From: a delta proteobacterium ML8_F1
GTDB lineage: Bacteria; Bacillota; Clostridia; Peptostreptococcales; Acidaminobacteraceae
Length of the DNA: 34,902 bases
Assembly: GCA_002029975.1 (NCBI GenBank)
Contig: LQBE01000014.1
Span: 47,574 to 82,475, forward strand
Direction: 5' to 3'
A model generated the notes under the pieces. The model saw only the letters and a list, made by a program, of their open reading frames with translations, was not told the DNA's origin and did not search any database. The position numbers and the translations under genes were made by a program. Position 1 is the first letter of the stretch, and the number at the start of each line of letters is the position of its first letter. Positions 1-34,902 of the stretch are shown here, one piece after another.

Positions 1-13
1 GGAGGTTTTTCAT

Positions 14-1066
14 ATGAGGCTGAAAAAACACGGTCTGCTGATGCGTGGAGGCATGACCTTGGGGTTGCTTGTATTGTTGATGGTGGGAGTTTTTCTCGCG
101 GGTTGCACCCAGGAGACTGAAGAGGTGGTGGCGGATCGGACCTACACGATGCTGACCCCGCCGGATCCCAATTCCATCCCCCTGCTGCTTTTGGAACTGT
201 ACCAGGAAGAGATGCTAGAGGAGGGTGTCAGGATTGAAGTCAAGGTGGCTCCGGCGGGTGATCCTGCAGCCATGAGTGCCATGATTTCTGCAAAAGAGGC
301 GGATTTCGCCCTTTTTAATGCCCTGGGTGGTGCCAGGCAGTTTCAAAACGGAGCCGAGGATCTCAGAATGCTGGGAGTGCATATCTGGAAAGGAGTCTAT
401 CTTTTAGCCAGAGAGGGCAGTGATTCCTGGGCGGATTTTGACGGCGTCCAGGGTCTGGCGGTACCCGGTGTCGGCACGACTCCCCACATCATGGCCCAGA
501 AGGCCCTGGTCAAATACGGGGCAGAGCCTCAGTTTGCCGGAATGGGACCCGGTCTGGCCCTGTGGACGGCACTGGGCAGCGAGGACAACGAAATTGAAAT
601 CATCGCAGCGGCTGAACCGGCGGTGACCATGCTTTTAATGCGGCAGCAGTCGGAGGACTGGCCGGTGAAGTATCGCGTGTATTCGGACCTGGCCAGGGAG
701 CTATCGCCGGATACCGGGGAGGTTCCCCTGGGGGCCCTTTTCCTCATCGATCGGGGACTGGCTCAGGATGAAGTCGGTGCCGGTGACATCGAGGTTATCG
801 TGAAAGGATTTGAAGAGGCCATCGGGTTCATGAATGATCCCGCAAACATCGACCGGATCAAGGCTGACCTGCCCGGTCAGTGGCAGCGGATCTTTTCACA
901 GGAATTGCCGCCCCAGATGTTTGTGAATCTGATTCAATCCGGCCGAATCGGGGCTGAATTCAGGCAGGCCGGGGAAATCAAGGAATCCGCCATGAAATTT
1001 TGGCTGGAAGAGTTCAATTTTGAGCTGAGTGACCAGACCTTCTTTTTTGAGGCCGGGAAGCAATGA
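14..1066 (+). CDS. ABC transporter substrate-binding lipoprotein (NitT/TauT, NMT1-like type)
   Basis: This is probably the extracellular solute receptor of the ABC importer encoded by this and the next two genes. The 350-residue product has a lipoprotein signal: charged N-terminus, hydrophobic stretch at about residues 17-30, and a lipobox LAGC with the lipidated Cys near residue 31. The mature part resembles SsuA/NMT1-type receptors, with a segment around VPGVGTTPHIMAQKAL typical of ligand-binding lobe I. A GGAGG ribosome site at 1-5 precedes ATG 14 with good spacing. The stop overlaps the permease start as ATGA (1063-1066), so the genes are translationally coupled. The substrate (sulfonate, pyrimidine precursor or other) cannot be told from sequence. 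The promoter lies outside the window. Confidence 0.85.
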   Translation: MRLKKHGLLMRGGMTLGLLVLLMVGVFLAGCTQETEEVVADRTYTMLTPPDPNSIPLLLLELYQEEMLEEGVRIEVKVAPAGDPAAMSAMISAKEADFALFNALGGARQFQNGAEDLRMLGVHIWKGVYLLAREGSDSWADFDGVQGLAVPGVGTTPHIMAQKALVKYGAEPQFAGMGPGLALWTALGSEDNEIEIIAAAEPAVTMLLMRQQSEDWPVKYRVYSDLARELSPDTGEVPLGALFLIDRGLAQDEVGAGDIEVIVKGFEEAIGFMNDPANIDRIKADLPGQWQRIFSQELPPQMFVNLIQSGRIGAEFRQAGEIKESAMKFWLEEFNFELSDQTFFFEAGKQ

Positions 1067-1806
1067 CCCTCAAGAGTCATTTCACGGGAATTATTGTGGT
1101 AATACTTCTGTGGTGGGTCCTCTCCCTCTTTAACACCGGGGGAGTTTTGCCGGGCCCCCTGAGGGTGATGAAGGCCCTTGTGGTCATTGTGCAGAGCGAG
1201 GGATTCTGGACCAATGTCAGGGATTCTTTCATCAGAGTGTTTCTGGGAACCCTCATTTCTCTTTTTCTGGGAACCCTGCTGGGAGTCATGGGGGGAATGG
1301 TCCGCTTCTTCAGGGAAGCGGTCCACCCGCTCATGGTGATGATGGAAAGCGTGCCTCCCATGGCCTGGATTGTCCTGGCTATTCTCTGGTTCCATATCGG
1401 CCCGGTGCCCAGCGTGGTGGCGGCAGTGGCGAGTGCCACCCCCATTGCCTTTTTCAATACCGTGGAGGGGGTCAAGAACATCAATAGCCATTATGTGGAG
1501 CTGGCAAAAATCTACCATCTGAGTCTTAAAAAAAGGCTGAGGGCGATCTATCTTCCCGGAATCATTCCGGTGATTGTGGCCACCCTGTCGACCAATTTCA
1601 GTCTCAACTGGCGGGTGGTGATTATGGCCGAGGCCCTGAGTGCCTATACCGGTCTTGGACAAGGTCTTTGGGGCACCTATCTCTTCGGTGAAATGGAGAC
1701 TGTCTTTGCTTATGTTGTGGTGATTGCGCTTATGGGTCTCGTTGTTGAATACGGGGTGCTCAACCGGTTCAAGCAGGGACTGGTCAAAAAATATCATTTT
1801 CAATAA
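1063..1806 (+). CDS. ABC transporter permease (SsuC/TauC-like)
   Basis: This is the membrane subunit of the importer. Its 247 residues carry about six hydrophobic segments. The BPD-type EAA loop is seen as VELAKIYHLSLKKRLRAIYLP followed by PGIIPVI at roughly residues 145-170, which is the docking site for the ATPase. It overlaps the receptor gene by 4 bp and is followed 11 bp later by the ATPase gene. Length and topology match SsuC/TauC/ThiX-type permeases. The family is clear, the substrate is not. Confidence 0.88.
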   Translation: MTLKSHFTGIIVVILLWWVLSLFNTGGVLPGPLRVMKALVVIVQSEGFWTNVRDSFIRVFLGTLISLFLGTLLGVMGGMVRFFREAVHPLMVMMESVPPMAWIVLAILWFHIGPVPSVVAAVASATPIAFFNTVEGVKNINSHYVELAKIYHLSLKKRLRAIYLPGIIPVIVATLSTNFSLNWRVVIMAEALSAYTGLGQGLWGTYLFGEMETVFAYVVVIALMGLVVEYGVLNRFKQGLVKKYHFQ

Positions 1807-1817
1807 GGAGCAGCGAT

Positions 1818-2627
1818 ATGAGAGAAAACGCAGGGGTCAAGCCTCTGGTTCGTGTTGATAAAATCAGCAAAGCATTTGGAGCGGCACCCGTATTGGATCA
1901 GATCACTCTCGAGGTCAGGCCGGGTGAAATTCTCTGTCTGCTGGGGGAGAGCGGTTGCGGAAAGTCGACTCTCCTAAGAATTATTGCCGGTCTTGAAAAG
2001 GCGGACAGCGGCCTTAAGGAAGTGAATATTGCCGAGGAGTCCCTGGGATTTGTCTTCCAGGAAGCCCGGCTGCTGCCCTGGCTCACAGTGGGAGAAAACA
2101 TCAAACTCGTTTTGCCGGAGGCAATAGCCGAGAATCAAAAAAACAGGGTGGTGCAGGAAGTCCTTGAAAAAGTCTATCTGCAAGAAAAGTCCGGATGCCA
2201 TCCCGATGAGCTGAGCGGGGGGATGCGGCAGCGGGTGGCCATCGCCAGGGCCATGGCTGTTGATCCCGGTCTGATTCTGATGGACGAGCCCCTGTCAAGT
2301 CTTGATTTTCCCCTCAGGCTCAACCTGATTGGACTCTTGACCGAGCTCTATGAAGGACAGGATCGGGGGGGCATCTATGTGACTCATGATGTCCGGGAGG
2401 CCCTGCTGGTGGCGGACCGGATTCTGATTCTTAAAGACAGGCCCTCCAGGATCTTTGAAGAAATCACCATCGAACTGCCCAGAAAAGAGCGAAGGCTTGA
2501 GATGCACTGCATGGAAAAACTCTACCATCGGATCAACCGTGTTCTCATGGGAGGTCCTGTGGCAGGCCTGCCCAGAAGGTTCCAGAGAATGCAGTACAAA
2601 GGGTCAGAAAAAAACCAACCTCTCTGA
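1818..2627 (+). CDS. ABC transporter ATP-binding protein (SsuB/TauB-like)
   Basis: This ATPase should power the importer at the cytoplasmic face. In 269 residues it has Walker A GESGCGKST (43-51), a Q-loop in VFQEARLLPW, the ABC signature LSGGMRQR (132-139), Walker B LILMDEP (D156, E157) and the switch His in THDVREALL. The stretch between Walker A and the Q-loop is shorter than in most relatives. An AAGGAG site precedes ATG 1818. The stop TGA (2625-2627) sits at the apex of a terminator hairpin shared with the opposing MFS gene. Confidence 0.9.
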   Translation: MRENAGVKPLVRVDKISKAFGAAPVLDQITLEVRPGEILCLLGESGCGKSTLLRIIAGLEKADSGLKEVNIAEESLGFVFQEARLLPWLTVGENIKLVLPEAIAENQKNRVVQEVLEKVYLQEKSGCHPDELSGGMRQRVAIARAMAVDPGLILMDEPLSSLDFPLRLNLIGLLTELYEGQDRGGIYVTHDVREALLVADRILILKDRPSRIFEEITIELPRKERRLEMHCMEKLYHRINRVLMGGPVAGLPRRFQRMQYKGSEKNQPL

Positions 2628-2652
2628 TTAATGCAGAGGGGTTGGTTTTTTT
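2608..2652. terminator. bidirectional intrinsic terminator containing both stop codons
   Basis: A 19-bp stem (arms 2608-2626 and 2634-2652, one G-U pair, A-run at one end and T-run at the other) encloses a 7-nt loop. The stop of the ATPase gene (2625-2627) and the stop of the MFS gene (2628-2630, minus strand) meet at the apex. The A/T tails make it usable in both directions. Confidence 0.9.
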
Positions 2653-3860
2653 AACAGAAGCCCTGCGGTCACCATCACCGCCGTGACCAGGAGGAAGGTC
2701 AGGGTGTATCCGAAAAATTGAATGAAGGTCCCGCCGAGTACGGGAAGAATCACGGCGCCGATGTTCAAGGAACCCCTGATGCCCAGGTATTCCGTGCGAT
2801 GCTCAGGGGGCGAGATATCCAGGAGATAGGGTTCAAAGCCGATGCGCCGGCCGCTTTGGATGAAGCCCATGAAGAGAAAAACCAGGGCAAAGATGTCGGG
2901 TCCCAGCCGGCCCAGAACCAGTGCGGCAACGGGAATCCCACTGCCGATGAAAATGCAGGTTTTCACAATCAGCCTCGAATCGTATCGGCTGGCCATATAG
3001 GTCCAAATGAGATTGGAAAAAATCGTTCCGGTGATCTGGTAAAGCAGATATTTGCCGATGTAGCTGCTGTCCACTCCAAGGGTGTCAATGGCAAAGAACA
3101 TGTAAAAGGGCAGAATCATGATGCTGAAGCTGGCCATGTTCTCCACGAGAATGAAGCGGTTGAAGGTTTTGTCCCTCCGAAGGTAGTCCGGGACTTTTTT
3201 CAAGTAATCGGTGAAGCTCAGGAGGTTTTCCCTTGGAACGGCTTCCCCGGGTTCCCGGATAAAGTAAAAACCCAGGGATGCGATGGTGAGTCCGATGAAA
3301 CCAATGACCAGGGTCAGACTGTAGTTGGCGGGAAAGCTGAGATTTGAAAAGGAGAAGATTCTGCTGATGAGAAGTCCGCCGCCAAAGGCGGCGACACTGG
3401 AAAAAAACTGTTTGACGGCGTAGAGCCGGGTGCGCTCTCTTGAGGGCAGGACCTTGCCCATGATATCGGCATAGACGATGCCGGCAAAGCCCCCGCTGAC
3501 GGAAAACATGAAGACCCACAGAAAAAAACTGGCGATGACCACTCCGGGGCTTTTAAGTCCGAAATAGAAGGTGAAAACCGCCATGCCCAGAAAGGCCAGG
3601 GCCCTGAGATAGATTCCCAGCAGCAGAAATTTCTTTTTGTAGGTATGGGCTTTAAGATAATGGGAGAAAACCAGATTGAAAATCAGGGGGGCCCCCAGCA
3701 TGATGGAATAGAGCAGGCCGAAGATGATTTTGGATTCCGTCAGGGCGGAAACCAGGGCAGGGAAGACTGTATTGTAATCCAGCATGGACATGGTCAGGGC
3801 TAAAAAGACCCCGTGCCAGATAAAGACCGTGTAGATGGTTCGAGTGCTTTGCTGTGTCAT
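2628..3860 (-). CDS. MFS transporter
   Basis: This is a 410-residue polytopic membrane protein with about 12 hydrophobic segments, the usual major facilitator size. The loop after TM2 (FSHYLKAHTYKKKF) and the second-half loop YMASRYDSRLIVKT resemble the MFS inter-helix motif in placement. A GGAGGTC site precedes the ATG (3858-3860). It is transcribed away from the cupin gene and toward the ABC importer, sharing its terminator. Nothing in the sequence identifies the substrate or direction of transport. Confidence 0.85.
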   Translation of the reverse strand: MTQQSTRTIYTVFIWHGVFLALTMSMLDYNTVFPALVSALTESKIIFGLLYSIMLGAPLIFNLVFSHYLKAHTYKKKFLLLGIYLRALAFLGMAVFTFYFGLKSPGVVIASFFLWVFMFSVSGGFAGIVYADIMGKVLPSRERTRLYAVKQFFSSVAAFGGGLLISRIFSFSNLSFPANYSLTLVIGFIGLTIASLGFYFIREPGEAVPRENLLSFTDYLKKVPDYLRRDKTFNRFILVENMASFSIMILPFYMFFAIDTLGVDSSYIGKYLLYQITGTIFSNLIWTYMASRYDSRLIVKTCIFIGSGIPVAALVLGRLGPDIFALVFLFMGFIQSGRRIGFEPYLLDISPPEHRTEYLGIRGSLNIGAVILPVLGGTFIQFFGYTLTFLLVTAVMVTAGLLLKKPTPLH

Positions 3861-3898
3861 TGATCAGACCTCCAGGAAGCGAATTGAATCTGAAAATC

Positions 3899-3957
3899 AT
3901 TATATAGCAAGTGGAGGGAATATTAAAGTGTTTCGATTTTTCTCCCGGGGATATAAT
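3899..3957. promoter_or_regulatory. divergent promoter region, MFS gene and cupin gene
   Basis: A minus-strand TATAAT (reading of 3899-3904), with TTTAAT 17 bp behind it, faces the MFS gene. A plus-strand TATAAT at 3952-3957 lies ahead of the cupin gene, but its -35 is poor. These are sequence matches only. Confidence 0.45.
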
Positions 3958-3979
3958 TCAAATGAAAAGGAGGATCACA

Positions 3980-4522
3980 ATGGATTATATCATTGCACAA
4001 ATCGAAAATTTGTATCAGGTGATTCAACTCAAGGAATTCAGGAAGACTCCGGGGGTTTCCTTTGACGTCATGACCAAGACCATGGTGCCCCGGGTGGATG
4101 CCATCGACCGGGTGATTCACGATGCCGGCGCCCTCTCTCCCGGGCCCGTGGGGGAGGTGGCAAGGCCCTGGTACATGCACACCCACCAGGCGGACAATCT
4201 CTTTGTCCTCTATGGCCAGCGGACGATTGAAATCTACACACCGGCCCATGGCAGGGTGGAGACCTTTGAGGTGACTCCGGAATATGTCGACCACAACGGC
4301 AGGAGACTGTATACCGGGGCGGCGGTCCTGGTTTGGCCCGTCGGGGTTTTTCATCGGATCCAAAGCGGGGCCGGGGGTTCGGCCTCCATCAATCTGGCCA
4401 CCCACTATGAGGGATTCAATATTGAAACCAATTTCAACATCTACGACCTGGACACGGCGACAGGGGAATACCGGCTGATTAGAGAGGGTTTCAAAGACCA
4501 GAAAACAGGGGAGGGACAATGA
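3980..4522 (+). CDS. cupin-fold protein
   Basis: This is a 180-residue protein with a cupin core. Motif 1 is seen as MHTHQADNLFVLYGQ, with two His and an Asp where the consensus has Glu. The second motif is VWPVGVFHRIQSG. The arrangement would allow metal binding, but no substrate can be inferred. An in-frame upstream ATG exists at 3911, but the AAAAGGAGG site at 3966-3974 points to ATG 3980. Its last bases overlap the start of the DUF2177 gene as ATGA, so the two are probably co-translated. Confidence 0.7.
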   Translation: MDYIIAQIENLYQVIQLKEFRKTPGVSFDVMTKTMVPRVDAIDRVIHDAGALSPGPVGEVARPWYMHTHQADNLFVLYGQRTIEIYTPAHGRVETFEVTPEYVDHNGRRLYTGAAVLVWPVGVFHRIQSGAGGSASINLATHYEGFNIETNFNIYDLDTATGEYRLIREGFKDQKTGEGQ

Positions 4523-4923
4523 TGATCAAATATCTCGTATATTTTGCCGTGACCTTTGCAGTGTTCATGGCTATCGATCTTATCTGGCTGGGAGTGGTGG
4601 CTAAAAATCTCTATCAGGAGTATCTGGGTTACATCATGGCCAAGGAGGTCAACTGGGCCGCGGCGGTGATTTTCTACGTCATTTTTATTATAGGGGCCCT
4701 CTACTTTGTCATTGTACCGGCGCTCGGCAGCGGGGATGTCACCCGGCTGGTGATTTCAGCCATGCTCTACGGCTTTGTGACCTATGCCACCTACGATCTG
4801 ACCAATCTGGCGACCCTGGCAGACTGGCCCCTGAAAATCACGGTGATTGACCTCATCTGGGGAACCAGTCTCAGTACGCTGACCTCCGTAATCAGTTATT
4901 TTATCCTCTGGAGGCTGTTTTAG
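4519..4923 (+). CDS. DUF2177 family integral membrane protein
   Basis: This 134-residue protein has four hydrophobic segments and the pattern of the DUF2177 family: the N-terminal segment ends in DLIWLGVVAKNLYQ, and later come YATYDLTNLATL and VIDLIWG. The function of the family is unknown. It overlaps the cupin gene by 4 bp. ATG codons occur in tandem at 4519 and 4522, and either could start the protein behind the GGGGAGGGA site. The polarity and the repeated D-L-x-W motifs suggest an internally duplicated membrane fold, which is an inference. Confidence 0.82.
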   Translation: MMIKYLVYFAVTFAVFMAIDLIWLGVVAKNLYQEYLGYIMAKEVNWAAAVIFYVIFIIGALYFVIVPALGSGDVTRLVISAMLYGFVTYATYDLTNLATLADWPLKITVIDLIWGTSLSTLTSVISYFILWRLF

Positions 4924-4983
4924 CCCTTTTTCTGGAGGTATTTGTGTTAGAATATAGGGAGAAATGCACTCAAAGGAGAACTG

Positions 4984-5418
4984 ATGGTGGGAATTGTTTT
5001 TGCTTTAATAGCCGGTGTGTTTGTTGCGATACAGTCCGTCTTCAACGCACGGGTCAGTGAACACGTAGGGCTCTGGGGAACGACGGTGATTGTCCACGGT
5101 ATCGGACTTGTTTTTTCTCTGGCCATGATTCTCCTTGCGGGAGAATTTACAGGGCTGGGGGAATGGTCCCAGATCAACCGGCTCTATCTCCTGGGGGGAG
5201 CCTTCGGCATGGTGATTGTCTACAGTGCGACAAGGAGTGTCATCCTTGTGGGGCCCACTCTGGCCATCGCTGTCTTGATTGTCACCCAACTGGCGGTGGC
5301 CATGCTGGTGGACGCCAATGGCTGGTTCGGGGTGGACAGGCTTTCGCTGCACTGGAGCAAACCCCTGGGGATACTGATTATGATTATCGGCATTGTCATC
5401 TTTAAATGGAGGGGGTAG
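4984..5418 (+). CDS. DMT-superfamily (YdcZ/DUF606-like) membrane protein
   Basis: The 144-residue hydrophobic protein has four to five membrane segments. The opening resembles YdcZ proteins (IAGVFVAIQSVFNARVSEH). Members are about half the length of full EamA transporters and usually act as dimers or in pairs. An AAAGGAG site at 4973-4979 precedes ATG 4984. The nitroreductase ribosome site lies inside its last codons, so the two genes are coupled. Substrate is unknown. Confidence 0.78.
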   Translation: MVGIVFALIAGVFVAIQSVFNARVSEHVGLWGTTVIVHGIGLVFSLAMILLAGEFTGLGEWSQINRLYLLGGAFGMVIVYSATRSVILVGPTLAIAVLIVTQLAVAMLVDANGWFGVDRLSLHWSKPLGILIMIIGIVIFKWRG

Positions 5419-5423
5419 AGGGA

Positions 5424-6002
5424 GTGGATTTAAAGGAATTGGTACAGAAGAACCGGACCTACCGCAGGTTCTATGAAGAGGTCGGGATTCCCGACAGCGA
5501 TTTGAGGGATATGATTGACCTGGCAAGACTTTCGGCATCGGGGAGCAATAAACAGGCCTTGAAGTACTTCCTGGTGACCTCCCCGGAAGGCAAATCCAGG
5601 GTGTTTGACAATATTCACTGGGCCGCCTATCTCAAAGACTGGGCGGGCCCTGGAGAGGGAGAACGCCCCTCAAGCTACATCATCATGGTCCTGGATCGAA
5701 GCATCGCCGGGCAGTGCTACTGGGACCATGGGATTGCAGCCCAGAGCATTCTCCTTGGAGCCACTGAAAAAGGCTATGGGGGCTGCATGTTCGCTTCCTT
5801 CAATGCTTCAAGATTAAGCGCGGCCCTCGAAATACCGGCAGAGTACCAGATGCTCATGGTGATTGCCCTGGGCAAGCCCAAAGAGGTGGTGGTCATCGAG
5901 GCCGTGAAGGATGCCGCATCCACGGAATACTACCGGGATGAAGCGGGAATCCACCACGTCCCCAAGCGCAGCCTCGAGGAACTGATTGTCAAGACCATTT
6001 GA
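5424..6002 (+). CDS. nitroreductase family protein (GTG start)
   Basis: This is an FMN-dependent NAD(P)H oxidoreductase-like protein of about 192 residues. The N-terminus LVQKNRTYRRF matches the phosphate-binding Arg region of nitroreductases, and SASGSNKQALKYF the FMN contact segment. GATEKGYGGCMF and VIALGKPKE are the usual C-terminal motifs. An ATG at 5406 would place the start inside the previous gene, but the GGAGGGGG at 5408-5415 lies 8 nt before GTG 5424, which also gives the normal family N-terminus, so I choose GTG. Physiological substrate unknown. Confidence 0.85.
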   Translation: MDLKELVQKNRTYRRFYEEVGIPDSDLRDMIDLARLSASGSNKQALKYFLVTSPEGKSRVFDNIHWAAYLKDWAGPGEGERPSSYIIMVLDRSIAGQCYWDHGIAAQSILLGATEKGYGGCMFASFNASRLSAALEIPAEYQMLMVIALGKPKEVVVIEAVKDAASTEYYRDEAGIHHVPKRSLEELIVKTI

Positions 6003-6011
6003 GAGATTCAC

Positions 6012-6043
6012 AAGAAGGGGACCCTGGAGACAGGGTCTTTCTT
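6012..6043 (+). terminator. intrinsic terminator after nitroreductase gene
   Basis: GACCCTG (6020-6026) pairs with CAGGGTC (6031-6037) around a GAGA tetraloop, followed by TTTCTTATT. Confidence 0.75.
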
Positions 6044-6044
6044 A

Positions 6045-6073
6045 TTGACGTGATAATGGTTATCAATTGAATC
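6045..6073 (+). promoter_or_regulatory. candidate operator/promoter of the NifX-ferredoxin pair
   Basis: A perfect 15-bp dyad, TGATAATGGTTATCA (6051-6065), directly follows TTGACG (6045-6050), a good -35 match. The -10 at the expected distance (6068-6073) is weak, which would fit an activated or repressed promoter. The dyad resembles half of a Fur-type box. No footprint-level claim can be made. Confidence 0.5.
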
Positions 6074-6139
6074 CTTTGTGATTACAGTCAGGGTGAAAAA
6101 TGTTAAGGTAAAACAGATAGCAGTTTAAGGAGGGGTACT

Positions 6140-6526
6140 ATGATTATTGCTTGTGCCACAGATGACGGAACCCACTTCATGGATCGTCACTTCGGTGATG
6201 CCTTGTATTACGATCTTTATGAACTGAGTGCCGGGGGCTTTCATTTTCTAGAGCGCATAGACAACACCACTGAGGAAGAGGAAGGCCATGCGGATCCCAA
6301 AAAAGCCAGGGGAATCGTCAATCTGCTCAAGGAACGGGGAGTGGAAGCCGGCCTGACCAAGGTCTTCGGACCCAATATCAAGCGAATCAAAAAACAGATT
6401 CTACCCATTTTGATTTCTGAGGAAGTCATTGAGGCGGGACTTGAAAAGGTCATGAAGAATTACGACACCGCCATAGGCCAGCTGCTGTTGTGCGAAGATA
6501 GAGAGCATCTTGATTTGAGGAGGTAA
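6140..6526 (+). CDS. NifX/NafY-type dinitrogenase cofactor-domain protein
   Basis: The 128-residue protein matches the dinitrogenase iron-molybdenum cofactor biosynthesis fold: start MIIACATDDG, the DRHFGDA segment, and the LLKERGVEAGLTKVFGPN segment. Stand-alone members occur widely in anaerobes lacking nitrogenase and are thought to bind Fe-S or metal clusters, so nitrogen fixation should not be inferred. An AAGGAGGGG site precedes the ATG. A ferredoxin gene follows after 5 bp, consistent with a shared metal-cluster role. A dyad sits upstream of the pair. Confidence 0.8.
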   Translation: MIIACATDDGTHFMDRHFGDALYYDLYELSAGGFHFLERIDNTTEEEEGHADPKKARGIVNLLKERGVEAGLTKVFGPNIKRIKKQILPILISEEVIEAGLEKVMKNYDTAIGQLLLCEDREHLDLRR

Positions 6527-6531
6527 GCCAT

Positions 6532-6891
6532 TTGTTTGGAAGCAATCGAAAAGGATCGGGAATGGGAAGAAACCGACAGAATGCCGGACTGGGCCAGGGG
6601 GGCAGCTGTGTGTGTCCTGTCTGCCACACCAGGGTGGCCCATCGACAGGGAACCCCCTGCTATGAAATGACCTGTCCCGACTGTGGGGCTCCGCTGAGCC
6701 GGGAAGGGCTTGAAAGTACCCAGGCCAGACCCAGGGTCTTTGACAAGGTCTGTGTGGGTTGTGAAAAATGTGTCGGGGCCTGTCCCTTTGGCGCCATTGC
6801 CATGGTGGGGGACAAGGCCAGAATTGATCCGACGCGCTGCACCAACTGCCGAAAATGCATTGCCGTGTGTCCCGTCGGTGCCATCCGATAA
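6532..6891 (+). CDS. 4Fe-4S double-cluster ferredoxin with zinc-ribbon-like N-terminus (TTG start)
   Basis: The 119-residue protein has two parts. The first carries two CxxC pairs (CPVCHT and CPDCGA), which look like a zinc ribbon or rubredoxin-like knuckle. The second has two ferredoxin motifs, CVGCEKCVGACP and CTNCRKCIAVCP, for two [4Fe-4S] clusters. Translation should start at TTG 6532, since AGGAGG at 6518-6523 is 8 nt upstream and no ATG is placed as well. It directly follows the NifX-like gene, and its stop codon forms the base of a terminator stem. Confidence 0.82.
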   Translation: MFGSNRKGSGMGRNRQNAGLGQGGSCVCPVCHTRVAHRQGTPCYEMTCPDCGAPLSREGLESTQARPRVFDKVCVGCEKCVGACPFGAIAMVGDKARIDPTRCTNCRKCIAVCPVGAIR

Positions 6892-6918
6892 TCTCTTGTC
6901 AAAAGAGATTATTTTTTT
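6888..6918 (+). terminator. intrinsic terminator after ferredoxin gene
   Basis: TAATCTCTT (6889-6897) pairs with AAGAGATTA (6903-6911), followed by a T-run. The gene's TAA stop is the first three bases of the stem. Confidence 0.88.
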
Positions 6919-6926
6919 GTTTTCTA

Positions 6927-6979
6927 TTGACACAAAAGTATCAATCCTGTAATATTAGCATATAAGTAAAAACTAATAT
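6927..6979 (+). promoter_or_regulatory. promoter and candidate ArsR operator
   Basis: TTGACA (6927-6932) and TAATAT (6950-6955) are spaced 17 bp, a near-consensus sigma-A promoter. An inverted repeat, ATATTAG (6952-6958) and CTAATAT (6973-6979), overlaps the -10 and the likely start of transcription, where an ArsR-type repressor would be expected to bind. Confidence 0.75.
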
Positions 6980-6996
6980 ACTAATGAGGTGATTTA

Positions 6997-7311
6997 ATGG
7001 AACGGGACACCTTCCTCATCGAAATGTACAAGGCCCTGGGACATCCCATCCGGCTTGAAATCGTCAGAATTCTCAAAGAAGGCCCCCTGTGCGTCTGTGA
7101 TATTCTGCCCAGACTGGATTCCGAGCAATCCAATGCCTCCCAGCATTTTTCGGTCCTGAAAAACGCCGGTATCGTCAAACGCTATCGAAAGGGGAGCCAG
7201 ATGATGTATGAGGTGGTTGATCCGCTGGTCTATCAACTTCTCAGTCTCAGTGAAACGCTGCTCAAGAACCGTCTTGACAGGACGCGCGAAGCCCTGTCAA
7301 AGGAGGGATGA
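6997..7311 (+). CDS. ArsR-family metalloregulator
   Basis: This 104-residue winged-helix regulator has the ArsR helix-turn-helix region (SEQSNASQHFSVLKNAGIV) and the metal motif LCVCDIL with Cys32 and Cys34, as used by ArsR proteins to sense As(III)/Sb(III). It is likely to repress its own operon through the dyad overlapping the promoter. The permease and a thioredoxin-like gene follow, consistent with a thiophilic metalloid or organoarsenical response. The exact inducer is an inference. Confidence 0.88.
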   Translation: MERDTFLIEMYKALGHPIRLEIVRILKEGPLCVCDILPRLDSEQSNASQHFSVLKNAGIVKRYRKGSQMMYEVVDPLVYQLLSLSETLLKNRLDRTREALSKEG

Positions 7312-7312
7312 C

Positions 7313-8482
7313 ATGAAAAAAATACCCAGACCCCTGGTTTTTTTGTCGGTATTTTTAATCAGCTACTGGCTGCCCCTGGAAAATGACCGGGTGACCCATA
7401 GTATTCTTGAAGCCTTTTATCTTTTGAGAGACTATGCCCAGCATCATGTGATTCTTTGTCTGATTCCCGCTTTTTTCATTGCCGGCGCCCTGGCAATCTT
7501 TATTTCCCAGGGAAATGTCATCAAATATTTCGGACCTAAGGCCAAAAAAACCACGGCCTATCTGGTGGCCTCGGTTTCAGGAACCCTGCTGGCGATTTGT
7601 TCGTGCACCGTGCTGCCCCTTTTCTCGGGCATCTATAAAAAGGGAGCCGGACTGGGTCCGGCCATCACCTTCCTGTACTCGGGTCCGGCCATCAATCTGC
7701 TGGCCATCATCCTGACAACCCGGGTTCTGGGCATCGAAATCGGTCTGGCCCGGGGGATTGGCGCCATTGTGTTTTCCGTGGTCATTGGTCTGATTATGGC
7801 GGCCATCTACCGGAAGGAGGATATGGACCGGCTGCAAAACGGTGCCGGGACCAGGCGAAATGAGGAAACGGAAGAGCCAATGGGTTACAAGGGGCTGCTG
7901 CTGGGATCTCTGGTGGTCTTTCTGGTCTTTGCCAACTGGGGAAAACCCTCGGAGCCGGTGGGATTCTTTAACTGGATTTTCAACTACAAATGGGTGGTTG
8001 CCGCAGGAGCACTCATAGTGATTCTTTACACCGTCATGAGATTCATGAGTGTGAGGCAAAGAAAGGATTGGCTGGAGGAAACCTGGGATTTTGCCCAGCA
8101 GATCCTGCCCCTTCTCTTTTTCGGAGTGCTCTTTGCCGGACTGCTCATGGGGCGTCCGGGTCTGGACCAGGGGTTGATTCCCTACCACTATGTCGCCACC
8201 CTTGTGGGGGGAAACAGCCTATTCGCCAATTTTTTCGCTTCGGTTGTGGGGGCCCTGATGTACTTTGCCACCTTGACGGAGATTCCCATCGTCCAGGGAC
8301 TCATGGGAGCGGGCATGGGCAAGGGTCCGGCTCTGGCCCTGCTCCTTGCCGGGCCTGCCCTCAGCCTGCCCAATCTTCTGGTGATCAGAAGGGTCCTTGG
8401 GACGAAGAAAACCATGACCTTTGCGGGACTTGTGGTATTCTTCTCAACCCTGACCGGGATGCTTTACGGCTATCTATTTTAA
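7313..8482 (+). CDS. ArsP-type permease (DUF318/PF03773 family)
   Basis: The 389-residue membrane protein has about eight to ten hydrophobic segments in two homologous halves. Each half has a G-P-A motif (GPAITFLYSGPAINL and GKGPALALLLAGPALSLPN). CSCTVLP (Cys96, Cys98) is the diagnostic thiolate motif. This family includes ArsP, an exporter of trivalent organoarsenicals. An upstream in-frame start at 7208 lies inside arsR, but AGGAGGG at 7301-7307 fixes ATG 7313. It is coupled to arsR (1-bp gap) and followed by a thioredoxin-like gene. The substrate is inferred only from family and neighbours. Confidence 0.82.
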   Translation: MKKIPRPLVFLSVFLISYWLPLENDRVTHSILEAFYLLRDYAQHHVILCLIPAFFIAGALAIFISQGNVIKYFGPKAKKTTAYLVASVSGTLLAICSCTVLPLFSGIYKKGAGLGPAITFLYSGPAINLLAIILTTRVLGIEIGLARGIGAIVFSVVIGLIMAAIYRKEDMDRLQNGAGTRRNEETEEPMGYKGLLLGSLVVFLVFANWGKPSEPVGFFNWIFNYKWVVAAGALIVILYTVMRFMSVRQRKDWLEETWDFAQQILPLLFFGVLFAGLLMGRPGLDQGLIPYHYVATLVGGNSLFANFFASVVGALMYFATLTEIPIVQGLMGAGMGKGPALALLLAGPALSLPNLLVIRRVLGTKKTMTFAGLVVFFSTLTGMLYGYLF

Positions 8483-8505
8483 TTGAAAGATGAAAGGAGA
8501 AAAAA

Positions 8506-8745
8506 ATGAAAATCGTTGTGTTGGGAACAGGGTGCAGGAACTGCAAGAAGCTTATTGAGAATGTCGCCACTGCCACAGAGAGTTTTGATGGGGAGTTTGA
8601 AATCCTGAAGGTGGAGGATCTGGATGAGATTCTCAAGTACGAGGTTTTCCTGACTCCGGGGCTGGTCATCGAGGATGAGGTGGTTGCCACTGGAAAGGTT
8701 GTCTCTGTGGAGGCTATTGCTGAAATGATCAGGGAAAGACTCTAG
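8506..8745 (+). CDS. small thioredoxin-fold protein (MTH895-like)
   Basis: A 79-residue protein beginning MKIVVLGTGCRNCKK, with a redox CxxC at Cys10 and Cys13 and the cis-Pro segment as LTPGLVIEDEVV. It matches the tiny thioredoxins that travel with DUF318 permeases and ArsR regulators. It could reduce or deliver a thiol-bound substrate to the permease, which is an inference. An AAAGGAG site precedes the ATG. Confidence 0.85.
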   Translation: MKIVVLGTGCRNCKKLIENVATATESFDGEFEILKVEDLDEILKYEVFLTPGLVIEDEVVATGKVVSVEAIAEMIRERL

Positions 8746-8752
8746 ACAAACA

Positions 8753-8786
8753 AAAACGCCCTTTGTCATCGGTGAAAGGGCGTTTT
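8753..8786. terminator. bidirectional terminator between thioredoxin-like and HAD genes
   Basis: AAAACGCCCTTT (8753-8764) pairs perfectly with AAAGGGCGTTTT (8775-8786) across a 10-nt loop. It serves both converging genes. Confidence 0.9.
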
Positions 8787-8789
8787 GAT

Positions 8790-9512
8790 TCAGGCGAATT
8801 CCACGGTGCCATCCAGGAAATAGATGACATCCTTGCGTTCAACGACAATTTGACAGTTGGCTCTGAGATCTGGGTCTTCTTTGATGATTTTCATCAGTTC
8901 GTGGGAGGGATTGATGGCCGTGGGGTGTCCCATGAGCTTGAGCATGGAATAATCGCCATTGGTGTCACCGTAGGAGTAGGAGGACCCGGGGTCAATGTCG
9001 TGGTCTTTGATGAAATTCAAAATGGCCTTGTTCTTGCTCTCTGAATCCCACATTTTGACCACTTCCCCGGTGAACTCTCCCTGAGAGTCCAGGAGATAGC
9101 CACTGCCGATATAGTCGTCGGCTCCGTATTTCCGGGCCATGAGACTCACCAGAAAATCAGGACTTCCTGACACAAAGATGATGCGGTGTCCCTGGGCCTT
9201 GTGCCACTGGATCCGGGACCTTGAGTATTTGTAGACTGCATCCCCTTTGAGATTGATGACCTGTTCTGAAATGAACTGTATGTGGTTGAGATTGAGTCCT
9301 GTGAGGTTTTTAATGTATTCCTGGGCGAGTTCTTCCATGAAATCGTCATAGTCCCCCTGCCGGTTTTTCCAGCGGAGGTACAGCTCGCTGATATGGTCGT
9401 ACCAGATATTGGGTTCGATGACCTCGTATTTCATGAGTTTCCTGAAATGCTCAATCATCAGAGAGCCCCGGTAGACAGTGCCGTCAATATCAAAAAATGC
9501 CGCAGTATTCAT
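8790..9512 (-). CDS. HAD-IB family phosphatase (SerB-like)
   Basis: This 240-residue hydrolase has all four HAD motifs: DIDGT near the N-terminus (nucleophile Asp8 and acid Asp10), VSGSP, the Lys in SKNKAI, and GDTNGD for Mg2+. The helical cap between motifs I and II fits the HAD-IB subfamily, whose members dephosphorylate phosphoserine and other small phosphomonoesters. The specific substrate is not evident. An AAAGGAG site precedes the ATG, and two hairpins lie in the upstream leader. Confidence 0.85.
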   Translation of the reverse strand: MNTAAFFDIDGTVYRGSLMIEHFRKLMKYEVIEPNIWYDHISELYLRWKNRQGDYDDFMEELAQEYIKNLTGLNLNHIQFISEQVINLKGDAVYKYSRSRIQWHKAQGHRIIFVSGSPDFLVSLMARKYGADDYIGSGYLLDSQGEFTGEVVKMWDSESKNKAILNFIKDHDIDPGSSYSYGDTNGDYSMLKLMGHPTAINPSHELMKIIKEDPDLRANCQIVVERKDVIYFLDGTVEFA

Positions 9513-9826
9513 AGAATTTTCTCCTTTTTTTGTGGCTGGACTGTTTCAAACCATCCAGCCGGGGTACATAAGGAATAGATCAATCCCCCGAAACCCGGGG
9601 TTGATATATAGTGAGAGAGGACGTTATTTGGGACCTTACCAGGCCCCCAAGAACAACATTGTGAAACAAAGGCAACATCCAATGAATTGCTGATGCAATA
9701 CCTGCAGCAAGGCAACACCAATCATCGAATGGAGGTATGCTTATCAAAAAACATCCGTTGGTTACAATTGAATATGAGGATATGAAACGTGCTCTAACTC
9801 ACTAGAAAGGGCTATCTTGAGAACCA
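9513..9826. other. gene-poor stretch with several hairpins and a short degenerate direct repeat
   Basis: No convincing gene was found in these 314 bp. GGCTGGA (9534-9540) pairs with TCCAGCC (9554-9560), and a second hairpin spans 9579-9605. AAGGCAACATCCAAT (9669-9683) recurs imperfectly 40 bp later (9709-9722). Short ORFs of 18-22 codons after GGAGG at 9731 have poor spacing. It could be a decayed mobile element or a small RNA, but the sequence decides neither. Confidence 0.5.
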
Positions 9827-9842
9827 TTAAGATAGTCCTTTT
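9806..9842. terminator. terminator hairpin over the Nudix stop codon
   Basis: A 13-bp stem (9806-9818 with 9829-9841, one G-U pair). The Nudix stop (9827-9829, minus strand) lies at the loop edge. The plus-strand side ends in TTTT, so it may also end a plus-strand transcript from the preceding stretch. Confidence 0.75.
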
Positions 9843-10444
9843 ATAATGTTGATGAAATTGAAGGTGATTCTGGCGGTGATTCCCCAGATGACATGTTCGC
9901 CGTAGGTGTAGAAGTGCACCGGATATTTTCCGGTTTTCCAGGGGTACCTGTCGCCGAAGGGAATTCTGTCGTAGGGGAAATCTTCTCTGAAGGCAAAGTG
10001 ATTGAGGCCGTAGTGGATTTCAGGCTCATGGCTTTCAAAAAATCTCAGAGGGACTGTAAAGACGTGGTCCACCTCGTCGGGGTTGATAGCCAGTTCATCC
10101 AGGCTCTGGATTTCCAGGGTGCCGACAAAGGGATAGACAATCATATTGAAGGGGGTCACGATGGTGTCAATGCCTCCGAATATTTCAATTTTCTGTTCTG
10201 GCAGGCCGAGTTCTTCCACCGTTTCACGCAGGGCTGAAAGAATGGGCATTTCTCCGTCCTCTTTTTTACCTCCCGGGAAACAGACTTCTCCGGGCTGGGT
10301 TTTCATTTTGAAGCTTCGGACCTCATAGAGAATATGCAGTTCGTTTTCAATAAAGACCAGGGGGAGCAGTACCGCAGTGATTTTGTAGGGACCCTCCGGC
10401 TGTATGGCGTGATTTTTGATGGTTTTTTTAATCCCGGGCAGCAT
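9827..10444 (-). CDS. Nudix hydrolase, CoA pyrophosphatase-like
   Basis: The 205-residue protein has a full Nudix box, from GGKKEDGE through RETVEELGL. Just before it, SFKMKTQPGEVCFPGGK matches the UPF0035 signature of CoA diphosphatases (NudL/PCD1 type), which split CoA into phosphopantetheine and 3',5'-ADP. The signature makes this the best call, but other dinucleotide substrates are possible. It is transcribed alone on the minus strand. Confidence 0.8.
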   Translation of the reverse strand: MLPGIKKTIKNHAIQPEGPYKITAVLLPLVFIENELHILYEVRSFKMKTQPGEVCFPGGKKEDGEMPILSALRETVEELGLPEQKIEIFGGIDTIVTPFNMIVYPFVGTLEIQSLDELAINPDEVDHVFTVPLRFFESHEPEIHYGLNHFAFREDFPYDRIPFGDRYPWKTGKYPVHFYTYGEHVIWGITARITFNFINIIKGLS

Positions 10445-10630
10445 CTTTACCGACTCCTTTTCCCCATTATAACCAAAGCCGGCGCATAATGAAATGTGAA
10501 AAGACAGATTTTTTCATTCGGTTGAGGGGGTATGTCATTTTGTGATATGATGAAACTGGTTCAAAAGCAGTATCCTGGATTTTACGAGATCCACCCGATA
10601 AACTGTAATCAAACTGACACAGAAAAACGG

Positions 10631-10658
10631 GTGACTTTTTTGAAAAACCTCTTATAAT
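10631..10658 (+). promoter_or_regulatory. promoter of the UPF0316 gene
   Basis: TATAAT at 10653-10658 has GTGACT (10631-10636) 16 bp upstream. Confidence 0.6.
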
Positions 10659-10690
10659 GATAGAGGATGCAGTTGAACAAGAAAGGTGAA

Positions 10691-10705
10691 ATGAAAAAGA
10701 AATGA
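10691..10705 (+). other. four-codon leader ORF overlapping the UPF0316 start
   Basis: ATG 10691 opens Met-Lys-Lys-Lys-stop. Its stop overlaps ATG 10702 as ATGA. The AAAGGTG site (10682-10688) is too far from 10702 for ordinary spacing and rather close to 10691, so coupling through the mini-ORF is possible but unproven. Confidence 0.3.
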
Positions 10706-11211
10706 TTTATGTAATAATTTTTTTGGCGAAAATCGTAGAGGTGTCGCTGGGAACCCTGAGAATGGTCCTGATCACAAAGGGAGAACGGCTTGTGGGATCC
10801 ATTATCGGATTCGTGGAAGTCACCATGTGGATTATCATCGTGGGCAAGGTCCTTACGGATATTTCATCGGATCCCTTGAGAGTCCTGGCCTATGCCGGAG
10901 GATTTTCGGCAGGGAACTATCTGGGCTCGTGGATTGAAGAAAAACTCGGCATCGGCACGGCCGAGGTGCAGACCATTGTTCTTAAAGAAGATGGAAAGAA
11001 ACTGGCGAACTTTATCAGGGATGCCGGCTTTGCGGTGACGGTAGTGGAGGGTGAGGGAAAAAGCTATACCCGGAATATCCTGTTCATGTATGTGAGACGC
11101 AAGCGGGTGAAAGAGCTCATCAGTGTCATCCAGAACAATCAGGAAAACGCTGTCATTACCGTATCCGAAGCGAAGCCTATCTACGGCGGATTCAATATGA
11201 GAAGAAAATAG
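10702..11211 (+). CDS. UPF0316 family membrane protein (DUF5698 plus DUF2179)
   Basis: The 169-residue protein has three N-terminal membrane helices (about 1-75) with the family pattern EVSLGTLRMVLITKGER and EVTMWIIIVGKV, then a soluble DUF2179 domain (about 95-160) with the GEGKSYTRNILFMYVRRKR stretch. The family has no established function; its soluble domain resembles a small-ligand or signal-binding fold. The stop TAG is at the base of a short terminator. ATG 10702 is the only in-frame start after a stop at 10687. Confidence 0.85.
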   Translation: MIYVIIFLAKIVEVSLGTLRMVLITKGERLVGSIIGFVEVTMWIIIVGKVLTDISSDPLRVLAYAGGFSAGNYLGSWIEEKLGIGTAEVQTIVLKEDGKKLANFIRDAGFAVTVVEGEGKSYTRNILFMYVRRKRVKELISVIQNNQENAVITVSEAKPIYGGFNMRRK

Positions 11212-11230
11212 GACCTCAGGGTCCTGTTTT
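11210..11230 (+). terminator. terminator with the opposing stop codon in its loop
   Basis: AGGACC (11210-11215) pairs with GGTCCT (11220-11225), followed by GTTTTT. The TCAG loop contains the minus-strand stop of the isomerase-like gene (11216-11218). Confidence 0.75.
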
Positions 11231-11980
11231 TAATTGACGAAGCCAGGGGAGCGAAGCCTCCAGGGCTTCAAAATACCCTTCGGCGCCCAGGAGTTCAAAA
11301 ACCAGGGGCATCCCGGGGAGTCCCTTTAGATAGTGGTCAGTCTCCCTGAAGGAGCGTTCATCCAGGGCAATATGCCTGTGTTGCAGGTTGAATCCGTGGA
11401 CATGACCGTGGTGGAGGACATTTTTAAAAGACAGGGGTTTTTGGGCTCCCGCCAGAATGCCATTGGGGACATCCAGGCAGATTTTCAGCCGGTCCGTGGC
11501 AAACTCCCTCACAATCTCGTGGACATCCTCCGGGGTATATGTGATATAATCGTTGTGTATATTTTCAAGGCAGAGGACCAGGTCCAGGTTTTTTTTCTCC
11601 AGATATTCCAGAAGAAAATCCATGTACCGCAGGTTGTGATACGGATTCTTGTCCCCGGCGGGATGGATGACAACGCTCAAAGGACCCTCCTTAATAAAAG
11701 TCCTGGCAAAGTCCAGGATTTCAGCGGTGGACTTGAGGACGTCTCCGGGGCGGGTTGCCAGGTGTCTGGCATCCAGGGTCAATTCTTCCCTTTGATAGGG
11801 GATATGGTAGGAAAAGACATAGGGCTGATTCACGAGTTTTCTGATTAGCTCCCTGGGGAGGTCCCTCCGCTGAAGTGATATTTCGAAATGACGGATGAAA
11901 AAAGCCCTATCAAATAGATGCATGAGTTCTTCCAGAGTGTAGTGGTTCAGCAGCTTTTCTTCAAAAGTAATGCCGATCAT
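11216..11980 (-). CDS. sugar phosphate isomerase/epimerase-like TIM barrel protein
   Basis: The 254-residue product fits the xylose isomerase-like/AP endonuclease 2 barrel. Candidate metal ligands occur in order: [30 protein letters not shown] and FELLGAEG. The frame stays open far upstream across pabA, but a GGAGGTGG site (minus reading of 11983-11990) fixes ATG at 11978-11980. Function could be sugar isomerization or DNA repair-like; the C-terminus is short for endonuclease IV, which favours the isomerase-like branch. It is divergent from the folate operon. Confidence 0.75.
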
Positions 11981-12022
11981 AGGCCACCTCCTGCCTTCAT
12001 TATAGGGGGTGATGATTCTAAA

Positions 12023-12037
12023 AGAAAGGGACTTTCT
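12023..12037 (+). promoter_or_regulatory. hairpin covering the pabA ribosome binding site
   Basis: AGAAAG (12023-12028) and CTTTCT (12032-12037) form a perfect 6-bp inverted repeat with a 3-nt loop immediately before ATG 12038. It includes the AAAGGGA ribosome site and may dampen translation of the first folate gene. Confidence 0.4.
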
Positions 12038-12625
12038 ATGATTCTTCTGATTGACAATTACGATTCCTTCACCTACAATCTCTACCAGTACCTGCTGATG
12101 CTCGGTGAAACCGTCACGGTTGTGCGAAACGATGAAATCACCCTCGAGGAAATCCGGCGGATGGCCCCCCTGGGAATCATCCTGTCTCCGGGACCGGGAA
12201 CCCCCGGGGATTCCGGCATCTGCCAGGAGACGGTTACCGCCTTTGCTGGAAAAATTCCCATTCTGGGAGTGTGTCTCGGACATCAGACCATTGCCGAGAG
12301 GGCCGGGGCAAAAATCGTCACAGCGGTTGAGCCCGTCCACGGCAAGGTCCATGCCATCACCCACAACGGAAAAGGGGTTTTCAAGAATCTCAGGAATCCC
12401 CTGAAGGTCACCCGGTATCACTCCCTGGTGGTGGATCCCGAAACCCTGCCCGGGGCCTTTGAAGTCACCGCCATGACCCGGGAGGGAGAAATCATGGGAC
12501 TGAGGCACCTGAAATATCCCCTGGAAGGCGTGCAGTTTCATCCAGAGGCGATTCTGACGGAACAGGGTCATGAACTCTTGAAAAACTTTATTGACGGGGC
12601 AAAGGAGTGGACAGGGGATGTTTAA
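12038..12625 (+). CDS. pabA: aminodeoxychorismate synthase component II (glutamine amidotransferase)
   Basis: This 195-residue class I amidotransferase supplies ammonia from glutamine to PabB. It has the start [13 protein letters not shown], the oxyanion region SPGPGTP, the nucleophile Cys79 in GVCLGHQ, and the catalytic His168 and Glu170 in QFHPEAI. Sequence alone does not separate PabA from TrpG, and in many Firmicutes one protein serves both pathways. The location next to pabB, pabC and fol genes supports PabA. It overlaps pabB by 8 bp. A start at 11918 is open in frame but lies in the opposing gene. Confidence 0.92.
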
Positions 12626-13988
12626 GGAAAAACTTGATTCCCGGTACAGTATGGCTGCAATTGCCAGGGCCTTTCAGGAAAGGGAAGGCGTGGTTTTTCT
12701 TGACAGCAACAGCACGGATTACCACCTCGGCGCCTACAGCCTGCTGGGCTTTGATCCCTTTATCCGATTCACCGCCACCAAAGACCGGGTCAGAATCGAG
12801 CGGGACGGCTCAGCGGTTGAAACCAGGACCCATCCCCTTGAAGCGCTTGAGCGGCTGTTGGGAGAATTCCCCGTACAAAGGGAATCTGATTTGCCCTTCA
12901 GCGGGGGAGCCATGGGCTATTTTTCCTACGATTTCAAGAATCAACTGGAGGACTTGCCCCAAAGGGCTCTGGATGACCGGCACATTGAAGACCTGCAATT
13001 TTATTTTTATCACGGTGCGGTGGTCGAAAACCGGACCAGCAGAGAAATCTTTTACACGGACTATGATTTTGACGGCGGTGCCCTGGACCGCTATCGGGGA
13101 TTGCTCGAACACCTTTCAGCTTTCATTCCCGGTCCCCTGGCGCCCTTCAGACTTGAAGAGGAGCTTGCCGGCAATTTCAAACGATTGGATTATCTCCAGG
13201 CCATTGCCAGCATCAAAGAATATATCCGCCAGGGAGAAATCTATCAGGCGAACATGACCCAGCGCTTCGGCGCCCGGTTCAAAGGAGAACCCTTTGAGCT
13301 CTATGAAAGACTCAGGAGAGAAAATCCCGCCCCCTTCAGTGCTTTTGCCAGAATGGGGGACACCCTCATCCTTTCAAGCTCCCCGGAGCGGCTCATTGAG
13401 GTGAGAGATTCTACAATCACCACCCGGCCCATCAAGGGGACGGTGCCCCGGGGGGAGACTCCCGAGGAGGATGAAAGCATGAAAAGGACCCTTTTGGCAA
13501 GCGAAAAGGACCGGGCGGAGCTTTTGATGATTGTGGATCTCGAGCGCAATGATCTGGGTAGAATCTGCCAGCCGGGGACAGTGGCAGTTCCTGAACTTTT
13601 CAAGATTGAAACCTATGCCACGGTGCATCATCTGGTGGCAACCGTCACCGGGAGACTGCGGGAGACGGCGGGCATCCGGAAAATCATTGAAGGGGTCTTC
13701 CCGGGAGGGAGCATTACCGGGGCACCTAAAATAAGAGCCATGGAAATCATTGATGAACTTGAGCCCACCCGGCGCAATATTTACACAGGCTCCCTGGGTT
13801 ACATTGATTTTTCCGGCGACATGGATCTCAATATTCTGATCCGCACCCTGGTTGCCAGGGAAGGCCGGGTGCAGTTCCAGGTCGGAGGGGGCATTGTCTG
13901 GGATTCCATAGAAGCCGCTGAATACCAGGAGACTCTGGACAAGGGGAAGTCTCTTTTCAAGGTCCTCAACGAGGTGGACCAGCCATGA
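12618..13988 (+). CDS. pabB: aminodeoxychorismate synthase component I
   Basis: The 456-residue chorismate-binding enzyme adds ammonia to chorismate to form 4-amino-4-deoxychorismate. The motif PIKGT has Lys273, the residue that marks PabB; anthranilate synthase has Ala there (PIAGT). Other family motifs are [24 protein letters not shown] and [22 protein letters not shown] 12618 follows an AAAGGAG site at 12601-12607 inside pabA. The stop overlaps the pabC start as ATGA. Confidence 0.94.
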
Positions 13989-14713
13989 AAACCGATTCCC
14001 TGGGAATGAACTACGGCATCGGTCTATTCGAAACCCTTCGGATAAGAGCCGGCCGCCCTGAGTACCTTGAGGCCCATTTGAAACGGTTCATGGATTCGGC
14101 AGAGATTCTGGAATTCAAGGACATAGGACGCGACAGCCTGGTCAAGGCTCTTGAAGACCATCTCCAGGCGTCGGGGCTCAGGGAGGGCCGCCTCAAGATT
14201 CTCTATAATGACCTGGGGCTCTTTGTGACCTCGGGGGACAATCCCTACGGGGATGCCGACTACGAAAGAGGGATGGCGCTGAGGCTTTCAAAGGTCCGGG
14301 TGCCTACTAGGAGCCTCTACACCCTCAAGACCACCAACTATCTGATTCCCTATTACGAGCACCAGAAGGCGAAGGCCGCGGGATTCGATGAAGTGATTTT
14401 CACCAATGATCTGGGGAACCTGGTGGAAGGATCAAAATCCAATCTTTTTCTGATTAAAAATGACAAAGTGGTCACACCCGATTTGCAGTCGGGATGCCTT
14501 GAGGGAATTCTCCGGCAGGTCATTCTGGCGGATTTGGGAGAAATTTGTACCGAGACAGAAATCAAAAGCGAGACGCTGCCGGAGTTTGAGGCGGGGTTCA
14601 TCACCAATTCTCTGATGGGGGTCATGCCCATTGCAGAGATTGAAGGACAGGTCTACAACCGGCATCATCCCCTGATTCAGGAATTGATTAAAATTTACAG
14701 TAAAGAAGGTTAG
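13985..14713 (+). CDS. pabC: 4-amino-4-deoxychorismate lyase
   Basis: This PLP class IV enzyme of 242 residues releases pyruvate from aminodeoxychorismate to give p-aminobenzoate. The likely Schiff-base Lys115 is in LKTTNYL, and the GNLVEGSKSNLF segment and LEGILRQVIL are typical. The start is NYGIGLFETLRI. BCAT-like and D-amino acid aminotransferase members share the fold, but its place directly after pabB settles the assignment. It overlaps pabB by 4 bp. Confidence 0.92.
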   Translation: MKTDSLGMNYGIGLFETLRIRAGRPEYLEAHLKRFMDSAEILEFKDIGRDSLVKALEDHLQASGLREGRLKILYNDLGLFVTSGDNPYGDADYERGMALRLSKVRVPTRSLYTLKTTNYLIPYYEHQKAKAAGFDEVIFTNDLGNLVEGSKSNLFLIKNDKVVTPDLQSGCLEGILRQVILADLGEICTETEIKSETLPEFEAGFITNSLMGVMPIAEIEGQVYNRHHPLIQELIKIYSKEG

Positions 14714-14719
14714 GCAGAG

Positions 14720-15283
14720 ATGGATAAAGAAAAAATCAAGAAGGCAGTGAGGGATATCATTGAAGCCATAGGAGAGGACCCCGACAGGGAGGGACTCAAG
14801 GAAACTCCCCGGCGGATAGCGGAAATGTATGAGGAGATTTTTGCCGGACTTGAAGAGGATCCCGGCAAGCACCTTGATGTGATTTTTGCCGATGAAAACC
14901 ACAATGAACTGGTTTTGGTCAAGGATATCCCGATTTACTCCATGTGCGAGCATCACTTTGTTCCCTTTTACGGCAAGGCCCATGTGGGATACATTCCCAA
15001 GGACGGCCGGCTGACAGGTCTTTCCAAACTGGCCAGGGTGGTGGATACCGTGGCGAAGAGGCCGCAGCTTCAGGAGCGGATCACCTCGCAGGTGGCTGAC
15101 CTCATTATGAAAAAGCTCGATCCCTACGGGGTGATTGTGGTGGTGGAAGCCGAGCACATGTGCATGACCATGAGAGGGGCCAAAAAACCGGGTTCAAAGA
15201 CGGTGACTTCTGCGGTGCGGGGAATCCTTAAGACCGATGAAAAAAGCCGGTCAGAAGCGCTGAATCTCATCAATCTGAGGTGA
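14720..15283 (+). CDS. folE: GTP cyclohydrolase I
   Basis: The 187-residue enzyme opens GTP to form 7,8-dihydroneopterin triphosphate, the first pterin step. Zinc ligands are Cys76 and His79 in MCEHHFVPF and Cys148 in [30 protein letters not shown] and [13 protein letters not shown] are standard motifs. Length is normal for the bacterial type. The ribosome site is weak (GGCAGAG), so translation may depend on coupling to pabC, whose stop is 7 bp upstream. Confidence 0.96.
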
Positions 15284-15288
15284 ATGAA

Positions 15289-16137
15289 ATGACTGGAAAC
15301 AGGCTGCAAAGAAAAATTCAAATCCGGGACAAAACCCTTTCCCTGGGGGAGAGGACTGTGATCATGGGAATTCTCAATGTCACGCCGGATTCCTTTTCTG
15401 ACGGGGGGAGGTTCAACGCACTCTCCTCCGGTCTTGAGCAGGCCGCAAGGATGGTGGCCGAGGGGGCCGATATCATCGATGTGGGGGGAGAGTCCACCAG
15501 ACCCGGTCATGTTCCGGTCCCGGAGGAAGAGGAAATCCTGAGAATCCTTCCCTTTGTGAAGGAAATCCTTGGGAGCCTGGATACAATGGTTTCCATCGAT
15601 ACCTACAAATCCCGGACGGCCAGAAGGGCCCTGGAGGCGGGGGCCCATATCATCAATGATGTCTGGGGCTTTCATCGGGACTGGGAGATGGCCCGGGTGG
15701 CCGGGGAATTCCAGGTACCGGTGGTTCTGATGCACAACCAGGAAGGGACCCACTATGACAGGGATATCATAGCAGCTATGAAGATATTCTTTGATGAGGC
15801 CATTGAAGCCGGTCTCAAGGCTGGAATCAAAGAGGAGCACATCATCCTGGATCCGGGTATCGGCTTCGGGAAAAATCCTCAACAGAATGTGACAGTGATG
15901 CACAGGCTTCATGAAATCAAGGCTTTTGGCTACCCGGTGCTTTTGGGGACCTCAAGAAAATCCATGATCGGAAAAATTCTGGACTTGCCGGTGGCGGAGC
16001 GTCTTGAAGGAACCCTGGGAAGCAATGCCTTTGGCCTGATGGCAGGCTGTGAAATACTGAGAGTCCATGACGTCAAGGCCCACAGCCGGATGGCAAGGGT
16101 CATGGACACACTCATAAAGGGGGAGCTCGATGGATAG
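15289..16137 (+). CDS. folP: dihydropteroate synthase
   Basis: The 282-residue TIM barrel joins p-aminobenzoate to the pterin pyrophosphate and is the sulfonamide target. Signatures are GILNVTPDSFSDGG, DVGGESTRPG, VSIDTYKS, INDVWG, LDPGIGFGKN and LGTSRKSMIG. GTG 15280 is in frame too, but AGGTG at 15278-15282 is placed 6 nt before ATG 15289, which I prefer. FolE's stop (15281-15283) lies inside this ribosome site, so the genes are coupled. Confidence 0.95.
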   Translation: MTGNRLQRKIQIRDKTLSLGERTVIMGILNVTPDSFSDGGRFNALSSGLEQAARMVAEGADIIDVGGESTRPGHVPVPEEEEILRILPFVKEILGSLDTMVSIDTYKSRTARRALEAGAHIINDVWGFHRDWEMARVAGEFQVPVVLMHNQEGTHYDRDIIAAMKIFFDEAIEAGLKAGIKEEHIILDPGIGFGKNPQQNVTVMHRLHEIKAFGYPVLLGTSRKSMIGKILDLPVAERLEGTLGSNAFGLMAGCEILRVHDVKAHSRMARVMDTLIKGELDG

Positions 16138-16498
16138 CATTCTTATGAAGGCGATGGAATTCTACGCCTACCACGGTGTGATGCCGGAGGAGAAAATCCT
16201 TGGACAGCTTTTCAGGATTTCTCTTGTCCTGGAACTCGACCTGGGTCCCGCCGGCCGTTCCGACAGGGTGGAGGACACGGTGAGCTATGCCGAGGTCTAT
16301 GACGAAGTCAAAGAGCTGGTGGAGGGGGAGTCCTTTGACCTGGTTGAAAAACTGGCCTATGAAATCGGCGCAAAGGTCCTTAGGAATCATCCCCGGATCC
16401 AGGGTATAGAGGTGGTCGTTGAAAAGCCCCAGGCCCCGGTGAAGGGTCATTTCAACCATTTCGGGGTGAAGGTATGTCTCAGACCATCGGATATCTAG
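16130..16498 (+). CDS. folB: dihydroneopterin aldolase
   Basis: The 122-residue protein converts dihydroneopterin to 6-hydroxymethyl-dihydropterin. The motif AMEFYAYHGVMPEE holds the Tyr-His-Gly of the family, and EKLAYEIGAKVL with EVVVEKPQAPV near the end carries the conserved Lys-Pro. It overlaps folP by 8 bp and folK by 25 bp. AAGGGGGAG at 16117-16125 is the ribosome site. Confidence 0.94.
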   Translation: MDSILMKAMEFYAYHGVMPEEKILGQLFRISLVLELDLGPAGRSDRVEDTVSYAEVYDEVKELVEGESFDLVEKLAYEIGAKVLRNHPRIQGIEVVVEKPQAPVKGHFNHFGVKVCLRPSDI

Positions 16499-16956
16499 GC
16501 CTGGGAGCGAATCTTGGGGATCCCCTCAAGAATCTCAGGGAGGGAATCAGACGCCTTGGCAGCCACCCGGAGATTGAAATTCTGAAACAGTCCTCCTTTT
16601 ACAAAACAGCACCCTGGGGAAAAAAGGACCAGCCGCCCTTTGTCAATCTTTGTCTGAAGATTGCAACGGACCTTGGGCCCGAAGAACTGCTCGGGGTGAC
16701 CCAGGGCATTGAAAAAGCCATGGGACGCATAAAAAAAGAACAATGGGGACCCCGTCCCATTGATATCGACATTTTGCTTTACGGGGACTTGGAGCTCTTG
16801 ACAGAGAATTTGAAGATTCCCCATCCCCATATGACCCAGAGGGCCTTCGTACTGGTTCCTTTGCGGGAGATTGAGCCGGAGCTGAAAATCCAGGGGGAGG
16901 CCATCGCCGGATACCTTGAGACAATCGGGGAGGAAGGCATCGAAAAAATCCAGTAA
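16474..16956 (+). CDS. folK: 6-hydroxymethyl-7,8-dihydropterin pyrophosphokinase
   Basis: The 160-residue kinase activates the pterin for FolP. It has YLGLGANLGDP at the N-terminus, the SSFYKTAPWG loop, and the HPPK signature WGPRPIDIDILLYG, followed by IPHPHMTQRAFVL. The start lies inside folB, giving an unusually long 25-bp overlap. It is the last gene of the folate cluster; the stop TAA is at the base of the terminator. No folC or dihydrofolate reductase gene is present here. Confidence 0.95.
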   Translation: MSQTIGYLGLGANLGDPLKNLREGIRRLGSHPEIEILKQSSFYKTAPWGKKDQPPFVNLCLKIATDLGPEELLGVTQGIEKAMGRIKKEQWGPRPIDIDILLYGDLELLTENLKIPHPHMTQRAFVLVPLREIEPELKIQGEAIAGYLETIGEEGIEKIQ

Positions 16957-16990
16957 AAAAAGCCGGAGTCTGATGACTTCGGCTTTTTTT
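16955..16990. terminator. terminator after folK, usable in both directions
   Basis: A 16-bp stem (16955-16970 with 16975-16990, one G-U pair, A-run and T-run ends) around a TGAT loop. It separates the folate operon from the converging hflKC operon. Confidence 0.9.
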
Positions 16991-17001
16991 CAGTAAAGTG
17001 T

Positions 17002-18024
17002 TCAGTTGCTGTTGAAGTATTTCATAAAGGGATTGTTGCGGTCCATGTAAATTACGGTGTCTTCATCAAAGGCGTTTTCATAGGCACTGAGGCTTTGCCA
17101 GAATTCATAGAATTCCGGATCCACACTGTAGGCCTCGGCATAGATTTCCGAGGCGGTGGCGTCGGCTTCACCTATGGTTTTCTCTGAAATCTCGATGGAT
17201 TCCGCAATGATGGTGGCGACCTGGCGGTCCGTATCGGCGACGGTATTCTGATAGAGCTCCATGCCCTCCGCCCGCTTCTGTTCAGCAATGGCTTCCCGCT
17301 CGGCAATCATTTTATTGTAGGTGGATTCGATGTTGGAGGGGGGCAGGATGGTCCGGTAGACTTCAATGTCCCGGATGACGATGCCCTTGAGGGCGAGATC
17401 CTCGTTGAGCTCTTCCCGGGCGGTTTGAAGCACATCATACAGCATGTCCTTGTCGGTGAGAAAGTCGACGGAATTCAGGCTGTTGACCTTTTCAATGACA
17501 GCGGCATAGGCGATTTCATCGATGATGCTGTTGGCCTTGGTCGTGGTACCCAGGGCGGATCTGAAGAGACCCGGATGGGAGATTTCCCACTGGGCGAACA
17601 TGGCGATTTCGTATTTGATTTTGTCCTGGGTATTGATGTTGGCCACGTTGGAGACATAGGTAATCAGTTTGCTTGAATAGGTGTCCACCTGGGTAATGAA
17701 GGGTATTTTAAAGAAAAGCCCCTTGTCCCTGACAATTTCGATATTGGCAAAACTTTCTATCAGGTCGTTCTGCTGCTGGGCGACATCATTGTCACGGTCT
17801 ACGATGATTTTGGTGATTTCACCAAACTGTCTCACGGTAGCCACTTCGTCCTCCTCCACAATGTAGGTGAAGTTGGTGACAACACCTACGAGAAGAATCA
17901 GAAAAACAATGAGGAAAATGTATTTGATCATCTGCTGGGCGGTCTTTTTGGCTGAGGCTGCCCGGTTTTTGAACTCATCGGAATAACGTTTGAAATCGTT
18001 GGGTTCGAACTGGTTCTTATTCAT
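17002..18024 (-). CDS. hflC: HflC-type SPFH/Band 7 membrane protein
   Basis: The 340-residue protein has one N-terminal membrane helix (about 33-55), then an SPFH/Band 7 domain with YIVEEDEVATVRQFGEI and GLFFKIPFITQVDTYSSK, and a long helical C-terminal region with YNKMIAEREAIAEQKRAEG. HflC with HflK forms a membrane cage around FtsH and modulates proteolysis in proteobacteria. An unusual 40-residue Lys/Arg-rich N-terminal extension precedes the helix. It overlaps hflK by 8 bp. HflKC is uncommon in Firmicutes, so the partner protease is uncertain. Confidence 0.85.
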   Translation of the reverse strand: MNKNQFEPNDFKRYSDEFKNRAASAKKTAQQMIKYIFLIVFLILLVGVVTNFTYIVEEDEVATVRQFGEITKIIVDRDNDVAQQQNDLIESFANIEIVRDKGLFFKIPFITQVDTYSSKLITYVSNVANINTQDKIKYEIAMFAQWEISHPGLFRSALGTTTKANSIIDEIAYAAVIEKVNSLNSVDFLTDKDMLYDVLQTAREELNEDLALKGIVIRDIEVYRTILPPSNIESTYNKMIAEREAIAEQKRAEGMELYQNTVADTDRQVATIIAESIEISEKTIGEADATASEIYAEAYSVDPEFYEFWQSLSAYENAFDEDTVIYMDRNNPFMKYFNSN

Positions 18025-18973
18025 TGACTGTTCCTCCTCCCGTCAGACTGCTGGGGTTGAGGGGCAGGTATTTGACAGTCCCGTCACCCTCCATATCGAT
18101 AAAGGTCTTGGCACTCACTGTGGTCAGGATGCGTTCCATGGTATCCAGATACAGCCGGGTTCTGGTGATGTCCTTGGCTTCAGCGTATTTTTCATAGACC
18201 TGGACAAAGCGCTGGACATCCCCGATGGCCTGGGAAACGGTTTGGGCCTTATAGGCTTCAGCGGACTGGATCCGCTGGTAGGCCTGGGCCCGGGCGTCGG
18301 GAAGCTGTTCGTTCTGGTAGCGGTCCGCCTTGGAAAGATATTCGGTTTTCTGGTTTTCTGCGTTGTTGACATCGTCATAGGCGAACTGCACACTTTCCGG
18401 CAGCAGAATATCCGTGAATTTTACATCGGTGATGGTCAGCCCCAGGCCGTACTCGGAGAGTTTTTTTGAAAGCTCCGGTGCCAACTCCGTGGCGATGACC
18501 TCCTTGTTGATCAGGGCCTGTTCGAGGTCCTTGTTCTGCATGTTTCTTCTGAGGACACTCTCGAAGGCCAGACGGATGGTCCCGATTTGGTCATCGGTGT
18601 TGAACAGATAGGCGGCGGGATCCGTGATCCGGTACTGGATGACAGCCCCGACGTTGACCAGGTAGGACCCTTTGGTGAGGACAATGGCTTCTCCGAGTTC
18701 ATCCGTATAGGTGCCTGAGGTGGTGGGGGTGGGGGTCTGGTCCGGACGGTAGCCGTACTGGACACTGAGAATTTCATTGGTCCGGATGATGGTTACCTTG
18801 TCGACCAGGGGGATTTTAAAGTTGAGTCCCGACTTGGTGACAACAGTGTGGACTCTGCCAAAACGCTGTACCACGGCCTCTTCGGCGTTTTCAAGGAAAT
18901 AGTAGCTTTGAAAACCGATAAAACCGATGAGGATGAGAATCACCACTAAAGGGATTAATTTGCCGTTTTTCAT
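18017..18973 (-). CDS. hflK: HflK-type SPFH/Band 7 membrane protein
   Basis: The 318-residue protein begins with one membrane helix (about 6-24) and an SPFH domain containing AEEAVVQRFGRVHTVV and SGLNFKIPLVDKV. IQYRITDPAAYLFN and ESVLRRNMQNKDLEQAL are family-typical. The C-terminal part has the Ala/Gln-rich helix RAQAYQRIQSAEAYK. It is first in the operon and probably exported with the bulk outside the membrane, as in HflK. A GGAGG site precedes the ATG (18971-18973). Confidence 0.86.
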   Translation of the reverse strand: MKNGKLIPLVVILILIGFIGFQSYYFLENAEEAVVQRFGRVHTVVTKSGLNFKIPLVDKVTIIRTNEILSVQYGYRPDQTPTPTTSGTYTDELGEAIVLTKGSYLVNVGAVIQYRITDPAAYLFNTDDQIGTIRLAFESVLRRNMQNKDLEQALINKEVIATELAPELSKKLSEYGLGLTITDVKFTDILLPESVQFAYDDVNNAENQKTEYLSKADRYQNEQLPDARAQAYQRIQSAEAYKAQTVSQAIGDVQRFVQVYEKYAEAKDITRTRLYLDTMERILTTVSAKTFIDMEGDGTVKYLPLNPSSLTGGGTVNE

Positions 18974-19003
18974 AAATGGACCTCCTTTTTAACTGGGATT
19001 TCT

Positions 19004-19032
19004 TTTAAAAACCGGTACAAATAGCATATAAT
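19004..19032 (+). promoter_or_regulatory. promoter of the YihY-like gene
   Basis: TTTAAA (19004-19009) and TATAAT (19027-19032) are spaced 17 bp. Transcription should start near 19039, downstream of the first in-frame ATG (19031), which rules that codon out as the start. Confidence 0.7.
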
Positions 19033-19051
19033 GAGTGTAGAGGTGCTGCGC

Positions 19052-19861
19052 ATGGAACTTTACAGAACCATCAAAGAGAATTATTCAAAACACCATATCC
19101 AGGCCTACAGTGGTCAAATGGCCTTTTTTTTCACCATGTCCCTGTTTCCCTTTCTGGTGGTCCTGTTCACGGTGATTGGCCGGCTTTCCCTGGATTCCAG
19201 GGTTCTCTACGATTTTGCAGAGGTTTTCGTCCCCGGGGATATCCAGGAGTTTCTCATGGGTTATATCAATCAGATCACCTTCAATTCAACCGGTGTGATT
19301 TCCACTTCTTTGATTCTTACCCTCTGGTCCTCCTCTAAAGCAGTCCATGGCATGATGCGTTCCATCAATGTGGTTTTCGAGGTCAAGGAGAGCAGAAATT
19401 TCCTGTATTTGAGAATGATTGGATTCTTATACACCTTTGGATTAATCGTCGCCATTGTGCTTTTTCTGATTCTGCCGGTCATCGGGGTGAGATTTTTGGA
19501 GTTTGTGAGTCCCTTTGTCAATCTTTCTGATTTTTTCATCAGTTTTTTCTCGAGGATGAAATGGATTGTCATCGTAGTGGTTTTCTACGCCATCATGCTG
19601 CTGGTCTATATGAGAGGACCCAATCAGAAAATCGCTTTCAAAAATGCTTCCAGGGGGGCCCTTCTTTCCCTATCGGGATGGCTTCTCAACGCCATTGTCT
19701 ATTCCACCATCATCAATACCTTCACCAGGATGTCAGTGGTCTACGGTGGGATTTCCGCCATTATCCTCCTGGCCCTGTGGCTCTACATTAATGCACTGAT
19801 CATCCTGATAGGGGCCGAGGTGGTTTTTTTCTACGAAGTCAAAAAGAATCCTGCTTTGTGA
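19052..19861 (+). CDS. YihY/BrkB family inner membrane protein
   Basis: The 269-residue protein has about six membrane helices and the family features: YSGQMAFFFTMSLFPFLVV early, SSKAVHGMMRSINVVFEV in the middle, and YGGISAIILLALWLYINALIIL near the end. Relatives were called ribonuclease BN by mistake; the role is unknown. ATG 19052 follows AGGTG at 19041-19045, whereas ATG 19031 lies within the -10 box. The stop TGA is in the loop of a hairpin shared with the next, opposing gene. Confidence 0.85.
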   Translation: MELYRTIKENYSKHHIQAYSGQMAFFFTMSLFPFLVVLFTVIGRLSLDSRVLYDFAEVFVPGDIQEFLMGYINQITFNSTGVISTSLILTLWSSSKAVHGMMRSINVVFEVKESRNFLYLRMIGFLYTFGLIVAIVLFLILPVIGVRFLEFVSPFVNLSDFFISFFSRMKWIVIVVVFYAIMLLVYMRGPNQKIAFKNASRGALLSLSGWLLNAIVYSTIINTFTRMSVVYGGISAIILLALWLYINALIILIGAEVVFFYEVKKNPAL

Positions 19862-19869
19862 GGGCAGGA
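19849..19869 (-). terminator. terminator of the small membrane protein gene
   Basis: TCCTGC (19849-19854) pairs with GCAGGA (19864-19869). Read on the minus strand it is followed by a T-rich run. The opposing YihY stop (19859-19861) is in the loop. Confidence 0.65.
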
Positions 19870-19870
19870 C

Positions 19871-20119
19871 TCATTTCTTCTTGAAAACCTGTCTGGCTCT
19901 GAGGGCTGTCAGGAAAATGAAAAGCACCGCAATGCCAGAGTTCACTCCGATGGAAAAACCGTAGGTCAGAATAAAGTCGTAAAAAATAATCAGAGAAATG
20001 GCTACGACAAAAACCTTGAGAATCTTCTCCAGGAGGTTTTCCTCCTGCTGGCCGGCTCCTCGGGCGGCCCGTTCAGCATTCACTTTTTTTTTCAATTCAA
20101 TCAAATCAAACTTTGCCAT
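19871..20119 (-). CDS. small membrane protein of unknown function
   Basis: The 82-residue protein has a charged N-terminal helix (about 1-30, Lys/Glu/Arg-rich) and two hydrophobic segments (about 35-52 and 58-72), ending in a basic tail RQVFKKK. I do not recognise a family. A GGAGGTG site precedes the ATG and a minus-strand TATAAT (20137-20142) is placed just upstream, so it is probably a real gene. Its promoter shares a dyad with the large gene on the other strand. Confidence 0.6.
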   Translation of the reverse strand: MAKFDLIELKKKVNAERAARGAGQQEENLLEKILKVFVVAISLIIFYDFILTYGFSIGVNSGIAVLFIFLTALRARQVFKKK

Positions 20120-20129
20120 GGATTCACCT

Positions 20130-20156
20130 CCCCTGTATTATACAATAATTCAGGGG
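20130..20156. promoter_or_regulatory. near-perfect 27-bp dyad between divergent genes
   Basis: CCCCTG (20130-20135) and CAGGGG (20151-20156) flank ATTAT (20137-20141) and ATAAT (20145-20149). Only the centre and one base pair break the symmetry. It covers the -10 of the small membrane protein gene and lies 64 bp before the giant gene, whose likely promoter is TTGCCA (20171-20176) and TCAAAT (20194-20199) with 17 bp spacing. Confidence 0.6.
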
Positions 20157-20219
20157 TAAATTAAAAGGGTTTGCCAGAATCGGGGCAATAGATTCAAATC
20201 ATTCCAAGGAGGGGCTAAT

Positions 20220-23200
20220 ATGTATAAAACATCCAGCAAGATTTTCGAACAGATCAAGATCGAAGTGCTGTCCAGGGAATTTCTTGAAGAGTACCAACTG
20301 GACAGTGAACGCATTGAATCCTATATATTCGGCAATGAATTCTACAAGGCAATCAACGCCTGTGTCGGGGAAAAGGATTATGACAGCAAAAGGATTTTCG
20401 GGGTCTTCAGGGATTTGATTCTTGAAATCAATCAAGACCCCTCGGTTACGGGAGACAATGTCCTGGACCATATCTACCACTACGCCCTGGGCAAGTCCTT
20501 TCCCCAGGCGGTTCAACTGAAAACCACCGGTGAAAATGCCGGGACCATGGAACTTGCCCTCAAGCTTTTCCAGGTGATTTTCAGATTTGAAAAACAGATA
20601 GAATCCTCGAGGTGGCCCAGCAAATACCCCCTGAATCTAATGGATTACGAGGAATACAGGCATTTCGATTCAAAGGATGAATATCGTCGCTTTATCAAAT
20701 CCTTTGAAAATGATTATGTCTATGAAATGATGAAGCTCAATCAGGATGTGATCGGTTACAACACCCTGGACCATATTTGCGGGGTCCACCACATCGCCAT
20801 GAGCATCGCCCGCCAGTTGAAGCTCAAGGGGCTCGAGATTGACCTGGGGCTGGTCTCGGGGTCCGCCGCCGGTCATGATATCGGGAAGTTCGGCTGCAAA
20901 CCGGAGGAAGCCCACAAGGTGGCCTATTATCACTACTATTATTCCGGAGAATGGTTCAGGGAAAGGGATATTGTGTATATCCGCAATATTGCCATCAACC
21001 ACTCCACCTGGGATCTTGAACTGGAGAATCTGACGATTGAATCCCTCCTGCTGATCTATTCGGATTTCAGGGTCAAACAGAATGCGAAATCACTGATGCA
21101 GTTCTACACCCTGAAAAATTCCTTTGAGGTGATTCTGAACAAACTGGATAATCTCGATGAGGCGAAGACCGACCGATACCGCAGAGTCTATGAGAAACTG
21201 AGGGATTTTGAGGAATTCCTTCTGCGGTATGAAATCAATCTCAATCCCGAGTTTGACATCGACAAAGATCCCATTGTCATGCCTAAAAGAAGGTACTATT
21301 CCCTGGTCCAGGGGCAGGAAATCGTCAATGGGACGAAGTTCCTCTCTATCAGTCACAATATTCAGCTGATGAATCTGATTAAAACTGAGAACAGTCTGAA
21401 CAGGATTCTGGAAAACGCCAGGGGATTTGACAATATCGATTCCCTTCGGGGCTATATTGCCATTATCCAGGAGTACTATACTTATCTGACCCAGAAGCAG
21501 AAACTCATGGCCATAAAATTCCTTTATGAGCGGCTTATCACCCCGGAGGAGGATATCAGGATTGAATCGGCGGGGCTTATCGGCGAGATGGTGGCGACCT
21601 TTGACGAGGTCATCCGCAAGGAGCTCCCTCAAGGGGCAAGAATATCCTCTCTGGACATCAACTCCGATGACCTGCTTGTAAAATACATCAATGATTTTTT
21701 AAATCCCCCCCAGAAAATCATTGAGAAGCACCGGGAACTGATTTCCAGAAATCTCAAACCCATGATCAAGGCGTATTTCAACCATATCGATGACGAGGTC
21801 AAGCTTGAAAAGCTGAATCTTGTTCTTGAGAGCATTGAACCCCACTGTCATAAAGGGCAGCACATGATGTGCTTTTTAGACGCGGTCAAAGTGCTGCCCA
21901 TCCACATCATGAATTGCGAGCTTTCCACCCGGGTGGTTCAGAGAATTCTTGAAATGACCCGGCATGAGGATTATGAAGTCCGGCTCACTGCCTGGGATTC
22001 CCTCAATACCCTCCTGCCTTATATGGATGAAAAGACCGCAGAGATTATTGATTTGTCTGAAAGACTTGAGGACCTGGAAAAGACAGACCGCACAGAAGCC
22101 TACGCCATCATCAAGAATTATGAACTGCTTCATCCGGAGGTGTCACTGACCCGGGAAAAGAACAATCTGATTTTCTCGGAAATCGAGCATTCCTCAGATC
22201 TCTTTCTCAGCAATCTCAAGGTGGGCACCAAAATGATCACCAAGAAACTTCAGGTGGAGATTCTCCTGAGGTACGGCATCATGCACAAGGAGACCAAGGG
22301 CTTTTATACCGCCCTGCATTTCAGCAATATGCTGAAAATCATCAATTCAGAGGAGGTCAGGGTGGCCATTGGAGAGGGGCTGATCTATCTGACGGAGCAC
22401 CTTTCCCTGGAGGAGAAGGCCGAGATTGTGGTGGAACTCCTCAAGGCCCTGGAACTGGAAAATTTCCAGTACACCAAGTATATTCCAGAGTATCTGGGGG
22501 TGATGCTGGTTCATATTGCTCCCAAGGAGCTCGATGAAATCATTTACGACTTCAAGGATAAAATCAAGAAGTCCAACCGTCAGATCAGTGCGCTGATTCT
22601 TAAAACCGTCGGTGTCTTCATCGTCAATTATCCCAAGTACAAAAACGCCTTCAATGAGTCCGACAGGGTCCTGAGAAAACGCCTCAAGGAACTCCTGAAT
22701 ATCGTGATGAACGGCTATGTCAGCTACGAGCCCCAGGTGATCCAGATGGCCATCAATGTTCTGGGCAAGGATATCTTTGGCTCGAAGGTTTTGACCCTTC
22801 ATGAGAAGGCGATAGTTTTCCAGATTGTGGGCAAGAAATTCCTTTCCCTGCTGGTGAATAACGATGAAAGCCTGGAGCTCAATTTTCTCAACAATGCAGC
22901 GGGGATCAAGCACATCTACCGTTTTGTTTCAGAGTACAGCTTCCACCATGGGAAGATTCTCTTGCCCAGGAAACAGAAAATAGCCTATTTTCCCGGGGCC
23001 TTTGATCCCTTCAGTCTGTCCCACAAGGAAATTGCCACCCGGATCAGGGATCTGGGCTACGAGGTCTATCTGGCAGTGGATGAGTTTTCCTGGTCGAAAA
23101 GAACCCAGCCCAATCTCATCCGCCGGGCAATCATAAAAATGAGTCTGGCGGATGAGTTCAATCTCTATGTGTTTCCCAGGGATCTGCAGATCAACATTGC

Positions 23201-25106
23201 CAATTACACGGATATAGAGAATCTCAAGGGGTACTTCGGAGATTCCCAGGTGAGTCTTGTGGTGGGAAGCGACGTCATCATGAACGCCACGGCCTATAAA
23301 AAACCCAGGGAAACCCACAGCATCCATTCCCTGAAGCACATTGTCTTCACCCGGGATGAGAGCAATGAAATGGGAGTGGAATTTGAGGAGCTTCAAAAGC
23401 AGGTGGCACAGTACGACATGGAGGTGACCTACCTGACCCTCCCGGAAAAGCTGCAGATGATCAGTTCCACCCAGATTCGAACCTATATTGACGAAAACCG
23501 CGATATTTCAGAGCTTATCGATCCCCTGGCCCAGAAATTCATCTATGAAAAGGGGCTCTATCTGAGAGAGCCCCAGTATAAGGAAATCATGAGCACCAAG
23601 TCCATTGACGTGAACATCGTTGATGATATTTCCAAGGACGACCTGTATGAGCTTCTCAGGCACCTGCCCCAGTTCAATCCCGTGGATTTCCAGAGGATAG
23701 AGGCTTATATCCGCAAGCGGATGGTCAGGGTCCTGATTTTAAAACGACGGGGGAAAAATCCGGGGGTTCTGGGGTTTTCCTTCTTCCACTGGCTCAGGGC
23801 CAGCAAAATCTATTCAGAGTTCATGGATCCGGTTCTGGCTGAAGAGATTCGTGACAATTCCGTGGGAAGACTCCTGCTCCTTGACGGCATCTATCCTGTG
23901 GATCACGGCGCCATGGGCAATGCCGCCCAGGTACTGCTGACAGAGACCCTGGCCTACGCCCTTTCCAAGGACTATACCTACGCAATCTACCGGGACTACA
24001 TCCTATCCACCCCCCATTCCGAGGTGGAGGAGGTTCTCAGCCTCCAGGGCTTCATCAAGACCTGTTCCGGGGAGAAAAACTGTATCTTCCATGTCAATAT
24101 GAGCGCACCCTGCACCTTGAATCTCGATGTGCAGTCCATGATCAAGGAGCCCTTCAACCATAATCCCCAGGTGGTGAGGGTTGTGGAAAAAACCAGAAAA
24201 AGACTCCTTCGGGCGCTGACGGACCTTTATCCGGGGCATCTTGTCATCAGCTTTGATCGAACCATGATTTACGAGCATCTGATTAAAAAAATAGCGGAAG
24301 AGAATCACATGCCCCCTGAACCCCTCGTCCCCAGACAGCTGGGCGAGGCCATGTGCGTGCCCTTTGGGGAAATCCTCAAAAAAAGGATTCTTCCCAATAC
24401 GGTGACCAAGTCCATGCACACTGAAAAATTTCTCCATCCCAACATCAAGGAACACCAGATTGAAGCCTACCCCTATTATCTGGATCTGTACAACCAGGTT
24501 AAAATGATCAAATCCTTCAACCGTCCCATTATTCTGGTGGATGACCTGCTCAACAAGGGGTATCGGATCAAAGCCCTGGAGCCGATTTTCAAATCCGAAG
24601 GGGTGGCCATCAAAAAAATGTATGTGGGCATCATGTCGGGCCGGGGGAAAACCCTCATGGAAGTCCAGGGTCAGGCGGTGGATTCCGCCTACTTCATTCC
24701 CCGGTTGAACGTCTGGTTCAATGAGAGTAAAATGTACCCCTTCCTGGGAGGGGACACCCTCTACCGGGGGCAAAGTCTGGAGTCCTTTATCATTCCTTCC
24801 ATCAATCTGATTCTGCCCTATGCTTCGGCCAGCTATATCAAGGGGGCGGACAAGTCGGCCATTTACGAATTGTCAAGGGTCAGCATCAATAACGCCATTA
24901 AAATCCTCAAGGTTCTGGAGGATGAGTACCAGAAGCTCCACGAGCGTTCCCTGACCATGGCAAAGCTGCCGGAGGTCATGGTATATCCGAGGTATCCGGA
25001 CAGGGGAGAAATGCAAAAGCTCGATCTTTCGGTCAAGCCCAGTGTCTATCTGGAATACGATGTGGAACACCTTGAACGTCTGAAGGATATCTGTGCAAGG
25101 GACTGA
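20220..25106 (+). CDS. giant multidomain protein: HD domain, helical repeats, NadD-like nucleotidyltransferase, phosphoribosyltransferase-like domain
   Basis: The 1628-residue protein has no signal peptide or membrane segment. Residues about 180-290 form an HD domain (His190, His219-Asp220, His261, Asp282). About 300-915 is helical and HEAT-like. About 918-1105 is a nucleotidyltransferase: GAFDPFSLSH (926-935, an HxGH variant), GSD (1016-1018) and ISSTQIR (1081-1087), as in NadD. About 1124-1290 may be a GNAT fold. About 1320-1600 holds a PRPP-loop motif ILVDDLLNKGY (1438-1448) of type I phosphoribosyltransferases. AAGGAGGGG precedes the ATG. Together these suggest making or recycling a dinucleotide or nucleotide; the substrate is unknown. 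Two genes follow in the same operon. Confidence 0.75.
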   Translation: MYKTSSKIFEQIKIEVLSREFLEEYQLDSERIESYIFGNEFYKAINACVGEKDYDSKRIFGVFRDLILEINQDPSVTGDNVLDHIYHYALGKSFPQAVQLKTTGENAGTMELALKLFQVIFRFEKQIESSRWPSKYPLNLMDYEEYRHFDSKDEYRRFIKSFENDYVYEMMKLNQDVIGYNTLDHICGVHHIAMSIARQLKLKGLEIDLGLVSGSAAGHDIGKFGCKPEEAHKVAYYHYYYSGEWFRERDIVYIRNIAINHSTWDLELENLTIESLLLIYSDFRVKQNAKSLMQFYTLKNSFEVILNKLDNLDEAKTDRYRRVYEKLRDFEEFLLRYEINLNPEFDIDKDPIVMPKRRYYSLVQGQEIVNGTKFLSISHNIQLMNLIKTENSLNRILENARGFDNIDSLRGYIAIIQEYYTYLTQKQKLMAIKFLYERLITPEEDIRIESAGLIGEMVATFDEVIRKELPQGARISSLDINSDDLLVKYINDFLNPPQKIIEKHRELISRNLKPMIKAYFNHIDDEVKLEKLNLVLESIEPHCHKGQHMMCFLDAVKVLPIHIMNCELSTRVVQRILEMTRHEDYEVRLTAWDSLNTLLPYMDEKTAEIIDLSERLEDLEKTDRTEAYAIIKNYELLHPEVSLTREKNNLIFSEIEHSSDLFLSNLKVGTKMITKKLQVEILLRYGIMHKETKGFYTALHFSNMLKIINSEEVRVAIGEGLIYLTEHLSLEEKAEIVVELLKALELENFQYTKYIPEYLGVMLVHIAPKELDEIIYDFKDKIKKSNRQISALILKTVGVFIVNYPKYKNAFNESDRVLRKRLKELLNIVMNGYVSYEPQVIQMAINVLGKDIFGSKVLTLHEKAIVFQIVGKKFLSLLVNNDESLELNFLNNAAGIKHIYRFVSEYSFHHGKILLPRKQKIAYFPGAFDPFSLSHKEIATRIRDLGYEVYLAVDEFSWSKRTQPNLIRRAIIKMSLADEFNLYVFPRDLQINIANYTDIENLKGYFGDSQVSLVVGSDVIMNATAYKKPRETHSIHSLKHIVFTRDESNEMGVEFEELQKQVAQYDMEVTYLTLPEKLQMISSTQIRTYIDENRDISELIDPLAQKFIYEKGLYLREPQYKEIMSTKSIDVNIVDDISKDDLYELLRHLPQFNPVDFQRIEAYIRKRMVRVLILKRRGKNPGVLGFSFFHWLRASKIYSEFMDPVLAEEIRDNSVGRLLLLDGIYPVDHGAMGNAAQVLLTETLAYALSKDYTYAIYRDYILSTPHSEVEEVLSLQGFIKTCSGEKNCIFHVNMSAPCTLNLDVQSMIKEPFNHNPQVVRVVEKTRKRLLRALTDLYPGHLVISFDRTMIYEHLIKKIAEENHMPPEPLVPRQLGEAMCVPFGEILKKRILPNTVTKSMHTEKFLHPNIKEHQIEAYPYYLDLYNQVKMIKSFNRPIILVDDLLNKGYRIKALEPIFKSEGVAIKKMYVGIMSGRGKTLMEVQGQAVDSAYFIPRLNVWFNESKMYPFLGGDTLYRGQSLESFIIPSINLILPYASASYIKGADKSAIYELSRVSINNAIKILKVLEDEYQKLHERSLTMAKLPEVMVYPRYPDRGEMQKLDLSVKPSVYLEYDVEHLERLKDICARD

Positions 25107-25110
25107 TGAA

Positions 25111-26184
25111 ATGAAAATAATCTATTCAGAGGAGGGCAGGGACCAGCTCGTGGTCAATAATTCTGTGATGCTGACCCGGGGGGAATCCCTGGCCTACCTG
25201 GACCTGCAGGAAACTGTCCAGGAACCGACGTTGAAAATCAACCGCAACTATGAGCATCAGTTGAAAAACTTCTTGAAATCCTCCTACCGGGTGGCCCTTG
25301 TGGGATTGGGGGATGTGGGGGCTAATCTTTTGCTGGGGCTTAAACTTTTCGGCGCAGGCACCCTTGAAGAGGTGGGGCTTTACAACCCCGATGAGCGGGT
25401 GTCCCAGCGGTATGCCCTGGAAATGAATCAGATCTACCAGGAGAATTTCGACCTTGACGTGAAGGTGGTTCCCCTTCAGGAGCAGGAAATCTTCAGGGCA
25501 GACGTGGTGATTTTCACCGCCAGTGGCGGCGTCCCCCCTATAGGAGAGGAGAAGGTGGATGTCAGGAAGGCGCAGTACCTGGTCAACGCCGGGATTCTCT
25601 CCCGTTACGTGGCCGCTGCGGTGAAAAGCGGCTTCAAGGGATTGTTCCTGGTGGTGTCTGATCCCGTGGACCTGCTGTGCAAGGTTGCCTTAGAGAAGGG
25701 CTCCCCCCATCTGCTTCCCTCGCAGATTGCAGGCTTCGGGCAGGGAGTCATGTACGCACGCGCCAGGTTGTCTGCTGAAAATCTAGGAATCACTGATTTC
25801 AAGGAGCAGGGAAGAATCTACGGTCCCCATGGGTCGGAACTTGTGGTCGCCAACAGTCTTTCAGAGTATGATGAGCCCCTGTCCATGGAACTGACCCGGC
25901 TCACTGTAGAGGCGAATCTCAGAATCAGGGCCCTGGGGTTCAAACCCTTTATCGCACCGGCCTTTTCCTCCGGAGCCCTGTCGATTCTTTCCTATTTGAG
26001 AGGACAGCCGACCTATTCATCCCAGTATCTGGGCGGTTACTATTTTGGAACCAGGGGAAGACTGACCGCTGACGGATTTGAATTCGACGTGGAAAAGATT
26101 CCTGGAAAACTCATGGCCAGGCTCGAGAGTTCCTATAAGGATATGGTGAGTTATTATGAAAAAAATCCTGTTGATCAGGGGTGA
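25111..26184 (+). CDS. lactate/malate dehydrogenase-fold protein with altered catalytic residues
   Basis: This 357-residue protein has an N-terminal extension of about 58 residues, then a Rossmann domain with GLGDVGAN (65-72) and an LDH-like C-domain. His240 in YGPHGSE matches the catalytic His, and Arg217 in YARAR the carboxylate Arg. The Asp partner of the His is replaced by Met214 and the mobile-loop Arg by Lys147, so ordinary lactate or malate turnover is doubtful. ATG 25111 has AAGGGA 8 nt upstream; a GTG at 25093 overlaps the giant gene. It probably acts with its two neighbours. Confidence 0.72.
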   Translation: MKIIYSEEGRDQLVVNNSVMLTRGESLAYLDLQETVQEPTLKINRNYEHQLKNFLKSSYRVALVGLGDVGANLLLGLKLFGAGTLEEVGLYNPDERVSQRYALEMNQIYQENFDLDVKVVPLQEQEIFRADVVIFTASGGVPPIGEEKVDVRKAQYLVNAGILSRYVAAAVKSGFKGLFLVVSDPVDLLCKVALEKGSPHLLPSQIAGFGQGVMYARARLSAENLGITDFKEQGRIYGPHGSELVVANSLSEYDEPLSMELTRLTVEANLRIRALGFKPFIAPAFSSGALSILSYLRGQPTYSSQYLGGYYFGTRGRLTADGFEFDVEKIPGKLMARLESSYKDMVSYYEKNPVDQG

Positions 26185-27199
26185 TGCGCTGTCTCCCTAT
26201 TACCAGGCCCTGGAGGGGGAACTAAGCACAAGCTTTCCCCTTGTCCGGGGAACCCGTGAAGGCTATTATCGCCAGGCCCGGGTGCTGATTGTTCTCAATC
26301 TCAACAATATCGGCAAGGATTTTGAAGTCCTTGAAATGCTGTCACACCTCAAAGAAAGAAATTCAGAGGCCTTCAGAGGGTCCTTTTGCGCTCTGGTGGT
26401 TTTTTCAAAGGGTGCCCTGTTTACAAAGGAGGCCGCCCGGGAGGTTGTATTTTTAATCAATGAAATGGGGGGCATCTTTTTCGGCGCTCCCCTGGTGGAA
26501 GCCTTGGGCGATCTTGAGAATCTGAAAAAATGGTCCCACAAGCTTGAGATCACCCTGGAGGAGACTCTGAAGGCGAGGGTCGTCGCACTTCTTGAGCGCC
26601 TTGTGAAGGTGGAGCTTCAATGGATTGCCCATCCCAGGCTCCTGGTTCTTCATGCCGACCGGGATTTGGACCGCTCCAACACCCATCTGTATTTCAAGGA
26701 GGTATCCAGGTCCTTTGAGTTTGAATACAAAGTGATTCATGTAGAGGATGGGACAGTCATGGACTGCCGGGGCTGCTCCTTTAAAACCTGCAGCTACTAT
26801 GCTGAAAACAACAGCTGTTTCTACGGCGGGGTCATGGTGAAGGAGATTCTGCCCGCCATTGAGGAGGCTGATGCCATTCTGTGGCTGCTTCCCAACTACA
26901 ATGATGCCATCAGTGCCAAACTGATGGCGGTCATCAACCGTTTGGGGGTCCTCTTTAAAAAACACCCCCTCATGGACAAGAATATTTTCGCCATTGCGGT
27001 TTCAGGAAACAGTGGCTCTGATTCTGTTCTCAAGCAGCTGATCGGTGCCCTGAATATCAATAAGGGTTACCGGCTGCCGCCCCGGTTCTCCCTTCACAGT
27101 ATAGCCAATGATGCGGGGGAGATTGCACAAAGAAAGGATTTCGCCGGCAGTGCCAGAGCCTTTGGCGAACATATGAACCGGGAAGTCCATTGGAAATGA
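26156..27199 (+). CDS. flavodoxin-fold NAD(P)H-dependent reductase-like protein with cysteine cluster
   Basis: The 347-residue protein has an unrecognised N-terminal half (1-155) and a C-terminal NADPH-dependent FMN reductase-like domain (about 160-345). HADRDLDRSNTH (166-177) is placed like the FMN phosphate loop and WLLPNYNDAIS like the isoalloxazine loop. Cys204, Cys207, Cys212 and Cys221 form a cluster similar in position to the Cys motif of iron-sulfur flavoproteins, so an Fe-S cluster is possible. It overlaps the dehydrogenase-like gene by 29 bp. Length exceeds normal flavin reductases by about 150 residues. Confidence 0.72.
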   Translation: MKKILLIRGDALSPYYQALEGELSTSFPLVRGTREGYYRQARVLIVLNLNNIGKDFEVLEMLSHLKERNSEAFRGSFCALVVFSKGALFTKEAAREVVFLINEMGGIFFGAPLVEALGDLENLKKWSHKLEITLEETLKARVVALLERLVKVELQWIAHPRLLVLHADRDLDRSNTHLYFKEVSRSFEFEYKVIHVEDGTVMDCRGCSFKTCSYYAENNSCFYGGVMVKEILPAIEEADAILWLLPNYNDAISAKLMAVINRLGVLFKKHPLMDKNIFAIAVSGNSGSDSVLKQLIGALNINKGYRLPPRFSLHSIANDAGEIAQRKDFAGSARAFGEHMNREVHWK

Positions 27200-27228
27200 A
27201 AAGCCGCTCATTTTTGAGCGGCTTTTTT
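27199..27228. terminator. bidirectional terminator carrying the opposing stop codon
   Basis: AAAAGCCGCTCA (27199-27210) pairs with TGAGCGGCTTTT (27215-27226) around TTTT. The stop of the upstream gene (27197-27199) is at its base and the minus-strand TtcA-like stop (27208-27210) is in the stem. Confidence 0.9.
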
Positions 27229-27939
27229 TTCAAGGACCAGCTGGACCTGGTCCGGATTATTGATGGCGGTGACAAAGTTCTTTCTGGCCTGGGGGAACTT
27301 CCTGTAGAGCTCCACTAAGAAGGCCTTCATTTCAAGTCTCGCCGTGGCCTCATCCATGGGACAGGGATTCTTGATCACGGGGAGCTTTTCCCTGCTTACG
27401 GCCTCGATGATTCGACTTTCCTTCAAATGAATCATAGGCCGGATGACCCACAGGTCCTGACGCGACAGATAGGTTTTCATCTTGAAGGTACTGATTCTTC
27501 CGGTGTAGACCATGTTCATCATGAGGGTTTCCACGGCATCATTTTCATGGTGGCCGAGGGCAAGGACATTGTAGCCTTGAGCCTTGACCGCCTTGTGAAG
27601 GGCGCCCCGCCTCATATTGGCGCACAGGGAGCAGGGATTACTCTCCTTTCTCACATCGAAAATAACGGTTGAGATGCTGGTTTCAATTCGAGTGAGGGGA
27701 ACGTTGATTTCCCGGCAGAAGGCATCCATTACCTCAAAGGGATAGGCCTCAAACCCCAGGTCCACGAAAAAGGCCCCGAGCTCAAAGGGAATCGGGCTGA
27801 AGGCTAAAAAGCGTTTGAGGGCATATAACAGCAACATGGAGTCCTTTCCACCGGAAAGACCGACAGCAACCCGGTCATGGGGATGAATCAGTGCGTTTTC
27901 CTGGATAGTTTTTCTTAAATTTGCGAGGATGTGTCTCAT
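27208..27939 (-). CDS. TtcA-like tRNA thiolation PP-loop protein
   Basis: The 243-residue protein has the ATP pyrophosphatase loop VGLSGGKDSMLLLYAL. Three cysteines match TtcA: a CxxC in NPCSLCANMRRG and a later one in KNPCPMDEA, which together hold a [4Fe-4S] cluster. GHHENDAVETLMMN is the family His motif. TtcA makes 2-thiocytidine at tRNA position 32; related proteins act elsewhere, so the target is unproven. A TTG at 27963 lies within the upstream terminator, while AGGAG placed 6 nt before ATG 27939 gives the better start. Confidence 0.82.
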   Translation of the reverse strand: MRHILANLRKTIQENALIHPHDRVAVGLSGGKDSMLLLYALKRFLAFSPIPFELGAFFVDLGFEAYPFEVMDAFCREINVPLTRIETSISTVIFDVRKESNPCSLCANMRRGALHKAVKAQGYNVLALGHHENDAVETLMMNMVYTGRISTFKMKTYLSRQDLWVIRPMIHLKESRIIEAVSREKLPVIKNPCPMDEATARLEMKAFLVELYRKFPQARKNFVTAINNPDQVQLVLEKKAAQK

Positions 27940-27961
27940 CTCAAACTCCTGAAACGGGCTC

Positions 27962-27989
27962 AAAAAAAGAGAGATGAAATCTCTCTTTT
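27962..27989 (-). terminator. terminator of the M23-bactofilin operon
   Basis: AAAAGAGAGAT (27965-27975) pairs with ATCTCTCTTTT (27979-27989) around a 3-nt loop; the minus strand continues into T7. Confidence 0.88.
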
Positions 27990-27999
27990 CATAGGCCCT

Positions 28000-28428
28000 T
28001 TAGATTTTTTTCTTTGGCTCGAAGCTGGCCGCTTCTCTTTTTTCATCCAGGAGAATTTCCGCATTGCCCTGGAAGTCACCGCCTTCTTCAATATCCAGGA
28101 CAGTACCGCTTTCCTCCAGGGATTTTGAAATTACTGAGACATCTCCAAGAAGAGATCCCTGGGAGTAGACCTTCAAATTGCCCTGGCAAGAGATATTTCC
28201 CTTGACACTGCCTGAAATTTCGATGAATTTGCATTTGATGTTGCCGGTGACGATGGCTTCGTTGCCTACGATGATATTGCCCTTTGCTTCGATATCCCCG
28301 GTGATTTCACCTTCAATTCTGACAGCACCGCCACTGTGGATATTGCCTGTGAGCTTAGTGCTCTTTCCGATGATGACGTCATAGGTGTCAGCACTGAATT
28401 TTTTTGGACTGGTTTCATTGGTAAACAT
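28000..28428 (-). CDS. bactofilin (polymer-forming cytoskeletal protein)
   Basis: The 142-residue protein has the right-handed beta-helix repeat of bactofilins: repeated short G-x-I/V strands such as LTGNIHSGGAVRIEGEITGD, GNIIVGNEAIVTGNIK and GSVKGNISCQGNLKVY (residues about 18-110). Disordered charged tails flank it. Bactofilins polymerise at the membrane without nucleotide and often localise cell-wall hydrolases. It lies 12 bp after the M23 peptidase gene in one operon, matching known pairs such as CcmA with Csd1. Confidence 0.93.
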   Translation of the reverse strand: MFTNETSPKKFSADTYDVIIGKSTKLTGNIHSGGAVRIEGEITGDIEAKGNIIVGNEAIVTGNIKCKFIEISGSVKGNISCQGNLKVYSQGSLLGDVSVISKSLEESGTVLDIEEGGDFQGNAEILLDEKREAASFEPKKKI

Positions 28429-28440
28429 GGCGAATTCCTC

Positions 28441-29448
28441 CTAATAGTCTGCTAATGTTTTTCTGGGGTTGATCTGCTTGCCGTCGAGCTGAACTTCAAA
28501 GTGCACATGAGGTCCTGTGCTGCGGCCGGATGAACCCAGTAGTGCAATAACATCTCCCTTGGCGACCTGCTGACCGACTTCGACGAGATTCTTGGTGTTG
28601 TGGGCATAAACGGTTTCATAGCCATAACCGTGGGAGATTAAAATCATATAGCCGTAGTTTCCCTTGTACCCGACGTAGGTGACCACGCCGGAACCCGCTG
28701 CGTGAATTTCTGTTCCCTTGGAGGCGGCGATATCGAGGCCCCGATGAAAAGAGGTGAGTCCTGTAAAGGGGTCTCGTCGATAGCCGTAGTTCGAGGTCAC
28801 ATAGCCTTTGACGGGTGAAAAGTCGGGATAGGCTTCCAGAAAATCAAACTGGGAAGAGACCTCATCAATCAAATCCCGGTATTTGTGGATCTGCTCGGAA
28901 ATCATCTCTGATATTTCATCCTCAGTCGTGATGGTTTTAATCTCATCGATGACAGAGGGTTCCTGGATTTTTTCTTCATTGATGGCCAGAAGTGTCGTCT
29001 GGTCAATGCTTCGACTGATGGGAATGCTCAGGGCCGTGTCCCCCCGGTCATTGATCATGGAGAGCAGGACGTTGACTTCTCCCTCCAGATTGTGCAGCTC
29101 GTTGAGTTTTTCTTCAAAATACAGGGCCGAGGAATTCAGTGATTTCTTCAACCGGTCCATTTCATCCTCTTTTTCCGTAGAAACCGCATAGAGCTTTTCA
29201 ATTTTGTCATCCCGGTATGTAATTTCGTCTTGCAAGGATTCATTGGTGGTACACAGGTAATCATTGAGGGCTTCAAGATAGAGATTTTTAGTGATGAAAT
29301 AGCCGTTGACCAGCAGTGTCGTCACCAAAAAAGAGTAAACCAGCAGTTTGCTGAGGTTGAAATGAATGACCTTGTTGTTGGCGTCGGGGATGATCATGAT
29401 GGAGAATTTGTAGGAACGCATCTTTTTAAGTTCTTCTAACAGTTTCAT
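28441..29448 (-). CDS. M23 family peptidoglycan endopeptidase with membrane anchor and coiled coil
   Basis: The 335-residue protein has a membrane helix at about 33-53, a helical coiled-coil region at about 60-125, and a C-terminal LytM domain. Zinc ligands are His235 and Asp239 in HRGLD and His316 in HVHFE, with His314 nearby. It should cut peptide cross-links on the outer face of the membrane. ATG 29448 follows a AAGGGGGG site; an upstream in-frame ATG at 29511 lies before the transcription start. The promoter is retained despite the IS insertion next to it. Confidence 0.9.
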   Translation of the reverse strand: MKLLEELKKMRSYKFSIMIIPDANNKVIHFNLSKLLVYSFLVTTLLVNGYFITKNLYLEALNDYLCTTNESLQDEITYRDDKIEKLYAVSTEKEDEMDRLKKSLNSSALYFEEKLNELHNLEGEVNVLLSMINDRGDTALSIPISRSIDQTTLLAINEEKIQEPSVIDEIKTITTEDEISEMISEQIHKYRDLIDEVSSQFDFLEAYPDFSPVKGYVTSNYGYRRDPFTGLTSFHRGLDIAASKGTEIHAAGSGVVTYVGYKGNYGYMILISHGYGYETVYAHNTKNLVEVGQQVAKGDVIALLGSSGRSTGPHVHFEVQLDGKQINPRKTLADY

Positions 29449-29488
29449 ATCAGCCCCCCTTAATTGCAGATTTACATATCTTAAATCT

Positions 29489-29518
29489 ACTATATCACTA
29501 AATACATTCAAATTTCAA
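29489..29518 (-). promoter_or_regulatory. promoter of the M23-bactofilin operon
   Basis: On the minus strand TTGAAA (29513-29518) and TATAGT (29489-29494) are spaced 18 bp. The -35 lies in the duplicated sequence next to the IS. Confidence 0.6.
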
Positions 29519-29544
29519 TATTTTTTTGGTTTCCAAAAAGCAAT
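29492..29544. repeat. left copy of 53-bp direct repeat (target duplication)
   Basis: The 53 bp starting ATATCACTAAATAC and ending AAAAAGCAAT are identical to 31507-31559. The copies lie exactly at the two ends of the insertion sequence. Confidence 0.95.
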
Positions 29545-29581
29545 CGGGACTTTGACAGTTGTATAGTAAAAAAATCGCTGA

Positions 29582-29605
29582 AAGCCCACCAACGGCTTAT
29601 TTTTT
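29582..29605 (+). terminator. inward terminator-like hairpin at the left IS end
   Basis: AAGCC (29582-29586) pairs with GGCTT (29594-29598), followed by ATTTTTTT. It would block transcription entering the transposase gene from outside. The stem is short. Confidence 0.45.
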
Positions 29606-29627
29606 TGTCAAATTTTATGTGTTTCTA

Positions 29628-29656
29628 TTGCGTGATAGAGCGTGATATGTTATAAT
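29628..29656 (+). promoter_or_regulatory. transposase promoter
   Basis: TTGCGT (29628-29633) and TATAAT (29651-29656) are spaced 17 bp, ahead of an AAGGAGGG site (29668-29675). Confidence 0.7.
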
Positions 29657-29681
29657 TACAGTATATTAAGGAGGGATCCCC

Positions 29682-31430
29682 ATGCGACTCAAGGTTTCCA
29701 GATCCAAAAACTCCGCTTCTTTTTACGTCACCAAAACGGTGTATATTGATAAAAAAGAAAAAACCATTACTGTTGAAAAACTCGGCACCGCGGCTTCCCT
29801 GCGTGAAAAACTTGGTGGCCAGGACCCCTACGAATGGGCCAAGGAATATGTCGCCGAGCTCAATCGAAAAGAGCAAGAGGATAGCCGCCAGGTCCTGATC
29901 AAAAGGCAGCAATCCAAACGCATTCCCAAAGACACACAACAATCCTTCAATGGCGGCTATCTCTTCTTGCAGGATATCTATCATCAACTGGGCCTCCACA
30001 AGATTTCCAAAGAAATCTCCTCGAAATACAAGTTCACCTACGATCTCGACAGCGTCCTGTCAAGACTTCTCTATGGCCGCATCCTGTTCCCTTCCTCAAA
30101 ACTCAGTACCTTTGAGCTCTCCAAGAACCTTTTGGAATCCTCCCCCCTTGAGCTGCAGCATGTCTACAAGGGCCTTGAGGTCATCGCCAGGGAGTCCGAC
30201 TTCATCCAGTCCTCCGTCTACAGGAACAGTCTTGAAATCTCCAAGCGCAACGATAAGGTGCTTTATTACGATTGCACCAACTATTTCTTTGAGATCGAGC
30301 AGGAAAGCGGTCTGAGGCAGTACGGGCCTTCCAAGGAACACCGACCCAATCCCATCGTTGAAATGGGATTGTTCATGGATGGTGATGGGATTCCCCTTGC
30401 CTTTAGCATCCACAGCGGCAACACCAATGAGCAGCAGACCCTGCTGCCCTTGGAAAAACAGATCATGAATGACTTTTCACTCTCGAAGTTCGTGGTCTGC
30501 ACAGATGCAGGACTCTCCTCAATGGCCAATCGCAAGTTCAACAACCAACAAGACCGGGCCTTCATCACCACACAATCCCTCAAAAAACTGAAAAGCCACC
30601 TCAAAGAGTGGGCATTGAGCCCGGATGGATGGCTGCTGGGCAGTTCACCCGAGCCCTTCAACCTCGAGAGCATTTTGCAGTCTGAAGAGTTGACGGAGCG
30701 CTACTGGAATGCCACCTTCTATAAAGAGAGATGGATCAACGAAAACTCTCTGGAGCAAAGGCTCATCGTGACCTTTTCGTTGAAATACCAGAACTATCAG
30801 AGGACCCTTAGAAATCGTCAGGTGGACCGGGCCCTCACTCTGATAGAAAAGGCACCCTCTACACTGAAAAAACATCGCCAGAACGATTACAAACGCTTCG
30901 TTGAGCAAACCAGCATAACGGATGATGGAGAAATCGCGGACAGGGAAATGTATGAACTCGATGTCCAAAGAATCCTTCAGGAGCAAACCTATGATGGCTT
31001 CTATGGTGTCTGCACCAACCTCGAAGATGAAGTCGAAGAAATTATACGGATCAATCACAGGCGATGGGAGATTGAAGAGAACTTCCGGCTCTTGAAGACC
31101 GATTTCAGGGCCAGACCCGTCTATCTGAGCCGCGATGACCGCATCAAGGCGCATTTCACGACATGCTTTCTCGCGCTTGTGCTCTACCGTTATTTAGAAA
31201 AGCAGCTCAAGGAACAATTCACAAGCTCACAAATCATCACACAGCTCAGGGAGATGAACTTCTACCACGTTCCAGCTGAAGGCTATGTGCCAACCTACAC
31301 AAGAACCGATTTCACTGACGCCCTGCACAAGTCCTTTGGGTTCAATACCGACTATGAGATTGTCAGCACTAAAAACATGCAAAAAATATTCAAACAGACA
31401 AAGATGAGTAAGAAGGTACGCAAAAAATAA
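29682..31430 (+). CDS. IS1634-family DDE transposase
   Basis: The 582-residue transposase has the IS4-superfamily catalytic triad: Asp197 in YYDCTNY, Asp275 in VVCTDAG, and the Y/R-E-K type motif RRWEIEENFRLLK with Glu465 and Lys472. The central SGNTNEQQTLLP segment is typical. The frame is full length with no stop, so it may be active. It is preceded by its own promoter and followed by a strong terminator. Codon use is similar to the neighbours, with slightly more adenine-rich codons. Confidence 0.93.
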   Translation: MRLKVSRSKNSASFYVTKTVYIDKKEKTITVEKLGTAASLREKLGGQDPYEWAKEYVAELNRKEQEDSRQVLIKRQQSKRIPKDTQQSFNGGYLFLQDIYHQLGLHKISKEISSKYKFTYDLDSVLSRLLYGRILFPSSKLSTFELSKNLLESSPLELQHVYKGLEVIARESDFIQSSVYRNSLEISKRNDKVLYYDCTNYFFEIEQESGLRQYGPSKEHRPNPIVEMGLFMDGDGIPLAFSIHSGNTNEQQTLLPLEKQIMNDFSLSKFVVCTDAGLSSMANRKFNNQQDRAFITTQSLKKLKSHLKEWALSPDGWLLGSSPEPFNLESILQSEELTERYWNATFYKERWINENSLEQRLIVTFSLKYQNYQRTLRNRQVDRALTLIEKAPSTLKKHRQNDYKRFVEQTSITDDGEIADREMYELDVQRILQEQTYDGFYGVCTNLEDEVEEIIRINHRRWEIEENFRLLKTDFRARPVYLSRDDRIKAHFTTCFLALVLYRYLEKQLKEQFTSSQIITQLREMNFYHVPAEGYVPTYTRTDFTDALHKSFGFNTDYEIVSTKNMQKIFKQTKMSKKVRKK

Positions 31431-31438
31431 GGCACTTA

Positions 31439-31480
31439 AAAAGCTCTGAACCTCTTAATCGCAAGGGGTTCAGAGCTTTT
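31439..31480 (+). terminator. strong terminator after transposase
   Basis: An 18-bp stem (31439-31456 with 31463-31480, one G-U pair) with loop AATCGC, ending in GCTTTT. It is inside the IS. Confidence 0.88.
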
Positions 31481-31506
31481 ATCGTCTTACAAGTGTCAAA
31501 CGCGGG

Positions 31507-31559
31507 ATATCACTAAATACATTCAAATTTCAATATTTTTTTGGTTTCCAAAAAGCAAT
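31507..31559. repeat. right copy of 53-bp direct repeat (target duplication)
   Basis: Identical to 29492-29544. It carries the -35 of the M23 promoter but not its -10. Confidence 0.95.
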
Positions 31560-31638
31560 GCCCGCCCTCCTGGGAATGAATCTGACCTCAAAAGGACCAG
31601 GGGTTCAAAAGGTGCTCTGGAACCGGCTGGTGCGGTTT

Positions 31639-31673
31639 AATTATTTTGAAATAATTATGGGGAGTGATATAAT
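31639..31673 (+). promoter_or_regulatory. promoter with overlapping palindrome, hutH
   Basis: TTGAAA (31646-31651) and TATAAT (31668-31673) are spaced 16 bp, and TGA before the -10 fits an extended -10. A perfect 18-bp dyad, AATTATTT-TG-AAATAATT (31639-31656), spans the -35, so a repressor could block the polymerase. Confidence 0.7.
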
Positions 31674-31704
31674 CATGTCATAAGGATGAAGAGGAGGGTT
31701 ACAA

Positions 31705-33231
31705 TTGGGAAAAGTGGTTATCGATGGCAGTTCCTTGACCCTTGATGATATCATCAAGGTTGCCCGCAAAGGGTTTGAAGTTGGCATCAGTGACGAAGCC
31801 AGGGAAAGGGTGGTCTTCTGCAGAAAAAAGGTAGACCAGTATGTGGAAGAGGACCGGACAATCTACGGCATTACCACTGGCTTTGGAAAATTTTCAGATA
31901 TCAATATTGACCACGAAGAAACCAAAGACCTGCAGAAAAACCTGATTATGAGCCATGCCTGCGGCGTTGGTGATTTCTTTGAAGATGAGGTGGTGCTGAC
32001 CATCATGCTCCTCAGGGCCAATGCCCTGGCCAAGGGCAATTCAGGGGTGAGACTCGGCACCCTGGAGAGCCTGGTTGAGTTGATCAACCGGCGGGTGCTT
32101 CCCAGGATTCCGGAAAAGGGTTCTCTTGGAGCCAGTGGCGATCTGGCCCCTCTTGCCCATATGGTCCTGACTTTGATCGGGCTGGGAGAGGCGAAATACC
32201 AAGATGAAGTCATGGATTCGAGTTCAGCTCTTGAAAAGGCGGGTCTTGAGGCAGTGGTTCTGACCTCCAAGGAGGGTCTCGCTTTAATCAACGGCACCCA
32301 GGTGCTCACCGCCGTGGGGGCTCTGGCACTCATTGACGGTCTCATGCTCAGTTCCCTGGCGGATGTCTCGGCAGCCCTTTCCATGGAAGCCCTCAGCGGC
32401 ATCACGGATGCTTTTGACGCCAGGGTCCACGCCCTCAGACCCCATCCCGGACAAATGGATGGGGCGGCCAATCTCCTGAAAATCCTGGAGGGGTCGAAAA
32501 ACACCACCAGGCAGGGAGAAATCAGGGTTCAGGACGCCTATTCCCTGAGGTGTGTCCCCCAGATCCACGGGGCCACCAGAGATGCCCTCACCCATATCAG
32601 AGAAAAGGTTGAAATCGAAATCAATGCGGTCACCGACAATCCCATCATATTTCCCGAGGATGACTACGCCATTTCAGGAGGCAACTTTCATGGACAGCCC
32701 ATGGCGCTGGCCTTTGATTACCTGGGAATCGCCCTTGCCGAGCTGGCCAATTCCTCCGAAAGAAGACTGGAGCGGCTGGTGAATCCGGCGCTGAGTGAGC
32801 TCCCGGCCTTTTTGACCCCCCATGGGGGACTCAATTCAGGGTTCATGATTGTCCAGTACACAGCGGCGGCCCTCGTATCCGAGAATAAAATTCTGGCCCA
32901 TCCGGCCAGTGTGGATTCCATCCCCTCCTCCGCCAATCAGGAAGATCACGTGTCCATGGGCACCATAGCCGCCCGCAAGGCCAGGGATATTCTCGACAAT
33001 TCCCTCAAAGTCATCGGTCTTGAAATGCTGACAGCCTGCCAGGCTATCGATTTGGCGGGTCACAGTGAAGGGCTGGGTGCCGGCACCCGAATTGCGTATG
33101 ATATGATCAGAAATCAGGTCAAAAGCCTTGAAGAAGACCGGGTGATGTACTATGATATCAACAAAGTTGTCAATCTGATCCAGTCCCACGAAATGTTTGA
33201 GGCGGTGTCAAGGCAGGTTGATTTGAAGTAG
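31705..33231 (+). CDS. hutH: histidine ammonia-lyase (TTG start)
   Basis: The 508-residue enzyme deaminates histidine to urocanate. The MIO cofactor triad Ala143-Ser144-Gly145 is in GSLGASGDLAPLAH, at the usual position. Other motifs are YGITTGFGKFSD, NGTQVLTAVGALA, QDAYSLRCVPQIHGA and VTDNPIIF. Translation should start at TTG 31705 behind GAGGAGGG (31691-31698); no ATG is better placed. It is separated from other hut genes in this window, so urocanate use must be encoded elsewhere. Confidence 0.93.
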   Translation: MGKVVIDGSSLTLDDIIKVARKGFEVGISDEARERVVFCRKKVDQYVEEDRTIYGITTGFGKFSDINIDHEETKDLQKNLIMSHACGVGDFFEDEVVLTIMLLRANALAKGNSGVRLGTLESLVELINRRVLPRIPEKGSLGASGDLAPLAHMVLTLIGLGEAKYQDEVMDSSSALEKAGLEAVVLTSKEGLALINGTQVLTAVGALALIDGLMLSSLADVSAALSMEALSGITDAFDARVHALRPHPGQMDGAANLLKILEGSKNTTRQGEIRVQDAYSLRCVPQIHGATRDALTHIREKVEIEINAVTDNPIIFPEDDYAISGGNFHGQPMALAFDYLGIALAELANSSERRLERLVNPALSELPAFLTPHGGLNSGFMIVQYTAAALVSENKILAHPASVDSIPSSANQEDHVSMGTIAARKARDILDNSLKVIGLEMLTACQAIDLAGHSEGLGAGTRIAYDMIRNQVKSLEEDRVMYYDINKVVNLIQSHEMFEAVSRQVDLK

Positions 33232-33239
33232 GAGGATGT

Positions 33240-33416
33240 ATGATTACCAAAGAGTTGATCGATAAAATCAATTTTTATGCCAACAAGGCTAAGACTGAAG
33301 GGCTTTCCGAGGAAGAGAAGCAAGAGCAGGAACGCCTCAGGGGAGAGTACCTGAAGCACTTCAGAAAGAGATTCAGAAAGCAGCTGGACAATATTGACAT
33401 TGAAATAATTGACTAG
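33240..33416 (+). CDS. DUF896 (UPF0291/YnzC-like) small protein
   Basis: This 58-residue ORF starts at ATG 33240 behind an AGGAGGA site and has the family pattern: KELIDKINFYANKAKTEGLS, EEEKQEQERLRGEYL and FRKQLDNIDI. Relatives such as YnzC form a short helical hairpin; the function is unknown, and one member is linked to the SOS response in Bacillus. It follows hutH by 8 bp and is followed by a terminator made from its own stop codon region, so it probably shares the hutH transcript. Confidence 0.9.
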   Translation: MITKELIDKINFYANKAKTEGLSEEEKQEQERLRGEYLKHFRKRFRKQLDNIDIEIID

Positions 33417-33436
33417 GCAGGGAAACCTGCCTTTTT
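33415..33436 (+). terminator. terminator after DUF896 gene
   Basis: GGCAGG (33416-33421) pairs with CCTGCC (33426-33431) around GAAA, then TTTTT. The stop codon overlaps the stem base. Confidence 0.9.
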
Positions 33437-33448
33437 AATTGACTTTTT

Positions 33449-33478
33449 TTGACACAAGGGATATCTTATAGGTATAAA
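33449..33478 (+). promoter_or_regulatory. promoter of the M18 aminopeptidase gene
   Basis: TTGACA (33449-33454) and TATAAA (33473-33478) are spaced 18 bp. Confidence 0.7.
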
Positions 33479-33502
33479 AAAAAAATTATATGGAGGCTTT
33501 GG

Positions 33503-34894
33503 ATGAGTGAGACAAGCTTTGGAAAAAAGAGCGCCTGGCTGTCCCTGGAGGCTGATGAAAGAGACCGGGTCTTCTCACTGGGAGAGGAATACAAATATTT
33601 CATTGATACGGCGAAAACGGAGAGAGAAGCCGCCGCACTGATTGCACAGATGGCTGCGGCAGAGGGATATTTTCCCCTGGAGGATTATTTGTCGAAGCAG
33701 CGGACCCTTGGACCCGGGGAAAAAATTTACGCCCTCAACAAGCATAAATCCGTGATTCTCTTTGTCATGGGACAAGAGCCACTGGAAAAAGGCATGCGAA
33801 TTGTAGGGGCCCATATCGATTCCCCGAGACTCGACCTCAAACCAGTTCCCGTCTATGAAGACACTGACCTGTGTCTGATGAAAACCCATTATTACGGCGG
33901 CGTCAAAAAATACCAGTGGACGTCGATGCCCCTGGCTCTGCACGGGGTTATTGTCAAAGGCGACGGGACAAAGCTGGAGGTTGCCATTGGCGAGGGGGAA
34001 GAAGATCCTGTATTTTACATCAGTGACCTGCTGCCCCATCTGGCCAAGGACCAGATGCAAAAGAAGGCTTCCGAGTTCATTGAAGGGGAGGACCTCAACC
34101 TGCTGGTCGGCAACATCCCCCTTGACGGGGATGAGAAGCAGCCGGTGAAGGCCGGGATTCTGGAAATTCTCAAGCAGACCTACCATATCGATGAAAAGGA
34201 TTTTCTTTCGGGAGAATTTGAGGTCGTGCCGGCGGGGAAGGCGCGGGATGTGGGATTTGACCGGTCCATGATTTCAGGTTACGGGCATGATGACAGGGTC
34301 TGTTCCTTTGCCGGCGTGAAGGGGATGCTTGACATCGAGACTCCGAAGTTCACTGCCGTGGGCATGTTCATGGACAAGGAAGAGGTGGGCTCTAAGGGCA
34401 ATACCGGTTCCGAGTCAAAGTTTTTTGAAAACGTGGTTGCGGAATTGATCAATCTGCAGGAAGAGGACTACTCCGATCTTTATCTGAGACGGGCCTTCAT
34501 GGAAACCAGGGTTTTGTCGGCGGACGTCAATGCGGCCTTTGACCCGGGCTTTAAAAGTGTCTACGACAAGAGCAACACCGGATTTCTGGGCGGCGGTCTC
34601 CAGGTGACCAAATATACCGGTTCAAGAGGGAAAAGCGGCTGCAGTGACGCCAATGCAGAGTTTCTGGCCGAGGTGGCGAAGCTGTTCGATGACCACCAGG
34701 TCACCTGGCAGACTGGCGAACTGGGCAAGGTGGACCAGGGGGGTGGCGGTACAATTGCCTATATCCTGGCCAATCTGGGGGCCGAGGTGGTGGATTGCGG
34801 TATTCCGCTGCTCAGTATGCACGCTCCCTATGAACTGCTGAGCAAGGTGGATCTGTATATGGCCTACAAAGGCTATCGGGCGTTTTTAGGCTAA
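33503..34894 (+). CDS. M18 family zinc aminopeptidase
   Basis: The 463-residue enzyme releases N-terminal residues from peptides in the cytosol. Metal and catalytic residues are His104 and Asp106 in GAHIDSPRLD, Glu293 and Glu294 in MDKEEVGS, and His440 in MHAPYELL. The motif HYYGGVKKYQW is typical. The frame is open from 33449, which is inside the promoter, but GGAGG at 33492-33496 fixes ATG 33503. The A-run after the stop (34893 on) is probably the start of a terminator cut by the window edge. Confidence 0.93.
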   Translation: MSETSFGKKSAWLSLEADERDRVFSLGEEYKYFIDTAKTEREAAALIAQMAAAEGYFPLEDYLSKQRTLGPGEKIYALNKHKSVILFVMGQEPLEKGMRIVGAHIDSPRLDLKPVPVYEDTDLCLMKTHYYGGVKKYQWTSMPLALHGVIVKGDGTKLEVAIGEGEEDPVFYISDLLPHLAKDQMQKKASEFIEGEDLNLLVGNIPLDGDEKQPVKAGILEILKQTYHIDEKDFLSGEFEVVPAGKARDVGFDRSMISGYGHDDRVCSFAGVKGMLDIETPKFTAVGMFMDKEEVGSKGNTGSESKFFENVVAELINLQEEDYSDLYLRRAFMETRVLSADVNAAFDPGFKSVYDKSNTGFLGGGLQVTKYTGSRGKSGCSDANAEFLAEVAKLFDDHQVTWQTGELGKVDQGGGGTIAYILANLGAEVVDCGIPLLSMHAPYELLSKVDLYMAYKGYRAFLG

Positions 34895-34902
34895 AAAAAA
34901 AA

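Follow-up and report, generated by a model that had tools for sequence, protein, structure and literature searches.

In the window, as we call the whole 34,902-nucleotide stretch of DNA analysed here, a single uninterrupted frame of 1628 codons encodes a giant protein whose parts, in order, are an HD domain, a helical middle, a NadD-like nucleotidyltransferase, a GNAT fold and a phosphoribosyltransferase (PRTase)-like domain, the last of these only moderately supported. The frame runs from ATG to TGA, and the AAGGAGG immediately 5′ of the ATG is a good ribosome site. The gene is present once in the source genome and is the head of a tight three-gene operon that also encodes a lactate/malate dehydrogenase homologue (LDHL) and an FMN-reductase-like protein (FMNR), as Table 1 shows. 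Our tentative reading, to which we give a probability of roughly one in three, is that the giant may be the central enzyme in a nucleotide/redox module of three proteins, building a nucleotide or dinucleotide for its partners, with the HD part hydrolysing. The initial annotation had listed these domains in this order, the GNAT domain as a possibility; it made no mention of the operon with LDHL and FMNR, which is the most informative fact of the analysis.

Table 1. Features of the giant gene and its operon partners; positions are those of the window.
Feature	Position	Strand	Remarks
Giant multidomain protein	20220..25106	+	1628 residues, first gene of operon
HD domain	20607..21254	+	residues about 130-345; ligand candidates H185, H219-D220, H238, H261, D282
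Helical/HEAT-like region	21255..22964	+	residues about 346-915; HEAT matched in 11/28 members
NMNAT/NadD-like nucleotidyltransferase domain	22965..23579	+	residues 916-1120
GAFDPFSLSH motif	22995..23024	+	residues 926-935
ISSTQIR motif	23460..23480	+	residues 1081-1087
GNAT-fold domain (predicted), without acetyl-CoA P-loop	23571..24119	+	residues 1118-1300
APT/HPRT-like phosphoribosyltransferase domain (moderate support)	24117..24779	+	residues about 1300-1520, borders approximate
PRPP-type loop ILVDDLLNKG	24531..24560	+	residues 1438-1447
LDHL, lactate/malate dehydrogenase homologue	25093..26184	+	likely start = in-frame ATG 25111
FMNR, FMN-reductase-like	26156..27199	+	C-x2-C-x4-C-x8-C stretch

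The three genes are closely packed, with the likely LDHL start 4 bases past the giant's stop and FMNR overlapping LDHL by 29 bases. Within the order sample, LDHL occurs in 109/112 and FMNR in 104/112 of the giant-bearing genomes, and neither was found at E <= 1e-15 in any of the 86 genomes that have no giant (Fisher p 2.7e-53, computed ignoring genome relatedness). Both partners lie directly downstream, in the same order and on the same strand, in 34 of the 41 distinct hand-chosen loci with flanks, and they also accompany the three other near-full relatives found in the phylum sample (L068-L070). No LDHL is found in G407, G430 or the 68%-complete G413; FMNR is missing from these three and from G321, G329, G345, G359 and G388, partly at contig ends. 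G407 and G430, which belong to one genus, have a largely intact giant with no LDHL or FMNR. In G443 (L179), the two partner genes are not adjacent to the giant: they are found about 4.3 kb further downstream.

LDHL matches an NAD-binding domain and gives a full-length profile match to LDH (94.9%, E 4.6e-8). In a comparison with two canonical sequences only, the GEHG His and the DSAR Arg, both of which have roles in LDH, are aligned in LDHL, and the Asp of LDSAR is replaced; since this Asp is absent, any redox activity of LDHL is only putative. A search for LDH-family proteins in 21 relatives gave matches in 16, with LDHL the sole match in 14 of these. FMNR matches PF03358 (E 2.8e-16), and the Cys stretch, a possible Fe-S cluster site to judge from its sequence, lies inside that domain.

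The HD residues, GAFDPFSLSH, ISSTQIR and ILVDDLLNKG had been reported to share one frame, and they do, with the HD pair at residues 219-220 and the other three motifs at the residues given in Table 1. In an alignment of 33 sequences, consisting of the window and 32 relatives with 31-90% identity to it, all six HD ligand candidates (H185, H219, D220, H238, H261 and D282), the nucleotidyltransferase residues H935, S1082, S1083, T1084 and R1087, and the loop residue D1441 (PRPP-type loop) show no variation, which argues that the quoted motifs are not chance. In most members, conservation of the giant is highest in its HD, NMNAT and PRTase regions. Exceptions among the wider set of class A sequences are an altered SSTxIR in G387, G398, G306 and G407 and an altered FDP loop in G413.

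The NadD-like nucleotidyltransferase is, by sequence comparison, the strongest of the supported parts. All 28 members scanned match NadD models, with the nucleotidyltransferase at 916-1120, and the giant's NMNAT part gives a profile match of 99.4% to 27 canonical NadD sequences (E 7.5e-22, 193 columns). The NadD-type domain carries the SSTxIR motif, the residues of which show variants in the wider set and none in the 33 aligned sequences. An HxGH with both His residues was not found in the giant; the window has SLSH, and in the class A rows Ser or Thr takes the first place. The WK motif of NadD has a Trp that stacks on the pyridine ring; this Trp aligns with Y1026 of the giant, invariant in 33/33, so an aromatic residue is kept at this position. 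The TIGR00482 score of the giant is 41.8 bits, below the curated cut-off of 112.45. A separate canonical NadD is encoded elsewhere in the source genome, so the giant's product is probably not bulk NAD. The presence of NadD-like and YqeK-like HD parts in one chain could suggest nothing more than a NadD-YqeK fusion for ordinary NAD synthesis; the low score, the separate NadD, the extra domains and the operon partners all speak against this, and we find it hardly credible. Fusion of neighbouring nadD and yqeK genes, to which the initial annotation had pointed, likewise does not by itself account for the giant, because the canonical NadD is separate, the score is far below the cut-off, and the HD and NadD-like parts are about 570 residues apart.

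The HD part of the giant holds the full H, HD, H, H, D set of candidate metal ligands. Pfam HD is matched in 20/28 members scanned (best 3.4e-5), and the PDB sequence search gives a weak HD match (E 0.052). The profile comparison of the HD part with YqeK, whose comparison set was preselected for the H..HD motif, gives E 3.1e-4 with a confident match of 42 columns; hhalign E-values are single-pair, usable for ranking and not calibrated, and the probabilities for HD and PRTase are only 35-45%. In a looser alignment, five of the six HD ligand candidates coincide with YqeK ligands, and H238 is one column off. The initial annotation had also noted a helical region between the HD and NadD-like parts. 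The check for HEAT repeats which it proposed gave matches in 11 of the 28 members scanned and none in the other 17, and residues 346-915 are less conserved than the HD, NMNAT and PRTase regions; the long middle region is thus best described as partly HEAT-like and, presumably, helical.

PMC10148737 describes YqeK as an enzyme that hydrolyses Ap4A and other NpnN symmetrically. The resemblance of the giant's HD part to this enzyme raises an alternative of alarmone control, in which the NMNAT part would make, and the HD part hydrolyse, dinucleoside polyphosphates or a related signal, with the PRTase-like domain sensing the PRPP/purine state. The atypical PRPP loop and the retention of the HD part in paralogues with a dead NMNAT part, both described below, are consistent with such a role, but it leaves the near-perfect linkage to two redox-type proteins unexplained, and we regard it as rather unlikely.

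Residues 1118-1300, modelled alone, give pLDDT 70.4 and pTM 0.70, with pLDDT 70 reached in 2/5 runs. At E <= 0.001, Foldseek returns 42 matches for this model, headed by GNATs (AtaT, 1.3e-5), and VIA-align against the GNAT SbzI gives Z 13.2 and rmsd 3.0 with 145 residues aligned. It is the fold search that settles the assignment, since the GNAT profile comparison (E 0.0066) is close to that of an off-target profile (0.0071); the PDB sequence search with this region gives chance-like matches only, nuclear receptors first. The predicted model therefore indicates a GNAT fold at 1118-1300, and the possible GNAT domain of the initial annotation was right as a fold. The acetyl-CoA loop of GNATs has the motif Q/RxxGxG/A, which is absent in 28/28 members checked. 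Acetyl transfer by the giant is therefore doubtful, and the fold probably serves for binding or packing.

An APT/HPRT-like PRTase domain at about 1300-1520 is moderately supported by sequence matches. The NCBIfam adenine PRTase model is found in 19/28 members (best 2.5e-5), an archaeal HPRT model in 11/28 and Pribosyltran in 4/28. Compared with two sets of PRTases of related genomes, the region gives E 2.2e-4 (HPRT-like set) and 4.1e-4 over 35-45 columns; the other four giant regions tested against the PRTase sets give E 0.089 or worse. The whole extent of the PRTase match is about 35 columns round the PRPP loop. The usual form of this loop is TTGGT; it reads DDLLNKGYR in the window, with variants among relatives, and the usual phosphate-binding pattern is absent. 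The predicted model of residues 1118-1628 reaches only pLDDT 36, so the PRTase fold is putative, and the weak PRTase matches in the PDB sequence search (E 0.15 and 0.88) rank below an unrelated ribosomal protein (0.085).

Most of the PRTase models matched are for purine enzymes (APT and HPRT), and none is for a nicotinate PRTase. This result bears on whether the operon serves NAD salvage or repair, with the PRTase and NMNAT parts acting on nicotinamide-type or damaged nicotinamide nucleotides and with LDHL and FMNR as NAD(P)-dependent proteins that oxidise or restore abnormal reduced forms. NadD models are indeed the best nucleotidyltransferase matches of the giant, and LDHL and FMNR match an NAD-binding and an FMN-reductase domain, respectively; yet the purine character of the PRTase matches and the canonical NadD in the genome weigh against it, and we regard it as fairly unlikely. 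A further alternative is that the giant, with its domains mainly degenerate, serves as a scaffold or regulator to tether LDHL and FMNR. The missing GNAT loop, the large helical region and the atypical PRPP loop would fit such a role, but the key HD and NMNAT residues are invariant in the 33 sequences and kept with few exceptions in the wider class A, and we consider a scaffold quite improbable.

Some genomes have second giants without LDHL or FMNR, and 9/10 of the loci examined adjoin an APH-like small-molecule kinase. At these nine loci (L073, L079, L089, L097, L099, L102, L174, L175 and L177), the kinase gene stands on either side of the second giant and in either orientation. A tree was built with FastTree and midpoint-rooted; the class B groupings are to be taken as tentative. 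Class B1 (G308, G387, G375, G398 and G332) has intact motifs, except for a Tyr at H261 in G332, which is also the one class B locus of the ten without the kinase. In class B2 (G482, G464, G449, G427 and G333), the nucleotidyltransferase is dead, with H935 changed to Gln and SSTxIR lost, and all HD ligand candidates are kept; identity to the window is 52-61% in the HD part and 32-37% in the NMNAT part. G393 has two giants, each with LDHL and FMNR, and second copies also occur in G635 and G677 of the class sample.

Four genomes from two genera (G322, G440, G359 and G388; L166-L173) carry the HD and NMNAT/PRTase parts on separate, diverged genes. The gene that adjoins LDHL has no HD part and keeps the NMNAT motifs and the PRPP-type loop. 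The HD site is in a second gene on another contig, and the NMNAT part of that gene has broken down in 3/4; in G388 the contig ends ahead of it. The HD and NMNAT/PRTase parts are thus separable, selection retains both, and it is the NMNAT/PRTase half with which LDHL is partnered. These paralogues are ready natural experiments, offering a dead nucleotidyltransferase with an intact HD site as well as the two parts on separate genes.

The retained residues and the genomic coupling favour a scheme in which the PRTase and NMNAT parts synthesise a nucleotide that is used with LDHL and FMNR. In the three-protein module, the PRTase domain would couple a base to PRPP or to a phosphosugar like it; the NMNAT domain would take a nucleotidyl group from an NTP and attach it to the mononucleotide so formed, yielding a dinucleotide-like compound. 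This compound or its base would be used, reduced or modified by LDHL and FMNR, and the HD domain would hydrolyse the compound or a by-product. The initial annotation had proposed the same sequence of base, PRPP, nucleotidyl transfer and HD hydrolysis; it agrees with the retained active-site residues, and no result points to a substrate, which weighs against the module. So do the class B paralogues without LDHL or FMNR, mostly beside a kinase, the partnerless giants of G407 and G430, the short PRTase and YqeK matches, the atypical PRPP loop and the missing Asp of LDHL. A more specific proposal, which we hold with considerable doubt, is that many anaerobic Clostridia use this operon to produce and exploit a dinucleotide-like redox cofactor not yet described. 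The giant would then build the cofactor from a base and PRPP and turn it over, with LDHL conceivably providing dedicated hydride transfer and FMNR acting as the electron-transfer partner.

Giant relatives are found at E <= 1e-20 in 112/198 genomes of the order sample, most of them full length and some split or cut by contig ends. The class sample has relatives in 25/291 genomes, 20 of the 25 outside the order. In the phylum sample, 34/299 genomes match; four, including the source genome, do so over most of the protein, and the remaining 30 match in the nucleotidyltransferase part alone. Phage records gave no match to the giant and viral contigs no confirmed relative, and the sole "plasmid" match is a 2.6 Mb Acetoanaerobium record, with no annotation on the matched stretch, that is probably a chromosome; on these grounds, we rejected a mobile or phage gene. 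A homologue of the giant is present in Acetoanaerobium noterae. The sample counts and the phage and viral results indicate that the giant belongs to a chromosomal family conserved in this class, of which the rest of the phylum has a few members.

Each part of the giant falls in a known superfamily, but among the matches listed in Pfam, NCBIfam and PADLOC none covers more than one of its domains. Text searches, whose coverage leaves out most subscription literature, found no publication describing the giant by title or abstract start. A protein of about 1600 residues conserved through an order with two redox-type partners apparently has an unassigned metabolic job, and the data suggest that anaerobic bacteria make or manage a nucleotide by a pathway so far undescribed.

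Several other links were considered and rejected. Sporulation was set aside because the giant shows no association with SpoIVA (47 genomes with both, 65 with the giant only, 40 with SpoIVA only and 46 with neither; p 0.56); the source genome itself has the giant and no SpoIVA. A defence system was rejected: neither the giant nor FMNR has a PADLOC family, and LDHL has one match at E 0.078. Upstream in the window are a folate-type cluster at 12591-16137 (chorismate-binding enzyme, class IV aminotransferase, GTP cyclohydrolase I and pterin-binding enzyme) and, on the minus strand at 17002-18973, hflC and hflK homologues side by side; a link with either was rejected, as these clusters recur in only 2 to 5 of 42 loci. 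Downstream of the operon region, an IS1634-family transposase gene is found at 29682-31430. A bactofilin gene adjoins an M23 peptidase gene at 28000-29511 on the minus strand, a pairing known from cell-shape systems.

Comparison with known systems shows what each part shares with its nearest relatives. With NadD (TIGR00482), the whole giant domain aligns, including the FDP loop, the second His of HxGH, GxD, ISSTxIR and the following segment; the giant differs in the Ser/Thr for the first His, the Tyr for the WK-motif Trp, its score far below the cut-off and the embedding of the domain in a 1628-residue chain. The H-HD-H-H-D set is common to the giant and YqeK (COG1713), the HD-type Ap4A hydrolase, but the confident alignment covers 42 columns only, H238 is one column off, and the giant's HD part is not adjacent to the nucleotidyltransferase domain. 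GNAT acetyltransferases share their strand-helix order and fold with residues 1118-1300, which differ in having no Q/RxxGxG/A loop in 28/28. Like adenine and hypoxanthine phosphoribosyltransferases (PF00156 type), the giant has a PRPP-type loop with an acidic pair and a following helix, whereas its loop is NKGYR and not TTGGT-like, and the match is limited to about 35 columns. LDHL matches the L-lactate/malate dehydrogenase family over its full length, with the GEHG His and DSAR Arg aligned, and is distinguished by a GLGDVG loop, the changed LDSAR Asp and an N-terminal extension. Finally, FMNR shares with NADPH-dependent FMN reductases and iron-sulphur flavoproteins a PF03358 domain, here containing the Cys motif, and it has an extra N-terminal part of about 160 residues and a C-x2-C-x4-C-x8-C spacing that differs from that of the Isf motif.
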